Assembly: GCA_937873155.1 (NCBI GenBank)
Contig: CALMVZ010000036.1
Span: forward strand, 1-64,000
Direction of reading: 5' to 3'
Origin: an uncultured Bacteroidota bacterium
GTDB lineage: Bacteria; Bacteroidota; Bacteroidia; B-17B0; Aurantibacillaceae
Length of the DNA: 64,000 nt
Under the pieces are notes generated by a model. It saw only the letters and a program-made list of their open reading frames with translations. It did not search any database and was not told the origin of the DNA. Both the position numbers and the translations under genes were made by a program. Position 1 is the first letter of the stretch. Every line of letters starts with the position of its first letter. Of this stretch, positions 1-64,000 are shown one piece after another.

Positions 1-1860
1 CAAGAGTTAGGGCTTGATGCCAATGCAATATTCAACAATGTTGGCTGGGTAATAATAGCCGTTTGCGTGAATGTACAATTGTTGTTATCCCTTACAGTTA
101 CGGTATACGTACCGGCTGTTAAACCAGTGAAATTTCCACTACCCCCAAATGGACCACCATTGATCGAATATTGATACCCTGGAGTTCCGCCTCCCGCAGA
201 CGCGGTAACCGAACCGTTAGATCCTGCATTACAACTAACCGGAGAAGGAGTTAATGTTAATGTTAATTGCGTTGGTTGCGTGATCGCGATTGTAACAGTA
301 GTTACACAACCGACAGCATCTCTCACAATTACATTGTAATTCTGCGCTGTTAGTCCTGTAAAATTACCTGTTGTATTTGTTGTGCCTACAGGATTCAAAG
401 TATAACTGTACCCCGGAGTTCCACCACTTGTACTCACACTAAAGCTTCCGTTATTTCCACCAAAACAAGTCACATTTACTGATGTGCTGATAGATGAAAC
501 AGGACTACCTGTATTATTAATATTGAAAGTAACTGCAAGTGTACAACTATTAGCATCACGAACTACTACAGTATGTGTACCTGCAGATAATCCGCCGGCA
601 TTGTTTGATAAACTGAAAGGGCCTCCGTTAAATGAATACTGATAAGGCCCAACACCTCCTGTAACTGAACTGACAGTTCCGCTTCCGTTAGCATTACCAC
701 AAGTTGCATTACCGGTGATTACGTTAGCAGCTATCGGACCGGCGATCATATTGATATTAAATACTCCTGTAACAATACAGCCATTGGCATCTCTCACTGT
801 TCCCGTATAAGAACCCGCTGCAAGAGCCGTTGCAATGTTCGATGTTCCTACACCATTCACAGAATAAGAATAAGCAGGAGTTCCGCCTGTTACGCCAAAA
901 GTTGCTGAACCAACAGAACCAACACAAGTGGTAGGAAGAGTTGTAAATGTTACAGCTAATACAGGCGGCTGTGTGATAGTAGTAGTTGTTGTTCTTAAAC
1001 AACCGTTATTATCCATTACAGTCACACTATAAACACCTGCAGTTAGTCCCGTGAAGGAACTGCTTCCGCCGAAAGGACCTCCGTTCAGTGAATATTGATA
1101 TGGAGTTGTTCCGCCTGCCGCAACCGCGGTGATCGAACCGTTAGTACCTGCATTACAACTTACAGCAAAAGGTGTTAAATTCAATGTTAGTGAAGTTGGC
1201 TGAGCAAGGGTTATTGTTACAAAGGCGGCACATCCTGCAGCATCCCGCACCGTAACTGTGTATGCTTGCGCCGTTAAACCTGTAAATATTCCTGTCCCGT
1301 TCGCTAATCCGGTAGGGGTAAGTGTATAGTTATATCCAGGTGTTCCTCCACTAGTGTTCACCATGATACTTCCTGTAGCAGCACCAAAACAGCTAACACT
1401 ACCTGAAGAAGCGATCACCGGTACAGGGCTGCCTGCATTAGTTATCACATAAGTAACGCTTAATGTGCAAGTATTAGCATCCCTGATAATGACTGTATAT
1501 GTTCCTGCTGCCAATCCGGCAACATTATTCACAGGGCCAAAAGGACCACCGTTCCATGAATATTGATAAGGGCCTGTCCCGCCCGTTACAGCTGTTACAG
1601 TTGCGCTACCGTTCGGATTACCGCAAATAGCATTTGTAACAACAACGTTGGCAGCTGAAGGACCGGTAACTGTACCGATAACAAATGTTGAATTGATGAT
1701 ACAGCCATTAGCATCCCTAACTGTTACAGAATAGGTTCCGCTAGCTAAACTTCCTGCAGTACTTCCTGATGCAACACCGTTGATAGAATAAGTATAAGCA
1801 GGTGTTCCGCCTGTAACACCAATAGTAACACTTCCGGCAGATCCCACACAACTACTTGGT
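1..1860. repeat. 924-bp in-frame super-repeat inside the adhesin gene
   Basis: Matching sequence recurs at an exact offset of 924 bases, which is 308 codons. Examples are gaaccgtta near 211 and again near 1135, and ttccgcctgt at 881 and again near 1805. One unit codes for four SprB repeats of about 77 residues in the order A-B-C-D, and the next unit repeats that order with diverged codons. The left copy may continue beyond the window edge. Confidence 0.8.
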
Positions 1861-3821
1861 GTTGTAGTGAAGTTCAATGCAGTTGGACCAGGAATATTTA
1901 CGATAGTAACATTTTTAAAGAAAGTACATCCTTGGCTGTCCATGACACCTATCACATAAGTACCTGGTGCTAAATTTGTCAATGGCGGACTTGCACTGAA
2001 CGGTCCTCCATTCACATTATAAGTGTAAGGTCCGGTTCCACCTGTTACAACTCCTATACCAATACTTCCATTATTATTTCCGCAAGTTGGATTAATAGAG
2101 GTCGTAGCTAATGCAGTTATCGGAGGAGAGTTCACAAGTGTTACAGTGTAATTCGTTCTACAGCCTAAGTTGTTCACCATCGTAACAGTATATGTTCCTG
2201 CTGCGAGAGCGGTAACTGTTTGCGTTGGCATTGGGCCGCCGTTCAAACTATAACTTGTTATCGTTTGTCCTGGAGGGCTTGTATTAGCAATGTAAATTAT
2301 TCCATTATTCAATCCGCACGTTGGGTTTGTGAAACTGATCACGCCTGTTGGTTGAGGATTGATGTTGACGACGGCTGTAGCCTGTACAGTACAAACACCA
2401 ACCGATCCGACAACCGTATAAGTTGTATTAGCAACCGGCGTTGCCACCACGTTCGGACCGTTAGTTGTATTTAAGGTTGCGCCCGGCGACCACGTATAAG
2501 TATTTGCACCACTAACCGAAAGATTAGCAGAACTACCCAAACAAACTGCAGTAGGAGTTGGTGTGACCGTTAGAGGCGGTGTTGTCATGTTGGAAGGAAG
2601 ATTTATTGAAACCGTTCCTCTACAACCTGTGACGGTATTCATAACGGTTGTAGTATAAACACCACCTACATTCGCAGTAATAGGATTTACGTTTGAACTT
2701 CCCACAATACCAGGGCCGGTCCAAGTATAAGTATGTCCTGCAGGGCCAGGCGACGCTGTAATAACCGCAGAAGGCTGGGTACAAGAAAGAGGATTGGAAA
2801 TTGAAATTGTAGGCGTAAACGTAGTAACACAAGGTACGTTGGTTGTAACAACTGTTGTAGCAGGAGGACAACCCGCCTTAGTAACGGTCGCCGTATATAC
2901 CCCGCATTGGTTAACAACTGCTGTAGCGCTGTTTACACCACTTACAATTCCGGGACCAGACCACGTATAAGAAAGCGGACTTGTAGTTGAAGTAACAATA
3001 ACATTTGCTGTTCCTCCACCACAACCAATAGGAGAACTGGAAGCGGTATTAACTGCTGAAGCTGTTAAAGGGCCGCAAGGCAACGGACACGAAGCATAAT
3101 CTCCCGGCTGAGTTATAGTAGTAGAAACATTTGTGAAAGTAATTGTAGTAGGCGACATGTTACCAACCCAAAGTCCCCCGGTATTAGCAACTATAACCTG
3201 GTTACCAACGATTGCAAATCCTCCACCTGCACTGATACTTGGCATTCCTGTCATTGACCAGGTACACATTTGCGCGCCACTCGGACTATAAGCAGTCATT
3301 TGTTGTGGAGTGGTTGTTTTTATTATGTAGAAATTACAGCAATTATCAACAACAACATCATACGGACCTCCACCGCCAAATGAGGTGATAGTAGTTAATA
3401 AAGTTGAAGGGCCGCTTCCGTTCGTTACATAAACCTGTCCTGTTCCGCCAACAAGATTATACATACAACCAGGGCCAACGCCAATGTTAACGGCCGAAGC
3501 ATTTCCTGTTGTTACAGTTGTTGTTACCCATGCTGTACCATTAAAATAAGCGTAATTAGTTCCTATAGTCGTAAAAAAAGTCGGGCTTGGTGTAGGTGCA
3601 AAAATATTCGGGCCGAATGCTAAACCGCCACCGCCTGTAGGAACATTCGGAACAACAGCTGTTGGATTTCCGGGTCCGATTGGCAACAATGGATTATATT
3701 GTTGAACAGGGCTATTATGAAAATAGACCAATCCATTCGGACAAGCAGGAAATTGCGAATAGGATCTTATTGATGTTAAGACTAACAAAAAGATCACTAA
3801 AGTTTTCAAACTTTTAGGCAT
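1..3821 (-). CDS. SprB-repeat giant surface adhesin (C-terminus beyond window)
   Basis: An open frame without a stop runs from the ATG at 3821 to the window edge, giving about 1273 residues. It begins with a signal peptide (MPKSLKTLVIFLLVLTSIRS, cut near YSQ). A roughly 240-residue N-terminal region with Gly/Thr-rich, beta-propeller-like segments follows. After that come Ig-like modules and then a train of about 77-residue repeats. Each repeat has the SprB signature: a Cys, then GSI/GSV, GGTPxYxYSxNGG, FxGLxAGxYxVTVxDxNGC, and a TQP link. SprB of Flavobacterium is a cell-surface adhesin exported by the type IX system and used in gliding. The T9SS C-terminal domain expected for this protein would lie outside the window, so secretion route and gliding role are inferences. 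Shorter frames inside it are shadows. The repeats form a higher-order 308-residue unit (see findings). Confidence 0.9.
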   Translation of the reverse strand, partial: MPKSLKTLVIFLLVLTSIRSYSQFPACPNGLVYFHNSPVQQYNPLLPIGPGNPTAVVPNVPTGGGGLAFGPNIFAPTPSPTFFTTIGTNYAYFNGTAWVTTTVTTGNASAVNIGVGPGCMYNLVGGTGQVYVTNGSGPSTLLTTITSFGGGGPYDVVVDNCCNFYIIKTTTPQQMTAYSPSGAQMCTWSMTGMPSISAGGGFAIVGNQVIVANTGGLWVGNMSPTTITFTNVSTTITQPGDYASCPLPCGPLTASAVNTASSSPIGCGGGTANVIVTSTTSPLSYTWSGPGIVSGVNSATAVVNQCGVYTATVTKAGCPPATTVVTTNVPCVTTFTPTISISNPLSCTQPSAVITASPGPAGHTYTWTGPGIVGSSNVNPITANVGGVYTTTVMNTVTGCRGTVSINLPSNMTTPPLTVTPTPTAVCLGSSANLSVSGANTYTWSPGATLNTTNGPNVVATPVANTTYTVVGSVGVCTVQATAVVNINPQPTGVISFTNPTCGLNNGIIYIANTSPPGQTITSYSLNGGPMPTQTVTALAAGTYTVTMVNNLGCRTNYTVTLVNSPPITALATTSINPTCGNNNGSIGIGVVTGGTGPYTYNVNGGPFSASPPLTNLAPGTYVIGVMDSQGCTFFKNVTIVNIPGPTALNFTTTPSSCVGSAGSVTIGVTGGTPAYTYSINGVASGSTAGSLASGTYSVTVRDANGCIINSTFVIGTVTGPSAANVVVTNAICGNPNGSATVTAVTGGTGPYQYSWNGGPFGPVNNVAGLAAGTYTVIIRDANTCTLSVTYVITNAGSPVPVIASSGSVSCFGAATGSIMVNTSGGTPGYNYTLTPTGLANGTGIFTGLTAQAYTVTVRDAAGCAAFVTITLAQPTSLTLNLTPFAVSCNAGTNGSITAVAAGGTTPYQYSLNGGPFGGSSSFTGLTAGVYSVTVMDNNGCLRTTTTTITQPPVLAVTFTTLPTTCVGSVGSATFGVTGGTPAYSYSVNGVGTSNIATALAAGSYTGTVRDANGCIVTGVFNINMIAGPIAANVITGNATCGNANGSGTVSSVTGGVGPYQYSFNGGPFSLSNNAGGLSAGTHTVVVRDANSCTLAVTFNINNTGSPVSSISTSVNVTCFGGNNGSFSVSTSGGTPGYSYTLNPVGTTNTTGNFTGLTAQNYNVIVRDAVGCVTTVTIAITQPTQLTLTLTPSPVSCNAGSNGSVTASAGGGTPGYQYSINGGPFGGSGNFTGLTAGTYTVTVRDNNNCTFTQTAIITQPTLLNIALASSPNS

Positions 3822-3987
3822 AGGGATGTAAGTTTAATAGTAAGAGAGAGGCGTAATCATAAATGTAGCCTAATCCCTTAAAAAATTGCTATTTTCTACT
3901 CAGCAGGTATTAAGCTTAACTCATTATAAAATAAGCCTTACTCATGTGGGCTACTAAATCGCTTTAAAAATGTTGGAAATGAGGTGT

Positions 3988-4917
3988 TTAGTAAAATAAA
4001 GAAGGGTTACTGAAAGCGTTCCAATAGAAGGCCGTTTTTTTTATTTTTTGACCTTTTCTGTACAGATATTGATTGCCTTTTTCATCCAACATTGGGATAT
4101 GACAGTTAATAGGTGTGAACCATTTTCTCGGAATGATAACCATATCATGTACCAAACGGTTTTGGATTGCATTCCTCACCTGCTCTGCATCAACTCCTAA
4201 ATTCAGCTGTGCATTTTGTCCCATCCCCATATTCAATTTGAATTGTGCACTTAACAGTCCGTGAGAATAATTTGTATACATACCGCCAACTGTATCAATG
4301 TAACCAACGTGTGGAAATTCTTTATCGTTACGACAGGCATTTCCCATTTTACCGGTCCACATCGTGCAATTCACTCCGGCCTGAAAAACATTTTTATGTT
4401 GGTATTGAATTAAAAATGCACCTGTACGGAATTTATCGAAGATGCGGTGAGCATACAAATCATTCTCGCTGATCAAACTTATACTTCCGAATTGCAACGC
4501 GATTGTTCCTGTGCTTTGTTTTGTATTTACTTTATTGAAATATCTATTATAAGAATACGCAACGCTAAATTTTCTTCTTGTTTGATTAGAGACAGAGCTC
4601 AGGAATGGATTGTAATGATCTTGTTTGCCTCCATATGCGATCACGCCTCCTAGTGAACCAACAGCTTCGTTGTAAATAAATTTCGGTCCGAGATTTTTCA
4701 GGTTGTGATAAACTCTTACTTCAGCATTTACCTGTGCAAAATCATAGGCATAATATCCTTGCAAAACTAATCCCATCCTGTGAAAACGATTTCCAATGGC
4801 AATAGTTGCCCCAACATTAAAACCAAAATGCTTGTTCCTTACAACTTGTGAGAAAGAGAAAAATGTGATCTCGGAAAGGAGAAACGTAAGAAGAAAATAT
4901 TTCTTAATGCGATGCAC
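3988..4917 (-). CDS. secreted protein resembling the 'polymorphic toxin type 23' family, probably a beta-barrel
   Basis: This is a 309-residue protein with a Sec signal peptide ending near FFSFSQ. The rest is dense in alternating hydrophobic/polar strands rich in Gly, Tyr and Phe, as in outer-membrane barrels. From memory, the blocks NPFLSSVSNQT, SYNRYFNKV, FRTGAFLIQYQ and NCTMWTGKMGN resemble Bacteroidota proteins labelled polymorphic toxin type 23. No export partner, pre-toxin domain or immunity gene is nearby. Its start overlaps the end of aroK by 14 bp, so it is the last gene of the haem operon and is probably co-expressed. A toxin role is doubtful; an envelope or outer-membrane role fits the sequence better. 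Exact function is not known. Confidence 0.6.
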   Translation of the reverse strand: MHRIKKYFLLTFLLSEITFFSFSQVVRNKHFGFNVGATIAIGNRFHRMGLVLQGYYAYDFAQVNAEVRVYHNLKNLGPKFIYNEAVGSLGGVIAYGGKQDHYNPFLSSVSNQTRRKFSVAYSYNRYFNKVNTKQSTGTIALQFGSISLISENDLYAHRIFDKFRTGAFLIQYQHKNVFQAGVNCTMWTGKMGNACRNDKEFPHVGYIDTVGGMYTNYSHGLLSAQFKLNMGMGQNAQLNLGVDAEQVRNAIQNRLVHDMVIIPRKWFTPINCHIPMLDEKGNQYLYRKGQKIKKTAFYWNAFSNPSLFY

Positions 4918-5431
4918 TATACAAAGATAGCGCTTCTTTTAGTTTCTCGGCGGTGAGGTTTATCCCATTTATTGTTAACTGCGCCTGTAAATAGAATTGT
5001 TCACGCCTGCGAAGAAGATCCTTAATGAATTCAAGCCCTTCTTCTAAACTTTTATCCTTCAATAAAGGACGTTTATTTTCAGATTGCGTTAAGCGGTAGT
5101 GCAATGAATCAGCAGGCATTTCAATGTAAATCGCTGTTCCGGTTTTTAATATTTGAGTGATGTTATTATTGAAACAAGGTGTTCCGCCACCCAATGAAAT
5201 AACCGATTGAGGATAACGTGCAATGACTTGTTTCAAATATTCACTTTCTTTTTCACGAAAGTATTCTTCGCCTTTTGTCGTGAAGATCTGATCGACTGTC
5301 ATTTCCTCCTTTTTCTCAATGTAATTATCAAGATCGATAAAAGGTTTGTTTAACAATTTGGCTAGTTTTTTTCCGTGAGTGGATTTTCCACTACCCATAA
5401 ACCCAATGAGAAATATTTTATCTGACAGCAT
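4904..5431 (-). CDS. aroK: shikimate kinase
   Basis: It phosphorylates shikimate at O3 with ATP in the chorismate pathway and acts in the cytoplasm. The 175-residue length is normal for AroK/AroL. The P-loop GFMGSGKST lies at residues 10-18. The shikimate-binding Asp is in DLDNYIE. The GGGTP substrate loop lies near residue 80, and the lid region has ENKRPLL. It starts 2 bp after the hemB stop and overlaps the next gene, so it is translated within the hem operon. Aromatic amino acid synthesis and haem synthesis share no intermediate here, so the linkage is organisational. Confidence 0.96.
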   Translation of the reverse strand: MLSDKIFLIGFMGSGKSTHGKKLAKLLNKPFIDLDNYIEKKEEMTVDQIFTTKGEEYFREKESEYLKQVIARYPQSVISLGGGTPCFNNNITQILKTGTAIYIEMPADSLHYRLTQSENKRPLLKDKSLEEGLEFIKDLLRRREQFYLQAQLTINGINLTAEKLKEALSLYSASH

Positions 5432-5433
5432 AA

Positions 5434-6408
5434 TTATATTTTATGATCAACGGCCCATTCCTTCGCGAAATAGGTAAGTATTACCGAAGCGCCCGCACGT
5501 TTGATGCTTAACAAAACTTCATCGCGGATCTTCTTTCCATCTATCCATCCTTTTTGTGCAGCGGCTTTTACCATTGCATACTCTCCGCTTACATTATAGG
5601 CGGCGATAGGTAAAGAAAAATTATCATTGAGGGATTTGATCACATCTAAATAGGATAACGCCGGTTTTACCATTAAGAAATCAGCGCCTTCAGCAAAATC
5701 CAGGTCCGCTTCCAATAAAGCTTCCTTGCTGTTTGCGGGATTCATCTGGTATGTTTTTTTATCACCGAATTTTGGCGCGCTGTCCAATGCATCTCTAAAC
5801 GGACCATAAAAAGCACTTGCGTATTTAGCCGTGTAACTCATTATAGAAACATTACTGAAATGATTCTCATCCAGTGCATCACGTAAAAAACCAACACGTC
5901 CGTCCATCATGTCGCTCGGGCCAATAATATCCGCACCACATTCTGCCTGGGCTAAAGTCATGCGTGCTAAGATCTCCAGGGTTTCATCATTCAAAATTTG
6001 TCCGTTCTTTACAATTCCATCATGCCCGTCACTGCTATAAGGATCCATTGCGACGTCCGTCATGATCACAGCTTCAGGGAATTTACTTTTAACTTCTTTC
6101 AAAGTTCTTAAATACAATCCTTTCTTATTCCAGCTTTCGCTTGCTGTTTTATCTTTCAATTTATCAGCGATATTCGGGAACAATGCAAAAGTTTTTATTC
6201 CTAACTTCATGCAAGCATCAATTTCTTTCAACAACAGATCACTGCTGTACCGGTGAATGCCGGGCATTGAACTTACTTCCGTTTTTTTGTTTTTTCCGTC
6301 GATTAAAAATAAAGGGTACAACAGATCGTTTACTGTCACTGTATTCTCCTGGACCAGATCGCGTATCACCTGGTTTTTTCTATTGCGGCGCGGACGATGT
6401 GTTATCAT
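5434..6408 (-). CDS. hemB: porphobilinogen synthase (delta-aminolevulinic acid dehydratase)
   Basis: It condenses two 5-aminolevulinate molecules to porphobilinogen, the second dedicated step of haem synthesis. The 324-residue length is typical. The two active-site lysines sit in SYTAKYASAFYGPFRDA and DFLMVKPALSYLDVI. The metal-site segment reads TDVAMDPYSSDGHDG. It has Asp where zinc enzymes have three Cys, so this looks like a magnesium-type, zinc-independent ALAD. The ATG overlaps the end of the upstream membrane-protein gene by 4 bp (ATGA), showing coupled translation. Confidence 0.97.
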   Translation of the reverse strand: MITHRPRRNRKNQVIRDLVQENTVTVNDLLYPLFLIDGKNKKTEVSSMPGIHRYSSDLLLKEIDACMKLGIKTFALFPNIADKLKDKTASESWNKKGLYLRTLKEVKSKFPEAVIMTDVAMDPYSSDGHDGIVKNGQILNDETLEILARMTLAQAECGADIIGPSDMMDGRVGFLRDALDENHFSNVSIMSYTAKYASAFYGPFRDALDSAPKFGDKKTYQMNPANSKEALLEADLDFAEGADFLMVKPALSYLDVIKSLNDNFSLPIAAYNVSGEYAMVKAAAQKGWIDGKKIRDEVLLSIKRAGASVILTYFAKEWAVDHKI

Positions 6409-7097
6409 ATTGTTACCGGATTATTTTTTTGTTCGTATAAAACTCCCTTGATCATCACGTAAAGGGATAGCCCTAAAAACACATGGCTGAGATCTAAATG
6501 ATTGAACCATTTTGAAATGGCTATCTTCCCTGTATGCACAATGATCGCACAAACTGCCAAAGCTACTCCATAGATCATCATCAAACTTAATTTCGATCTC
6601 GTCTTTGAATAATGGATGGATTCTAAAACGGTAACAGCCAGTAATAATCCAATTGCCGTATGAACTATTACAACTAAAAAACTAGGCTTAAGAATTAAAA
6701 TGGTCATCGAAACTATTACTTCCAGATAGCACATGTTTAAGAGGAGCTTAAATGTTTTTTCTCCCAATGTTTGTCTTGCATGATGAACAGCCGCGAATTG
6801 CGCAAAGCAAGTTCCTACAATTCCTAATACCCAACCAACCATTTTTGCTTCGTATCCAAATCTATACAGGAAGGCATGCCCTACTAATCCCGCTATTAAC
6901 GTTGAAACGCCGGTTCCTAAAAAGAAAAGTGCATATATTGAAACGTGTTTCAAATTCTTTTGCTTTGCTATCTTAAAATAGCCCCAAATGCCAATTAAAG
7001 CCACAATAACATCCGTTCCTGCAGTAACAGGTTCATCAATCCGTAAACCGAAAAGGTCGATGCTGGGATTTTGAAGAGGATTAACAACCGGTTGCAT
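6405..7097 (-). CDS. seven-helix membrane protein of unknown function in the haem operon
   Basis: It has 230 residues and about seven predicted transmembrane helices. The first is TAGTDVIVALIGIWGYF and the last is HVFLGLSLYVMIKGVLY. Histidines sit in or next to membrane segments: VGHAFL in helix 2, HHARQ after helix 3, VHTAIG in helix 5, VHTGK after helix 6, and NHLDLSH before helix 7. That spacing loosely recalls the CREST membrane hydrolases (ceramidase/PAQR group), but I cannot establish homology. It may belong to the Bacteroidota family DUF6962, recalled and not checked. It lies 18 bp after hemCD and overlaps hemB, so it is co-transcribed with haem genes. Confidence 0.75.
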   Translation of the reverse strand: MQPVVNPLQNPSIDLFGLRIDEPVTAGTDVIVALIGIWGYFKIAKQKNLKHVSIYALFFLGTGVSTLIAGLVGHAFLYRFGYEAKMVGWVLGIVGTCFAQFAAVHHARQTLGEKTFKLLLNMCYLEVIVSMTILILKPSFLVVIVHTAIGLLLAVTVLESIHYSKTRSKLSLMMIYGVALAVCAIIVHTGKIAISKWFNHLDLSHVFLGLSLYVMIKGVLYEQKNNPVTI

Positions 7098-7115
7098 AAT
7101 AAGGCTACAAATATA

Positions 7116-8693
7116 TTAAAAATGAAGGACGCATTGCAACAAGCCGAGATCATCGAATGATCCGGGAGTAACAATTACATTTTCTTTTATTTTTTTCTTT
7201 AGTAAAGCGCTTTTGGTAGCATCACCCATTGCAACTGCTTTTTGGTTTGAAGCTAATTTATTCTTCTCGAAAAAAGCTTCTACATTACTCGGACTTGTAA
7301 AAATAACAATATCTGTTTCAGAAGGAAGTTCGATACTATGTTTTAAGGTTGCATAAACAACAAGATTTATAGCGTTCTCTCTTTTCGGGAATTGCCATTG
7401 GATACTTTGCATACTATCCCTGGCGACAGGGAATAAAACTTTTGCGTTTCCAACCTTTGCTGCAAATTGTTTACCGATCAATTTTGTATCTGTACTTTGC
7501 CCGATGAATTCGGCGCGATGACCAAAACTTCTTAATTCATCAGAAGTTGCTTTTCCAACGCAAGCCATTTTTACTTTTCCTATATCAGGTTTCTGGTTGA
7601 AAAAATATCTTACAGCATGCTTACTACTGAAAAAGATCCACTCTGTTTTTGGCAATTCTTTAATTGTAATTTGTTTGAACTCGATCAAACTCTTGCCTTC
7701 AACTTCAAATTCTAAATTCTTTAAGGCGCGCGACAAATAATCTGTTTCCCGCAAATTTCTTGTAATGAAAACCTTTTTAGGTTTCATATTCTGAATTTGT
7801 CCGACAATTCTTTCGGGAAGATCGCCTGTGTTATAAGTTTCAAAGTACAATTGCCAGGGCTGCGCGTTCCATGCTTTTGCCATGCTGACCCACACTTTGA
7901 ATTTGTAACGATCATCGTGATCCATTTCATTTTCGCAATACACGCCTAAAGGCAGAGAACAACCGCCATCGAATAAATTTAAAACACGGCGCTCTATATT
8001 TGTTTTGATCATCACATCCAGATCTGTGATCTTATCGAAGAGATCTAATAACTTATTGTTATTTTCTTTTATCTGCCACGCTAAAACACCTTGTGCGGGT
8101 GCCGGAACAAATTCGTAGGGCGATAATCTTTCCGCATGAAATTCATCCAGGTCCAATTCTAATCTTGCAACTCCAGCGGCAGCTAATAAAATAGCATCGT
8201 ATTCTTTGTCCGCTAATTTTTTAATTCTTGTCGGAACATTTCCTCTCAGGTCTTTTAATTCAACATCAGGCCTGAAAGCAAGTAGTTGTGATTTTCTCCT
8301 TGCAGAAGATGTGCCAACAATTGCCTTTTCTTTCAATGAAAATTTTTTGCTGTCATCAACTGATTCTTTCCTGATCAGCAATAATTCAGAGGGATCTTCA
8401 CGTTGGGAAACACCTGCAACGATCAAACCATCAGGACCGGTTGTAGGAAGATCTTTATGCGAATGCACTGCAAGATCAATTGTTCCTGCTAATAATTCTT
8501 CTTCTAATTCTTTGGTAAAAAAACCTTTTCCTTCGAGTTTTTCGAAAGAGGTATTCCATTCCTGAGTACGATCACCTGAGGTAGAAATTATTTTGATCTC
8601 CACTTCGCAACCATGCTTCTCCAATAAATTTTTAGTGTAATTAGCCTGCCAAAGAGCCAGATCACTGCCACGGGTTCCTATTACGACTTTCAT
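7116..8693 (-). CDS. hemCD: fused hydroxymethylbilane synthase / uroporphyrinogen-III synthase
   Basis: It is a 525-residue two-domain fusion. Residues 1 to about 295 are HemC, which polymerises four porphobilinogens into hydroxymethylbilane. It shows GTRGSDLALWQ at the N-terminus, SHKDLPTT, the Arg-rich GTSSARRKSQ, LRGNVPTRIKKL, and the dipyrromethane-cofactor Cys in DGGCSLPLG. Residues from about 305 to 525 are HemD, which cyclises that product with D-ring inversion. It begins KKVFITRN and holds WIFFSSKHAVRYFF and DIVIFTSPSNVEAFF. Fusion lets the unstable linear product pass straight to the second site. The ATG overlaps the hemA stop (ATGA). A second, stand-alone HemD homologue lies at 53688-54779. 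Confidence 0.95.
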   Translation of the reverse strand: MKVVIGTRGSDLALWQANYTKNLLEKHGCEVEIKIISTSGDRTQEWNTSFEKLEGKGFFTKELEEELLAGTIDLAVHSHKDLPTTGPDGLIVAGVSQREDPSELLLIRKESVDDSKKFSLKEKAIVGTSSARRKSQLLAFRPDVELKDLRGNVPTRIKKLADKEYDAILLAAAGVARLELDLDEFHAERLSPYEFVPAPAQGVLAWQIKENNNKLLDLFDKITDLDVMIKTNIERRVLNLFDGGCSLPLGVYCENEMDHDDRYKFKVWVSMAKAWNAQPWQLYFETYNTGDLPERIVGQIQNMKPKKVFITRNLRETDYLSRALKNLEFEVEGKSLIEFKQITIKELPKTEWIFFSSKHAVRYFFNQKPDIGKVKMACVGKATSDELRSFGHRAEFIGQSTDTKLIGKQFAAKVGNAKVLFPVARDSMQSIQWQFPKRENAINLVVYATLKHSIELPSETDIVIFTSPSNVEAFFEKNKLASNQKAVAMGDATKSALLKKKIKENVIVTPGSFDDLGLLQCVLHF

Positions 8694-9922
8694 TCCTGCT
8701 CCTTATTCAACAAAACTTCTTTAGCCGTTTTCATGGCAACAGCGTTATATTTTTTCTCAACGTAACTTAATACTTTGTCTAACACTTCTTTTCCCTTATC
8801 GTCAAGTGAACTCACTTCTTTTAAGAATACTTCATTCAATGCAATTTCTTTAATAGCTTTTACTTGCTTAGGAATCTCCCCGAATGCTAATTCAACCCTG
8901 CGCTCATTATACAAAGTTTCAAACTCATTTAATTTAGAAGCAACGATCGCTTTACATTTGCTGATCTCGCTATGGCGTGATCGCAGGTTTTTTTCTGCCT
9001 GCTCCTTCAAGGAGTTAATATCGATATAATGGATATTGTTTGATGACAGAACCTCTTTATCCACATCAGCAGGTAAAGCAAGGTCGATGATCACTTTTTT
9101 ATTTTTATCGCCTGCCAAAAGCTGCGTATAATTATTTGCATTGATAATGGCTTCGGTTGAACCTGTACAGGTGATCAATACATCAAATCCCATTTGGTAA
9201 TTATTCAGGTCTTTCAGATCATGATATTTTCCATCCAGCTTTACAGCTAATTTTTCTGCGTTCTGTATTGTGCGGTTAAATACGGTAAAGTTGGCGTATT
9301 TATGCTTTTGCAGGTAATTTGCCATCGTTGTATTCGTTTCGCCTGATCCAACCATTACAATACGAGCATCATTCTTAATTCCAAGATCCCGTAACTGACG
9401 GTAAGCCAAAGAAACTATCGACACCGGATTTTTAGCGATCTCTGTATTGGTAAAAACATCTTTTGCAGTTTCAATAGTGTGCTTGATCACCATGCGAATA
9501 AAATCACCCGTTAAACCTAACAAGTTACAAAACTCATAAGCCTTACGTACTTGTGTGATGATCTCTCTCTCACCAACAACCAATGATTTTAATGAAGAAG
9601 CCACTTCGAAAACATGAGCCACTGCATCCTGTCCTTCATGAACTTCAACTTTAGAAGAAAGTAATTCAAGGGTAGCTTCATCCAAATGCGAATTGATGAA
9701 TGACAACAATTTATTAATTGAAACTGAATTCACTTCTTTATCCGTACAGATAAAAAATTCAACGCGGTTGCAAGTACTCAACAGCATCAGTTCATCAAAA
9801 CCAAAATTGATCTTTATCCCGCCTAAAAAAGAGCTCTGAACTTCTTCACTTAAATGGAGCAAAGCCAGTTTTTCGAGAGGTAAATTCCGGTGATTAAAAG
9901 ATATGACTTTAAAAGTGCCCAA
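8690..9922 (-). CDS. hemA: glutamyl-tRNA reductase (TTG start)
   Basis: It reduces Glu-tRNA to glutamate-1-semialdehyde with NADPH, the first step of C5-pathway haem synthesis. The 410 residues include the catalytic Cys in LLSTCNRVEFF near residue 50, the substrate segment SSLKSLVVGEREI, the nucleotide-binding GSGETNTTMANYL, and a C-terminal helical dimerisation region. The start is TTG at 9922. An in-frame TAA sits directly before it, and the next Met falls close to the catalytic Cys. The N-terminal TFKVISFNHRNLPLEK matches the family start, so TTG must be used. It heads the operon hemA-hemCD-membrane protein-hemB-aroK-barrel. Confidence 0.96.
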   Translation of the reverse strand: MGTFKVISFNHRNLPLEKLALLHLSEEVQSSFLGGIKINFGFDELMLLSTCNRVEFFICTDKEVNSVSINKLLSFINSHLDEATLELLSSKVEVHEGQDAVAHVFEVASSLKSLVVGEREIITQVRKAYEFCNLLGLTGDFIRMVIKHTIETAKDVFTNTEIAKNPVSIVSLAYRQLRDLGIKNDARIVMVGSGETNTTMANYLQKHKYANFTVFNRTIQNAEKLAVKLDGKYHDLKDLNNYQMGFDVLITCTGSTEAIINANNYTQLLAGDKNKKVIIDLALPADVDKEVLSSNNIHYIDINSLKEQAEKNLRSRHSEISKCKAIVASKLNEFETLYNERRVELAFGEIPKQVKAIKEIALNEVFLKEVSSLDDKGKEVLDKVLSYVEKKYNAVAMKTAKEVLLNKEQE

Positions 9923-10028
9923 TTAGATTGCAAATATCGCCAATTCTTCTCTTTTTTTTGTCATATTAATGTCATAAAACCGACTGACAAAGGTCATAGG
10001 ATGCTTAATTATTGCTATTTTTAGGTCT

Positions 10029-12245
10029 ATGAATATTAAGTGTTCGAAGGTATTATTATTGATCTGGTATCTGGCTTCCCTTTCATTTGCATTTTCTCAA
10101 AATAAAGAGGCAGAGACGCTATTTTCCAATAATACCGTCAAGTTTAGAAAATTCATTAATGGAAAAAACAGAGATTCTGCTTTAGTTTATCTAAAACGCA
10201 ATGAAAAGATCGCTGAAACACAACAGGCAGAGGAATTTAAATACTTTTTATGTCTTCAGAAGGCACAGTATTACAAGTTGATAGAAAACAATATTGAACT
10301 TCTGATCAATGCTAACCGGGCTCACGCCTATTTTAAAAGGACAAACAGGGTTCAAAATGAATTGGAGGCCGCTTTTCTTTTAGGAAGTACTTATTTTACA
10401 ACTTCAGATTATGACTCGACTCTTTATTTTTGTGATGCCTATATTCCAGTTGCAGAAAGAATAAAATCAGAAAATACACTTGCCTCTTTTTACATGCTAA
10501 AAGGCCGGTGCCTTTCACACAAAGGAGATCTGAATGAAGCCACTAAAGTTTTACAATTTTCTCTAGAACTTTCGAAAAAACACAAGAACATCAATAATAT
10601 CTTCCATTCCATTTTAGGACTTGCCGCTGTATACGAACAAATGAACACATCTTTTGCGTTGTCGTATTTAAACCAGGCTGCAAAATACGCCGACTCTATG
10701 GATAATAATTCCCAAAACACTTTATATACTGCTTATGGAAATACTTATAGGAATTTGGGCAAGTTTGATTCCGCATTATATTTTTACAACCGAAATCTTA
10801 AATTAATAAATAAAGACGATGACAAAGTGCATTACGGCGCTATGGTTGGTAATATCGGGAATATTTACTTCGACATGGGCCGGTTGGATGAAGCTTTAGA
10901 AAAACAATTTGAATCGCTTGAATATTTTAAAATGGCAAGTGATTCTTTAGATATTGAAATTGCTTACGGAACGATTGCAGATATTTATTTGAAAAAAGGA
11001 AACTACAAACTTTCCCTGGAATATTATAATAAAGCGACTGCAATGTCATTGAGATTAGGTTTTAAAGAGGAATTACTGTACAACTATACCGGATTATACC
11101 AGTGCTATGAACAAATGGGTGATTATAAGGAAGCCTATAAAGCTTATAAATTATACCATGCATATAATGATAGTGTAAGGAATGTTGAGATGACGAAAAA
11201 AATTACTGAGCAGGAATTAACCTACCGGTTCAGCAATCAACAGAAAGAACAAAGATTAATACAGGAAGGCAAAGACCAATTGACAGCTGAACAGATCAAA
11301 CGCCAGCGTTTAACTATTTATGCGGGATTAGCAGGTGCAGTTGTATTACTAATATTTTTAATTGTATCGGTAAGGAATAGCAATATCCGCAAGAGAATTA
11401 ATAAACAGTTGGAATCAAGTCATGCCGAGATCAATCAACAAAAAAATGTGATCGAACATAAGAATCGCGAGATCACAGATAGTATCATGTATGCTTCACG
11501 AATTCAACAAGGAATTTTACCGGATGTTGAAGAGATAAGGTCACTCCTCCCAAACAGTTTTTTATTTTACCGCCCGCGTGATATTGTAAGCGGGGATTTT
11601 TACTGGATGAAAAAATTAAACGGGAGTGATAAAGTCGGATTTGATGATATGGTCGGCGTTGTGGTTGCTGATTGTACAGGACATGGTGTGCCGGGCGCGT
11701 TCATGAGTTTTATCGGCAGCACCATTTTAAATCAAACTTTGAATAACAAAAAAGTGAATGGTCCTGCAGCGGCTTTAAATTACCTGAACGAACAATTACC
11801 CCTTACATTAAAGAGCAAAATAAAATCCGGGCAGATCAACGATGGTATGGAAGCCGGCATTTGCGTGATCAATAAAACAAAGAATAAATTATTTTTCGCA
11901 GGCGCTAACTTGAATTTAATTCATATTCGTAACGGAAACGTGAATGAAATTAAAGGTGATAAACATTCTATCGGGCTGAACATCGAACAACGCAAAACTT
12001 TTACTGATAATGAAATTTCATTGGAGAAAGGTGATTGTATCTATATGTTCTCCGATGGATATCCTGATCAGTTCGGTGGTGAGAAAGGAAAAAAATATAA
12101 ATATAAGAACCTGGTCAATTTCTTAAAAGAGAATTGTCATTTAAGTGCGGAAGAACAATTAGAGAAACTCTCCGATAATTTCGATAACTGGAAAGGAAAT
12201 CTTGAACAGTTGGATGATGTGTTGCTGTTTGGATTGAAAGTATAA
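10029..12245 (+). CDS. TPR sensor with membrane anchor and SpoIIE-type PP2C phosphatase
   Basis: It has 738 residues. A signal sequence (LLLIWYLASLSFAFSQ) is followed by about six to eight TPR units to residue ~400, for example ALYFYNRNLKLINK and ALEKQFESLEYFK. Then come a transmembrane helix near residue 435 (IYAGLAGAVVLLIFLIVSV), a short coiled coil, and a SpoIIE/PP2C domain. That domain has FYRPRDIVSGDFYW, VVVADCTGHGVPGAFMS, GMEAGICVIN, FAGANLNLI and MFSDGYPDQFGG, so the metal-binding aspartates are present. The TPRs would be periplasmic and the phosphatase cytoplasmic. Such proteins probably dephosphorylate anti-sigma or STAS-type partners. Its partner is not visible beside it; a STAS-like protein lies at 36666-37055 but the link is only speculation. 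Confidence 0.9.
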   Translation: MNIKCSKVLLLIWYLASLSFAFSQNKEAETLFSNNTVKFRKFINGKNRDSALVYLKRNEKIAETQQAEEFKYFLCLQKAQYYKLIENNIELLINANRAHAYFKRTNRVQNELEAAFLLGSTYFTTSDYDSTLYFCDAYIPVAERIKSENTLASFYMLKGRCLSHKGDLNEATKVLQFSLELSKKHKNINNIFHSILGLAAVYEQMNTSFALSYLNQAAKYADSMDNNSQNTLYTAYGNTYRNLGKFDSALYFYNRNLKLINKDDDKVHYGAMVGNIGNIYFDMGRLDEALEKQFESLEYFKMASDSLDIEIAYGTIADIYLKKGNYKLSLEYYNKATAMSLRLGFKEELLYNYTGLYQCYEQMGDYKEAYKAYKLYHAYNDSVRNVEMTKKITEQELTYRFSNQQKEQRLIQEGKDQLTAEQIKRQRLTIYAGLAGAVVLLIFLIVSVRNSNIRKRINKQLESSHAEINQQKNVIEHKNREITDSIMYASRIQQGILPDVEEIRSLLPNSFLFYRPRDIVSGDFYWMKKLNGSDKVGFDDMVGVVVADCTGHGVPGAFMSFIGSTILNQTLNNKKVNGPAAALNYLNEQLPLTLKSKIKSGQINDGMEAGICVINKTKNKLFFAGANLNLIHIRNGNVNEIKGDKHSIGLNIEQRKTFTDNEISLEKGDCIYMFSDGYPDQFGGEKGKKYKYKNLVNFLKENCHLSAEEQLEKLSDNFDNWKGNLEQLDDVLLFGLKV

Positions 12246-12250
12246 TTTCA

Positions 12251-12344
12251 TCAGGGCTAAAGCCCTTGCTTTTTCTTCGCATTAAAAACCCCGAACCTAA
12301 GTCCGGGGTTTAGAGAAACATGATTGATTGGGCTTTAGCCCTGA
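12251..12344. repeat. inverted-repeat element around a bidirectional terminator
   Basis: Perfect 15-nt arms, TCAGGGCTAAAGCCC at 12251-12265 and its reverse complement at 12330-12344, enclose an internal GC hairpin at 12286-12312. Each arm is itself almost palindromic (GGGCT..AGCCC). The element fills the gap between the convergent genes ending at 12245 and 12346. It looks like a dispersed REP-like unit and not a plain terminator. Confidence 0.75.
12286..12312. terminator. bidirectional intrinsic terminator
   Basis: The stem AACCCCG / CGGGGTT with loop AACCTAAGTC is flanked by A on the left and T on the right. It lies between the convergent SpoIIE-type gene and fabH and can serve both strands. 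Confidence 0.75.
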
Positions 12345-12345
12345 A

Positions 12346-13338
12346 TTATTTTGTATCGTAAGCCCACTTTAACCAGATAGATCCCCAGGTAAAGCCACCG
12401 CCAAAAGCAGAGATAATTAAATTATCTCCTTTCTTCAATTGCTTTTCATAATCCCACAATAATAACGGGATTGTTCCTGCTGTAGTGTTACCGTAACGTT
12501 CGATGTTCATCATCACTTTCTCCGGCCCTAAACCCATTCTGTCGGCTGTAGCATCAACAATACGCTTATTGGCCTGGTGCGGCACTAACCACGCAATATC
12601 ACTTGCTTTCAATTTATTTTTTTCGATGATCTCGGCACTTACATCCGCCATTCCTTTCACGGCGAATTTAAATACGGCCTGACCCTCTTGATAAACATAA
12701 TGCTTGCGTGCATCCACTGTTTCGTGGCTGGGAGGTAAAACAGAACCGCCGGCGTGCATACACAGATAATTCCTTCCGGCACCATCAGCTTTTAAAATAA
12801 AATCTTTTACGCCAAGATCTTCATTAGTTGGTTCTAATAAAACTGCCCCTGCCCCATCACCGAAGATGATACAGGTAGCGCGGTCTTTATAATCGATTAT
12901 CGATGACATTTTATCGCCACCGATCACTAATATTTTTTTGTAGCGCCCTGTTTCAATGAATTGCGCGCCTGTTGCCAAAGCATAAATAAATCCTGAACAT
13001 GCCGCAGAAAGATCAAATCCCCATGCATTCTTAGCGCCTAGTTTATCGCAAACAACATTTGAAGTAGAAGGGAATGTATAATCTCCGGTAATAGTTCCGA
13101 TGATCACCATATCCAATTCTTCTGCTTTGATGCCGCGCTTTTTTAATAATTCTTCTGAAGCAGCGATACACATATCAGAAAGACCTTTTCCTTCGCCCTT
13201 TAAGATCCTGCGTTCTTTTATTCCTGTACGGGACGTGATCCACTCATCATTAGTGTCCACCATTGTAGAAAGGATCTCGTTCGTTAGAACGTAATCCGGC
13301 ACACACCCGCCAACTGCTGTAATTGCTGCTTTGATCAT
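12346..13338 (-). CDS. fabH: 3-oxoacyl-ACP synthase III
   Basis: It condenses acetyl-CoA or branched acyl-CoA with malonyl-ACP to start fatty acid synthesis. The 330 residues show the full catalytic triad: Cys in [16 protein letters not shown], His in [12 protein letters not shown], and Asn in [12 protein letters not shown]. The N-terminal [15 protein letters not shown] and [11 protein letters not shown] are typical. Its start shares one base with the plsX stop region, so the two are translationally coupled, as in the common plsX-fabH pair. Confidence 0.97.
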
Positions 13339-14285
13339 TACTGAAATGCTTGTTTTATTTTATCACTCAAATTAGCATCTACAAGATCTTTTGCCAATAC
13401 TAACGCGTTCTTAAATGCAAGCGGACTTGAAATACCGTGCGCTATAAGTACGTTTGAGTTTATTCCTAAAATTGGTGTCGCACCATAAAGTTCGTAATTG
13501 AATTGATCGAAATATTTATCGGTCAGTTTTCTTTTTCTCATCATCGTGTAAAACGCTTCTGCCTGTTTCAACACTACATTTCCTACAAATCCTTCACAAA
13601 CTATAACATCTGCTTTATCGTTGAAAAGATCACGGCCTTCCACGTTTCCGACAAAATTAAAATCTTTTGAATCCTTCATTAAATTGTAGGTGGCCTGCGC
13701 CACTAAATTTCCTTTTTCAGCTTCTTCGCCGATATTCAATAAAGCAACTTTCGGATTCGGGATCTTATAAACTTCACGGGCCATGATGGAGCCAAGGATT
13801 CCGAATTGATATAATACATCCGGTTTACAATCTGCATTTGTGCCAACATCAAGGATCAATCCCCATCCGCCATTTTCTTTTGGAAGCGGATTAGGAATGC
13901 TTGGACGTATAACACCGGGAACAGCTTTTACCGAGAACATGGAACCCACTAACATAGCTCCGGTATTTCCTGCACTGGTGAACGATGAGATCTTTTCTTC
14001 CTTTAATAACTTGAAACCAATGGCAATACTGCTATTTGGTTTTTGCGCGAGTGCTTTTGTCGGATGCGCACCCATTTCGAGAGTTTCAGTAGTATGCACA
14101 AACTCGAAACGGCTGAGATCCGCTTTTTGTTCAGTTAAATATTTTTTTGCGGCATTTTCATCACCGATCAAAACAAGGATAGCAGATGCAGGTAATTCTT
14201 TTGCTGCTAAGATCGCCCCATCCAGACAATTTTTCGGAGCGAAATCCCCACCCATTATATCTAATCCGATCTTCATATTTAACAC
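13338..14285 (-). CDS. plsX: phosphate acyltransferase PlsX
   Basis: It makes acyl-phosphate from acyl-ACP for phospholipid synthesis by the PlsX/PlsY route. It is a soluble protein of 315 residues with the family start [13 protein letters not shown], the segments [14 protein letters not shown] and [14 protein letters not shown], and [13 protein letters not shown]. The better start is probably the Met at residue 4 (base 14276), which gives MKIGLD. It is followed by fabH with overlap. A TAAATTTG -7 box lies just upstream, so it is transcribed independently of the histidine kinase gene before it. Confidence 0.96.
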
Positions 14286-14309
14286 ATCAATTTAGAAAGG
14301 CTAAAAAAA

Positions 14310-14317
14310 CAAATTTA
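14310..14317 (-). promoter_or_regulatory. -7 box for plsX-fabH
   Basis: TAAATTTG on the minus strand exactly fits the Bacteroidota TAnnTTTG consensus, about 25-30 bp before the plsX start. The -33 element is weak: TTG-containing DNA about 15 bp upstream. Confidence 0.5.
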
Positions 14318-14409
14318 GCCTTAATAATACAACAATAAACCGCTAAAGTTATTAAGAGGGTTGTTTAAACTAATTTTAGCGTATACGATTTGATTTACAG
14401 ACAATTAAA

Positions 14410-15648
14410 CTAACCGGTTTTGGTTTCGCCTATATTGAAAGAGACCCTGATTTTTGTTCCGTTCTCATTCAAAAAAACCACCTTTCCGTCTATTTGTTCA
14501 GTCAACGAATGAATTAAGGAAACGCCCAGCGTTTTTTCTTTTTCCGGAGAAGTTATCTTATTACCCATTCCTTTTCCGTTGTCGCCAATTGTAATTTGGA
14601 TTTCAGTGCCGGTGTTTTCCATCTTTATAATTATTTCAGGGTCCGGATGACCGATAGGAAAAGCATGCTTTATACTATTGGTAACAGCTTCATTGATAAT
14701 TAATCCTATCGGAATAGCTTTGTTGATCGGCATTTCCAGGTCATAGTAACTCTCATTTAATGTGATACTCCGCATAGGCTCTAAACTATTCATCAATTCT
14801 TTACACAATGAGGAAATATACTTATCCAATTTTATTTTATTCAGATCAGGAGCGCGATACAACATTGAATGTACCAGTGACATGCTGTGAATCCGGTTCT
14901 TACTTTCGTTGATAAGGCCTTTTGCTTCAATATTTTCTGTACTGTTCGCTTGCAAACTCAACAAGCCTGTAATTATCGCCATGTTATTCTTTACGCGGTG
15001 ATGAACTTCAGCGAACAGAACTTCTTTTTCCTTTAGTGATTGGTTCAGTTTTACCTGTGCTGCCTTTTCATCCTTAAGGTGATTATGGATCAAACGGTTC
15101 AGCATGAACGTCAGAAAACCTGTACAAATGATTGAGAAAATAACATCGTAATACCACAACACTAGAACCGACTCATCTGGAATCGAATTGTTTCTGATAG
15201 ACGGAAAATCGAAAAGAATTGAGACGAAGAAAAAAACCAATGAGATGATAAAATGAGTGATGGTGAATTTATCCTTTATTGACGGATTGTTTAACAGAAT
15301 AATAGTGACAATCAGGGGGAAATAGAACAAAAAGGCCCCTGCATCGAAAGGATAATATTCATTCACGAAAAATAATGAGATGTTGATGTAAATAGTAAAT
15401 GTGAATAGCGCCCAATTATATTTATGACGATAATTAAGAAAGAGGCTGAGGATCGCCATTAACAGAAAACACAGCTCGGGCAATAAGGGGTAATCTGATC
15501 TGAGAAAAACAACGTTGGTTGCCCCAAGAAGTAAAAAGAAAATGACAATAAGGTTGAAGATATTCAGCGTGCGGATCTTCCGAAGCTCGTGAAAACTAAG
15601 AGTGTCGTCAATGCCAATATTACTGAGTTTCCGTAAGAAATGCTTCAT
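14410..15648 (-). CDS. membrane sensor histidine kinase, HisKA_2 type
   Basis: It has 412 residues. The N-terminal half holds about six or seven transmembrane helices (from LNIFNLIVIFFLLLGATNVVF to DVIFSIICTGFLTFMLN) with little periplasmic sequence. A linker helix follows, then the phospho-acceptor block EVLFAEVHHRVKNNMAIITG typical of HisKA_2/LytS-like kinases, and a HATPase domain with NEAVTNSIKHAFP (N box), GDNGKGMG (G1) and LGVSLIHSL (G2). No response regulator is adjacent, so the partner is unknown. The gene sits alone between rpmF and plsX with a terminator upstream, splitting a locus that is usually contiguous. Confidence 0.93.
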   Translation of the reverse strand: MKHFLRKLSNIGIDDTLSFHELRKIRTLNIFNLIVIFFLLLGATNVVFLRSDYPLLPELCFLLMAILSLFLNYRHKYNWALFTFTIYINISLFFVNEYYPFDAGAFLFYFPLIVTIILLNNPSIKDKFTITHFIISLVFFFVSILFDFPSIRNNSIPDESVLVLWYYDVIFSIICTGFLTFMLNRLIHNHLKDEKAAQVKLNQSLKEKEVLFAEVHHRVKNNMAIITGLLSLQANSTENIEAKGLINESKNRIHSMSLVHSMLYRAPDLNKIKLDKYISSLCKELMNSLEPMRSITLNESYYDLEMPINKAIPIGLIINEAVTNSIKHAFPIGHPDPEIIIKMENTGTEIQITIGDNGKGMGNKITSPEKEKTLGVSLIHSLTEQIDGKVVFLNENGTKIRVSFNIGETKTG

Positions 15649-15687
15649 AAGTACGGAAGCAATGATACTTATTTATTTCGGCAAATA

Positions 15688-15717
15688 AAAAAGCCCCGCT
15701 CAATAGCAGGGCTTCTT
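15688..15717 (-). terminator. terminator after rpmF
   Basis: Read on the minus strand, the stem AAGCCCTGC...GCGGGGCTT is followed by a run of T. It lies just downstream of rpmF and isolates it from the histidine kinase gene. Confidence 0.75.
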
Positions 15718-15736
15718 TAAAAATTAATCAGGAATA

Positions 15737-15925
15737 TTAAGCTGTAGCTTTTTCCATTACAACTTTTCCTTTGTAATATAATTTTCCTTCGAACCAATGA
15801 GCACGGTGCATTAAATGCGCTTCGCCGGTTGTAGTATCTTTCGCAATTGTCATAGTCGGGGCTTTATATGTAGCACGACGTGAATCTCTGCGTGAGCGCG
15901 ATAGTTTTCGTTTAGGATTTGGCAT
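15737..15925 (-). CDS. rpmF: 50S ribosomal protein L32 (bL32)
   Basis: It is a 62-residue basic protein with the family start [21 protein letters not shown] and [13 protein letters not shown]. It has no Cys, so it is the zinc-free form. It follows the DUF177 gene, the usual partner of rpmF in bacteria, and is closed by its own terminator. Confidence 0.96.
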
Positions 15926-15950
15926 GGTTTCTTACTTTGTGATAAAGTGT

Positions 15951-15968
15951 TCCCGATAGCTATCGGGA
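15951..15968. repeat. perfect 18-nt palindrome TCCCGATAGCTATCGGGA
   Basis: It lies between the DUF177 gene and rpmF. Near copies are at 20381-20398 (one mismatch) and 59617-59634 (one mismatch), all intergenic. It can form a hairpin on both strands and belongs to a dispersed palindrome family. Confidence 0.8.
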
Positions 15969-15992
15969 TCTACTTTATCTGGTTTTTAATAT

Positions 15993-16517
15993 TTAATTTT
16001 TATTGATCTTGAGTTTATTTAATTTTTCCCACATGGGATTTGTTTCTTTTTCTTCTTCCTGCGTTGAATTTTCATTCAGCTTATTCAGCGTGTCGTAATC
16101 ACATTCGAAATCTTCATCGATCTCGCATGGTACACGGCGCGATGGCAAAGCCAGCATTATATATTCGTACAAATAGTGTGATACATCTGCTTGTCCGTCA
16201 CTATCATTCACCACCAAAATTTCATCTGTACTGTCATCAGGATTTCCGGTTCTTACAACCAGTTTTTCTGAAGCTTCTACAGGGAAATCATAATCTGTGA
16301 GGCAACGGTCACAACTCAAATTAATAGTGCCGTTAATATCGAACTCCATTTCCATCAGGTTATTTTGTTTCGTTAAAACGATCACAACCTTCAGGTCAGC
16401 TTTTGCAATTTCACTATCAGGAAATTGTTCAAAGAACGTCCCGTTTATGCTGAACTCAAATTCGTGAGTTCCAACAGGCAAACCGGCAAATTTTACTATG
16501 TACTGCTTTTTGCCCAT
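15993..16517 (-). CDS. DUF177 (YceD-like) protein
   Basis: A 174-residue DUF177 protein that precedes rpmF, as in most bacteria. The family is linked to 23S rRNA/ribosome assembly; its exact role here is inferred. The signature is LSCDRCLTDYDFPV near residue 90 with a later Cys pair (RRVPCEIDEDFECD), a possible metal site. The tail is acidic then basic. The promoter at 16537-16567 is well formed, and rpmF follows 67 bp downstream past the palindrome. Confidence 0.92.
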   Translation of the reverse strand: MGKKQYIVKFAGLPVGTHEFEFSINGTFFEQFPDSEIAKADLKVVIVLTKQNNLMEMEFDINGTINLSCDRCLTDYDFPVEASEKLVVRTGNPDDSTDEILVVNDSDGQADVSHYLYEYIMLALPSRRVPCEIDEDFECDYDTLNKLNENSTQEEEKETNPMWEKLNKLKINKN

Positions 16518-16536
16518 TTTGCTCTAAAAAGGGATG

Positions 16537-16567
16537 CAAATTTACTAAAAAATCCCTATCCGGCAAA
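16537..16567 (-). promoter_or_regulatory. promoter of the DUF177-rpmF unit
   Basis: On the minus strand, TTTG (16567-16564), a 19-bp spacer and TAAATTTG (16544-16537) match the Bacteroidota -33/-7 pattern. The DUF177 start codon is 20 bp further on. Confidence 0.7.
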
Positions 16568-16619
16568 TTTTAAGCTGAACAAAGGAGTTTTTGGGGAACT
16601 CTTTTAACCGAAGTATAAT

Positions 16620-16976
16620 TTACAGGCTCTCAAGCTGCTGACGAAGCTTTTTCGTCAAACCCTTCACAACCTCATCATAACTATCATTTATCCATTGCCT
16701 CAAAAGCTTCTGAGGTATAGATCCATCGCAAACCACTGTGTTCCAATGAGTTTTACTCATATGGAATCCGGGACTGACGCAAGGATACTTTTCCCTTAAT
16801 TGTATAGCAGTTTCCGGGTCACATTTTACATTGAATTCTACAGGTTTTCCGTTGATATCTGTCAATAAGAACATTTTTCCCATTACTTTGAACACTAATG
16901 TTTCCTCATCAAAAGGAAAACATTCTTCAACTCCTTTTTTAGCTAAACAATGGTCTCTTAATTGCTCGATGTTCAT
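16620..16976 (-). CDS. MmcQ/YjbR family protein
   Basis: A small 118-residue cytoplasmic protein of the MmcQ/YjbR (CyaY-like fold) family. Typical blocks are MNIEQLRDHCLAKKGVEECFPF, TLVFKVMGKMFLL, FNVKCDPE, SPGFHMSKTHWNTV and LRQWINDSYDEVVKGL. The family is widespread and has a DNA-binding-like double-wing fold, but its role is not established. It stands alone upstream of the exb operon on the other strand. Confidence 0.9.
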   Translation of the reverse strand: MNIEQLRDHCLAKKGVEECFPFDEETLVFKVMGKMFLLTDINGKPVEFNVKCDPETAIQLREKYPCVSPGFHMSKTHWNTVVCDGSIPQKLLRQWINDSYDEVVKGLTKKLRQQLESL

Positions 16977-17126
16977 GTCGATCCTTCAATTTTTGCTCCG
17001 TAAAATTACCACTTATTATGCAACTGCTGCCACTTATTGAATTAACGCAATTTGAGGGAGGAATTATGCACTAATTGCGTCTTAAATTCGTTCTGTGATT
17101 GTTAATACAGTATTAATTGTAAAAAC

Positions 17127-17157
17127 TTTTTGATTTAAAACCTTTTTACTAAGTTTG
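17127..17157 (+). promoter_or_regulatory. promoter of the exbB-exbD-exbD-tonB operon
   Basis: TTTTTG (17127-17132), 17 bp, then TAAGTTTG (17150-17157) is a textbook Bacteroidota promoter. The ATG of exbB follows 46 bp later after an AT-rich leader. Confidence 0.75.
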
Positions 17158-17203
17158 GCAATCGTATATAAATATAAAATAATAACTAAATAACATAACA
17201 TCT

Positions 17204-18007
17204 ATGAGCAAGAACAAAACATCAGGAGGATTTCCATTAGTGGTATCTGCATTAGCCATTGTAATTTGTATTGGAATTGGCTGGTTTATTTACAAATCGA
17301 TCTTAGGTTCGGCTGCGAACTTTGAAGGCGGCGACTCTGAAAAAGGTCACCCACACAACATTTTAGGAACGATGTACAAAGGTGGTTTCATTGTGCCTAT
17401 CCTGATCGGGTTCCTGTTAACAGTAATTACTTTCGCTATCGAGCGCTTCATCACTATCATGAAAGCTGCAGGTACAGGTAACACTGATAAATTCGTAGCT
17501 AACATTAAATCATTGATCTCTGCTCACGATTTCGACGGAGCTATTGCTGCTTGCAACAAGCAAAAAGGTTCTTTAGCGAATGTTGTTCACGAAGGCATCG
17601 AAAAATACCGTTTCGTTCAGAACGATTCTCACATGGATAAAGAAGCGAAGGTTCACGCTATACAAAAAGCATTAGAAGAAGCTACCGCTTTAGAATTACC
17701 TATGCTGTCTAAGAACATGGTTGTTATTTCAACTATGGCGTCTATCGGTACATTAGCAGGTCTTATTGGAACGGTTGTCGGGATGATCCGTGCATTCGCG
17801 GCCTTATCTGCAGCAGGTGCTCCTGATACTTCAGCTCTTGCAACGGGTATCTCTGAAGCTCTTGTAAATACATTAGTAGGAATCTTAACCTCAGCGTTCG
17901 CGATCATTTTCTATAACTATTTCAGTAATAGGATTGACCAAATTACCTATGCTATGGATGAAGCCGGATTCTCAATTATCCAGGAATTCCAATCAAGCGG
18001 AAAGTGA
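17204..18007 (+). CDS. exbB: MotA/TolQ/ExbB proton-channel protein
   Basis: It forms the inner-membrane proton channel of a TonB (or Tol-like) energy-transducing complex. The 267 residues have three helices: VVSALAIVICIGIGWFIYK near residue 15, GGFIVPILIGFLLTVITFAIE near 65, and the paired C-terminal helices ISTMASIGTLAGLIGTVVGM and LVNTLVGILTSAFAIIFYNY. The GTLAGLIGTVVGMI stretch is the MotA/ExbB signature. It is first in a four-gene operon with two ExbD and TonB. A fragment of a dispersed inverted repeat (18013-18033) sits directly after its stop. Confidence 0.95.
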   Translation: MSKNKTSGGFPLVVSALAIVICIGIGWFIYKSILGSAANFEGGDSEKGHPHNILGTMYKGGFIVPILIGFLLTVITFAIERFITIMKAAGTGNTDKFVANIKSLISAHDFDGAIAACNKQKGSLANVVHEGIEKYRFVQNDSHMDKEAKVHAIQKALEEATALELPMLSKNMVVISTMASIGTLAGLIGTVVGMIRAFAALSAAGAPDTSALATGISEALVNTLVGILTSAFAIIFYNYFSNRIDQITYAMDEAGFSIIQEFQSSGK

Positions 18008-18012
18008 TCGTA

Positions 18013-18033
18013 GTTCGGCAAGCTCACTATGAC
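18013..18033 (+). repeat. dispersed repeat copy (TTCGGCAAGCTCAC type)
   Basis: The sequence TCGGCAAGCTCACTATGAC matches the copies at 26125-26145 (inverted), 26249-26269 and 61237-61257. It lies inside the exb operon between exbB and the first exbD. Confidence 0.7.
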
Positions 18034-18119
18034 TCTGTCCTTAAAGGGATTTAAAAAAAGTTATAGAAGGCTTATGGAATTTTAAATAAGTATTCATCTA
18101 AATATTAAAACTAAAGAAA

Positions 18120-18818
18120 ATGTCAAAAAAACCATCAAAAGGAGGAGCACCCGCACTGGACATGACGCCCATGGTGGATCTTGCCTTCCTACTGGTAACA
18201 TTCTTTATGTTAACGGCTTCCTTCCGTATGGCAGAGCCGGTTGTGGTAGACCCGCCTTCTTCTATCGGAGAGGTTGCACTACCCGACAATCACATCCTTG
18301 TAACAATTGACAATAACGGACGTGTATTTTTTGGGATCAGTAACTCATCAGCTAAAATGAACGCTTTACGCGAAATGGCCACTAAATACAAAGTGCCGTT
18401 TACTGAACAACAAATTGTAAAGTTCAGCGGACTTCCAAGCTTTGGAGTTGACTTAAGAGATTTACCGGCTTATATTGATGCAAAAGAAGAGGCGCGTAAA
18501 AATCTTAAACCGGGCGGAGGCAGAAAGACCGGTGTTCCTTTAGATACTATCACACCAAACAACCAATTAAAAGATTGGATCGCGATCGGTGGCCGTGAAG
18601 CAATTAAAATGTATAATGAAGCTAAATCACAAGCGGAAGCAACAGGTGCGGATTTCAAAGCTGAGAAACCACGTTACGCAATTAAATGCGATGCAAAGAC
18701 AAAATACATTTATGTTAAAGATGTGATCAAAACATTTACAGATCTTAAGATCTACCAGTTTAATTTAATTACATCACTCGAAGGTGGCGGAACGGTCATC
18801 AACCCGAGTAAAAAATAA
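18120..18818 (+). CDS. exbD: biopolymer transporter ExbD (first copy)
   Basis: It works with ExbB to couple proton flow to TonB. The family motif DMTPMVDLAFLLVTFFML carries the proton-path Asp in a single N-terminal helix. The periplasmic domain follows, ending IKTFTDLKIYQFNLITSLE. At 232 residues it is much longer than the roughly 140 of E. coli ExbD. The extra 80-90 residues in the middle (around KEEARKNLKPGGGRKTGVPL to DFKAEKPRY) are helical and charged. Long ExbD forms are usual in Bacteroidota. Confidence 0.94.
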   Translation: MSKKPSKGGAPALDMTPMVDLAFLLVTFFMLTASFRMAEPVVVDPPSSIGEVALPDNHILVTIDNNGRVFFGISNSSAKMNALREMATKYKVPFTEQQIVKFSGLPSFGVDLRDLPAYIDAKEEARKNLKPGGGRKTGVPLDTITPNNQLKDWIAIGGREAIKMYNEAKSQAEATGADFKAEKPRYAIKCDAKTKYIYVKDVIKTFTDLKIYQFNLITSLEGGGTVINPSKK

Positions 18819-18861
18819 AATATTAATTAAGTGATTTAGTCACGATTAAAAAAAATATACA

Positions 18862-19497
18862 ATGGCAGAGATACAAGAAGGCGGCGGCGGAGGTCATAAG
18901 GGCGGCAAGAAACGCGCCAAGAAGCAATCCACGCGTATTGATATGACGCCGATGGTTGACTTAGCGTTCCTGTTACTTACGTTCTTCGTATTAACGGCAA
19001 CGTTCAGCAAGCCTAAATCAATGGAATTAACTTTCCCGGCTCCTCCTCCACCAGACCAAAAACCTGACGAAATTAAAAAAGGTATTACTTTTTTATTATC
19101 GAAAGACAACCGTATTTTTTATTACGAAGGTCAGTTCAGAGCTGCTCCGGATGAAAAAGGCCCGGCAACTGAATTGAAAGAATTAAGTTTCGACCAGGGA
19201 AGTTTGCACAAGTATTTACTTGACAAGAGTAAAGATATGCATGAGAGAATTAAAGCGCTTGATGCAAAACATCAGGCAGGTCAGTTAGCAGATACAACTT
19301 TCAAACGTATGGTGCGTGAAGTAAAAGCTGATAAAGAATCGTACACGTATTTAATTAAAACCGATGACGAAGCAACTTATAAGAATGTTATTGATGTTAT
19401 TGACGAATTGAACGTTAACGTAGTAGGAAAATACGTAATGGTAGATATTTTGAAACCGGAATACGATCTGGTGAAAGCAAAAGTTGGAACTAATTAA
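18862..19497 (+). CDS. exbD: biopolymer transporter ExbD (second copy)
   Basis: It is the second ExbD paralogue, 211 residues. A Gly/Lys-rich N-terminus (GGGGGHKGGKKRAKKQST) leads into RIDMTPMVDLAFLLLTFFVL, keeping the channel Asp. Then come a Pro-rich segment (FPAPPPPDQKPDE) and a periplasmic domain with a helical insert (LHKYLLDKSKDMHERIKAL). Paired ExbD genes suggest a mixed ExbD assembly. The downstream tonB starts 14 bp after its stop with a strong Shine-Dalgarno site. Confidence 0.94.
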   Translation: MAEIQEGGGGGHKGGKKRAKKQSTRIDMTPMVDLAFLLLTFFVLTATFSKPKSMELTFPAPPPPDQKPDEIKKGITFLLSKDNRIFYYEGQFRAAPDEKGPATELKELSFDQGSLHKYLLDKSKDMHERIKALDAKHQAGQLADTTFKRMVREVKADKESYTYLIKTDDEATYKNVIDVIDELNVNVVGKYVMVDILKPEYDLVKAKVGTN

Positions 19498-19500
19498 AAA

Positions 19501-19507
19501 AGGAGGT
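19501..19507 (+). promoter_or_regulatory. strong Shine-Dalgarno site of tonB
   Basis: AGGAGGT is placed ideally before the ATG at 19512. Such sites are scarce in this genome. It fixes the tonB start upstream of an extra hydrophobic helix. Confidence 0.7.
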
Positions 19508-19511
19508 AAAA

Positions 19512-20366
19512 ATGTTATTTATTTTAATAGGGGTTTTCGCGGTTATCTCGGTAACCATGTTAATGCTCGATTTAAAGACGGGCTGGAACGGCGAAACTTA
19601 CAATAGCCGTAACACCGTTGTGTTCACTGGCCGTAACACCGATTACGGCGCTTATGAGATCAGGGAGAATTATAACAAGCGCGTCATGTTTATCATTGGC
19701 GGAATGATAATTTTTTCTTTGATGTTGTGGGGATTGAAAGCGTTTATGGACAGACCGGATACGGAAGAAGTTGCTGAAACACTTAAAGTGGAGCAGATCG
19801 ACTTAACTCCTCCTCCGCCTGTTGAAGAGCAACCACCGCCACCACCGCCACCGCCACCGCCGCCAATGGTTGAGATGGTGAAATTTACACCTCCCGTAAT
19901 TAAAGATGATGCTGTTGAAGAAGAACCTCAGAAATTACAGGAAGAAGTAAAAGAAACTAACGTTGGTACTAAAGACCAGGAAGGTGAAAAAGATGCGCCT
20001 GTAGTTCCTACAGAAGATACAGGACCGGGTGAAGCTGCAGCTCCTGAAATTTTTACAGTGGTTGAAGAAATGCCTGAGTTCCCGGGTGGAGCAATGGAAA
20101 TGATGAAATACATCCAGAAGAACATTCAATATCCTGCAATGGCACGTGAAGCCGGTATCAGCGGTAAATGTTTCTTAAAGTTCGTTGTGAACGGAGACGG
20201 TGCTATCAGCGATGTTCAGATCTTAAAAGGTGTTGCGGGTTGTCCTGATTGTGATAAAGAAGCAATGCGTGTTGTTAAATCAATGCCGAAATGGAAAGCA
20301 GGTAAACAGAACGGACGCGCAGTATCAGTGTTCTTTAACTTACCAATTAACTTTACTATTAAATAA
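19512..20366 (+). CDS. tonB: energy transducer TonB
   Basis: It spans the periplasm and passes ExbBD energy to outer-membrane receptors. The 284 residues contain TGRNTDYGAYEIRENYNKR (the usual Bacteroidota cytoplasmic start) and a helix VMFIIGGMIIFSLMLWGLK. A Pro-rich stretch (11 prolines in a row near residue 110) and an acidic linker follow. The TonB C-terminal domain reads EFPGGAMEMMKYIQKNIQYP, GKCFLKFVVNGDG and MPKWKAGKQNGRAVSVFFNLPI. Unusually, an extra hydrophobic segment (LFILIGVFAVISVTMLML) precedes the normal start. AGGAGGT lies 5 bp before this ATG, which supports the longer form. Confidence 0.94.
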   Translation: MLFILIGVFAVISVTMLMLDLKTGWNGETYNSRNTVVFTGRNTDYGAYEIRENYNKRVMFIIGGMIIFSLMLWGLKAFMDRPDTEEVAETLKVEQIDLTPPPPVEEQPPPPPPPPPPPMVEMVKFTPPVIKDDAVEEEPQKLQEEVKETNVGTKDQEGEKDAPVVPTEDTGPGEAAAPEIFTVVEEMPEFPGGAMEMMKYIQKNIQYPAMAREAGISGKCFLKFVVNGDGAISDVQILKGVAGCPDCDKEAMRVVKSMPKWKAGKQNGRAVSVFFNLPINFTIK

Positions 20367-20769
20367 TATTTTGTGACTTCTCCCGAAAGCTATCGGGATC
20401 GCACAAGCTTTAGCGCATGCCGCTCAGTCACCAAAATAAACAAAAAGCCTCTCGGAAACGAGGGGCTTTTTTGTTGGCGAAAACTTCTTGACCTCTCTGT
20501 CACTACGTGACATCTCCACTTGGTAAGGGGAGAAAATATTTCGCGGGTCTTTTCAAACATTTCTTTATTTATAGTTTCGTTTATCTTGGAAGGAATCTCT
20601 ATAGAATGCACAGAAATTTCTCTCCTCTTTACAAGGGGGAGTGTCAGCAAAGCTAACGAGGGGTCGAACCTGGCGCAAAAAAGCCGCTTCCATTGAAGCG
20701 GCCTTCTCAAAACCTGAATAAAACTCTCCTTGAGGAGAGACTGTCTTGGCCTTGCCAAGACAAGAGAGG
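20367..20769. repeat. 403-bp gene-free segment packed with inverted repeats
   Basis: From left to right it holds a copy of the TCCCGAAAGCTATCGGGA palindrome (20381-20398) and a strong hairpin after tonB (20442-20472). Next come fragments containing CTACGTGACAT and CTCCACTTGGTAAGGGGAG, and then a hairpin AAGCCGCTTCCATTGAAGCGGC (about 20679-20702). Last are pairs of CTCTCCTTGAGGAGAG and GTCTTGGCCTTGCCAAGAC near 20735-20762. Reading frames through it (for example 20390-20758 minus) are products of these repeats. It looks like a pile-up of REP-like units. Confidence 0.7.
20442..20472 (+). terminator. terminator of the exb-tonB operon
   Basis: The stem AAAAAGCCTCTCG / CGAGGGGCTTTTT with a short GAAA-type loop and a T run lies 75 bp after the tonB stop. 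It can also act on the opposite strand. Confidence 0.75.
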
Positions 20770-22014
20770 TTACTGCACAACCAATTTTCCTTTACTCACA
20801 GCAGTATGATCATTATAGATACAATAAGTATAAACTCCACTTGAGAAATTACTTAAATTAATTTCTGCCTTGCCATTTTTCATTTCAGCAGCTGAAACAG
20901 TTCTTCCTAAAACATCCGTCACTTTTACATTACAATCTTTCTCTAGAACTAAACCGGTTGCTTCAATTGTTGCAAAACTGGTTGCAGGATTAGGATAAAC
21001 TTTGCTTTCTACAACTAATGGATCGATCTCGTTTATACCTGAAAAGATCTGGTTTAAAGGACGGCGCACAATTGCTCCATTAGCTGTTGAAGCGATAATA
21101 TAACTTCCGGCAATTGTAATTTTCCTTAACAAGTACTCACTATTGCTATAATTTAAACCCAAATTATTCTTTTGGAAAGTTGCTCCTCCATCATTACTAT
21201 AAACAAATCCTGAATCACAGGCTACCAAAATATCATTATTAGATCTTACAAAAATGTCGCTTATAGAAATTGTTGCTCCATTGCTGATATTATAAATCGT
21301 AGACCATGTAGAACCATTATTTGTTGATTTGAATAACCTTCCGCCATAAGTTCCCATGAACAAAGTTGTGCTTGTAGCCCCTTGACATAATACAAATTTA
21401 TCCCACCAATTGGTTGGTGATAATGTACCGTTACAGGCAGCCCATGTAGTACCTCCGTTAGTTGAGCGGATACTTAATGTTGCGGTTGTACCGATCCATA
21501 ATTCTCCATTCATATCTTCGATACAGTTACCAAGATTCGCTGTTGCAATAGGAACGTTGGCTTTAAAATTCCAGGTAGTCCCGCTTAACTGATAAATTTT
21601 TATACCACTACCACTGATAGGGACAGTCATTGCGAAAACAGAACCACTGCTTACCGCAATTCCTTTAATAACTTCAGCAGAAGAGTTCATTGCGCTTGTG
21701 TTATTCGCAGTCCAGCCATTCCCTGTTGTGGATTGATAGATCTCGGTGTTACGGAAAGCATAAAGCGTTCCTGCATTCAATGCGCCAAATTTTACACCTA
21801 CTGAGAAACTAGATATGCCGGTATTTGACAAACTCCAGGTAGCTCCATCATCAGTGGAAGCATTTAAAGTATTTGAACCTGCATCACTGGCAAATGCTTT
21901 ACCGAAAGCCGAGTAGCAATCATGCCCCGAAAGGCCCAATGCTGTAACTTGAGCCCACTGTGAAAAAGCAGTAAATGAACAAATAGATAAAATTGAAAGT
22001 AAAAGTTTTTTCAT
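20770..22014 (-). CDS. T9SS cargo protein with BNR/sialidase-like repeats
   Basis: The likely start is the Met at 22014, giving the signal peptide MKKLLLSILSICSFTAFS. The open frame begins at 22038, but a -7 box covers that codon. The body (about 325 residues) has repeated STDDGATW, STNGGTTW, STNNGSTW and SNDGGATF units, the Asp-box/BNR pattern of beta-propellers. The end is a type A T9SS sorting domain: KVYPNPATSFATIEA, DVLGRTV, INLSNFSSGVYTYCI and a basic GKLVVQ tail. It is therefore probably secreted or surface-attached; its substrate is unknown. It sits on the opposite strand inside the exb/tonB-PstS-TPR region. Confidence 0.9.
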   Translation of the reverse strand: MKKLLLSILSICSFTAFSQWAQVTALGLSGHDCYSAFGKAFASDAGSNTLNASTDDGATWSLSNTGISSFSVGVKFGALNAGTLYAFRNTEIYQSTTGNGWTANNTSAMNSSAEVIKGIAVSSGSVFAMTVPISGSGIKIYQLSGTTWNFKANVPIATANLGNCIEDMNGELWIGTTATLSIRSTNGGTTWAACNGTLSPTNWWDKFVLCQGATSTTLFMGTYGGRLFKSTNNGSTWSTIYNISNGATISISDIFVRSNNDILVACDSGFVYSNDGGATFQKNNLGLNYSNSEYLLRKITIAGSYIIASTANGAIVRRPLNQIFSGINEIDPLVVESKVYPNPATSFATIEATGLVLEKDCNVKVTDVLGRTVSAAEMKNGKAEINLSNFSSGVYTYCIYNDHTAVSKGKLVVQ

Positions 22015-22035
22015 GAATAGTTTTTTTAGGTTAAA

Positions 22036-22065
22036 CAAAATTAAGAGAAATATTCAATTCTGCAA
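22036..22065 (-). promoter_or_regulatory. promoter of the T9SS BNR gene
   Basis: On the minus strand TTG (22065-22063), 19 bp, then TAATTTTG (22043-22036) match the Bacteroidota pattern. The box overlaps the upstream ATG at 22038, which supports the start at 22014. Confidence 0.65.
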
Positions 22066-22108
22066 GTCATTTATCACTAAATTAGAGGTCTAAAATCAGC
22101 TAAACTAA

Positions 22109-22324
22109 ATGAAAAACGGAGTTAATATGGTCACGCTTTGGTTCAGCGTTGTTATGGTATTGATAGTGATAGCCGGGGCCATAGCTTTTACGTTTACCGA
22201 TTTTATGATCGACAGATTGTATGGTAACAAACGCATCATTTTAACAGTTGTGTTTTTAGGATATGCTGTTTTCAGAGGCATCAGAATTTACCAGGTATTT
22301 AAATCAGGCAGGAATGAAGAGTAA
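22109..22324 (+). CDS. small two-helix membrane protein
   Basis: It has 71 residues and two hydrophobic helices (VTLWFSVVMVLIVIAGAIAFTF and RIILTVVFLGYAVFRGIRIYQV) with a charged tail. It overlaps the next gene's Met by 11 bp, indicating translational coupling. Small proteins of this kind occur beside the PstS-like protein of the exb/tonB locus in Bacteroidota (from memory). I recognise no enzyme motif, and its function is unknown. Confidence 0.75.
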   Translation: MKNGVNMVTLWFSVVMVLIVIAGAIAFTFTDFMIDRLYGNKRIILTVVFLGYAVFRGIRIYQVFKSGRNEE

Positions 22325-23276
22325 ATTAAAATTCGAAGGCCTGAATAAAAAGATCAGCCGATTTTGTTTCGTGTTTTGGGTTCCGTGTTTCGTTTTTTTG
22401 TGCGGGTGCGATAATTACTACAAGAATGATTATGTAGATAATTCTCCCACATCGGGTAAATTAAAAGTTTACTATAGTGAAGGCTTGAAAGGACATTTAG
22501 AAAACCAGGCGTACACTTTTTCATCGCTTTATGGAAATGCGGAAGTAGAATTATTCCAGGCCTGTGAATCGGAGATAATCTCCAATTTTTTAAATGACAG
22601 TTGTAAAGCAATTGTGATCAGTCGATTATTAGGAGAACAGGAAGCAAAAGCCTTTGATTCAAAAAAGTTACATCCTGCTTATTCCCCATTGGCAAAATCG
22701 GGGGTTGCATTGATCACCTCTGTGAATACAAATATTTCTAAATTAACTGTTGAAGAAATTAAAAAACTACTGAGTGCTGAATTAATCATGAAAGATTCAT
22801 TGGGAAATTCCATTTCCCCGTATGCTGTACTTGACAATAAATGTTCTTCTGTTTCTCATTATCTTTTAGACTCTGTCATTCAACAAAAACAATTCGGTGC
22901 AAAATGTTTTGCGGCGAACAGCAGTGATGAACTGATCAAAAAAATTACCGAAACACCAAATCAAATTGGCTTCGTAGATTTTGCATGGCTTAGTGATGAG
23001 GATAGTGATCTTTGGAAACAACTCAGGGGAAAAATAAAATTCCTCGCCATTGGCAGAATAGATTCCATTTATTTCGCACCCAATCAAAGTTCATTTAAAA
23101 CCGGTGAGTACCCTTTTACAAGAACAATTTATTTGTTGAGGCGTACAGACGATTTCAGTTTGGCAAAAGGTTTTGAATCGTTCATGGCCGGACCGAAAGG
23201 ACAACTCACTTTTTTAAAGCAGGGGCTACTTCCGGTCCGTCAAAGTGAGCGGAAAATAGAAGTAAAAATGCAATAA
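22314..23276 (+). CDS. PstS-like substrate-binding lipoprotein
   Basis: The best start is the ATG at 22314, giving a basic N-terminus, a hydrophobic stretch and a lipobox LCGC near residue 32. The open frame extends up to 22263. The mature part of about 290 residues has the periplasmic-binding fold pattern of PstS-like proteins: GKLKVYYSEGLKGHLENQAYTF, KAIVISRLLGEQE, HPAYSPLAKSGVALITSVNTN, LTVEEIKKLLSAE and GEYPFTRTIYLLRR, with FMAGPKGQLTFLKQGLLPVR at the end. No ABC permease or ATPase is nearby. Its position after tonB suggests an envelope role and not classical phosphate uptake. The ligand is unknown. Confidence 0.85.
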   Translation: MKSKLKFEGLNKKISRFCFVFWVPCFVFLCGCDNYYKNDYVDNSPTSGKLKVYYSEGLKGHLENQAYTFSSLYGNAEVELFQACESEIISNFLNDSCKAIVISRLLGEQEAKAFDSKKLHPAYSPLAKSGVALITSVNTNISKLTVEEIKKLLSAELIMKDSLGNSISPYAVLDNKCSSVSHYLLDSVIQQKQFGAKCFAANSSDELIKKITETPNQIGFVDFAWLSDEDSDLWKQLRGKIKFLAIGRIDSIYFAPNQSSFKTGEYPFTRTIYLLRRTDDFSLAKGFESFMAGPKGQLTFLKQGLLPVRQSERKIEVKMQ

Positions 23277-23424
23277 AAGGGCTTAAAAATTCGTTATTTC
23301 TTAAACAATTAATTCCCCGCTAGTTATAGGTTGATTTTCAGGGTTTTGAATCCTTAAAATTTGCTAAAAACCCTGCGATTTTAATAATTGGTCCGTAACT
23401 TGCTTATTTAATATACCGAAGGAA

Positions 23425-23453
23425 TTTACTTCAGTATAATTATATTAATTTTG
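23425..23453 (+). promoter_or_regulatory. promoter of the TPR gene at 23487
   Basis: TTTA (23425-23428), 17 bp and TAATTTTG (23446-23453) fit the Bacteroidota pattern. The box overlaps the extended frame start at 23451, so the true start is downstream at 23487 or 23493. Confidence 0.6.
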
Positions 23454-23486
23454 CCACAAAGTTCCCTTCGGGAGGACTCAAATAAC

Positions 23487-25202
23487 ATGAATATGAAAAC
23501 TAAATTGACCATTGCGGCGCTTGCTTTAACTGTTATATCAACAGCTCAGACTTTAGAGGATGCCATTCTTAAAACCAAGAACGAACGTTATGAAGCAGCA
23601 GCTTCTGATTTTGTTACGCTTATCGGAAAAGATGCAGGTAAAGGTGAAAATTATTTTTACTACGGTGAGAATTTTTTCGATAACGAAGATCTTGATAACG
23701 CCAACACTCAATACCAAAAAGGTTCTGAAGTGAACGCGACCAATCCTTTGAACTATGTTGGTTTAGGAAAAGTGCTTTGGTATAAAGGAAAAGATGCTGA
23801 GGCAAAGACCATGTTCTTTAAAGCAGCTTCTTTAGGTGCCAATAAAAATACAGAGGTGATGCGTCAAACCGCGAAAGCTTATATCTACGCATCAAATAAA
23901 AATTTAGATGAAGCGATCAAATTATTGAATGATGCGATCAAGCTGGATCCGAAAAATTCAATGAACTACATTTTATTGGGCGATGCGCAATTGGAAAAAA
24001 ATCCAACTGACGGAAGCGCACCAATTAAAAGTTATCAGAAAGCAACCGAATTAAATCCGAAATCTACTTTAGGTATTTTACGCGAAGGAAAATTATACCA
24101 ACGCGGACGTAACTATCAATTAGCTTTAGATTTTTACAAAAAAGCTGTTGGTGTTGATCCGAACTTTGCACCGGCTTACCGTGAGTTAGCTGAAGTGTAT
24201 ATGTTGGCTGGTCAATCGAAAAATGCTATTGAACAATGGAAAAAATATTTGGAACTGAATAACAGTAACGACGCACGTTACCGTTATATGACCGCTTTAT
24301 TCTATAACAAACAATATACCGATGCGATCAATGAAGGTGAGAATTTGAAAAAAGGCGGTTATAGCAATTACACTATCGAACGTTTATTAGGCTGGGCCTA
24401 TGGTGAGATGGGAAATAAGAATGATACAAGTGCTTATTCAAAAGGTTTGCGTTCGTTAAATAATTTCTTTGATCAGACTAAAGACAAACCGAATTTTAAA
24501 TATTTACCTGGTGATTACAAATACAAAGGCATGTTGTTATCGAAAACAGGAAAAGATTCATTAGGCGTATTAGAATTAGAAAAAGCAATTGCTCTTGATC
24601 CGGTTGCGAATTGCGAATTGAATGGTGATATCGCACGTATCTGGACTAAGGCAAAGAACTACCCGAAATCTATTGCTGCTTTTGAAAAGAAAGCAACTTG
24701 TACAAAAGGTTTAGACGGGCAGGATTATTTTGATTTTGGTAAAGCTTATTATTTTGCAGGTGGTGCAATTTTAAGACAAGCTGCTGCTATTAAAGACGCA
24801 AAAGCAAAAACAGCGAAAGAAGCTGAAGCAACTCCATTCTTTGTAAAAGCGGATTCTGCTTTCTCTAAATTGATACAAATGAAACCAACTTTTCCTGCAG
24901 GTTATTTCTGGAAAGGAAGAGCTGAAACGTATTTAGATCCTAAGAATGAATTATGGTTATCAAAACCGCATTTTGAAAAAGCATTGGAGTTAATTAAACC
25001 TGAAGATAAAACAGGAAGCTACAGATCGAACATTATTGAAGCTTACGAATATTTAGGTTACTACCATTTGGTATTGAACAAAAACAAGCCAAACCCGGAT
25101 TCAGATAAATATTTCAACGAATTAAAAACGATGGATCCTGCTAACGAAAAAGCTAAGAACTATTTCAATCCTCCAAAACAAACAACTCCAAAGAAACCTT
25201 AA
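23487..25202 (+). CDS. periplasmic TPR protein
   Basis: The chosen start gives MNMKTKLTIAALALTVISTAQ, a clean signal peptide. An upstream in-frame Met at 23451 falls in the promoter. About 570 residues follow, with TPRs throughout, for example AIKLLNDAIKLDPKNSMNYI, ALDFYKKAVGVDPNFAPAYR and SIAAFEKKATCTKG, and an Ala/Lys-rich helical stretch near residue 440. It probably acts as a scaffold in the cell envelope. It is the usual downstream neighbour of the PstS-like gene in the Bacteroidota exb/tonB locus. It ends in a hairpin terminator. Confidence 0.9.
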   Translation: MNMKTKLTIAALALTVISTAQTLEDAILKTKNERYEAAASDFVTLIGKDAGKGENYFYYGENFFDNEDLDNANTQYQKGSEVNATNPLNYVGLGKVLWYKGKDAEAKTMFFKAASLGANKNTEVMRQTAKAYIYASNKNLDEAIKLLNDAIKLDPKNSMNYILLGDAQLEKNPTDGSAPIKSYQKATELNPKSTLGILREGKLYQRGRNYQLALDFYKKAVGVDPNFAPAYRELAEVYMLAGQSKNAIEQWKKYLELNNSNDARYRYMTALFYNKQYTDAINEGENLKKGGYSNYTIERLLGWAYGEMGNKNDTSAYSKGLRSLNNFFDQTKDKPNFKYLPGDYKYKGMLLSKTGKDSLGVLELEKAIALDPVANCELNGDIARIWTKAKNYPKSIAAFEKKATCTKGLDGQDYFDFGKAYYFAGGAILRQAAAIKDAKAKTAKEAEATPFFVKADSAFSKLIQMKPTFPAGYFWKGRAETYLDPKNELWLSKPHFEKALELIKPEDKTGSYRSNIIEAYEYLGYYHLVLNKNKPNPDSDKYFNELKTMDPANEKAKNYFNPPKQTTPKKP

Positions 25203-25209
25203 ATTAATA

Positions 25210-25236
25210 AGCCTCAACGAAAGTTGGGGCTTTGTT
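25210..25236 (+). terminator. terminator after the TPR gene
   Basis: The hairpin AGCCTCAAC-GAAA-GTTGGGGCT is followed by TTGTTTT, 7 bp after the stop. Confidence 0.8.
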
Positions 25237-25286
25237 TTATCAGTCCGCTTATTTTCTATCACAACGTTTAACCAACATCTCACCAG

Positions 25287-26096
25287 CTATTTCAACACCT
25301 CTTCCGCTTTCTTTTTATAAAGCTCTCCCTGCTCTTTATCCTCCATCAAAAAATAAACCTCACTAATATTCTTATAAAATTTCGAGAGGTCTTTATGGCC
25401 TTGTCCGCGTTGGGTTATTTTATTTTGCAAGGCTTTTTCGTAATACTTTAGTGCGGTTCTATATTCCCTTCTTTCTCTAAAAGCCTTTGCTAAACCATTA
25501 TAGCTTTCGATGATCTCTGGGCTTTCTTTTCCAAAAACTTGTTCTCTTATCACTAAAGCTTTTAAATGAGCGTCAATAGATCTTTCGTAGTTCCTTGCGT
25601 TAAAGTAAACGTTACCGATATTTCCATAATTTGTTGCTACTTGTGCGTCCTTCTCTCCTAATTTTAATAAACGTATAGCTAGTGATCGTTTGTGGTAAAT
25701 TAAAGACTGATCATACTTTTCTTCTGCATTATAAACTACACCCAGACTAATGTATGTTGTTGCTATCTCCAAATTATTGGTATCCGGTAAAGAACGGCCG
25801 GTTACCAAAGCCTTTTCTAAATATTCTAATGCCTTTTCGTATTTATCTTGTCTTGTAAGTATTATCCCGATTTGATTGTAAGCGTTTATGAATTTCTCGA
25901 TACTGCCAAGTGCTTTAAATTCAACAGAAGCTTTTTGGTAATAAAGGATCGCGCTATCCGGTTTAGCATTCTTTTTGTAATCATCAGCTAAGCGAACGTA
26001 TTCATCCGCATTCGGACCTTTTTGTCCATTAGCACTGATTGAGGTCACTAAAATCAATACTAGAATTACCGCGTGCTTTGTTTTCATTAGTTTCAT
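25287..26096 (-). CDS. secreted TPR protein
   Basis: It has 269 residues. The signal peptide (AVILVLILVTSISANGQ) is followed by six or so TPR units of the Kinesin-light-chain/TPR_12 style, for example ALEYLEKALVTGRSLPDTNN, SLIYHKRSLAIRLLKLGEKD and SIDAHLKALVIREQVFGKES. The Met at residue 4 could also serve as the start. It has no catalytic domain and stands alone; such proteins often serve as periplasmic scaffolds. An inverted-repeat element lies just upstream. Confidence 0.88.
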   Translation of the reverse strand: MKLMKTKHAVILVLILVTSISANGQKGPNADEYVRLADDYKKNAKPDSAILYYQKASVEFKALGSIEKFINAYNQIGIILTRQDKYEKALEYLEKALVTGRSLPDTNNLEIATTYISLGVVYNAEEKYDQSLIYHKRSLAIRLLKLGEKDAQVATNYGNIGNVYFNARNYERSIDAHLKALVIREQVFGKESPEIIESYNGLAKAFRERREYRTALKYYEKALQNKITQRGQGHKDLSKFYKNISEVYFLMEDKEQGELYKKKAEEVLK

Positions 26097-26114
26097 TATT
26101 ATTTATGCTAATTC

Positions 26115-26280
26115 CGAAACGAGTGTCATGATGAGCTTGCCGAACCATCACAGCTGTATAAAAAATGTTTGGCGCTGAGCCTGACGAAGCGCTGTGATGA
26201 AACCCCTTCGTCAAGCTCAGGGGCTATTTGTTTTTCTTCTCACTCATGGTTCGGCAAGCTCACCATGACTTCGTGTTTCA
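26115..26280. repeat. nested inverted-repeat element (REP-like)
   Basis: The outer arms (about 26115-26147 and 26248-26280) are imperfect inverted copies containing TCGGCAAGCTCACCATGAC. The inner arms carry GCTGAGCCTGACGAAG (26174-26189) and CTTCGTCAAGCTCAG (26206-26220). The whole 166-bp unit can fold into one long hairpin. It fills most of the gap between the M1 peptidase gene and the TPR gene. Confidence 0.8.
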
Positions 26281-26283
26281 AAT

Positions 26284-28980
26284 CTACTTCACCGAATTAT
26301 AGATCTCAGTCAATTTGTTTTTAGTTTCAGTGATTGTTTTCAATTCAGCATTCATAGCCGTAACATCCTTGTTCTCTTTTTTAGCAGTCTCAATATTTGA
26401 TTTTAATTTGTTCTCACGGCTTTCGTAATTCTCAACCAGACTTGTTTTTAAAACACGTAATGCGCCGTACTTTACGTATTTCCCTCCTGTACTTGCCATT
26501 TTTGCTAAGTCGTTGGCGCCGTCAATTGCGGTTTCGGGTTTGGTGCAGCGCTTTAAGAATTTACCGTAAATACTTCCAAAACCTAATAATTCAAAGCCAT
26601 GGAATTGCGTTTTCGCTTTCGCAAAGAAAGGGGCATTCTCATCTGAACCATGATTAGAATACAGATCAGCAATAGCATACAATAATTTTTTACCTGTCTC
26701 GTTCTCCAACGATTTCGCTTTTGCCAAAGCAATTGTTGGGTTTACTTTTGTCATTGCTTCCAGACATTCTGCATTGATAGCATAAGATTGTTCGCTTAAC
26801 CCTTTTTCATAAAGTGCATTCAGGTCATCACCTTTGAATTTTGATGCTAAAGCTTTGATCGCTTCTGCGCGTACTTTTGTGCTTTCATCTTTATTCGCAA
26901 TACCTAAAAACAGGGCTTTCAGATCTTCTTCTGTTCCTTTAGCAAAGTCGCCTAAATAAGTCACAGCATCCATTCTGATGCCTTTCCATTTATCACTTTG
27001 TGCAATTTTCTTTACAGCTTCATAAATATCTTTATCGGATAATTTTTTTGAGAAATAAGTTAAAGCTTCATCCCTATCCTGCCAAAGCGGTGCATTAGCT
27101 ATCTGGAACAAATATTCTTCTCTTGTTTTTTCGTAATTGATCTTTCCTAATAACTGGCGCTCTCCATCAAAGTTCACTAAATTTGGTTTTGATGCTACAT
27201 CAAACGTAAAAGTCTGTGCAGCTTCATCGATCCATATTAATTGACGGTCCATTTTTCCGCCCGAGTAAATATCAATGTTCACAGGTAAAGTATACAATGG
27301 CACTTCTGTAAAATCCTGTTTTTGTTCAACACCCACAGTTAATTTATGTGTCGCCTCATCGTATTTTTGTGTCACATTTAAAACAGGGTGGCCTTTTGCA
27401 AGGAACCATTGGTTAAAGAACCAGTTCATATCTTTTCCTGTCACATCTTCAAAAGCCAAACGTAAATGATGGATCTCGCCCGGCTTGTAGCTTCTTGTTT
27501 CTAAATACAATTTCAACGACGCAAAGAATGCATCATCACCCACTACTTTACGTAACATGTGGAGTACTTGTCCGCCTTTATTGTAACTGAAGGCGTCGAA
27601 CATATCTTCGCGGTGATCGTAATCAAAACGAACCAAGTCTACTTCTTTTCTCTCTGAAGAAGCCATATAACCAAAACGTGAGCCGGCATGATGTTCATCA
27701 GCAGCATCTCTTCCGTATTTATATTCTTCCCATAAATATTCTCCGTAGGTAGCAAACGATTCGTTCAATGGTAAATTACTCCAACTTTCAGCTGTGACAA
27801 GATCACCAAACCATTGGTGGAATAATTCGTGAGCAATAACATCTTCACCTCTTTTACCGTCGATCATCTCACGTGTTGTTTGATAAACCATAAAATCACC
27901 ATGTAAAGTTGCACTTGTGTTTTCCATTGCGCCGCTCACATAGTCACGTACTACGATCTGAGAATATTTCGGCCATGGGTAATCAACACCTAATCTTGTT
28001 GAATAGAAAGCGATCATTTCTTTTGTATTTCCAAAAATGGCTTTTGCGTGTGGTTCATATTCTTTCTCTACATAATAACTTACCTCTTTTCCATTCCATG
28101 GTTCATCAGTTACTTTTTTAAATTCACCTACGCCCATCATCACTAAATACGCTGAATGCGGAAGATCTAATTTCCAATGATCGGTACGCGTTCCATCCGC
28201 ATTCTTTTTTGAATCTGTCATTAAACCATTTGATAGAGTTGTATATTTATCATCAACAGTCATGTAGATCTCCGATGTCATTTTTTCATTCGGACTATCC
28301 ACGCACGGGAACCAGGCGGAGTTACTTTGTGTTTCACCCTGTGTCCAGATCTGCGGCATTTTATTCGGGTCTTCACCTTTTGGATTGATGAAGTATAAAC
28401 CTTTGTCGTCCCCTATAGCATCGCTCCCGCCTTTTTTTAATTCATTTGGTTTTGCTGTATATTCTATTTGTATCCAGAAACTTTCTGTAGGTTTTACTTC
28501 ACGCCCTAAATTGACAGTCAAAGTATCGTTCTTATAGAAATAAATTGCTTTTCTTAATTCACCCAGTGAGCTTTCTGTCACTTCCATTTTCTTGCCTTTT
28601 ACAACACGTGATGAAGTTGTGTTTACTTCTAAGCCAACCGCTACACCTTTAATATCAAAACCACGTGCATTCAGATAAACTACACTGGTCGGATAGAAAT
28701 ATGGCTTTCCATAAACGGTAGCCTTTCCGTTCAATTGAGAATTCTGCCAATCAAAACTAACTTCCAATTTTGTGTGAGAAATATCAGTGATGAGCGGATT
28801 AGACGCACGGTACGTTTTTTTCTTTGGTGTTCTATCTGCAACCACGCGGATCGTATCCAGGTCAATCGCCGGTTCATCGATCGTTTTTGTTTTTGTAGCA
28901 GTTGAAGTAGTTGTTTTTTTACTACTCGAGCAAGCCAGTATCGCCAAAGATAAAATTCCGATTATAAATTTATTTTTCAT
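26284..28980 (-). CDS. M1 family metallo-aminopeptidase lipoprotein
   Basis: The preferred start at 28980 gives MKNKFIIGILSLAILACSSSKK, a lipoprotein signal with lipobox LAC. The open frame extends to 29028. The M1 fold follows: an N-terminal saddle domain, the exopeptidase motif SGAMENTSATL, and then the zinc site HELFHQWFGDLV with a downstream NESFATYGEYLWEE giving the third ligand Glu. A HEAT-like C-terminal domain (about residues 600-900) holds KDESTKVRAEAIKALASKF. It probably trims peptides at the outer membrane or periplasm. Its length of about 898 residues is normal for the class. Confidence 0.95.
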   Translation of the reverse strand: MKNKFIIGILSLAILACSSSKKTTTSTATKTKTIDEPAIDLDTIRVVADRTPKKKTYRASNPLITDISHTKLEVSFDWQNSQLNGKATVYGKPYFYPTSVVYLNARGFDIKGVAVGLEVNTTSSRVVKGKKMEVTESSLGELRKAIYFYKNDTLTVNLGREVKPTESFWIQIEYTAKPNELKKGGSDAIGDDKGLYFINPKGEDPNKMPQIWTQGETQSNSAWFPCVDSPNEKMTSEIYMTVDDKYTTLSNGLMTDSKKNADGTRTDHWKLDLPHSAYLVMMGVGEFKKVTDEPWNGKEVSYYVEKEYEPHAKAIFGNTKEMIAFYSTRLGVDYPWPKYSQIVVRDYVSGAMENTSATLHGDFMVYQTTREMIDGKRGEDVIAHELFHQWFGDLVTAESWSNLPLNESFATYGEYLWEEYKYGRDAADEHHAGSRFGYMASSERKEVDLVRFDYDHREDMFDAFSYNKGGQVLHMLRKVVGDDAFFASLKLYLETRSYKPGEIHHLRLAFEDVTGKDMNWFFNQWFLAKGHPVLNVTQKYDEATHKLTVGVEQKQDFTEVPLYTLPVNIDIYSGGKMDRQLIWIDEAAQTFTFDVASKPNLVNFDGERQLLGKINYEKTREEYLFQIANAPLWQDRDEALTYFSKKLSDKDIYEAVKKIAQSDKWKGIRMDAVTYLGDFAKGTEEDLKALFLGIANKDESTKVRAEAIKALASKFKGDDLNALYEKGLSEQSYAINAECLEAMTKVNPTIALAKAKSLENETGKKLLYAIADLYSNHGSDENAPFFAKAKTQFHGFELLGFGSIYGKFLKRCTKPETAIDGANDLAKMASTGGKYVKYGALRVLKTSLVENYESRENKLKSNIETAKKENKDVTAMNAELKTITETKNKLTEIYNSVK

Positions 28981-29028
28981 TTTGTTATGTATTGTCACGA
29001 AGTAATCACTACGTGATAATTTTAACAC

Positions 29029-29458
29029 AAGATACTACTTCGCTATTATTTAAGAAATGTTTAATACAAAAATCCCCCTAAATTTCACCCTTATTTTCTG
29101 AGAGCTGCGTAATACGGGCAGACTTATTATTGATGCCATAAAATACCCCAATTGGGGTGAAAAGAAAGTGCTTTAAATGGCTGACCTTTACAACGGTTTA
29201 TTTCATGTTAGTACTAAAAATCGAAGAAGCCCCGGCCTGTGACGACAGATCGGGGCTTCGGATTTTTAGATTTTAGATTAAAAACTCTTCCTTAAGGCGC
29301 CTTCTTTTGCGTGAACGCAAAAGGTTTAAGAATTGGTGGGTGCTTTTATCCCTGGATTGCATCCAGGGTTACCAACATTAAACCCCTCCGGGGTTAAGAG
29401 GCAAAAATTCATTGGTAAAAAGTTATTCCTGCAATCTACGAACTCCCAACTTATTATA
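29029..29458. other. 430-bp intergenic region with hairpins and no gene
   Basis: It holds the palindrome ACCCCAATTGGGGT (29146-29159), the terminator of the VOC gene (29222-29263), and two adjoining hairpins CCCTGGATTGCATCCAGGG (29350-29368) and AACCCCTCCGGGGTT (29381-29395) that look like a dispersed REP-type unit. No convincing short gene or RNA gene is seen. The M1 peptidase promoter should lie at the left end, but no clear TAnnTTTG box is present. Confidence 0.6.
29222..29263 (-). terminator. terminator of the VOC-family gene
   Basis: Read leftward, the stem GAAGCCCCG / CGGGGCTTC is followed by a T run. It lies about 200 bp past the stop of the gene at 29459-30541, beyond the REP-like hairpins. 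Confidence 0.6.
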
Positions 29459-30541
29459 TCAATCCTTCACACGGTTCATTCTAAGAGTCTTCAGCATCCA
29501 TGCCGGCACCGGTTTTTCAGGGGCGCGTTTACGGAGATCAAGGTACCAGCCCCACTTTTTCATAATAGGGATCTTCTTTGTTTCTACGAATTCTATCAAT
29601 GTTCCATCAGGGTCTTCTATATAAGTAAAATGTCCTGCTGCCTCACCCATTTCAAAACCAGCGCCACCGTCTACAGTGAATGGATGTCCTGCTTTTTCGC
29701 AAGCTTCTTTTAAACCTTGCATGTTACGGATATCAAAACATAAATGAATAAAACCAAGATCGCCCCAAAAACGGTTCTCAAATATTTTTCGCGGCGTATA
29801 ATTATTCGCTTGCACCAATTCAATAAAACTTGAGCCAAACATTTCGGCAAAACTTGCAGTGCGTTTTTTAGAGTGCGTCAATAGAATCCTTCTGCATTTT
29901 ACATTTCCACCAGGGAGAGATCTCAGATCATCAAATTCTCCTTCTTTATCGTAGATCACTTTATCGTAACCTAAAACTTCAGCATAGAATTTTTTTGATT
30001 TTTCAATGTTGCTAACGCCTATCATCATCCCTACCGGACCGCCGGTTGTTTTTAATCCTTTTCCGAACCAATCTTTTCCTTCAACAATTTCGAAAATATT
30101 TCCGTAAAGATCTTTAATAAAAAAATGTTTTTCATTATTCGGTGTTGTTACAATACTTGAAAGCATCTCAACACCTTTTCCTTTTAAAAAATCGTAGCTC
30201 GCCTGAACATCTTCACTCTTCATTTTAGCAACGAAAAGGCCTAAGTCACCTAAATGCGCCTGAAAAGTGGCCGGCTGAGGGGTACGGCTGGTATATTGCC
30301 AAATCTCGAAACCGCCTCCACCCTTAAGATTTATTGCTAAAATAGCATGGCGTTTATGCGGTTTTCCCCCTGTATACGGGAGCATCAGATTAGCCTCGGC
30401 CGCCTCCTCAAAAATGGGGATATCCATGCCAAAATGCTGCCTGTACCACTTAAAACCTTCGTGAACATTGGGAACGCCAATGCCCACCTGCTGTATCCCT
30501 GCTATAAAATAATTACTCATATCGGAGGCAAATATATTCAA
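29459..30541 (-). CDS. VOC superfamily protein (glyoxalase/dioxygenase-like, two domains)
   Basis: It has 360 residues and two vicinal-oxygen-chelate modules. The first begins IAGIQQVGIGVPNVHEGFKWYRQHFG and ends HFFIKDLYGNIFEIVE. The second begins VGMMIGVSNIEKSKKFYAEVLGYD and ends HFTYIEDPDGTLIEFVETKK. The metal-ligand pattern (His or Gln early, Glu in FEIVE and IEFVE) is present. The more likely start is the Met at residue 8 (MSNYFIAGIQ, base 30520). The substrate is unknown. Opposite it, sharing the intergenic region, is kbl. Confidence 0.85.
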   Translation of the reverse strand: MNIFASDMSNYFIAGIQQVGIGVPNVHEGFKWYRQHFGMDIPIFEEAAEANLMLPYTGGKPHKRHAILAINLKGGGGFEIWQYTSRTPQPATFQAHLGDLGLFVAKMKSEDVQASYDFLKGKGVEMLSSIVTTPNNEKHFFIKDLYGNIFEIVEGKDWFGKGLKTTGGPVGMMIGVSNIEKSKKFYAEVLGYDKVIYDKEGEFDDLRSLPGGNVKCRRILLTHSKKRTASFAEMFGSSFIELVQANNYTPRKIFENRFWGDLGFIHLCFDIRNMQGLKEACEKAGHPFTVDGGAGFEMGEAAGHFTYIEDPDGTLIEFVETKKIPIMKKWGWYLDLRKRAPEKPVPAWMLKTLRMNRVKD

Positions 30542-30546
30542 TTTTC

Positions 30547-30600
30547 TATAGCGAAGTATCAGGTTTATGCCTCTTATTTAAAACCTGATTACTTTGCTAT
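30547..30600. repeat. long imperfect hairpin between divergent VOC gene and kbl
   Basis: ATAGCGAAGTATCAGGTTT (30548-30566) pairs with AAACCTGATTACTTTGCTAT (30581-30600), leaving a short AT-rich loop. A partial copy of the right half (GATACTACTTCGCTATTATT) lies at about 29030-29048 beside the M1 peptidase gene. It could be a regulatory site or a small dispersed repeat. Confidence 0.6.
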
Positions 30601-30673
30601 TATCTCTCAAAATCGCTGAATTTATACCTGATCTTAAGCGTATTTTTTAGTATTTTTAGGAAAATTTTAGGTC

Positions 30674-31876
30674 ATGTACGGAGCATTTAAGGATCATTTA
30701 CAAAGCCAGCTGAACGAGATCGAAGCGGGCGGCATTTTTAAGAAGGAACGCGTTATTACCACCCCTCAGGGCGCAGTTGTTAAAGTAAAAGATGGTAAAG
30801 AGGTTATCATTTTCTGCGCAAATAATTACTTAGGATTATCATCTCACCCCAAAGTGATCGAAGGCGCGAAGAAAACTTTAGATACTCACGGGTATGGCAT
30901 GAGCTCCGTGCGTTTCATTTGCGGAACTCAGGACATTCATAAAACATTAGAGCAAAAAATAGCCAGCTTTTTAGGACAAGAAGATACCATTCTTTACGCA
31001 GCAGCATTCGATGCGAACGGCGGCGTGTTTGAACCTTTATTCGGAGAAGAAGATGCCATTATCTCTGATGAATTAAATCATGCTTCTATTATTGACGGTG
31101 TGCGTTTATGTAAAGCACAACGTTACCGTTACAAGAACAGCGACATGGCTGACCTGGAAGAACAGTTGAAAAAAGCGCAAGCACAACGTTACAGAATTAT
31201 TGTTACTGACGGCGTATTCAGTATGGATGGTTATGTAGCGCCCCTTGATAAAATTTGTGACTTAGCTGATAAATACAACGCGCTTGTAATGGTAGATGAA
31301 AGTCATGCTACAGGTTTCATTGGAAAAACCGGTCGCGGTACTGTTGAATTGAAGAATGTAATGAAGCGCGTTGATATCATCACAGGAACTTTAGGAAAAG
31401 CATTAGGCGGCGCGATGGGCGGATTTACTACAGGTAAAAAAGAAATTATTGAAATTTTAAGACAGCGTTCGCGGCCGTATCTATTTTCGAATTCATTGGC
31501 ACCAAGTATCGTTGGAGCCAGTATTGCTGTATTCGATCTATTATCTCAAACAACTGAATTGCGCGATAAATTAGAATGGAACATCAACTATTTCAAAAAG
31601 GGAATTAAAGAAGTTGGATTGGAAATTAAAGATGGTGATTCGGCGATCGTTCCGGTGATGTTATATGATGCGAAATTATCTCAAACATTTGCCGACAAAT
31701 TATTACAAGAAGGCATTTATGTGATCGGGTTCTTCTTCCCTGTTGTACCGAAAGGACAAGCGCGTATCCGTGTTCAATTGTCTGCTGCACATGAGAAAGA
31801 ACATTTAGATAAAGCTATTCAGGCTTTCGCGAAAGTTGGAAAAGAATTAGGAGTAATTAAACAAAAAGTAAGTTAA
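30674..31876 (+). CDS. kbl: glycine C-acetyltransferase (2-amino-3-ketobutyrate CoA ligase)
   Basis: It interconverts 2-amino-3-oxobutyrate plus CoA with glycine plus acetyl-CoA, the second step of threonine breakdown. The 400-residue sequence follows E. coli Kbl closely: [64 protein letters not shown], the PLP-Lys block [14 protein letters not shown], and [21 protein letters not shown]. The residues rule out serine palmitoyltransferase or BioF. Its threonine-dehydrogenase partner is not adjacent. Instead an SDR epimerase starts 6 bp later, making kbl the first gene of a glycan-type operon. Confidence 0.95.
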
Positions 31877-31882
31877 AATTAT

Positions 31883-32860
31883 ATGGCACAAAGAACAATT
31901 TTAATGACCGGTGTTGCCGGTATGATCGGTTCTCATTTATTAGATGATCTGTTAGCGAAGAAATACAAAGTTATCGGGATCGATAATTTAGCTTATGGCA
32001 AGACCATAAACATCGAACACAACATGAGTGATCCGAATTTCAAATTCTATAAAGTTGATATCCTGGATTTCGAAACTTTGAAAATTCTTGCGAAAGATGT
32101 TGATACGATCGTGCATTTAGCTGCGGTGAAAAAAATTGGCGAAAAAGATATTTCTTATCCTACACTTAGTGTTAATGCTGAAGGAACTGAGAATATTTTA
32201 AAAGTTGCGAAAATGTGGGGTTGTAAGGTAGTTTTTGCTTCTACAAGTGATGTTTACGGCATGTCACCGGATCTTCCATTGAATGAAGACGGAGATTTAC
32301 TATTAGGTCCGAGTATGATCAAACGCTGGAGTTATGCTGTATCTAAATTATACGGTGAGCAAATGTGTTTTGCTTACTATCATGATTTTGGTGTGCCTGT
32401 TGTTGTGATCCGTTTCTTCGGAGGATTTAGCCCGCGTTCAAGTTTTGCGTGGAGCGGCGGACACGTTCCGATCTTCTTACGTGCTATTTTAAATGATGAA
32501 GAAGTTGTTGTACATGGTGATGGTTCCCAAACCCGTTCTATGGGATTTGTGACTGACTTAGTTGCAGGAACATCTTTAGCAATTGATAATGAAAAAGCCG
32601 TTGGTGAGATCATCAATATTGGTAATGATGAAGAATTAAGCGTTTTAGATACAGCAAAACTCATTCACAAATTCGCAAATACAGGAAAAGAACTAAAAAT
32701 AAAATTTGTGCCGATGAGTGATGTGTTTGGTAAATACAAAGACATCATGCGCCGGATCCCTGATCTTCAAAAAGCAAAACGTATTCTAGGGTATGCTCCG
32801 AAAGTTAAATTGGAAGAAGCTGTGAAGTTAACCATCGCAGAAATGAAAAAGAATAAGTGA
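31883..32860 (+). CDS. NAD-dependent sugar-nucleotide epimerase/dehydratase (extended SDR)
   Basis: It has 325 residues with a Rossmann start GVAGMIGSHLLDDLLAKKYKVIGIDN, DILDFETL and HLAAV. The catalytic Ser/Thr lies in FASTSDVYG and the YxxxK motif in YAVSKLYGEQ. The C-terminal substrate domain has RSMGFVTDLVAG. It is closest in feel to UDP-glucose 4-epimerase and UDP-glucuronate decarboxylase. It does not resemble the SDR-type threonine dehydrogenase that would suit kbl. The stop overlaps the start of the GT2 gene, so it is probably part of a glycan pathway. The substrate is not predictable. Confidence 0.88.
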   Translation: MAQRTILMTGVAGMIGSHLLDDLLAKKYKVIGIDNLAYGKTINIEHNMSDPNFKFYKVDILDFETLKILAKDVDTIVHLAAVKKIGEKDISYPTLSVNAEGTENILKVAKMWGCKVVFASTSDVYGMSPDLPLNEDGDLLLGPSMIKRWSYAVSKLYGEQMCFAYYHDFGVPVVVIRFFGGFSPRSSFAWSGGHVPIFLRAILNDEEVVVHGDGSQTRSMGFVTDLVAGTSLAIDNEKAVGEIINIGNDEELSVLDTAKLIHKFANTGKELKIKFVPMSDVFGKYKDIMRRIPDLQKAKRILGYAPKVKLEEAVKLTIAEMKKNK

Positions 32861-33582
32861 TGATCTACATTCTTATTCCCATATTTAATGAAGAAGGCAA
32901 CGTTGCGAATTTACACCGTGAATTGAGTTCTGTTTTACCGAATGAAGCAAAGATGTTTGTTTTCTCTGACGACGGATCAACAGACAAAACAAAAGAGCTT
33001 TTAAACTCTCATTTCGCCGGAACAAAATTCACTATTCTTGGTGATGGAACAAATAATGGTCCGGGATTCGCGTTCAATACCGGTTTCGAATGGATCTTAG
33101 CCAACAGCAACAACATCGAAAAAGATGTGGTGATCACCATGGAGGCGGATTGTACTTCTGACATCAGCATCCTTCCTCATATGTTAGGTATTAACAGTAT
33201 GGGATATGATCTTGTTCTAGCTTCTGTTTACGCGCAAGGTGGTGGATTTGATTCTACCTCTTTCATTCGCAAATTTTTATCAGCGATAGCTAACTTATTA
33301 TTCAGATTTTTATTCGATATAAAAGTTTTGACCTTAAGTTCATTCTACCGTGTTTACAGTTTGAGTTTATTGGAAAAAATAAAAAAGAACAATTCAGCTA
33401 TCATCACAGAGTACGGTTTTATTTGCATGCTTGAGATATTGGTGAAAGCTATCAAACAAAATGCACAGATCATTGAAGTACCAATGATGCTGAAATCGAA
33501 AAAACGTGTTGGAAAATCAAAACTGAAGGTATTTAAAACCACAATGACTTATTTCCGTTTCTTACTGTTCAAGAAAAAATAA
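32857..33582 (+). CDS. family 2 glycosyltransferase
   Basis: It has 241 residues of the dolichyl-phosphate-mannose-synthase-like GT2 type. Motifs are YILIPIFNEEGNVANL at the start, SDDGSTDKTKELL, GPGFAFNTGFEWI (NxG pattern) and the metal Asp in ITMEADCTSD. A hydrophobic helix ANLLFRFLFDIKVLTLSSFYRVYS follows. It may load a lipid-phosphate carrier with sugar for the adjacent GT39-like membrane enzyme. The ATG overlaps the epimerase stop, and the next gene begins 2 bp after its end. Confidence 0.9.
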   Translation: MMIYILIPIFNEEGNVANLHRELSSVLPNEAKMFVFSDDGSTDKTKELLNSHFAGTKFTILGDGTNNGPGFAFNTGFEWILANSNNIEKDVVITMEADCTSDISILPHMLGINSMGYDLVLASVYAQGGGFDSTSFIRKFLSAIANLLFRFLFDIKVLTLSSFYRVYSLSLLEKIKKNNSAIITEYGFICMLEILVKAIKQNAQIIEVPMMLKSKKRVGKSKLKVFKTTMTYFRFLLFKKK

Positions 33583-33584
33583 TA

Positions 33585-35081
33585 ATGTCAGAAATATTCA
33601 ACCATTCAAATTTCACTAAACCATTAAAGTGGCTGATCCTTGCTTTCACGATCAAATTAATTCTTTATTTCGTTTTCATTTACGGTGATGATCATCCGAG
33701 GCGAAAGTTCTCAGGATGTTTCATTAAATCGGCTGACCACACAGAATACGTCAGGCCAATTGATAATTTAATTGAAAGAGGAATGTACGCTCTTGACGGA
33801 GTAGATTCACCCTACGCAGGCAGATTGCCCGGATTTGTATTTCCTTATATAATTTTCAGAGCAGTACTGAACGAAAAGGCGGCGAATATTTGTTTAGGTG
33901 TTTTTATTCTCGCTCTTGCAGTTGTAGCAAGTTACGTTCTTGCATTTTTGTTGTATCAGCTTACAAAAAAGAGGTGGGCTTTTATTACAGGATTCCTCCT
34001 CATGAATTTCATTCCGTACTTCTGGCATTATGAATGGACCTTACATACGAGTTCTTTAGGAGTTTCGTGTTTAATCTTTTTCTCTTATTATTTTTACAGA
34101 TATACTTCCTCTGCTCTGAAAAAACACCTGTTGTTCTCCGGGCTCTTTTTATGCTGGCTGGTTCTGCTCAGGGGATTTTGTTTGTTTTACATTCCGTTTG
34201 TTCTTTTTTTCCTTTATTTATTTGAAAAGAAAACCGGGAAGAATCTAAAACAATTAGCCATTTCTTTCTTCATCTTCCTGCTTCCATTAGGAGTATTCGA
34301 ATCAATGTGGATTGCAAGAAATTTCATTTCGCTTCATAAATTTGTGCCGTTGCAAACTTCATTCGTTCCCGGTGCTGAATCAAAAAATCCTGAATACGGT
34401 TATCAAAGCATCACTAAATACTCCATGACCAAAGTGCGCGAACTTATTTTTACGTGGGGAGGAGAGAACGCCTGGTATTTTCCTGATTCTGATATTTCAT
34501 GGTTCAGCTGGAAAGGCGGGAAAAATAATTCAGACTTTAAATTTGACGAGTCTATTTTTTTCGAAGGTTTCACTAAAGATACGCTTATTGCATTGCGTAA
34601 TGAGGTTTTCTTTTCCTACCGCGATAATTTAACAGACCGGCAACATGATTCAATTGAAGATAAATTAATCCGCACGGCAGAACATTTAAAGACAAAATTC
34701 ATAGAGAATAAAGCAGGTTATTATTATTTCTATGCGCCTTTTAAACGTCTGAAAAATTATTTGTTCAGGAATGTAACGCAGGATTGGCCGGGACCTTCTT
34801 ATACGAATCAGAACCCCCTACAAAAAGCCCTCAAATTTATTTCTATTGCCAGCTATTACATTTTGTTGTTACAGATCGCTTTGTTTCCATTCCTTTATTT
34901 CAAGAACAAAAAGAAAGATGATAATTCACGATTCTATTTGTTATTCTATATTTTGCTTATTGCGAGTGTACTTCCATTTATGTTCTTCATTGCTATGTCG
35001 CATTACACGTACTTTATTTTTGGATTCACCACGCTTATTCCGATATTTGTTTATAACGTAAAGACGCTTTTTAAACAATGA
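33585..35081 (+). CDS. polytopic membrane glycosyltransferase, GT39/ArnT-like
   Basis: It has 498 residues and about 11-12 helices. The first periplasmic loop after helix 1 carries FIYGDDHPRRKF and later DSPYAGRLPGFVFPY, where GT39/ArnT-like (PMT_2) enzymes keep their acidic catalytic residues and the R-x-P-G motif. A periplasmic segment follows between about residues 240 and 400, and the last helices end at YVKTLFKQ-like charged residues. It probably transfers a sugar from a lipid-phosphate donor on the outer face. It overlaps the downstream deacetylase by 4 bp. Confidence 0.8.
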   Translation: MSEIFNHSNFTKPLKWLILAFTIKLILYFVFIYGDDHPRRKFSGCFIKSADHTEYVRPIDNLIERGMYALDGVDSPYAGRLPGFVFPYIIFRAVLNEKAANICLGVFILALAVVASYVLAFLLYQLTKKRWAFITGFLLMNFIPYFWHYEWTLHTSSLGVSCLIFFSYYFYRYTSSALKKHLLFSGLFLCWLVLLRGFCLFYIPFVLFFLYLFEKKTGKNLKQLAISFFIFLLPLGVFESMWIARNFISLHKFVPLQTSFVPGAESKNPEYGYQSITKYSMTKVRELIFTWGGENAWYFPDSDISWFSWKGGKNNSDFKFDESIFFEGFTKDTLIALRNEVFFSYRDNLTDRQHDSIEDKLIRTAEHLKTKFIENKAGYYYFYAPFKRLKNYLFRNVTQDWPGPSYTNQNPLQKALKFISIASYYILLLQIALFPFLYFKNKKKDDNSRFYLLFYILLIASVLPFMFFIAMSHYTYFIFGFTTLIPIFVYNVKTLFKQ

Positions 35082-35983
35082 AAATATATTTTCACGTAGA
35101 TGTAGATTCACCTGCCGTACTGGCTAAATTTTACGGCATTGAGAATTTGTCGTACGATGAAAAGAAACTCGAAGTCTTTTACAGAACAGCATTCGAACGT
35201 TCTAATTCTTTCTTCGAAAACATGGGTGTTAAAGCGACTTATTTTTGCGTTGGTAATGAATTATCTAATCCTAATAATGCCTCTGTAATTAAACAAACGC
35301 AAGAGGCAGGACATGCCATTGCTAATCATACTTTCAATCATCCGTTTGGTTTGTGTGAATTAAGTAATGAAAAAATAAAAGAAGAGATCAGCTCTTGTGA
35401 TCAGCTCTTACAAACCATCACAGGAAAAAAACCAATCGGGTTTCGCACTCCCGGTTATGCTGTGAATACTCAAATAGTAAACATACTCGAAGAATTAGGC
35501 TATAAATATGATTCCTCCGCGGGATGGCCCTTAATGCATGCAGCTATCAAAACAACTGCACTTTTAAAACCTATTACCGGAAATAAAATGCAAATTGGGT
35601 ACGGGGAGACTAATTCCGGATTTAGGAATGATATTTACACACCTTCACTTAACAATTGGAAAAAAGTGTCAAAAACAGAGCGCGCTATAAAAGAAATTCC
35701 ACTTCCCCACGCTTTTGGCCTGTTGCCACTTTACAATAATATTTTTTTAGGATTGAGTCAGGGTAAAAAGAAAAGCCTTATTAATAACTCATCAGCTAAA
35801 ACTTTTGTTTTTCTTTTTCATTCTATCGAATTTTGTTCGTCGGAAGATGATTTCATTCCGGAAGAGATCTATAAACATCCGCACGTTACCAAAAGTGTAG
35901 ATGAGAAATTGAAAGGCATGAAAGAATCTGTTCAATTCTTACTAAAAAAATATACTCAGGGATTAACGGAGAACGATATTTAA
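35078..35983 (+). CDS. polysaccharide deacetylase family protein (NodB-like)
   Basis: It has 301 residues. The NodB motifs are visible: motif 1 HVDVDSP with the base and metal Asp near residue 6, motif 2 NHTFNHPF (HxxxH metal ligands) near residue 85, motif 3 GFRTPGY, and a late His in FLFHSIEFCS. It lacks a signal peptide, so it acts in the cytoplasm or on a carrier-linked glycan. Its place after GT39 suggests it deacetylates the sugar made by this operon. Both the upstream overlap (ATGA) and the downstream gap (2 bp) show coupling. Confidence 0.9.
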   Translation: MKIYFHVDVDSPAVLAKFYGIENLSYDEKKLEVFYRTAFERSNSFFENMGVKATYFCVGNELSNPNNASVIKQTQEAGHAIANHTFNHPFGLCELSNEKIKEEISSCDQLLQTITGKKPIGFRTPGYAVNTQIVNILEELGYKYDSSAGWPLMHAAIKTTALLKPITGNKMQIGYGETNSGFRNDIYTPSLNNWKKVSKTERAIKEIPLPHAFGLLPLYNNIFLGLSQGKKKSLINNSSAKTFVFLFHSIEFCSSEDDFIPEEIYKHPHVTKSVDEKLKGMKESVQFLLKKYTQGLTENDI

Positions 35984-35985
35984 GA

Positions 35986-36477
35986 ATGGCAAAACATACC
36001 TTACATAGCGATCCTGAAGAATTTAACTTCTTGTTGTTTGGTATTGCCTGTTCCGATAATCAATATGTTCTCGCCTCAACTATAAACGGAGCTTTAGGGA
36101 TTGACTTGCAGTTGAGTAATTATATTGATCTGAGTCATCGCATGGGAAAAGATTTTAAATTCTCATTCTTTAATTATTTGGATGAAGAATTCAATTTAGA
36201 ATACAATCTGATCCCAAACAAAAGTAATAATGTTGCTAAAGAAGGCAGCGATGCTAATACTGATGACCTTTTTTCTGCTTTTAATGAGAATGTGGATGAA
36301 AGCAGTCGTTTAATTCCTGAACTTACCAAAACAGATTTTCTCCTCTTAATTAAAGGGGATGAGCATTATAATTTTACTTACAAGATCACGGATGCGCTGA
36401 AAAAAATACCGGAGATCATTTCTTTACAGGAGATCATTCCTGATAAGTTAAGCAATAAGAATAATCTTATTTTTTAG
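35986..36477 (+). CDS. IPExxxVDY family protein
   Basis: It has 163 residues. This Bacteroidota family is named for a motif that here appears as LIPELTKTDFLLLIKGD, with VDY changed to TDF. Other blocks are EEFNFLLFGIACSDNQYVLAS, YFLDEEFNLEYNLIPNK-like sequence (here FNYLDEEFNLEYNLIPNK) and a C-terminal helix LKKIPEIISLQEIIP. The function is unknown. It starts 2 bp after the deacetylase stop, so it may be the last gene of that operon. Confidence 0.82.
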   Translation: MAKHTLHSDPEEFNFLLFGIACSDNQYVLASTINGALGIDLQLSNYIDLSHRMGKDFKFSFFNYLDEEFNLEYNLIPNKSNNVAKEGSDANTDDLFSAFNENVDESSRLIPELTKTDFLLLIKGDEHYNFTYKITDALKKIPEIISLQEIIPDKLSNKNNLIF

Positions 36478-36665
36478 GAACCGCTTCAAATAAATCAACA
36501 TTAAGGAACTATCCACTCTCTGAAATATCACCCATTTCGGGGTTTTGGTATTTTGTTCTTTAATCCTACAGTTATTTCACTCCTTCGGAGTTAAGGGCCA
36601 ATCCAAGGAATCCTGAAGGGCGGGGTTTCCGCTTAAATACTTTCTTTTGCCAATTTAAATTAACT
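36478..36665. other. intergenic DNA with REP-like hairpin
   Basis: It contains ACTCCTTCGGAGT (36579-36591), preceded by CACCCATTTCGGGGTTTTGG and followed by GGCGGGGTTTCCGC. These pieces resemble the dispersed hairpin families at 29350-29395 and 62206-62273. It lies between convergent genes and may also end transcription. Confidence 0.5.
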
Positions 36666-37055
36666 TCATTTCTTAACCCTGAATTTATTCAGCCATTTTT
36701 CGGCATCTTCTACTTTTTTAAAATAAGCTGCAGGTACAGGCGGTTTTCTTATTCTTAAAAAATAAAGATTAGCAAGTAATCGCTGAGTAGTGGAGTGAAT
36801 AATAAACGCTTCGGCTTCGATAAAATCCTTATGTGATCCTTTGGATAAATAAGTACTGGCTTCAGAAGTAATGCTGGTATATTTTCCCGTGATGCTGTAT
36901 ACTAATACTTTTGCATGTCTCTTGTGGGAGATCTTTTCAAGTACCGCGTGGTTTTCTTTGATATGGGAAATATCATACATGAACTCATCCTGGCAGATTA
37001 TCTCTACAAGACCGCTGTCGAGTTCCGTTATTTTTGAATGTCCCAGATCCGTCAT
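36666..37055 (-). CDS. STAS/SpoIIAA-like protein
   Basis: I prefer the Met at 37055 (MTDLGHSKITEL), giving about 129 residues. The longer frame from 37118 runs back into thiL and lacks family-like sequence. The body alternates strands and helices: GLVEIICQDEFMYD, VLVYSITGKYTSITSEA, EAEAFIIHSTTQRLLANLYF and KKVEDAEKWLNKF. This resembles the SpoIIAA/STAS-like proteins of Bacteroidota (DUF7793-type, from memory). No clear phosphorylatable Ser motif is seen. It closes the thiL operon, and its role is unknown. Confidence 0.7.
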   Translation of the reverse strand: MTDLGHSKITELDSGLVEIICQDEFMYDISHIKENHAVLEKISHKRHAKVLVYSITGKYTSITSEASTYLSKGSHKDFIEAEAFIIHSTTQRLLANLYFLRIRKPPVPAAYFKKVEDAEKWLNKFRVKK

Positions 37056-37093
37056 TTTCCTTTTAAAATTTAAGTTCCGGTGTAAGCAACATA

Positions 37094-38143
37094 CTATTTC
37101 TTCCTCAGCGCATCCCAACCCTGCGCCTGAAGTGGATGAGAACCTCCTGATTTAGTTACAAGGTTTGCTCCTGCTGTTTTGTTTGTTACATGTCCGATTA
37201 CAGTAAAATCCAATTGGTTCTTAACTTTATCGTAATCGGAAGTTGAAATAGTAAATAGTAATTCATAATCTTCGCCACCGCTTAATGCGCACATGGTCGG
37301 ATCTAAATTGAATTGACGCGCTGTATCATAAGTTTGCGGATCGATCGGAATTTTCTCTTCGTATAATTCGCAACCTACTTGTGATTGATCGCATAAATGT
37401 AAAATTTCAGAAGCTAAGCCATCACTGACATCGATCATTGATGTTGGTTTCATTTCTAAAGCTTCAAACAATTTAATAATATCTCTTCTTGCTTCAGGTT
37501 TTAACTGCCGTTCTAAAATATAATCTTTGCCTTCTAAGTCAGGCTGAATCTTTGGATTTTCTTTAAAAACTGCTTTTTCCCTCTCGAGAATTTGCAATCC
37601 CATATAAGCACCCCCAAGATCTCCGCTAACGCAAAGTAAATCCGATTCTTTTGCTGTATTCCGGTACACAACTTTATTTTTATCGCCTTCTCCTATCGCT
37701 GTAATGCTAATTACCAATCCGCTCAAAGAAGAAGTGGTATCGCCCCCGACAAGATCCACACCATACTTTTCGCAAGCCATTAACATGCCGGCGTATAATT
37801 CTTCGATCGATTCTAAACTAAAACGGTTCGACAAAGCAAAGCTCACCGTAATTTGTTTCGGCTGTCCGTTCATTGCGTAAATATCGCTCAGGTTAACCAC
37901 AACTGATTTGTATCCTAAGTGTTTTAAGGGAACATAAGTAAGATCAAAGTGGACGCCTTCCACTAACATATCTGTCGTTACCAGAGTTACTTTATCTCCT
38001 TCTGAATAATTAATTACGGCTGCATCATCCCCTACTCCTTTTATACTGGAAGGATTTTTTATTTCAATATGTTGTGTAAGATGTTTGATCAATCCAAACT
38101 CTCCTAATGAACTTAATTCTGTACGCGTACTATTCTCGAGCAT
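37094..38143 (-). CDS. thiL: thiamine-monophosphate kinase
   Basis: It phosphorylates thiamine monophosphate to the pyrophosphate cofactor. The 349 residues have the PurM-like fold motifs: KGVGDDAAVINYSE (metal Asp pair), TTDMLVEGVHFDL, SDIYAMNGQPKQI, GGDTTSS, SGDLGGAYMG, MIDVSDGLASEILHLC and SGGEDYELLFTIS. It begins 2 bp after the methyltransferase stop and is translated with it. Confidence 0.96.
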   Translation of the reverse strand: MLENSTRTELSSLGEFGLIKHLTQHIEIKNPSSIKGVGDDAAVINYSEGDKVTLVTTDMLVEGVHFDLTYVPLKHLGYKSVVVNLSDIYAMNGQPKQITVSFALSNRFSLESIEELYAGMLMACEKYGVDLVGGDTTSSLSGLVISITAIGEGDKNKVVYRNTAKESDLLCVSGDLGGAYMGLQILEREKAVFKENPKIQPDLEGKDYILERQLKPEARRDIIKLFEALEMKPTSMIDVSDGLASEILHLCDQSQVGCELYEEKIPIDPQTYDTARQFNLDPTMCALSGGEDYELLFTISTSDYDKVKNQLDFTVIGHVTNKTAGANLVTKSGGSHPLQAQGWDALRKK

Positions 38144-38145
38144 GT

Positions 38146-38829
38146 TTATTTTATTGCGTGTCCGTAAATTATATAATGCATGTTTCCTGGAAGAGAATTA
38201 AATCCGATTGAATCAACCTTTCCCAAAAAAGTTTTACTTCCTTCATTAAAACCAAAGGCTCCTAAAAAACCCGTGGTTCTTATTTCTGTTTTCGAAAAAA
38301 CACTCATGTACTTTTCGAAATCCGTTTTCTTCATGTAATTCCAGTCCTTCGCCCAATGCACGAAATTCCTTCTGAAGAACGAATGGAATTTTGTGGCTTT
38401 TAAATTCTCAGCAAATAAAAATAATCCTCCCGGCTTTAAAGCTTTATGGATCTTATGGATAGCATCCTCAATTCTTTCACTCTTTCCATCACGTCCTACT
38501 CCTCCCAAAACTGATTTTAAAATAATAATATCCATTTTATTCTCGTAAGGGATATCCACAGCATCAAAACTTTCGTAACTGATCTTCCCCTTGTAATTGA
38601 ATTGTTTGTGGTACTGAATTACTTCTTCACTCACAGGCCTTATATCATTACAAAGAACATTATGACCTTTGGATGCCAGCCATAAGCTTAAACCTCCCTT
38701 ATTCGCTCCTAATTCCATACATTCAAGCGTCTTGTTTGAATTCAGAACAGTTTCCCAGTATTTAAGTGCGCCCGACCAATTGTAGACATCCCATCCTAAA
38801 ATATCTTTTTCAGTCAGGTTTTTTGTCAT
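38146..38829 (-). CDS. class I SAM-dependent methyltransferase
   Basis: It has 227 residues. Motif I is CMELGANKGGLSLWLASKGH, followed by the acidic end of strand 2 in VLCNDIRPV, then DAVDIPYENKMDIIILKSVL (motif II) and ALKPGGLFLFAENL (motif III). It is a generic small-molecule type with unknown substrate. The start overlaps the aldehyde dehydrogenase stop by one base (TAATG). Confidence 0.88.
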   Translation of the reverse strand: MTKNLTEKDILGWDVYNWSGALKYWETVLNSNKTLECMELGANKGGLSLWLASKGHNVLCNDIRPVSEEVIQYHKQFNYKGKISYESFDAVDIPYENKMDIIILKSVLGGVGRDGKSERIEDAIHKIHKALKPGGLFLFAENLKATKFHSFFRRNFVHWAKDWNYMKKTDFEKYMSVFSKTEIRTTGFLGAFGFNEGSKTFLGKVDSIGFNSLPGNMHYIIYGHAIK

Positions 38830-40274
38830 TATTTCAATTTAATGCAAACGTTTTTTGGTTCAGTGAAGAAATCAAACGCTTCAAATCCGCCTTCTCTTCC
38901 AACTCCTGATGATTTAACACCCCCAAAAGGAGTTCTAAGATCCCGCAATAACCAACAATTGATCCAAACAATGCCTGCGTGAATTTCATTGGCGATACGA
39001 TGTGCTTTTGTAATATCCTGCGTCCAAACTGTTGATGCCAATCCGTAAACTGTTGAATTCGCCATCATCAATACTTCTTCTTCTTTATCGAATGGCATTA
39101 TAGTTACAACAGGGCCAAAAATTTCTTCCTGGTTCGTTCTGCAGCTGTGTGGTAATCCTTCTATGATAGTTGGTTCAATATAATAACCTTCTTTAAATTC
39201 ACCATCTAAAATTTTTCTGCTTCCTCCGCAAATAACTTTCCCGCCTTCCATTTTCGCAAGTTCGATATAACTGAGGATCTTTTCCATGTGCGACTTAGAA
39301 ACAACAGCTCCAATTTTTGTATTTGCATCCAATGGCGGACCAACAGTTAATTTTTTAGTGCGTTCAGCAAAATCATTTCTGAATTTCTCGTAAATACTTC
39401 TCTCTACAAAGATCCTTGATCCGCATAAACAAATTTGTCCCTGGTTCGAGAATGAAGAATGTAATGTGGTTGCCAGCATTTTTTCATAATCACAATCTGC
39501 GAAAATGATGTTTGGATTTTTTCCTCCTAATTCGAGGGATAACTTCTTGAACATTGGTGCGGCAATGCTTGCTATATGCGCGCCTGTTTTTGTTCCTCCT
39601 GTAAAGGAAATTAAGGGAACATCTTTATTCGATACAATGGCATTTCCAACTTTCGGACCTAAACCATGCACTATGTTTAAAACTCCTTTCGGTAAGCCTG
39701 CAGTGATACAAATTTCAGAAAGCAAATAGGCTGTCATCGGTGTTACTTCCGACGGTTTTGCAACAACAGTACAACCTGCAGCTAATGCCGGAGCGATCTT
39801 CCAGGTAAATAGATACAATGGTAAATTCCATGGTGAGATACAACCTGCAACACCAACAGGCTGACGTAAAGTATAATTGATAGCGGTATCTTCCATACTA
39901 TGCGTGTTTGCTGCGTAGTGAAGAATTCCCGTTGCATAGAAATTAAAATTAGCTGCAGCTCTTGGGATATCAACTGTTTTTGCGAGGTGTAATGGCTTGC
40001 CGTTATCAACGCTTTCAATTAAAGCGAGCTTCTCTAAATTATCTTCAATTAAAAAAGCAATACGCTGCAAGATACGCGCGCGTTTTTCTTTTGGTGTATT
40101 ACTCCACTCTTTGAATGCTGCTTTAGCAGCGGCAACGGCTAATTCAACATCACGTTCATCGCTATCCGGAATTAATGAATATGTTTTTCCTCTCGAAGGA
40201 TCAACGTTATCGATATATGCTTTACTTATTGGTTCAAGCAATTCGCCATTTATATAATTCCTGATCTTATCCAT
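38829..40274 (-). CDS. aldehyde dehydrogenase (ALDH superfamily)
   Basis: It oxidises an aldehyde to the acid with NAD(P). The 481 residues show the cofactor motif ISFTGGTKTG, catalytic Glu in SLELGGKNPNIIF, catalytic Cys in NQGQICLCGSRIF, and NEEIFGPVVTI-type sequence (NQEEIFGPVVTIMPF). The overall pattern is near 2-hydroxymuconate semialdehyde and betaine-type ALDHs, but the substrate cannot be read from sequence. It follows the SRPBCC gene by 8 bp. Confidence 0.93.
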   Translation of the reverse strand: MDKIRNYINGELLEPISKAYIDNVDPSRGKTYSLIPDSDERDVELAVAAAKAAFKEWSNTPKEKRARILQRIAFLIEDNLEKLALIESVDNGKPLHLAKTVDIPRAAANFNFYATGILHYAANTHSMEDTAINYTLRQPVGVAGCISPWNLPLYLFTWKIAPALAAGCTVVAKPSEVTPMTAYLLSEICITAGLPKGVLNIVHGLGPKVGNAIVSNKDVPLISFTGGTKTGAHIASIAAPMFKKLSLELGGKNPNIIFADCDYEKMLATTLHSSFSNQGQICLCGSRIFVERSIYEKFRNDFAERTKKLTVGPPLDANTKIGAVVSKSHMEKILSYIELAKMEGGKVICGGSRKILDGEFKEGYYIEPTIIEGLPHSCRTNQEEIFGPVVTIMPFDKEEEVLMMANSTVYGLASTVWTQDITKAHRIANEIHAGIVWINCWLLRDLRTPFGGVKSSGVGREGGFEAFDFFTEPKNVCIKLK

Positions 40275-40282
40275 TCCTGAAA

Positions 40283-40801
40283 TTACTTTTCACACATTTC
40301 TTTTAAATTCTTTAACCCTTGTTCGAATTGATGGCTTAAATTCTTATTGATCACCGGCCCCATTAATCTTGCCATTGGGTATGCTAATGGACCATGATTA
40401 TGCCACGTCACTTTTGTTGAACCATTATTAAGATCTTCAAACGTCCAGTTATCACTCGCTATAGACTTCCAGGGTTTAATGAATTCCAATTCAATATCTG
40501 CTTTATAAGGAGGGTTTAATGCTTTGATGGTTAAACTTCCCTGTCCGATCTTTTTTCCTTCCCATTCAAATTTATGCCCTGGTGTTTTAGGTGTTCCTGA
40601 AATGTTTGCTTTTGCGCCCGGTTCCATTTTTTGCCATGGATTCCAATCGCGGTAATTATTCAGATCAGCAACGTTGTTATAAACCCTATCAGGACTTGCA
40701 TTGATCACAATACTTTTTTCTATGGTGTACTTCCCCGGCATTAAAGCGGGAATTATAAAAAACAAACCAAGGATCACTATCAGGATATAAACTACTATCA
40801 T
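40283..40801 (-). CDS. SRPBCC (polyketide cyclase-like) protein
   Basis: It has 172 residues. One N-terminal membrane helix (VVYILIVILGLFFIIPALM) is followed by a START/SRPBCC fold with IEKSIVINASPDRVYNNVADLNNYRDWNPWQKM and STKVTWHNHGPLAYPMARL. Such proteins bind hydrophobic ligands in a deep pocket; the ligand is unknown. It heads the operon SRPBCC-ALDH-methyltransferase-thiL-STAS. Confidence 0.88.
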   Translation of the reverse strand: MIVVYILIVILGLFFIIPALMPGKYTIEKSIVINASPDRVYNNVADLNNYRDWNPWQKMEPGAKANISGTPKTPGHKFEWEGKKIGQGSLTIKALNPPYKADIELEFIKPWKSIASDNWTFEDLNNGSTKVTWHNHGPLAYPMARLMGPVINKNLSHQFEQGLKNLKEMCEK

Positions 40802-40825
40802 CTTCTTATTTTATAATTTGTGGTA

Positions 40826-40833
40826 CAAAGATA
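40826..40833 (-). promoter_or_regulatory. -7 box of the SRPBCC-thiL operon
   Basis: TATCTTTG on the minus strand is an exact TAnnTTTG match, 25 bp before the start codon. A TTTG about 21 bp further upstream may be the -33 element. Confidence 0.6.
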
Positions 40834-40856
40834 CTTATTGATGGTTCTTAAAGACA

Positions 40857-40890
40857 AAAAACCCCCCGATTAAGTCGGGGGGTTTTAATT
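40857..40890 (-). terminator. terminator of the act-cox operon
   Basis: The strong hairpin CCCCCCGA-CTTAA-TCGGGGGG type (AACCCCCCGACTTAATCGGG on the minus strand) is followed by a T run. It lies 3 bp after the stop of cytochrome oxidase subunit I. Confidence 0.88.
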
Positions 40891-40893
40891 TTT

Positions 40894-42717
40894 CTAGTGT
40901 TCGCCACCATCGTGCTCTCCGTCGGCCAGAGGAACTGTTTGCGGAACGAAATCTTCGTTTTGACCAGGCTTGCTGTAATCGTAAGCCCAACGGTGAACTA
41001 CCGGTAATTTACCTGGCCAGTTACCGTGGATATTAGCTACAGGAGTGGTCCACTCTAATGTATTTGAATTCCATGGGTTCTGAGGAGCTTTATCTCCACG
41101 GAAAATGCTATAGAAGAAGTTAAATAAGAATACTAATTGTCCTAACGCACCAATGATAGCGAATACGGTACAGATCTCGTTAATGTCAACTAAATTATCG
41201 AACATCGGGAAGTTGCTGTTTGTGTAGTAACGGCGCGGCACACCTGCAAGACCTAAGAAGTGTTGCGGGAAGAATACACCGTACGCAGCGATAAATGTGA
41301 TCCAAAAATGTAAGTAACCTAATTTCTTGTTCATCATGCGCAGGAACATTTTCGGGAACCAGTGGTAAACACCGGCGAACATACCGAAGATCGCAGATAG
41401 ACCCATTACAATGTGGAAGTGGGCTACTACGAAGTATGTATCATGTACGTTAATATCTAATGCAGAGTCAGCAAGGATGATCCCTGTAACACCACCGGAA
41501 ATAAATGAAGAAACTAATCCGATAGAGAATAACATCGCCGGCGTGTACTGCACATTACCTTTCCAGAGTGTTGTAATGTAGTTGAACGCTTTTACAGCGG
41601 AAGGAATTGCAATTAATAAAGTAGTGAATACGAATACGGATCCCAAGAACGGATTCATACCGGTCATGTACATATGATGACCCCACACAATGAACGATAA
41701 GAAACCGATCGCTAACATAGATCCGATCATCGCGCGGTATCCGAAGATCGGTTTACGTGCCATTGTTGAGATAACTTCAGAAGTGATACCTAATGCAGGT
41801 AATAATACGATGTATACCTCAGGGTGACCTAAGAACCAGAATAAGTGTTCGAATAAGATAGGGCTACCACCAACGTTATCTAAAGGACGACCGCCGATAT
41901 AGATATCCGATAAGTAGAAGCTTGTTCCCATACTACGATCGAAGATCAGTAATAAAGCACAAGAGAATAATACAGGGAAAGATAATACACCAAGGATAGC
42001 TGTAATTAAGAACGCCCAAACTGTTAATGGCATACGCGTCATTTTCATTCCTTTTGTACGTAAGTTGATAACTGTGATGATGTAGTTCAAACCTCCTAAT
42101 AAAGATGACACGATGAAGATCGCCATTGAAACTAACCACATGGTCATACCTAATTTAGAACCCGGCATTGCTTCCGGTAATGCGGAGAGCGGTGGGTAAA
42201 TTGTCCAACCACCTGATGCAGGACCATCTTCAATGAAACAAGAAGCTAACATGATCGCGCTTGATGCGAAGAAGAACCAGTATGATAACATGTTTAAGAA
42301 TCCTGATGCCATATCACGTGCTCCGATCTGGTAAGGGATTAATAAGTTAGCGAACGTTCCTGATAATCCTCCTGTTAATACCATGAACACCATGATAGTA
42401 CCGTGGATAGTTACTAACGCTAAATACATATTCGGATCAAGGATACCATCCTTCGCCCATTTATCACCAAGTAATGCATTCACAAAAGCGAATTTTTCAC
42501 CCGGCCACGCTAATTGCATACGGAAGATAACTGACATTGTCATCGCCACGCAAGCCATAATTACCGCAGTAATTAAGAACTGGCGGGAGATCATTTTGTG
42601 ATCCATACTGAAAATGTATTTGCTCACAAACGTCTCGTGGTGCTCGTCATGGTCGTGCGCGTGATCGTGGTGCGTCGCGTGCTCGTGTTCCAATGTTGCT
42701 GTGTGTTTAGTTCCCAT
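40894..42717 (-). CDS. ctaD: cytochrome c oxidase subunit I
   Basis: It is the haem-copper catalytic subunit that reduces O2 to water and pumps protons in the inner membrane. The 607 residues show 12 helices, the haem-Cu ligands HPEVYIVLLPALG (with the cross-linked Tyr), HHMYM and YFVVAHFHIVMG, and IVWGHHMYMTGM. The N-terminus carries a His-rich cytoplasmic tail (HEHATHHDHAHDHDEHHET). The C-terminus ends DGEHDGGEH. It is the last gene of the act-cox operon, just before a strong terminator. Confidence 0.97.
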   Translation of the reverse strand: MGTKHTATLEHEHATHHDHAHDHDEHHETFVSKYIFSMDHKMISRQFLITAVIMACVAMTMSVIFRMQLAWPGEKFAFVNALLGDKWAKDGILDPNMYLALVTIHGTIMVFMVLTGGLSGTFANLLIPYQIGARDMASGFLNMLSYWFFFASSAIMLASCFIEDGPASGGWTIYPPLSALPEAMPGSKLGMTMWLVSMAIFIVSSLLGGLNYIITVINLRTKGMKMTRMPLTVWAFLITAILGVLSFPVLFSCALLLIFDRSMGTSFYLSDIYIGGRPLDNVGGSPILFEHLFWFLGHPEVYIVLLPALGITSEVISTMARKPIFGYRAMIGSMLAIGFLSFIVWGHHMYMTGMNPFLGSVFVFTTLLIAIPSAVKAFNYITTLWKGNVQYTPAMLFSIGLVSSFISGGVTGIILADSALDINVHDTYFVVAHFHIVMGLSAIFGMFAGVYHWFPKMFLRMMNKKLGYLHFWITFIAAYGVFFPQHFLGLAGVPRRYYTNSNFPMFDNLVDINEICTVFAIIGALGQLVFLFNFFYSIFRGDKAPQNPWNSNTLEWTTPVANIHGNWPGKLPVVHRWAYDYSKPGQNEDFVPQTVPLADGEHDGGEH

Positions 42718-42745
42718 CTTGATATATATTAAATTTTTATATTAA

Positions 42746-43780
42746 TTATTTTGAAGCGACCTTTTTAAAAGTTGCCTGTTTAGCTAACCATGCGTTATAA
42801 TCTTTTTCACTTTCAACAACGATATTCATTTGCATACCGTAATGAGAAGCTCCGCAGATCTTGTTACATAATAATAAGTAATCGAACAGAACCGGCTCTT
42901 TTCCGAATTTTGCACGCTGATCATTGATGCCTTTCATCATTTGGATAACGTAAGGATCTTTACGCATTTCTTCAGTGGTTTTAACCGGCTTGAATTTAAA
43001 TGCTGTTACTAAGCCCGGAACGCAATTCATTTGTGCGCGGAAGTGCGGTAAGTAAGCAGAGTGGATCACATCACGTGAACGCATCAATAATTCAATTTCT
43101 CTTCCGATAGGGATATGGAATTCGTCCTTAACGATGATATCATCATTACAAAGAACATCATTGGTATCCAGGCCTACTGAGTTTCCGCCACTGATCTGAC
43201 GGTAATCAGTTGTTCCTAATTTTCCGTCTTTACCTGTGTAACGTGCGCTCCAGTCGAATTGTTTCGCATAAAGTTCGATGGTGATCTTATTCGGATCTTT
43301 TGCGTCATCCATAATCTCATTCCAGTATTTTAAACCGAAGATGATGATGAATGCTAGTGCAACAGCCGGAATGATCGTCCATAACATTTCTAATTTGTTA
43401 CTGTGTGCGAAAAAAGTTGCTTTATTGTTAGTGTTGCCACGGTATTTGTAAGCGAACCAGAAAAGAAAAAAATTTGTAATTAAGAAAACGGGGATAACAA
43501 TAAAGTTCATGTTAACATCCCATAACCAGTCTATTTTAAAACCATGTTCAGATGCAGACTCAGGAAGCGCTCTGTCTTTCCAACGAACCACTTGCCAGAA
43601 AAAGAAAGCAAAGAATGCGAACATGAAGATCAGCATGCCTTTACCCATTGTGTTATTATCGGAATTGGTCAATTCCCATTCTTTGGTTTTTTTCAAACCT
43701 CTTGACAATTCAATTATTCTTAATAATTGGTGGCCCGCAATTATCAGAAGTAGGATGGCTAACAGAACTAAAAGTTTCAT
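42746..43780 (-). CDS. ctaC: cytochrome c oxidase subunit II
   Basis: It carries the CuA electron-entry site. It has 344 residues with an extra pair of N-terminal helices before the usual two (KLEMLWTIIPAVALAFIIIFGL is the last). The periplasmic cupredoxin part has QFDWSARYTG, DVIHSAYLPHFRAQMNCVPG (the His ligand and proton-path residues) and the CuA motif CNKICGASHYGM. A loop of about 30 residues (TTEEMRKDPYVIQMMKGIND) is inserted before the CuA motif. Such long forms are typical of Bacteroidota. No haem-c domain is fused at the end. Confidence 0.95.
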   Translation of the reverse strand: MKLLVLLAILLLIIAGHQLLRIIELSRGLKKTKEWELTNSDNNTMGKGMLIFMFAFFAFFFWQVVRWKDRALPESASEHGFKIDWLWDVNMNFIVIPVFLITNFFLFWFAYKYRGNTNNKATFFAHSNKLEMLWTIIPAVALAFIIIFGLKYWNEIMDDAKDPNKITIELYAKQFDWSARYTGKDGKLGTTDYRQISGGNSVGLDTNDVLCNDDIIVKDEFHIPIGREIELLMRSRDVIHSAYLPHFRAQMNCVPGLVTAFKFKPVKTTEEMRKDPYVIQMMKGINDQRAKFGKEPVLFDYLLLCNKICGASHYGMQMNIVVESEKDYNAWLAKQATFKKVASK

Positions 43781-43831
43781 CTTATTTATTTTTAAATTCT
43801 TTTATAATTTAATTTCTCTTTTCTAATCTTA

Positions 43832-45049
43832 TTAAATTGAATGGTGCATGCTTTCCTGTAAGAACGGATGGTTCTTCACGCGAAGCGGTGCTTTGGTTAA
43901 TTGATTCAATACAACATAAATGAACAATCCTGCAAAAAATGCGAATGTTCCGAATTCCATCCAGCTGACACCTGTCCAGTGGTGACCAACTGTTCCCGGC
44001 ATTACGATCATGATCACATCTAAGAAGTGACCCGCTAAAATAATTGTACCAACAAAAATTAAGAAGAAGAAATTACGTTTGCTGTCGCGGCTCATTAACA
44101 TTACCATCGGGAACGCGAAGTTCACGAATAATACCGTCCACATTAAAGCTTTATAGCTTTCCCAGCGTGTTTGGAAATAAATTACCTCTTCAGGAATATC
44201 TGCATACCAGATCAACATGAACTGAGAGAAGTATAAGTATGTCCATAAGAAAGAGATCGCGAACATCCATTTACCCATATCATGTACTGTACTTTCAGTA
44301 ACGAAATCTAAGTAACCTAATTTCTTTAACCATACAACAAACATTGTAATTGTAACTAATGCGCTGATCCACATTCCGGAGAAAATATACCAGCCATATA
44401 ATGTAGAGAACCAGTGAATGTCGATACTTAATAACCAATCCCATGCAGACGTTGAAGATGTAACAGCGAAAACAACCATGAACCATGCCCCTAATTTTAC
44501 ATTCTTCCAGTGGTAGCTGCTATTCACATCGATATCTAATTTATCAGCGTTAAGAGAGTTCTGACGTAATTTCCAGGTAAACCAAACCCAGGCGATCATA
44601 TATAATGCAGTACGTATCCACCAGAATGCACCGAAATATCCCATTTTACCGGCGATGATCTCATCATGTGCAGCAGCTTCAGGATCCATCCAGGGATAGA
44701 TATGATGAACATGCGCCTGACCAAGAGCAAATAATATCAACATGATAATGATACCAAATGGCAAATACATAGTTACAGCCTCGATCACACGTTTAATTGT
44801 TGTTGACCAACCTGCTTCAGCAGCATACTGCAAGCCTAAAAAGAAAGATGCAGCCAATGCAATCGCCATAAAGAAAAAGGCACTTGCAAAGATATTTGCC
44901 CATGCTCGGTTGTTATGATAATGCTCATCACCTTCAACGTGATCCATCATGAACATGCAAATAATTGAGATCAAACCAATCCCCATTAAAAGGAAAGATG
45001 CCATTTTGGCTTTGGATGGGATGACGAATTGTAGTTTATCAGTATTCAT
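43832..45049 (-). CDS. actF: alternative complex III subunit ActF (NrfD-like)
   Basis: It is an integral membrane subunit of the quinol:cytochrome c oxidoreductase (alternative complex III). It has 405 residues and about ten helices, with WMDPEAAAHDEIIAGKMGYF and MWTVLFVNFAFPMVMLMSRDSKRN loops typical of ActF. ActF is related to ActC and is not known to carry a redox group. It is followed directly by cytochrome oxidase subunit II. Confidence 0.93.
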   Translation of the reverse strand: MNTDKLQFVIPSKAKMASFLLMGIGLISIICMFMMDHVEGDEHYHNNRAWANIFASAFFFMAIALAASFFLGLQYAAEAGWSTTIKRVIEAVTMYLPFGIIIMLILFALGQAHVHHIYPWMDPEAAAHDEIIAGKMGYFGAFWWIRTALYMIAWVWFTWKLRQNSLNADKLDIDVNSSYHWKNVKLGAWFMVVFAVTSSTSAWDWLLSIDIHWFSTLYGWYIFSGMWISALVTITMFVVWLKKLGYLDFVTESTVHDMGKWMFAISFLWTYLYFSQFMLIWYADIPEEVIYFQTRWESYKALMWTVLFVNFAFPMVMLMSRDSKRNFFFLIFVGTIILAGHFLDVIMIVMPGTVGHHWTGVSWMEFGTFAFFAGLFIYVVLNQLTKAPLRVKNHPFLQESMHHSI

Positions 45050-45072
45050 ATATTCTAATTTCTATGAATTAA

Positions 45073-45732
45073 TTAATGTTTCGGTTCTTCTTTTTTTACT
45101 TCTGCAACTGCAGGTGTTGTTTTAGCTGTTGAATCAGCAACTGCTGTTTCTTTTGGCCCTTGTAATGTTTGTACGAACAATACTAATTTCCAACGCTCTT
45201 CTGTAGTTAAAATACTTGCATGGTTACCCATTAAACCTTTTCCGTAAGTGATAGAGTGGAAAATTTTTCCTTCAGGTAAATTTTTGATAGTGCCGCTGTT
45301 GTATGCAGGAGGAGCACCGGGTAATTTTTGCCCGACTTTTCCATCACCTGCACCTGTTGCACCATGACAATGAACGCAGTTCTTAGTATATAATAATTGT
45401 GCCTCAGCTAAAACTTCTGCAGAAGAAGCAATTGGGTTCTTTAAATATAAGCCTGCTTGCTCGTATCCTTCCGGTGTGTTTGGATATGCATAAGGAATAT
45501 AACCGCGTGCGATAGTTCCTTTAACAGGCATGAATTGTGTTGAATAAATATCATCACCATTGAATTTGGTTACACCATACACCTCAACAGAAGGCGAGCG
45601 GTACATGTCAGGCATAAATTCAACACCCGGACTGTTCGGATCTTTCTTGCCGTTTAGCATAAAGCCGCAGATGATCAGTAAAACCAGACCAATGATGCTT
45701 ACTGCTTTTATTGTATTATAATTTAGTTTCAT
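45073..45732 (-). CDS. actE: alternative complex III subunit ActE, monohaem cytochrome c
   Basis: It has 219 residues with an N-terminal membrane segment (VSIIGLVLLIICGFML) and one haem-binding CVHCH near residue 120 followed by GATGAGDGKVGQKLP. The axial Met is probably in the GLMGNHAS region. Its tail is charged (AVAEVKKEEPKH). It passes electrons from the ActA haems toward the oxidase CuA site, probably without a soluble carrier, because the oxidase is encoded in the same operon. Confidence 0.93.
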   Translation of the reverse strand: MKLNYNTIKAVSIIGLVLLIICGFMLNGKKDPNSPGVEFMPDMYRSPSVEVYGVTKFNGDDIYSTQFMPVKGTIARGYIPYAYPNTPEGYEQAGLYLKNPIASSAEVLAEAQLLYTKNCVHCHGATGAGDGKVGQKLPGAPPAYNSGTIKNLPEGKIFHSITYGKGLMGNHASILTTEERWKLVLFVQTLQGPKETAVADSTAKTTPAVAEVKKEEPKH

Positions 45733-45750
45733 ACTCTTAATACTTTAAAA

Positions 45751-46308
45751 TTAATATGGTGCCGGTATAAATAATGTTCCTTTATGATTTACCTCTTCAA
45801 CGCTGTGCTCTTTTAAAATAGCTTCTGCTTTTTTTGCCTGCTCATCGTTAAGTTCTAAGTACACTAAGAATTTATCATCAGTAGTTCTTGGGTCCGGATT
45901 TTTCGGACGAGCGCCCGGCACTAACATACAACGTAGTAAATAAGTTAACGCCATACCGTGAGCCGCACAAAATACAGTTGACTCGAAAGTGATCGGGATA
46001 AATGCAGGAACTGCAAAGTAATAAGCCCATGTTGGTTTACCACCAATATCACTGTTCCAATCGTGGATCATCATATACCACATCATCAATGTAGCTAAAC
46101 ATGTTCCGGTAATACCGTAAATGAAAGCGCAAATTGCTAAACGTGTTCTTGGTACACCAATAACTCCATCGATCCCGTGAACAGGAAAAGGTGTGAATAC
46201 ATCTTTAATACGAATACCTGATGCGCGCAACTTTTTGCAAGCTGCCATCATTGGCTCCTCGTCGCCAAACACACCGTGTATAATTTGTTTTGTTGTTCCA
46301 GTTGCCAT
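45751..46308 (-). CDS. actD: alternative complex III subunit ActD (DUF3341)
   Basis: It has 185 residues. An N-terminal cytoplasmic alpha/beta part (IIHGVFGDEEPMMAACKKLRASGIRIKDVFTPFPVHGID) is followed by two membrane helices (ICAFIYGITGTCLATLMMWYM and YYFAVPAFIPITFESTVFC). This is the DUF3341 arrangement of ActD. A small hairpin (46329-46346) sits between it and actC. Confidence 0.93.
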   Translation of the reverse strand: MATGTTKQIIHGVFGDEEPMMAACKKLRASGIRIKDVFTPFPVHGIDGVIGVPRTRLAICAFIYGITGTCLATLMMWYMMIHDWNSDIGGKPTWAYYFAVPAFIPITFESTVFCAAHGMALTYLLRCMLVPGARPKNPDPRTTDDKFLVYLELNDEQAKKAEAILKEHSVEEVNHKGTLFIPAPY

Positions 46309-46328
46309 ATTTTTTGTCTAATATTTAG

Positions 46329-46346
46329 CCGAAGGCTTCCCTTCGG
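46329..46346. repeat. small hairpin between actC and actD
   Basis: CCGAAGG-CTTC-CCTTCGG is a stable stem-loop inside the operon followed on the minus strand by AT-rich DNA. It could protect or process the transcript between the two genes. Confidence 0.5.
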
Positions 46347-46360
46347 GATATTTTTAAATT

Positions 46361-47764
46361 TTAGTGTGCGCTAATGTGTTCGTGTTTATGATTAGCGGCT
46401 GCTTTCTTTTGTGATTCACCTGATTGTTTCAAGATAGTTTTTAATTCAGCTTGTGCAATTACCGGGAAGAAACGGGAGAATAACAGGAAGAAGGTTCCGA
46501 ACATACCAATTGTACCAATGAAAATACCGATATCAATAAAGGACGGCGTATACGTGTTCCAGCTGGATGGTAAGAATGTACGTAATAAGGTAGGAACGAT
46601 AATTACGAAACGCTCGAACCACATACCGATGTTAACCACGATCGATAAAATGAATGTTGCTAAGATAGATGTACGAATTTTCTTGAACCAGAATAACTGC
46701 GGAGAGATAACGTTACAAGTCATCATCGCCCAATAACTCCATGATAACGGTCCGGTCGCACGGTTAAGGAATGCATATTGCTCCCACTCTACACCGGAGT
46801 ACCATGCCATGAATAATTCTGTTAAGTAAGCCACACCTACGATGGAACCTGTAACGATGATTACAATGTTCATGTACTCGATGTGCTTGATAGTTAAATA
46901 CGCTTCTAATTTGTAGATCTTACGCACCACTAACATTAGCGTTAATACCATTGCGAATCCTGAGAATACCGCACCGGACACGAAATAAGGAGGGAAGATC
47001 GTTGTATGCCAACCCGGAACGATAGACGTCGCGAAGTCGAAGGATACTATCGAGTGAACCGAGAATACGAGCGGAGTTGATAAACCTGCTAAAACTAAAG
47101 ATACTTCTTCGAAACGACTCCAGTGACGCGCGCTTCCGCCCCAACCGAATGATAGTAAACCGTACATTTTCTTTTGCCAAGGTTTGATAACGCGGTCGCG
47201 GATCATACCAAAGTCAGGAATTAAACCGATATACCAGAACACTAATGATACAGTGAAATAAGTAGATACCGCGAATACGTCCCATAATAATGGTGAGTTG
47301 AAGTTAGGCCACAATGAACCAAATTGATTTGGTAAAGGGAATAACATATAATCTAACCAGGGACGTCCGGTATGAAGTGTTACGAAGATCGCTGCACACA
47401 TTACGGCGAAGATCGTCATCGCTTCAGCTGAACGGTTGATAGCCATTCTCCATTTCTGGCGGAATAATAATAATACCGCAGAGATTAAAGTTCCGGCGTG
47501 ACCGATACCGATCCACCATACGAAGTTGGTGATATCCCATGCCCAGTCGGCTGAGTTGTTAGAGCCCCAGGCTCCGATACCCACACCAATGGTGTAAGCT
47601 AAACATCCTATACCCCAAAGGAAAGTCAGAGCAGAGATGGTCAATAGAATGTACCATCCTTTTGAAGCTTTACCTTCGATGGGAGCAATAATGTCATCAG
47701 TAATTTGTCGGTACGTTTTTGTACCTAAAATTAACGGTTCCCTGATTTCTGATTCTGCGTGCAT
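46361..47764 (-). CDS. actC: alternative complex III subunit ActC (NrfD-like quinol-binding)
   Basis: It has 467 residues and about ten helices of the NrfD/PsrC type. It starts with REPLILGTKTYRQITDDI and holds WWIGIGHAGTLISAVLLLFRQKWR, where the quinol-site His and Asp lie in the family, and STPLVFSVHSIVSFDFATSIVPGWH. The tail is His-rich (NHKHEHISAH). It is the quinol-oxidising side of the complex. It follows actB closely in the order actABCDEF. Confidence 0.95.
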   Translation of the reverse strand: MHAESEIREPLILGTKTYRQITDDIIAPIEGKASKGWYILLTISALTFLWGIGCLAYTIGVGIGAWGSNNSADWAWDITNFVWWIGIGHAGTLISAVLLLFRQKWRMAINRSAEAMTIFAVMCAAIFVTLHTGRPWLDYMLFPLPNQFGSLWPNFNSPLLWDVFAVSTYFTVSLVFWYIGLIPDFGMIRDRVIKPWQKKMYGLLSFGWGGSARHWSRFEEVSLVLAGLSTPLVFSVHSIVSFDFATSIVPGWHTTIFPPYFVSGAVFSGFAMVLTLMLVVRKIYKLEAYLTIKHIEYMNIVIIVTGSIVGVAYLTELFMAWYSGVEWEQYAFLNRATGPLSWSYWAMMTCNVISPQLFWFKKIRTSILATFILSIVVNIGMWFERFVIIVPTLLRTFLPSSWNTYTPSFIDIGIFIGTIGMFGTFFLLFSRFFPVIAQAELKTILKQSGESQKKAAANHKHEHISAH

Positions 47765-47789
47765 ATCTTTTATTTAATATGATTAATAT

Positions 47790-50700
47790 TTATGCGTGTT
47801 TTTCTTCGTGCTTTTCTTCTGTTTTGTGTTCGCTGCCATGAGCTTTCTCATGATGCATTTCCTCTTCCTGATTTCTAACTTTTACCAAGTAAGATACAGT
47901 AGGTTTTACGCCAAGTTCCTCTAACATGAAATAGTTACGGTTATCAGCTCTCCATTTAGAGATCTCTGAATTCTCATCATTCACATCACCGAACATGATA
48001 GCGTTTGTAGGACAAGCTTGCTGACAAGCAGTTCTGATAGCGCCGTCAACAAGCGGAGCTCCTGCTTTCTTAGCAGTTAACTTACCATCCTGTACGCGTT
48101 GTGCACACATTGAACATTTTTCCATTACACCGCGGGAACGAACAACTACATCCGGATTTAAAACCATACGTCCTAATTCCTGTTGCGCAGGATTTACATC
48201 AGCGAACCAAGTGTTAGCGTTATAGTTGAACCAGTTGAAACGACGAACTTTGAAAGGACAGTTGTTCGCGCAGTAACGTGTACCGATACAACGGTTGTAA
48301 GTCATCATATTTAAACCTTCGTTACTGTGGCTGGTAGCTAATACCGGACAAACAGTTTCGCAAGGCGCGTGGTTACAGTGTTGACACATGATCGGCTGGA
48401 AAGAAACTTTCGGATTATTCGAAGGAGTCTCAAGATCCAGGTTCATTTGTTTGTAACCGATATGTTCCTCTGCAGCTTTTTCTTTGGTCATATCAGAAGA
48501 ATAGTAACGGTCGATACGTAACCAGTACATATCGCGTGTTCTTCCGATCTCTTTTTTACCTACAACAGCAACGTTATTTTCAGCACCGCAGGCAACAACG
48601 CAAGCTGCACATCCGATACAAGCTGTCATATCAATACTCAATCCCCACTTGTGGTTTGGACGAGCGTAATCATCCCAAAGATCAACTTCAGCAATAGGAA
48701 CTTTACCATTATGAGTTGTCATCATGGTAGCCGGGTTCCAAACTTCTTTATCTTTTGTTTTGTATTCGTTAAAAGAAACTTCACGCAAGATCGCTTCTTC
48801 ACGACCCATAATTGTATGCTGGATCTGAGTTGCAGAGAACTGGTGAGTTCCTTCTGCTTTTGCGATACTTGCTACTGAGGTGTTTTGAATTGTGTTATTA
48901 GTTACGTTCAGGAATGCAAACGCGTTAACACCTACTCCATTCGCCACTTTTAATTTTTTTGCAGTGCGTCCGTAACCCAGAGCTAAACCAATAGTTCCAG
49001 GTGCTTGTCCCGGTTGAGGATAAACAGGAGCTGTAACAGAAACACCATTAACTGTAATGGTAGCAATGCTTCCCATAATATCCTGGCGTAACATTTCGTT
49101 CATGCCCATTGCTTTTACATCAGCAGGAGCCATAGTAATGTAATTATCCCAGGTTACTTTAGAGATAGGGTCAGGTAATTCCATTAACCATGGGTTATTG
49201 GATTGGTTACCATTTCCTAAACCAACTTTTTCGTAAACTGCTAATTCATATGCACCACCTTTAACTGAAGTCGCCATTGAAGCAGCTTTGTTATAATCCG
49301 GTGTAGGTAATGTTTCAGATACAGGAGCAACTATTTCTTCTTTAACAGGGGTCTCAACTTTAGTTGTATCTGCTACTGCAGCAACTGCAATGCCATTCAT
49401 GATCGGCATGCCTGCGGAATCTTTTGCCATTACAACAGCAGGGGTTTCTTTAGCAACATTCACTTTTAAAACACCATCGTGTAAAGTGTGAGCCCAGAAA
49501 GAAGCGAAATCCAGATACTTTCCTTGTTGAGGGAAAATATGATTTTGCCAGTATGCTTGTAAGTAAGTATAGTAATTTGATTTTACACCTGCCCAGGCTA
49601 ATAATGTATCCTGGAACTGACGTGTACCTTCGTAACGCGGTGCCGAGAAGATCGGATTGATAGTTGGTTGTTGTAAACTAAAGTGACCTGCTTTTGGATT
49701 TGCATCACCCCATGATTCTAAATAATGGTGATCAGGGCAAACCACATCAGCCATTTCAGAGGTCTCATCCATTACAGAAGAGAAAGAAACTTTTGTTGCT
49801 ACCTTTTTATAAGCTTCAGCAAATTTTAGAGATGCAGGAGCAGTATAAACAGGATTACAGTTGTGAGTTAAGATCACAGAAATTTTTCCTGCGCTCATAT
49901 CAGCAACCAGATCAGTGAATGCTTTATCGTCAGCTTGTTTTAAGTTCGAGTAATTAACGTAATCAACAGTTTTGCCATAGTTATCTAACATCTTGTTGAT
50001 GCCGTTAACTAAAGTTTGAATGCCTTCATCATTTGAACCTGCAACAACTAATGAATTACCTTTATTCTCAACTAATTCTTTAGCAATTTTTGCGATCGCT
50101 TTTTCTGCTTCTGCATTTCCTAATTTAGTTTCTGCAGAAACTTTTGATGCGCCTGTTGCACCTGCAACTTCATTATATAAAGCTGCAACAACTTTACCGT
50201 ACTCCGATGGCTTAACCATGTAGCGGTAATCAGCGTTCGCGCCTGTTAATGATAAGTTAGCTTCGAAATGATAATGTTTGCTCATTACCGGATTTTCTTT
50301 GCTCACTTTACGGCCTTTGCTGTATTGGTTTGCAAATTCTATCGGGCTTAACCATGTACCTAAAAAGTCGCAGGCAATACCAACAATAGTTTTTGCTTTA
50401 GTGAAATTGTATGAAGAAATTACATTCTTACCAAATACATTTTTATTAGCTGCATTTAAAGCTGAATAAGAAACTGCATCGTAAGTAACGTGTTTTGCTT
50501 TCGGATATTTTGCTGTGAACTCGGCAACTACTGCTTTTGTTGAAGGACTGATAACAGATGAAGTTAAGATCGCGATCTCGCCGCTTCCTAAAGCTTTTGC
50601 AACTGTTTCATCAGCATTCTTCCAGGTTGTATAAACACCTTTTAATGTCGGGCCATATAAACGCGCGCCATCATACAAACCAAGTACTGAAGCTTGAACA

Positions 50701-51104
50701 CGTGCACTTGTAGCACCGTGAGAAATTTTTGAAAGCTCATTACCTTCAATTTTTACAGGACGGCCTTCGCGTGTTTTAACTAAAACAGATGCGTAATCGT
50801 GACCATCATAAAAAGTTGAAGCATACCAGTTAGCTACACCGGGTGTAACTTCTTCCGGCTTTACAACATAAGGAATTGCTTTGTTAACAGGAGTTTCACA
50901 GGCGGCTAATGCAACTGCAGCTGTAGAAAAGCCCATTACTTTTAAGAAATCACGGCGGCTTGTGCCGGATTTTTCTTCCTCTTCTCCGTTTAGAAATTCA
51001 TCTATCGGAAGTGGTTCAGCAAACTCGCTCTGATGTTGCTTTAAAAACTCAGGGCTTTCATTTAATTCTGATAAGCCTCTCCAGTATTTTTTTGACATAG
51101 ACAT
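47790..51104 (-). CDS. actB: alternative complex III subunit ActB (iron-sulfur, molybdopterin-like)
   Basis: It has 1104 residues. The N-terminus has a Tat signal with lipobox (TSRRDFLKVMGFSTAAVALAAC, written here in parts RRDFLKVMG and LAAC). A long molybdopterin-oxidoreductase-like region without the cofactor follows. The C-terminal part has ferredoxin-like Cys clusters: CIGCAACVVACGAENN, CQHCNHAPCETVCP, CIGTRYCANNCPFKVR, CSMCAQRVQ and CQQACP. In the family these hold three 4Fe-4S and one 3Fe-4S clusters. It carries electrons from ActC to the ActA haems. The C-terminal tail is His/Glu/Lys-rich. Confidence 0.96.
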   Translation of the reverse strand: MSMSKKYWRGLSELNESPEFLKQHQSEFAEPLPIDEFLNGEEEEKSGTSRRDFLKVMGFSTAAVALAACETPVNKAIPYVVKPEEVTPGVANWYASTFYDGHDYASVLVKTREGRPVKIEGNELSKISHGATSARVQASVLGLYDGARLYGPTLKGVYTTWKNADETVAKALGSGEIAILTSSVISPSTKAVVAEFTAKYPKAKHVTYDAVSYSALNAANKNVFGKNVISSYNFTKAKTIVGIACDFLGTWLSPIEFANQYSKGRKVSKENPVMSKHYHFEANLSLTGANADYRYMVKPSEYGKVVAALYNEVAGATGASKVSAETKLGNAEAEKAIAKIAKELVENKGNSLVVAGSNDEGIQTLVNGINKMLDNYGKTVDYVNYSNLKQADDKAFTDLVADMSAGKISVILTHNCNPVYTAPASLKFAEAYKKVATKVSFSSVMDETSEMADVVCPDHHYLESWGDANPKAGHFSLQQPTINPIFSAPRYEGTRQFQDTLLAWAGVKSNYYTYLQAYWQNHIFPQQGKYLDFASFWAHTLHDGVLKVNVAKETPAVVMAKDSAGMPIMNGIAVAAVADTTKVETPVKEEIVAPVSETLPTPDYNKAASMATSVKGGAYELAVYEKVGLGNGNQSNNPWLMELPDPISKVTWDNYITMAPADVKAMGMNEMLRQDIMGSIATITVNGVSVTAPVYPQPGQAPGTIGLALGYGRTAKKLKVANGVGVNAFAFLNVTNNTIQNTSVASIAKAEGTHQFSATQIQHTIMGREEAILREVSFNEYKTKDKEVWNPATMMTTHNGKVPIAEVDLWDDYARPNHKWGLSIDMTACIGCAACVVACGAENNVAVVGKKEIGRTRDMYWLRIDRYYSSDMTKEKAAEEHIGYKQMNLDLETPSNNPKVSFQPIMCQHCNHAPCETVCPVLATSHSNEGLNMMTYNRCIGTRYCANNCPFKVRRFNWFNYNANTWFADVNPAQQELGRMVLNPDVVVRSRGVMEKCSMCAQRVQDGKLTAKKAGAPLVDGAIRTACQQACPTNAIMFGDVNDENSEISKWRADNRNYFMLEELGVKPTVSYLVKVRNQEEEMHHEKAHGSEHKTEEKHEEKHA

Positions 51105-51132
51105 CTATATAATTATCGTTAGTACCGCTTTA

Positions 51133-52428
51133 TTAATAATGACATTTTTGACACTCCAATCCACCAATTTTATCAACGGTGAATTTCACATCGTACTGTC
51201 CTTTGTATTTTTCTTTTAATGCTTTGTGAAGGCGGTCGTAATATGCATTGCCTTCCATTGCCACTTCAGTTGTGCGGTGACAATCTACACACCATCTCAT
51301 AGTAAGCGGAGCTTTTTGCTCAACAGTGGTCATTGCCTTTACGTCGCCATGACATTTTGCGCAATCAATCTTACCAACTACAACGTGCTGTGAGTGATTG
51401 AAGTAAACGTGATCAGGTAAGTTGTGAACTTTTAACCATGCAAGAGGATGTTGTTTGCTTGCATCATTCGGATTCCACTTATTCGGATCAGCAGGGTCAA
51501 AACCTGCAGCGTAATGGATCTTAGCGATCTCGTCCTTACCCGTGGTAGCACCTTCCTGAATTCCTTTGTGGCAATTCATACAAACGTTAACTGAAGGGAT
51601 ACCTGCGTGACGTGATTTTTCAACTGTGTTGTGGCAGTATTGACAAGCGATCTCGTTGTCGCCAGCGTGAATTTTGTGAGAGAATTTAATTGGCTGTTCA
51701 GGATGATAACCTTTGTTCGTTTCCCAATCGTAATAAACTCCGATATCGTAACAAGCATCCCAACAACTCTTCATTCCGATGAAACCAATGATGATGCACA
51801 TTACACCAACAAAACGACGGTGCCCGGACATCCATAATTTTGCTTCCTCAAAGAAAGTCAAATCAGGACTTTCTGGTTTGCCTTCAGTGCGGTTAGCAGA
51901 GTTTTGTAACGAAGTACGAACGCTGCGGAAAGTAGTGATCATGATGGCTAACAACACAATGATCCCAAGAACTAAGTAAAGTGGTTCAATGCCCGGTTTT
52001 ACTTCTTCACCTTCAGTACCGGTACCACCCGCAGGTTTACCAGGAACTACAACGACCGGAGCAGGGCCTTTTAAAAATCCGATGATCGCGTCAACATCTT
52101 CAGCTTTTAATTCAGCTTCGAAAACGTTCATTGCTGCTTTTCCGTTCTCGGTATAGATCTTATTCGCATAAGCATCTCCGCTTTTGATCATTTTTTCATT
52201 GTTCAGGATCCAACGGTTGATCCAGTCTCCAGGAGGAACGCGGTCGAACACACCCTTTAAACCAGGACCGGTTAATTTCTGATCAGTGTGAGAGTAGTGA
52301 CAAACAGCACACTTTGCCTTGAATAATTTTGCTCCGTCCGCAGCCTTGATGTTGCCTGAAAACAGGACCAACATCATAGCGATGCCAAGCAGGGATTTGA
52401 AAGAAAAATGAAACATACGATTATACAT
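51133..52428 (-). CDS. actA: alternative complex III subunit ActA, multihaem cytochrome c
   Basis: The start is set at the Met at 52428 (MYNRMFHFSF), since the frame from 52473 has a non-hydrophobic leader. About 431 residues follow. Six CxxCH motifs are visible: CAVCH near residue 40 in an N-terminal class I cytochrome domain, then CQYCH, CMNCH, CAKCH, CVDCH and CQKCH in the C-terminal half after a membrane helix (LYLVLGIIVLLAIMITTF). The first domain thus adds a haem to the pentahaem core. It is first in the operon, so expression is set by the promoter at 52496-52524. Confidence 0.94.
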   Translation of the reverse strand: MYNRMFHFSFKSLLGIAMMLVLFSGNIKAADGAKLFKAKCAVCHYSHTDQKLTGPGLKGVFDRVPPGDWINRWILNNEKMIKSGDAYANKIYTENGKAAMNVFEAELKAEDVDAIIGFLKGPAPVVVVPGKPAGGTGTEGEEVKPGIEPLYLVLGIIVLLAIMITTFRSVRTSLQNSANRTEGKPESPDLTFFEEAKLWMSGHRRFVGVMCIIIGFIGMKSCWDACYDIGVYYDWETNKGYHPEQPIKFSHKIHAGDNEIACQYCHNTVEKSRHAGIPSVNVCMNCHKGIQEGATTGKDEIAKIHYAAGFDPADPNKWNPNDASKQHPLAWLKVHNLPDHVYFNHSQHVVVGKIDCAKCHGDVKAMTTVEQKAPLTMRWCVDCHRTTEVAMEGNAYYDRLHKALKEKYKGQYDVKFTVDKIGGLECQKCHY

Positions 52429-52495
52429 ATTTTTACGGGCAGAATTCCCGGGGTTTTTATGGATAGATGACACTATAATGACAGTTTATTGGGGG

Positions 52496-52524
52496 CAAAT
52501 TTAGCAGAAGTAATGAGATGTAAA
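52496..52524 (-). promoter_or_regulatory. promoter of the act-cox operon
   Basis: On the minus strand TTTA (52524-52521), 17 bp, then TAAATTTG (52503-52496), an exact -7 consensus. It lies about 68 bp before the preferred actA start and drives eight genes. Confidence 0.65.
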
Positions 52525-52680
52525 TCGGATTATTTAAATATTTTTAACACATTTGGTAATTTATAATAATTCTAAATAAGGGCGATCTGACCAATGTCAA
52601 TTTTCAATCGATAAAGCTTATTTTGGATCAAAAATTAGTTTTCAGTGCGCTTAATCGTACCTTTGAAATGACCTCTGATT

Positions 52681-53691
52681 TTGAAAGAATTTAAGCTCAT
52701 ACTTGCCAAATTAAGTTTTGGGAAAATACTGAACGCAGCAAGGGTTTTTACATCTTACTATGTATCAAAAATTTACAAGAAACCGCTTATAAAAGCGTTT
52801 CCGATCAGTATCTCCATCGAACCAACAACCAGCTGCAATTTACGTTGTCCGGAATGTCCGAGCGGCCTCCGACAATTTACCCGGCCAACCGGCATGCTGG
52901 ATCAGGACTTTTTTAAAAAAATAATTTCTGAGCTTAAAAATACGCTCATAAATCTGACCTTTTATTTTCAGGGCGAACCTTATTTAAATCCGAAGTTTTT
53001 GGACATGGTGAAGCACGCTTCTGAAAACGGAATCTTCACCATAACGAGCACAAATGCCCATTATTTAAATGATGAAAATGCTAAGAAAACTATTGAAAGC
53101 CAATTAGATAAGTTGATAATTTCAGTTGATGGGACGACCCAGGAAACATACGAGCAATACCGGATCGGCGGCGACCTGAACAAAGTTATAGAAGGTACTA
53201 AAAATATTGTAAAATGGCGGAAACAATTGAAGAGTAAGAGGCCATTAATTGTGTTCCAATTTTTGGTAGTAAAACCGAACGAACATCAAATTTCTGATGT
53301 TTACAAACTGGCTGAAGAATTAGGTGTTGATGATGTGAAATTAAAAACGGCTCAAGTTTATGATTTCGAAAACGGAAATGATCTCATCCCTGAAAACGAA
53401 AAATACGCGCGCTACCAACAAAATTCAAAAGGAAAATGGTCGATCAAAAATAAATTACTGAATCAATGCTGGAGAATGTGGAGCGGTTGTGTGATCACCT
53501 GGGACGGGCTCATTGTTCCCTGCTGTTTTGATAAAGATGCGAAACACCAACTAGGCGATCTGAAAGAAAAAACTTTTAAAACTATCTGGTTGTCGGAAGG
53601 CTATATGAATTTCAGAAGATCAATTCTTAAGTCGAGGAAAGAAATTGACATTTGCACCAATTGTACAGAGGGAACTAAAGTGTGGGCTTAG
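52681..53691 (+). CDS. radical SAM/SPASM protein (TTG start)
   Basis: It has 336 residues. The radical SAM cluster motif TTSCNLRCPECPSG (CxxxCxxC) lies near residue 55. The C-terminal SPASM part has CWRMWSGCVITWDGLIVPCC and CTNC. Together they bind extra iron-sulfur clusters. The start is TTG: an in-frame TGA sits 12 bp upstream, and there is no Met before the cluster motif. The nearby ATG at 52668 is in another frame. The target is unknown. Its TAG stop overlaps the TAA stop of the convergent HemD-like gene (shared bases 53688-53691). Confidence 0.9.
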   Translation: MKEFKLILAKLSFGKILNAARVFTSYYVSKIYKKPLIKAFPISISIEPTTSCNLRCPECPSGLRQFTRPTGMLDQDFFKKIISELKNTLINLTFYFQGEPYLNPKFLDMVKHASENGIFTITSTNAHYLNDENAKKTIESQLDKLIISVDGTTQETYEQYRIGGDLNKVIEGTKNIVKWRKQLKSKRPLIVFQFLVVKPNEHQISDVYKLAEELGVDDVKLKTAQVYDFENGNDLIPENEKYARYQQNSKGKWSIKNKLLNQCWRMWSGCVITWDGLIVPCCFDKDAKHQLGDLKEKTFKTIWLSEGYMNFRRSILKSRKEIDICTNCTEGTKVWA

Positions 53692-54779
53692 CGTTTATTC
53701 GCTTCTTTTACGTAAGCATCTATTGCACCACTCATACTCGGATTTTGAGGATTCGGTGCAAAAATATCTAAACGATATCCTAATTGTTTTACGTTCTGCG
53801 CAGTGGCATGACCAAAAGCTGCAATACGTGTATTCCCTTGTTTAAAATTAGGGAAGTTTTGTTTCAGAGAACGGATCCCCGCAGGAGTAAAGAATACGAT
53901 CATATCGTAATCGTTCAGATTTTTTATATCTGACAGATCAGCAGAAACAGTTCTGTAAATAACTGCTTTTGTATACTGGATCTGCAATTCATCAAGGAAA
54001 TCCACAATTTGTTCTTTGTGAACATCAGAAACCGGCAACAGGAATTTTTCCTCGCGGTTCTTACGGATCACATCAACAAGATCGATGATAGTTCCGTGTC
54101 CGAAGAAAATTTTACGCTTACGGTACTGGATATATTTCTGAAGATAGTATGCTGTTTGTTCGTTGATGCAAAAATACTTCATCGTTTCAGGAACGGTAAT
54201 ACGCATCTCGTTACACACACGGAAATAATGATCGACCGATTGTTTACTGGTTAAAATTACTGCATGATGTTGTAAGATATCGACGCGTTGTGCCCTGAAA
54301 TCAAGTGCAGAAACGCCCTCTACTTTAATGAATTGGCGGAAGTGAACAAATAAAGAATGTTTACGTGCTAATTCAATATATGGGTTCTTATCATTCTCAG
54401 GTTTTGGCTGGGAAACTAATATGTTCTTTACTCTTGTTTTCGGGTGAGTGCTGACCTCTATAACAGGAAGCGGCGGCGGTGTATAAAGCGGTTGTTTCGC
54501 GTTCTTACGTTCTTTCTTTACTACAACAACTTCTTCTTTTTTAATTTTTTCCGGCTTAGGTGCTTTTTCTGCTACTTTTTTTGCGGGTTTAACTACCGCT
54601 TTTTTTATAGCTTTTTTAGGCTTCAGTGCTTTTTTAGCTTTTGCAACAATTTTTTTCTTAACCGGTTTTTTTGATGACTTTTTTACGGCTGTTTTTTTAG
54701 CAGACTTCTGTTTTTTTGCTTTAGTGGCTTTCCCCCCGCTCTTCTTAACAGACTTCGATCTTATTTTTTTAGCCGCCAT
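53688..54779 (-). CDS. uroporphyrinogen-III synthase homologue with lysine-rich tail
   Basis: It has 363 residues. Residues 1 to about 95 are a repeated Lys/Ala/Pro tract (KKSGGKATKAKKQKSAKK type), like histone H1 tails, with no predicted fold. After the PPPLPV linker comes a HemD domain (residues ~115-360) with KNILVSQPKPE, HHAVILTSKQSVDHYF, TAYYLQKYI, LLPVSDVHKEQIVDFL, IVFFTPAGIRSLKQNF and IAAFGHATAQNVKQLG. A complete HemD is already fused to HemC (7116-8693), so this may be a paralogue with changed function or a second synthase. It follows DUF4271 by 5 bp. Confidence 0.82.
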   Translation of the reverse strand: MAAKKIRSKSVKKSGGKATKAKKQKSAKKTAVKKSSKKPVKKKIVAKAKKALKPKKAIKKAVVKPAKKVAEKAPKPEKIKKEEVVVVKKERKNAKQPLYTPPPLPVIEVSTHPKTRVKNILVSQPKPENDKNPYIELARKHSLFVHFRQFIKVEGVSALDFRAQRVDILQHHAVILTSKQSVDHYFRVCNEMRITVPETMKYFCINEQTAYYLQKYIQYRKRKIFFGHGTIIDLVDVIRKNREEKFLLPVSDVHKEQIVDFLDELQIQYTKAVIYRTVSADLSDIKNLNDYDMIVFFTPAGIRSLKQNFPNFKQGNTRIAAFGHATAQNVKQLGYRLDIFAPNPQNPSMSGAIDAYVKEANKR

Positions 54780-54784
54780 ATGAT

Positions 54785-55546
54785 TTAAAAATTAACTACT
54801 AAAAATTTTATTAATACCATTAATGGTAAAATTTCTAAAGCGCAAAGATAAACAAATAATTGTAACAAGCCCACGCCCTGTTCAATTCCCGAAAACAGGA
54901 AACCGCGGTAAAGTCTTAAGATATAGCCTAAAACAAGAAATAAAGTTGCGGGTAAAACGATCCAGACAGGGTTAACGGGCGATAGTTCAACGATGATCAT
55001 CACAGGTAAAAGAATAACACCTATCGATTGATTTATGATCAAAGTGTTATTTATGTATTCATTAAATATGCTTGTAGTCTGTGTGACAAACGCAATGATG
55101 TTCGCCGCTAATATCTTCACTGAATACACCAAAATAATAACTAAAACGAAAAAGAGATATTGAAATAAGCTTCCGTTATTACTTAGTATCGATCCGAAGA
55201 GCAAATTGAGTTTATAAAAAAGAAAAGCGGTTATCAGAACAAACACTGCGCTTAAAACAATGGATACGCGTTTTAAAGGGCCGTAATCCTCCCGCTCAAT
55301 TTGTCTTGCTACCTGCAAACTATAAGCTGCATTTAAAACACGGAATGTTTTTTGCGGCGATGTGGCTTTTAAAAGCACCAATAAACAGAGAACAATAAAT
55401 AAAACCACTGAAGGCCAGTATAAGATCTCTGCATTATTAAAGATAGCCGTATCGTGAATTGGTTTTAGTAAATGATCTTTGAATAACGGCTCATAATTGA
55501 GCTGGGTTATTATTTGGTTTGCATATAGAGCCAAACCTATGATCAT
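54785..55546 (-). CDS. DUF4271 membrane protein
   Basis: It has 253 residues and about seven helices, for example PSVVLFIVLCLLVLLKATS, VSIVLSAVFVLITAFLFYKL and YLFFVLVIILVYSVKILAAN. A conserved central block is EYINNTLIINQSIGVILLPV. DUF4271 proteins are commonly found next to a HemD homologue in Bacteroidota, as here, but their role is unknown. It lies 13 bp after the DUF5777 stop, so all three may be one transcript. Confidence 0.85.
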   Translation of the reverse strand: MIIGLALYANQIITQLNYEPLFKDHLLKPIHDTAIFNNAEILYWPSVVLFIVLCLLVLLKATSPQKTFRVLNAAYSLQVARQIEREDYGPLKRVSIVLSAVFVLITAFLFYKLNLLFGSILSNNGSLFQYLFFVLVIILVYSVKILAANIIAFVTQTTSIFNEYINNTLIINQSIGVILLPVMIIVELSPVNPVWIVLPATLFLVLGYILRLYRGFLFSGIEQGVGLLQLFVYLCALEILPLMVLIKFLVVNF

Positions 55547-55559
55547 AGATCAGAAAAAA

Positions 55560-56498
55560 TTAAAATGCGAAAGTCCTTGAAATGCAGAATCCGAATTTGA
55601 CCTGGCTTTTGCTCCAGGTGTCAGTTGTGTACGGAATAAAATTATTTTCGATCAAAGCAGATGAGTTAGTGAAGAACAAACTGAATACATGTCCGCCTGT
55701 TTCGATCTCAAAACCTAATGCTAAAGGATTGAATACGGAAGTGTTGTTTTGATAAAAAGGCGCAAAGTTGTAAAAATAATCGCCGATCAAACACACACGC
55801 TTTGTTAACTTAATGCGTCCTCCTACTCCTAAAGAAAAGAAACCGTTCACATCTTCAACGCCATCAGCATTCACACGCTGAACAATAAAATTACGGTGCA
55901 TATAAGAGGGAAGGATCTCAAGCGATAACCATTCAGTTAATTTACTTGCAATGATCAATTGCGAAAAATAATTGAAACGGTGTACATCATTTGTTTCGAA
56001 ATTTTTTACGGCGCCGGCATATAAAAGATCAGAGTTAACTGAAGTATATCCAACATCACCAAAGAATGTAATTGAAACCGGAACTTTAAAATTCTCTTTC
56101 TGGCTTAATAATTTCCATTTGATGCTGCCATCATAAGTTTCTTTAAAACGGCTGCGGCCAACGCCTATTGTAATATTATCAGTAACCCCATAATCGAACG
56201 ACCATCGGATATCACTTGCGTTATCAAAACCAAAATAAGTGTGGGCTGCTTCATTCAACGCTTTGTCACCATTATCCATGTTATATACATTTCCGAAGCG
56301 ATGGGAGATGCGAAAATCAAGACAGTTCTTTTTTACTGTTTCGATGGTTTGTGCGTTACCTAATTTGTAAGTTTTAAACGTAGCATAAACTTTTTTAGGG
56401 CCTTCATCTTTTTTATCATCCACTAAACTTAAAAGATCTTCCTGTGCAAAAACAGAAATGCTGAATATTAACGATAAAAAAAGTAATGATGTCCTCAT
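55560..56498 (-). CDS. DUF5777 family outer-membrane-barrel-like protein
   Basis: The start at 56498 gives the signal peptide MRTSLLFLSLIFSISVFAQ. The longer frame from 56516 begins right at a -7 box. The mature protein of about 290 residues has FRISHRFGNVYNMD, YFGFDNASDIRWSFDYGVTDNITIGVGRSRF and many amphipathic strands ending in an aromatic (FCISRTFAF), as barrels do. DUF5777 proteins are often encoded next to a YceI protein, as here. A redox or lipid-carrier role has been guessed but is unproven. Confidence 0.85.
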   Translation of the reverse strand: MRTSLLFLSLIFSISVFAQEDLLSLVDDKKDEGPKKVYATFKTYKLGNAQTIETVKKNCLDFRISHRFGNVYNMDNGDKALNEAAHTYFGFDNASDIRWSFDYGVTDNITIGVGRSRFKETYDGSIKWKLLSQKENFKVPVSITFFGDVGYTSVNSDLLYAGAVKNFETNDVHRFNYFSQLIIASKLTEWLSLEILPSYMHRNFIVQRVNADGVEDVNGFFSLGVGGRIKLTKRVCLIGDYFYNFAPFYQNNTSVFNPLALGFEIETGGHVFSLFFTNSSALIENNFIPYTTDTWSKSQVKFGFCISRTFAF

Positions 56499-56517
56499 GG
56501 CCGGATGTTTAAACATT

Positions 56518-56525
56518 CAAATATA
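56518..56525 (-). promoter_or_regulatory. -7 box of the DUF5777-DUF4271-HemD-like unit
   Basis: TATATTTG on the minus strand is an exact TAnnTTTG match just before the frame start at 56516 and about 20 bp before the signal-peptide Met at 56498. No clear -33 element is seen because the yceI terminator adjoins. Confidence 0.45.
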
Positions 56526-56526
56526 A

Positions 56527-56556
56527 AAAAAGGGCTGTGATTTTACAGCCCTTTCT
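56527..56556 (-). terminator. terminator of yceI
   Basis: The stem AGGGCTGT / ACAGCCCT with a four-base loop is followed on the minus strand by seven or more T. It lies 20-45 bp after the YceI stop. Confidence 0.82.
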
Positions 56557-56573
56557 TATAAAATCAGTAACAA

Positions 56574-57125
56574 TTACTTTTTAACAAGCGGTTCCATGGT
56601 GATATTTACAGTTACGTCAACCACCTCTGCGATATTCTGTACATATAATGACGGAACTTTGATGTTATAATCAGCCACTTTTATTTTGAATTTCGAATTT
56701 AACACAAGCTCCTCGCCTTTTTTAGTGATCGTTCCTTCAGCTGTCATTGGCTTCTTAACACCATGAAGATCCATTGTTCCGGTTACAGTGACTTTTGTCT
56801 CACCATCTTTGCTCAGATCAACTTTTTCATTCACCTTACCTTTGAATGTAGCCTGCGGGTATTTTTTTTCTTCAATATAATTCTCTTTGAAATGTTCTTC
56901 CATTAATTCCGATTTGAATTTGAATTGGGCCATCACTACCGCAAATTGCATATCAGCTGTTTCTACTTTGTAAACCGCTATCGGACTTTTGTTGGTCGCT
57001 TCAATATCTTCTAACGGAGACTTTGATAAAAAGTAAACACTCCCGGCGTCTTTTTTATGTTTATAGGTTTGAGCGTTTACTGTCAGGCCAACGATAACCG
57101 AAAGAATTAAAATAAGTTTTTTCAT
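56574..57125 (-). CDS. YceI family periplasmic protein
   Basis: It has 183 residues with a signal peptide (KKLILILSVIVGLTVNAQ) and a lipocalin-like YceI barrel: SVYFLSKSPLEDIEATNKS, AVVMAQFKFKSELMEEHFKENYIEEKKYPQATF, TVTGTMDLHGVKKPMTAEG and IKVADYNIKVPSLY. YceI proteins bind isoprenoid-like lipids in a closed pocket. DUF5777 follows, but a terminator separates them. A -7 box TATTTTTG lies at 57151-57158. Confidence 0.93.
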   Translation of the reverse strand: MKKLILILSVIVGLTVNAQTYKHKKDAGSVYFLSKSPLEDIEATNKSPIAVYKVETADMQFAVVMAQFKFKSELMEEHFKENYIEEKKYPQATFKGKVNEKVDLSKDGETKVTVTGTMDLHGVKKPMTAEGTITKKGEELVLNSKFKIKVADYNIKVPSLYVQNIAEVVDVTVNITMEPLVKK

Positions 57126-57150
57126 AAGTATGTAGATTCAATAATCATAC

Positions 57151-57158
57151 CAAAAATA
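57151..57158 (-). promoter_or_regulatory. -7 box of yceI
   Basis: TATTTTTG on the minus strand exactly fits TAnnTTTG, 26 bp before the start codon. The -33 part would lie inside mutY and is not clear. Confidence 0.45.
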
Positions 57159-57162
57159 GAAA

Positions 57163-58218
57163 TTATTCTATGATATCCTCATCTTTTAAATACTTTTCTA
57201 TCAATCTGGGAAGCGCATACTTATGAATAGAGGCCATATTCACCTTTTTTAACAGCTTTGTAGCTAAAGGTGACTTTAATTCGATCAAGTAAAAAATGGT
57301 GTGAAGATTTTGATGCGAAAGAATGTGTTTATAATCTTTCGACACGGATCTTAATGTTATATTTTTTAAAGATGTGATCTGAGAGAATTCTTTACTCTTT
57401 AATATTGATTGCGGTTTTTGTTTTTTATCGGATTCAATTAAATAGAATTCATAAAGATCCTGCCAGATATCTTTTTTGGTGCGCTTTCTTATATATAGGC
57501 CGTGGTTATACCTGAACACTATATAATTAAAGTAACGGTCGCGAACTTTTGTTTTTTTTGCTTTGAACGGAAGCTGATCTACTTTTTGTTTTTGAAAGGC
57601 AACACATTTATCGTTGAAGATGCAATTCGCGCAATCCGGATTAACAGGCCTGCAATAACGGGCACCGAATTCCATTATAGCCTGGTTATGTTCTCCCGGT
57701 TCTTTCTTATTCAATAATTCGTTGGCTAATTGTTGGAAATGTTTTTTTCCTTCTGCACTATCAATTGCTAATTCAACACCAAATACACGGCTCAATACAC
57801 GATAAACATTCCCATCAACTACAGCGTGCTGTAAATTATAAGCCAAACTTGCAATTGCAGCAGCTGTATAATCACCTACTCCTTTCAATTCACGTATCTC
57901 ATCATAGGTCCGTGGAAATGCCCCTTTATGTTTGTCCGCAATAAATTTGGCCGCTTCATGCAGATTTCTGGCCCTGGAATAATAGCCTAAACCCTGCCAA
58001 TGCCTCATCACCTCATCGGAAGGAGCTTTAGCCAGCATTTTAACATTTGGATAGTGTTTTATGAATTTCAGATAATAGTTAAGTCCTTGAACTACTTGTG
58101 TTTGCTGCAAAATTATCTCCGAAAGCCAGATCTTATAAGGATCGTTTATACCCCTCCAGGGAAGATCCCTTTTGTTAATTTTATACCACTTTATTAGCCG
58201 TTTTGAGAAAAAATCCAT
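57163..58218 (-). CDS. mutY: A/G-specific adenine glycosylase
   Basis: It removes adenine mispaired with 8-oxoguanine. The 351 residues show IILQQTQV, the helix-hairpin-helix LKGVGDYTAAAIAS, catalytic Asp in AVVDGNVYRVLSR, and the 4Fe-4S motif CRPVNPDCANCIFNDKC with the C-x6-C-x2-C-x5-C spacing. The C-terminal NUDIX-like domain that recognises 8-oxoG begins near residue 225. It is divergent from the HU-like gene. Confidence 0.96.
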   Translation of the reverse strand: MDFFSKRLIKWYKINKRDLPWRGINDPYKIWLSEIILQQTQVVQGLNYYLKFIKHYPNVKMLAKAPSDEVMRHWQGLGYYSRARNLHEAAKFIADKHKGAFPRTYDEIRELKGVGDYTAAAIASLAYNLQHAVVDGNVYRVLSRVFGVELAIDSAEGKKHFQQLANELLNKKEPGEHNQAIMEFGARYCRPVNPDCANCIFNDKCVAFQKQKVDQLPFKAKKTKVRDRYFNYIVFRYNHGLYIRKRTKKDIWQDLYEFYLIESDKKQKPQSILKSKEFSQITSLKNITLRSVSKDYKHILSHQNLHTIFYLIELKSPLATKLLKKVNMASIHKYALPRLIEKYLKDEDIIE

Positions 58219-58279
58219 GTTCCGGCAACAAATCTAAAATAATTTTTAACTAATTATTTTTCAGTTATATAATAAATAC

Positions 58280-58287
58280 TATCTTTG
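58280..58287 (+). promoter_or_regulatory. -7 box of the HU-like gene
   Basis: TATCTTTG is an exact match to TAnnTTTG, 48 bp before the ATG at 58336. A T-rich stretch about 18 bp upstream may be the -33 element. Confidence 0.55.
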
Positions 58288-58335
58288 CCTCCCATTTTTG
58301 AATATTCAAATTATTGATTTTAAATACTTTGTAAA

Positions 58336-58650
58336 ATGACTAAAGCAGACATCGTAAACGAGATCTCAGAAAAGACTGGAATTGAGAAAATTGCAGTACA
58401 AGCTTCAGTAGAAGCCTTTATGAAATCTATCCGTAACGCAATGATCGAAGGTAAGAATGTATACCTGAGAGGATTCGGAACATTTGTAGTAAAAAAACGC
58501 GCTGAGAAAATCGGCCGTAACATTTCTAAGAACACAACGGTTGTAATTCCGGCGCACTTTATCCCGGCATTTAAACCCGCGAAAACTTTCTCTGAAAGAG
58601 TTAAGAAAAACGTTAAGGTTGCTGAACCGGAACCAAAAAACGACGACTAA
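58336..58650 (+). CDS. HU/IHF family DNA-binding protein
   Basis: It has 104 residues. It keeps the HU fold: KADIVNEISEKTGI, VQASVEAFMKSIRNAMIEG, KNVYLRGFGTFVVKKRAEKIGRN and IPAHFIPAFKPAKTFSERVK, where the IPA segment is the DNA-contacting arm end. A short acidic tail (EPEPKNDD) is added. It bends DNA and compacts the nucleoid. The TPR gene begins 4 bp after its stop, so the two are co-translated. Confidence 0.95.
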   Translation: MTKADIVNEISEKTGIEKIAVQASVEAFMKSIRNAMIEGKNVYLRGFGTFVVKKRAEKIGRNISKNTTVVIPAHFIPAFKPAKTFSERVKKNVKVAEPEPKNDD

Positions 58651-58654
58651 TTAA

Positions 58655-59455
58655 ATGACCAAGGTTAAAAAAACGCAGCTATTACTTATTGTAGCGGCTG
58701 TGGTTTTATCCGTTCTTTTATATTTTGTACCAAAACGTTCTGATACTGCAGTTGAAAAAACTTTAACCAATGTATCTGATAACACCGGAACTATCGAAAC
58801 TTTTGTTAACGCTGCTAAAACAAATTTAAGTGCAGACTTAAAACCAAAAGCAGAAGACAAAAATTTAGACAGCATCATTTCTTTTTGGGATAAGAACAAA
58901 CGCCCTGATATAGCGTCGTTCTATTTCGAGAAAAAAGTGAGTGGTATTAATAAGTCAGTTGACTGGTTCAAGGCCGGTGATCGTTATTATTATTCGGTGC
59001 GTTTTATCAAAGATCCTGAAGAAAAACCCCTTTTGTATTCTAGCGCGATGCGTTGCTACGAAAAAGGTTTGAAACTTGAACCGAATAACGCAGATGCTAA
59101 AATCATGTTGGCCTCTTGTTTAGTGGAAGGTTCTCCGGATCCCATGAAAGGTATCAGCATGCTTCGCGAAATTGAAAAAACCGATAGCAACAATGTTACC
59201 CTTCAGTTAAACTTCGCTTTCTTTTCAGTAAGATCGCAACAGTGGGATAAAGCGATCAGGCGTTTCGAAAAAGTGTTACAGATAGATTCTACTTATATAG
59301 AAGCCTATTTGCACTTAGCAGATGCGTTTGAACAGTCAGGACAAATAAGTAAAACTATTGAAATGCTGGAAAAGTATAAGTCGAAAACCGACGATGCGAT
59401 GACCAGGGAAGAAATAGGAAAGTATATTGAGCAATTAAAACAAAACATTAAATAA
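58655..59455 (+). CDS. membrane-anchored TPR protein
   Basis: It has 266 residues with one N-terminal helix (TQLLLIVAAVVLSVLLYFV) and then TPR units such as AMRCYEKGLKLEPNNADAKI, AIRRFEKVLQIDSTYIEAYL and LADAFEQSGQISKTIEMLEKY. It lies in the mutY/HU/rng neighbourhood that is common in Bacteroidota. It has no catalytic part and is probably a scaffold at the inner membrane. Confidence 0.9.
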   Translation: MTKVKKTQLLLIVAAVVLSVLLYFVPKRSDTAVEKTLTNVSDNTGTIETFVNAAKTNLSADLKPKAEDKNLDSIISFWDKNKRPDIASFYFEKKVSGINKSVDWFKAGDRYYYSVRFIKDPEEKPLLYSSAMRCYEKGLKLEPNNADAKIMLASCLVEGSPDPMKGISMLREIEKTDSNNVTLQLNFAFFSVRSQQWDKAIRRFEKVLQIDSTYIEAYLHLADAFEQSGQISKTIEMLEKYKSKTDDAMTREEIGKYIEQLKQNIK

Positions 59456-59462
59456 TAATATT

Positions 59463-59552
59463 ATGCCAAGCGGAAAGAAAAGAAAAAGACATAAAATGGC
59501 GACGCACAAACGCAAAAAACGTTTGAGAAAGAACCGTCACAAGAAAAAATAA
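59463..59552 (+). CDS. 29-residue basic AURKAIP1/COX24-like protein
   Basis: The ATG at 59463 opens a 30-codon frame ending at TAA 59550-59552. The product begins MPSGKKRKRHKMATHKRKKR and ends in RHKKK, so most residues are Lys, Arg or His. The motif KKRxKHKxxxHKRKKRLRKNRHKKK type is that of the AURKAIP1/COX24 domain, related to mitochondrial ribosomal protein mS38 and small bacterial ribosomal proteins. It lies 7 bp after the TPR stop, before the RNase G gene. Its high charge suggests rRNA binding. It is easily missed by gene callers. Confidence 0.82.
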   Translation: MPSGKKRKRHKMATHKRKKRLRKNRHKKK

Positions 59553-59616
59553 GATCCTAAGATCTTGAATTAGTATAAACCCTTTCGCCGGTCCCATTAT
59601 GCATTGAGACATCCTG

Positions 59617-59634
59617 TCCCGATAGCTGTCGGGA
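59617..59634. repeat. palindrome copy TCCCGATAGCTGTCGGGA
   Basis: It differs by one base from the perfect palindrome at 15951-15968. It lies between the 29-residue gene and rng and may be a transcript hairpin. Confidence 0.7.
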
Positions 59635-59659
59635 TTGTCGAAGGATAAAATATTAGAGC

Positions 59660-61222
59660 GTGAATTACGATTTAGTTATCAATTCAACGCCTAACGAAGT
59701 TGTTATAGCTCTCTTAAATGAAAAACGTTTAGTTGAGCTTCATCGTGAAAAGAATAACTCCAGATTTTCGGTAGGCGATATCTACTTTGGTAAGGTTAAG
59801 AAGGTCATGACCGGACTTAACGCTGCCTTTGTTGACGTGGGATATGAAAAGGATGCATTTTTGCATTACTTAGACCTTGGGCCTCAGGCCAACTCCTTAT
59901 ATAAATTTGTTGAACAGACCCGTTCGGGTAAACAGAACGTGAGTAACCTCATGTATTTCAAAAATCTTCCTGACATTAAAAAAGAAGGCAAGATCAATGA
60001 AATTGTAAAAAGCGGACAACAAATTTTAGTCCAGGTTGCAAAAGAACCGATCTCGGCAAAAGGACCGCGTATAACTTCAGAGATCTCCTTAGCCGGACGT
60101 TACCTGGTGTTGATCCCGTTTGCGGATAAGATCTCCGTTTCTTCAAAGATCAAAAGTTTCGAAGAAAAGAACCGTTTGAAGCAATTGATGCAAACCATCA
60201 AACCAAAGAATTTTGGTGTAATCGTCCGTACAGTTGCAGAAGGAAAATCAGTTACAGAATTAGAAAATGACCTTAATGACCTGGTTGGCCGTTGGGACGA
60301 ATGCCATAAAACATTAAAAACTGCTCAGCCGCCACACCGTGTTTTAGGCGAGGTTGACAGAACCAATGCCATTCTCCGTGATTTTTTAAATGCATCGTTC
60401 AACAACATTCATGTTAACGATAAAAAATTATTCGACGAGTTAAAGATTTACATCCGTAACATTGCTCCTGAAAAAGAAAGCATTGCTAAATTTTACGACA
60501 ACACTAAAGTTCCTATTTTCGACCACTTCGGTATCGAGAAACAAATAAAATCATTGTTCGGCAAGACCGTTCACATGAAAACGGGAGCTTATTTAGTTGT
60601 TGAACATACGGAAGCGCTTCACGTAATTGATGTGAACAGTGGTAACCGTGCAAAAAGTGATAATACTCAAGAACAAAACGCATTCGAAGTAAATATGGAA
60701 GCCGCTATTGAAGTAGCGCGCCAATTAAAACTTCGCGATATGGGCGGGATCATTGTGGTTGATTTTATCGACATGCACAATCAGGAGAACCGCAAACTTC
60801 TTTTTGATAAGCTGAAAGAAGAAATGAAAACCGACCGGGCAAAACACAACATTTTGCCGCCAAGTAAATTCGGTTTGATCCAGATCACACGCCAAAGATT
60901 ACGTCCGGAAGTTAATGTTGAGGTTTTAGAAACTTGTCCGGCTTGTAATGGTTCAGGAAAAATTCAACCAAGTTTATTGTTTGTTGATCAAATTGAAAAC
61001 ACATTACGTTTCATTGCAAGCGAGCAGAATGAAAAAGAACTGACCTTGAATGTTCATCCTTACATTGAAGCTTTCATCACAAAAGGAAGTTTATTCAAGA
61101 AAAGTCTAGCAAAAAAATGGGCAGCTACCCATAAAGTGAAACTCAAAATTCAGGCCCAGGCCAGTTATACTTTTATGGAATACAAATTCCTGAATAAAGA
61201 CCACGAAGAAATTGTGTTATAA
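59660..61222 (+). CDS. rng: ribonuclease G/E family protein (GTG start)
   Basis: It processes rRNA and mRNA at AU-rich single-stranded sites. The 520 residues contain an S1-like domain near the N-terminus (VGDIYFGKVKKVMTGLNAAFVDVGYEKDAFLHYLDL), the catalytic aspartates in HVIDVNSGNRA and GIIVVDFIDMHNQENR, and the Zn-link ETCPACNGSGK. The E. coli RNase G is 489 residues and lacks the RNase E scaffold tail, as here. The start is GTG at 59660. A palindrome copy lies in its leader. Confidence 0.95.
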   Translation: MNYDLVINSTPNEVVIALLNEKRLVELHREKNNSRFSVGDIYFGKVKKVMTGLNAAFVDVGYEKDAFLHYLDLGPQANSLYKFVEQTRSGKQNVSNLMYFKNLPDIKKEGKINEIVKSGQQILVQVAKEPISAKGPRITSEISLAGRYLVLIPFADKISVSSKIKSFEEKNRLKQLMQTIKPKNFGVIVRTVAEGKSVTELENDLNDLVGRWDECHKTLKTAQPPHRVLGEVDRTNAILRDFLNASFNNIHVNDKKLFDELKIYIRNIAPEKESIAKFYDNTKVPIFDHFGIEKQIKSLFGKTVHMKTGAYLVVEHTEALHVIDVNSGNRAKSDNTQEQNAFEVNMEAAIEVARQLKLRDMGGIIVVDFIDMHNQENRKLLFDKLKEEMKTDRAKHNILPPSKFGLIQITRQRLRPEVNVEVLETCPACNGSGKIQPSLLFVDQIENTLRFIASEQNEKELTLNVHPYIEAFITKGSLFKKSLAKKWAATHKVKLKIQAQASYTFMEYKFLNKDHEEIVL

Positions 61223-61226
61223 AAAG

Positions 61227-61273
61227 AAACCCCGTCGTTCGTCAAGCTCACGATGACGGTTGGGGTTTTTTTA
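61227..61273. terminator. bidirectional terminator built on a dispersed repeat
   Basis: AAACCCC (61228-61234) and GGGGTTTTTT (61262 on) flank a core with GTTCGTCAAGCTCACGATGA (61237-61256). The core is a copy of the repeat seen at 18013 and 26249. It serves the convergent rng and the unrecognised gene at 61271. Confidence 0.75.
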
Positions 61274-62034
61274 TAGTTTTAGAAATTCCAGATAAGCAAG
61301 TCCGAATTCTGTAACTATATAATCTAATGAAGGAGATGAAGTCATTCCATGTCCTCTGATATCTTGCATTAAACACTTCGATTCTAGATCTTGCAAGTAA
61401 AAATTAAGTTCTTTCTTTTGTATTCCAAAAAATTCATGATTAACGACAGCTATTAAGCCACTACTTTCTTGATGCTTTTCTCCTATTTTTGCAAGTAACA
61501 CTTGTTTATTAAGCAGCGGACCATCAGAAAATTGTTTCTCTAAAACTTTATTATACATTTCTACTTCTTTATTAAGCTTTGATATTTCCTGATTAATAAC
61601 AATAAGCTTAGCATACAAAGTTTTAAATTCCTCAAGAATCTCTATTTGTTTTTCGTGTAACGCGGAAGTTAAATTCAAAAATGTTTCCGAAAAATCTGAA
61701 ACTTTTTTTGCTTCAATACTATTAATTAATATTTTCCTAAAAGTTTCACGTTTACTTTCGGATTTTGTTTCTGCAACTTTTTTAATAATCGATTCGAATA
61801 GCCCTTGAAAATCTTCAGGAATTTCACTTCCAGACCAACTCTCTAAGTATTCCTTAAATTTTTCGAGAAAAAGGTTCAATCTTTCCTGTTTTACTTTTGC
61901 GTAATAATTAAACCCTTCAACTATAAAAGCTCCTCCAGGAAGCAGTCCCAATGAAGCATTTACCAAAGAGCTTACTACTGTTTTCTAGATACATTTAATT
62001 TATCTACATCGAAACTCGGTGTCTGGTTTTCCAT
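61271..62034 (-). pseudogene. unrecognised coiled-coil protein, frameshifted near its N-terminus
   Basis: The long frame (61271-61966, 231 residues) would need a TTG start. Just upstream, an ATG at 62034 with a good Shine-Dalgarno (AAGGAG, 8 bp before) opens a frame of 19 codons (MENQTPSFDVDKLNVSRKQ) that stops at 61975. One extra A in the A4 run at 61981-61984 would join them as ...NVSRKTVVSSLVNASLGLLPGG. So this is either a recent pseudogene, a sequencing indel, or a frameshift-expressed gene. The protein is helical with a coiled coil (residues ~100-155) and a C-terminal part that looks like a small winged-helix-like domain. I recognise no family. Confidence 0.65.
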
Positions 62035-62150
62035 CTTTCTGTCTCCTTATCACGAAATTATCGTTATAGTAAAGATACTTCAATAATGTTAAACTTCCCT
62101 AAAGCCCCTTTTCCCACTTTTTGGGTCTGTTATTTAACGTTTCGATTCAC

Positions 62151-62158
62151 TAAATTTG
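62151..62158 (+). promoter_or_regulatory. -7 box of the DUF4175 gene
   Basis: TAAATTTG exactly matches TAnnTTTG. The leader from here to the ATG at 62280 is about 115 bp and includes two hairpins. No clear -33 element at standard spacing is present. Confidence 0.45.
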
Positions 62159-62205
62159 TGTAAAGCGTGTCCATATTGCATCTATATTGTAGGAGTACGT
62201 AAGCT

Positions 62206-62273
62206 GACCCCAAAGGGGTCAAATGTTTATAGAACAAGAACGCGCCCACAACACCGCGACCCCGGAGGGGTCG
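62206..62273. repeat. paired GACCCC/GGGGTC hairpins (REP-like)
   Basis: The unit consists of the perfect inverted repeats GACCCC-AAA-GGGGTC and CGACCCC-GGA-GGGGTCG separated by 36 bp. Similar GC hairpins lie at 29381-29395. The pair sits in the leader of the DUF4175 gene, where it could affect translation. Confidence 0.7.
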
Positions 62274-62279
62274 AACTGA

Positions 62280-64000
62280 ATGAAGAACGAAAACAACATA
62301 TTAATAAATAAGCTTGACGAATTCATCCGCAAGTATTACAAGAACCAATTGATAAAAGGGGCTTTGTATTCGAGTGGTTTATTGGTGAGTGCTTTTTTGG
62401 CGGTTGTACTATTGGAGTATTTGGGCGAGTTCAGTACTACTGTCCGGAGTATTTTATTTTACTCCTTTTTAGCGACCAGTATTTTTGTGATCGTAAAATT
62501 TATTGCAATCCCTTTAATGAAATTGAACCGTTACGGAAAGATCATCTCTTACGAAGAAGCGGCTGCCATAATCGGAACACATTTCGGGAATGTACAGGAT
62601 AAACTATTGAATGTACTGCAACTGCAAAGCGAAAAAAGTTTAAGCGGGTCGGATGAATTACTTTTTGCAAGTATCAATCAAAAAATAAATGAACTGAAAC
62701 CGGTGCCATTCGCCGCTGCGATCAATATTTCGGAGAATAAAAGATATTTGAAATATGTTTTGCCTCCGTTATTCTTAACTGTTGGTATCGCATTGATCTG
62801 GCCGAATATTATTTCAAAAAGCACTTCGCGTTTAGTGCATCACCAAACTTATTTCGAAAGTGAAGCGCCTTTTACTTTCAATATTCAGAACAACGAATTA
62901 AAAACAATGCAGCAACAGGATTTTGTTTTGCAGGTAAAATTAGAAGGAACAGAAATTCCGAACGAACTTTTTATTAAAGTGGATGGCAGTGAATTCAAAT
63001 TAGAGAAAGAAAATAATATCACTTTCAATTACACTTTTAAGAATGTTCAACACTCCAGTGATTTTGTCTTAAGCGGCGCAGGTTATAATTCGAAAGGCTA
63101 TAAACTGGAAGTAATGCCAAAACCTTCGTTGATGCAATTCAGCGTTAAACTAAAATATCCTGCTTATTTAAATAAAAAGGATGAAACTATAACTAACAGC
63201 GGTGATCTTCAAATTCCTCAAGGCACAAAAGTGACCTGGCAATTCAACACTAAAAATACCAATAATTTATTTTTAGGTTTCAGCGATACAACCTTCAACT
63301 TAAATGAATCTGCAAAAGATCAATTCACCTTCTCCAAATTATTAGTGCAAAGCACAGCATACTATATAATAACAAAGAATCAGTTCGTTTCTACTTATGG
63401 GGATTCGGTTAACTACGGAATTAATGTTTTAGCGGATCAGGTTCCTTATATTGATGTCAGCGAAAAAGCAGATTCCACCAATTTCAAAAACATTTATTTC
63501 AGCGGAAGCGTGAAAGATGATTACGGTTTCACTAAACTTCTTTTCCATTATACACATTATACAACCGATTCTTTAGGAAACAACAAACAGGAAACGGGGG
63601 AGAAATTATTAGGCATCAATAAATCTCAAATTGCCCAATCGTATTATTATTACTTTGATGCGAATAGTTTTGAAATGCAGCCCGGCGACAAGATCGAATA
63701 TTATTTTGAAGTGTGGGATAATGACGGCGTAAATGGCGCCAAACCTTCCAAGACAAAAGTTATGGCCTTCAAAGCCCCAACGATCGATGAAGTAAATGAA
63801 GCGGCCGGAAAAAATAATGAGCAGATAGAAAAAGATCTGGATGAAAGTATCAAGAAAGCAAAAGAACTTCAGAAGGATTTAGATGCCTTGTCGAAAAAAA
63901 TGAACGACAAGAAGCAATTGGGCTGGGAAGAGAAAAAGAAAATTGAAGATATCCTGAACAAACAAAAGAGCCTTGAGAAAAAGATCGACCAGGTAAAACA
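62280..64000 (+). CDS. DUF4175 family membrane protein (C-terminus beyond window)
   Basis: The open frame from the ATG at 62280 runs without a stop to the window edge, about 573 residues. Two N-terminal helices (KGALYSSGLLVSAFLAVVLLEYL and SILFYSFLATSIFVIVKFIAI) come first. A conserved cytoplasmic block EEAAAIIGTHFGNVQDKLLNVLQLQ and a third helix KYVLPPLFLTVGIALIWPN follow. Next is a long beta-rich region with PYIDVSEKADSTN and FSGSVKDDYGFTKLLFHY, and then a Lys/Glu-rich coiled coil at the visible end (DLDESIKKAKELQKDLDAL). This layout matches the Bacteroidota family DUF4175. The role is unknown and the remainder lies outside the window. Confidence 0.85.
   Translation, partial: MKNENNILINKLDEFIRKYYKNQLIKGALYSSGLLVSAFLAVVLLEYLGEFSTTVRSILFYSFLATSIFVIVKFIAIPLMKLNRYGKIISYEEAAAIIGTHFGNVQDKLLNVLQLQSEKSLSGSDELLFASINQKINELKPVPFAAAINISENKRYLKYVLPPLFLTVGIALIWPNIISKSTSRLVHHQTYFESEAPFTFNIQNNELKTMQQQDFVLQVKLEGTEIPNELFIKVDGSEFKLEKENNITFNYTFKNVQHSSDFVLSGAGYNSKGYKLEVMPKPSLMQFSVKLKYPAYLNKKDETITNSGDLQIPQGTKVTWQFNTKNTNNLFLGFSDTTFNLNESAKDQFTFSKLLVQSTAYYIITKNQFVSTYGDSVNYGINVLADQVPYIDVSEKADSTNFKNIYFSGSVKDDYGFTKLLFHYTHYTTDSLGNNKQETGEKLLGINKSQIAQSYYYYFDANSFEMQPGDKIEYYFEVWDNDGVNGAKPSKTKVMAFKAPTIDEVNEAAGKNNEQIEKDLDESIKKAKELQKDLDALSKKMNDKKQLGWEEKKKIEDILNKQKSLEKKIDQVK

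Follow-up and report, generated by a model that had tools for sequence, protein, structure and literature searches.

The window (i.e., the whole stretch of 64,000 nucleotides that was analysed) contains both a stand-alone gene for a HemD-type protein, the family of which is referred to here as HEM4S, and a HemC-HemD fusion. These genes and the features discussed below are listed in Table 1.

Table 1. Features of the HEM4S locus and of related genes in the same genome (window positions, unless preceded by a locus name).
Feature	Position	Strand	Basis
HEM4S: stand-alone HemD-family protein with N-terminal Lys/Ala/Pro head, 363 aa, ATG start	53688..54779	-	ORF list, Pfam
H1-like head of HEM4S, residues 1-113, lineage-specific	54441..54779	-	composition
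HEM4 domain of HEM4S, Pfam residues 136-349; predicted UROS fold	53733..54374	-	Pfam, model pLDDT 95.6
Basic motif YRKRKIF, residues 219-225; HEM4S-typical, absent from the HemDs aligned	54105..54125	-	alignments
T-P-A, residues 298-300, vs. S-P-S in canonical HemD (two pocket positions changed)	53880..53888	-	alignments
Motif APNPQNPSM, residues 341-349; HEM4S-typical	53733..53759	-	alignments
DUF4271 multi-helix membrane protein, constant partner gene	54785..55546	-	Pfam, loci comparison
DUF4271 C-terminal motif YLCALEILP, containing all four invariant or nearly invariant columns of the family alignment	54824..54850	-	alignment
HemC-HemD fusion with all five canonical HemD pocket residues	7116..8693	-	Pfam, alignment
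DUF5777 outer-membrane-type protein, next gene upstream, likewise in the window's close relatives	55560..56516	-	Pfam
Lys/Ala/Pro head on AhpC/TSA peroxiredoxin, same genome	L172:7334-8140	-	
Lys/Ala/Pro head on DksA/TraR-type zinc-finger protein, same genome	L182:10853-11866	+	

With the Pfam HEM4 model (PF02602; cut-off of 27.5 bits), HEM4S scored 108.2 bits and the fusion, in its C-terminal half, 87.8 bits; these were the only two matches in the assembly of the window, where the same search revealed no third HEM4. Both proteins stayed below the cut-off of 275 bits of the NCBIfam UROS equivalog (best score of 45.6 bits for HEM4S, and 63 bits for the fused HemD). Next to the fusion lie hemA (identified via Pfam) and an apparent hemB (read from its translation). 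The product of the gene located 5 nt upstream of HEM4S scored 92.2 bits with the DUF4271 model (PF14093; cut-off of 29.7). The initial annotation of this stretch was thus right in recognizing a second HemD homologue besides the fusion, and in coupling it to DUF4271. At the other end, a radical SAM/SPASM gene (52681-53691, plus strand) runs towards HEM4S and shares 4 bases with its end, at a position where several near relatives carry rnpA. Cytochrome oxidase and alternative complex III-like genes, judged as such from their translations, adjoin the locus in one run (40894-52473, minus strand).

The HEM4 domain of HEM4S was modelled by AlphaFold with a pLDDT of 95.6 and is predicted to adopt the fold of uroporphyrinogen-III synthase (UROS, i.e., HemD). 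All 13 PDB matches with an E-value of at most 0.001 in Foldseek were UROS, and VIA returned Z-scores of 13.4-16.8 for UROS structures vs. 8.1 for the next best structure. Besides this predicted fold, HEM4S shares with HemD (PF02602) the order of its motifs and the residues S65, Y162, and T213 (domain numbering). In contrast, HEM4S is distinguished from HemD by Y89-F90-C91, Y99, an RKRK loop (107-110), NFP (195-197) and Q201 (together NFPxFxQ), and PSM (234-236; part of AP..PSM), all of which are rare or absent in HemD.

When 60 Bacteroidia genomes (mostly one genome per family) were searched with the stand-alone domain of the window, a HEM4S relative was found in 57 of them. The three remaining genomes (G425, G434, and G446) lacked DUF4271 as well, and the assembly of G425 is 69% complete. 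A HEM4S profile built from 28 of these relatives (mean column identity of 72%) scored 290-418 bits in 49/49 Bacteroidia vs. 52 bits or less in the 149 genomes from the rest of the phylum sample, in a count where genomes of the same class come first, where none of the named genomes without a match belongs to the class, and where 74 genomes without a match are unnamed. The most divergent member (in G431) was missed by the Pfam HEM4 model and found by the HEM4S profile at 125.7 bits. Because of this miss, and because an excerpt of a 2007 comparison (PMC1887533) reports one match of the Porphyromonas gingivalis protein PG0202 (see below) in the Chlorobi species C. phaeobacteroides, the exclusiveness of HEM4S to the class holds only for the samples used here.

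The genetic context was compared in 80 named loci, which are the best 80 of 587 confirmed relatives and consequently lean towards close relatives (75 of the 80 were parsed), and in 20 deep-lineage loci chosen for diversity and for missing HemC or DUF4271. One record titled Glaciecola amylolytica (L112, CP034120.1) carries a Bacteroidia-type DUF4271-HEM4S locus on its chromosome, and its name looks wrong. Likewise, HEM4S with 41-52% identity is encoded by three short records labelled 'Bacteriophage sp.' (MT838814, MT836169, and MT839959), which stem from human faeces and lack annotation; this is probably bacterial DNA in phage records.

In a tree comprising 24 of 67 HEM4S rows, with the four longest left out, HEM4S formed a single clade (SH-aLRT of 99), and the HemC-linked HemDs of Bacteroidia fell into two other groups. 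Three HemDs on long or moderately long branches (from G012, G007, and G395) grouped with HEM4S. Since the fused HemD of the window was placed in a separate divergent clade of 16, the two HEM4 copies of the window are not recent duplicates.

Pfam detected DUF4271 in 52 of the 60 genomes (in one of them below the cut-off), all within the 57 that carry HEM4S, and in the five other HEM4S genomes (L143, L144, L145, L153, and L155) the upstream region encodes a hydrophobic multi-TM protein ending in a similar but imperfect Y-x-C motif. This protein is encoded directly upstream, except in L153 (G436), where hemC lies in between. Among the parsed named loci, DUF4271 was located immediately upstream of HEM4S and on the same strand in 74/75. 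The sequence of DUF4271 itself shows little conservation (mean column identity of 17%), and since the invariant and nearly invariant columns of its alignment are all found in the C-terminal Y-x-C-x-x-E-x-x-P motif, this motif is the likely point of contact with HEM4S. With regard to the fold of DUF4271, Foldseek yielded no match (best E-value of 2.1) and VIA nothing convincing (best Z-score of 6.5, within the range of helical bundles).

Downstream of HEM4S, two alternative contexts were observed. In 44 of the 75 parsed named loci, RnpA was encoded at +1 or +2, irrespective of strand, and in 16 GldK occupied one of these positions; never were both found together. In 12 of the 18 parsed deep-lineage loci (20 chosen), including that of G431, HEM4S was followed by GldK and GldL, usually with PorP first. 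Model scans confirmed PorP, GldK, GldL, GldM, and GldN in L101, and RnpA and YidD in L102. HEM4S thus directly precedes the type IX secretion (T9SS) operon porP-gldKLMN in many deep lineages. In L153 and L203 (G436), hemC, HEM4S, and porP-gldK-gldL-gldM follow each other, so that haem and T9SS genes are joined in one run. In the window, however, T9SS genes are not adjacent to HEM4S and GldL is located on another contig. Since GldL was found in 56 of the 60 genomes, mere co-occurrence with the T9SS is not discriminating. A role of HEM4S in the T9SS only was ruled out by the GldL-negative genomes G230 and G416, which keep the gene.

The distribution of HEM4S was also compared with that of haem synthesis. 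HemC was missing from 17 of the 60 genomes, a draw that had not been chosen for HemC absence, and HEM4S was kept in all 17. The hemE gene was found in none of the 23 HemC-negative genomes tested (i.e., these 17 and six chosen for having a single HEM4). Even the 0.49-Mb genome of G416 has kept HEM4S. In Bacteroides ihuae, included as a named control, a HEM4 and DUF4271 were present, whereas HemC and GldL were both missing. Although the window genome has HemC, the family as a whole therefore does not show the co-occurrence with HemC by which a UROS would be recognized. Without HemC, hydroxymethylbilane, the substrate of HemD, is absent, and because of the retention in 17/17 HemC-negative genomes the conserved job of HEM4S cannot be uroporphyrinogen synthesis. 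Moreover, in the 16 genomes with both proteins, the mean pairwise identity amounted to 57.6% for HEM4S vs. 32.3% for HemC-linked HemD, and it was higher for HEM4S in 120/120 genome pairs. We firmly conclude that HEM4S is a Bacteroidia-wide, HemC-independent, and UROS-derived family that is paired with a DUF4271-type protein.

The catalytic pocket was scrutinized at five near-invariant positions of HemD (96, 162, 185, 187, and 213 of the domain; T/Y/S/S/T), of which 96, 162, and 213 presumably correspond to human T103, Y168, and T228 (162 and 213 being covered by the alignment made here). The fused HemD of the window reads TYSST, with all five residues intact, which rules out that it is the degenerate copy. 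HEM4S of the window reads TYTAT and has lost the two serines of the canonical set. This comparison of both domains, which the initial annotation had proposed, yielded the opposite of the result that it had named as speaking against its view (i.e., a full pocket in HEM4S next to an inactive fused domain). Judged from these residues, HEM4S of the window has likely lost UROS duty, with the fused HemD doing that job.

Across genomes, the complete pocket was present in 17/19 HemC-linked HemDs (leaving out L201, the source of which has no detected HemD, and L203, which is HEM4S itself) and in 27/28 non-Bacteroidia HemDs (leaving out L021 and L030). Among HEM4S proteins, it was complete in 13/13 from genomes in which HEM4S is the only HEM4, in 11/29 living beside a second HemD (the draw contains 36 such genomes, of which 29 were used), and in 2/23 from HemC-negative genomes. 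G150 and G292, with a weaker HemC-type match and no hemE, were left out of these classes. For the full five-residue set in sole-HEM4 vs. HemC-negative genomes, Fisher's exact test gave a p-value of 4.5e-8, on which we do not rely because the sole-HEM4 class amounts to about two lineages and the tree provides only two independent pairs. The HEM4S-typical residues listed above were nearly invariant in all three classes.

The residues that persist leave room for the main rival to the reading developed below, i.e., that HEM4S and DUF4271 form an inner-membrane module which binds, senses, or delivers haem or tetrapyrroles. S65, Y162, and T213 are nearly universal in HEM4S even without HemC, and where T96 is replaced in HemC-negative genomes, it is replaced solely by Ile or Val (17/17 replacements), as if the shape of the pocket were kept. 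Such a module would also fit the descent from UROS and the haem auxotrophy of the HemC-poor P. gingivalis mentioned in part of PMC13227078. Nevertheless, a pocket Thr and Ser are lost in many HEM4S proteins, with S187 and T96 varying where HEM4S is free of HemD duty, and the recognized neighbours are rnpA/yidD or T9SS genes rather than genes for haem uptake. On balance we consider this module unlikely.

More doubtful still is that HEM4S would simply be a second working uroporphyrinogen-III synthase that is redundant with the fused HemD. Its retention in all HemC-negative genomes of the draw, the two serines missing from the window copy, and a conservation far exceeding that of HemC-linked HemD argue against it, and what speaks for it, next to the predicted fold, comes from other lineages. 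Some HEM4S relatives there resemble working HemD enzymes: in 13 genomes with HemC and hemE (four from the draw and nine picked for their single HEM4; the hemE match of G428 is below the cut-off), HEM4S was the only HEM4 found, with the canonical pocket in each case. In four of these sole-HEM4 regions (L201 by HMM; L222-L224 by ORF starts only), hemC had no apparent HemD next to it, and in G436 HEM4S directly follows hemC. In these roughly two lineages HEM4S is probably a working UROS, as far as its residues and gene context indicate.

The initial annotation had further described a lysine-rich stretch of the histone H1 type in HEM4S, and had taken it as the reason for a possible non-haem function. 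The stretch indeed exists, with 39 K, 15 A, 11 P, and only 6 D+E among residues 1-113, but it constitutes an N-terminal head rather than a C-terminal tail. Since a head of this type is also present in near relatives whose domain is 78-82% identical, that of the window is no chance feature. Nevertheless, no more than 12 of the 130 loci have a Lys-rich extension, at the N-terminus in 8 and at the C-terminus in 4, so that such extensions are not a conserved part of the family; the 8 heads, of at least 40 residues, all belong to the close clade of the window (those of L034 and L065 being identical), and L057 has a further head, with a non-ATG start, besides these 12. Within a 398.5-kb sample of the same genome (326 ORFs, window included), 7 K-rich ORFs were encountered, and in 3 of them, encoding HEM4S, a peroxiredoxin, and a DksA/TraR-like protein, the N-terminus forms an H1-like head. 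The genome hence seems to equip unrelated proteins with such heads. When the head alone was searched against the whole genome, only the head itself and one further match were returned, the latter in the same stretch and in a frame full of stops. The head was therefore rejected as main evidence for the function of HEM4S; it is a local, lineage-specific add-on. The non-haem function itself was supported, albeit on other grounds, i.e., the class-wide retention without HemC and HemE, and the loss of pocket residues while the fused HemD is intact. That HEM4S would be a nucleic-acid-binding factor acting via its head and RKRK loop, and perhaps linked to RNase P, seems very improbable, as the near-invariance of that loop, the frequent proximity of rnpA (model-verified in two loci), and the Lys-rich stretches that several lineages carry at one end or the other are set against relatives that mostly have no extension, deep branches (L143, L153, and L155) with T9SS genes in place of rnpA, and the same type of head on the peroxiredoxin of the window genome.

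Some HEM4S proteins have presumably been encountered before under another name. PG0202 of P. gingivalis was designated 'HemD, putative' and a Bacteroidetes-specific signature protein in the 2007 comparison (excerpt of PMC1887533), and a table in PMC10101095 lists a P. gingivalis gene set HemD-rnpA-yidD-tatD, the order of which is matched by loci L102, L110, and L131. By gene order only, PG0202 is probably an ortholog of HEM4S, and so probably is the P. gingivalis HemD that the available text of PMC13227078 names among the few haem-pathway homologues of this haem auxotroph. PGN_0310 appears in a gene-expression table of a ppGpp-null strain (in the part of PMC6994654 at hand), and the portion of PMC3819652 at hand contained nothing conclusive on the HEM4S gene. 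Among the literature matches listed (subscription papers being outside the scope), no functional study of the HEM4S gene was recognized.

Altogether, HEM4S is probably a HemD of ancient origin to which a second job was added. The explanation that we favour, with some reservation, is that this UROS-derived protein would work together with the DUF4271 inner-membrane protein as an adaptor in envelope biogenesis. Its ancestor would have been a working HemD that acquired an additional job for which HemC is not required. Where another HemD is present or haem synthesis is missing, lineages would have retained the additional job only and let go of catalytic pocket residues, and in a few lineages HEM4S may still serve both jobs. 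The remodelled cleft and the basic RKRK loop suggest a binding or adaptor protein rather than an enzyme, which might reside on the cytoplasmic side of the membrane and dock on the C-terminal helix of DUF4271 (a guess from the conservation of its motif). The role in envelope biogenesis would ancestrally have been exerted near the T9SS motor. In the window, the fused HemD would make uroporphyrinogen III, and the Lys-rich head of HEM4S might be an accessory adding non-specific binding of polyanions.

More tentatively, and as a possibility that we would sooner doubt than accept, a haem-pathway enzyme may already in the ancestor of the Bacteroidia have become an indispensable, non-enzymatic partner of DUF4271, a class-specific inner-membrane protein, in envelope or T9SS biogenesis. 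The single 'HemD' encoded by haem auxotrophs like Bacteroides and Porphyromonas would then represent that module and no leftover of haem synthesis. The main job of HEM4S is in any case probably other than making haem. In a Bacteroidota species that is auxotrophic for haem, the lone HemD homologue is counted as a haem-pathway protein (cf. the part of PMC13227078 cited above), and recognizing that such proteins belong to a class-wide module that is kept for another reason corrects predictions of the haem pathway. HEM4S and DUF4271 constitute a directly testable gene pair, and as HEM4S seems still to be the sole HemD in some lineages, it offers a natural case of a protein holding, and then shedding, an enzymatic job.
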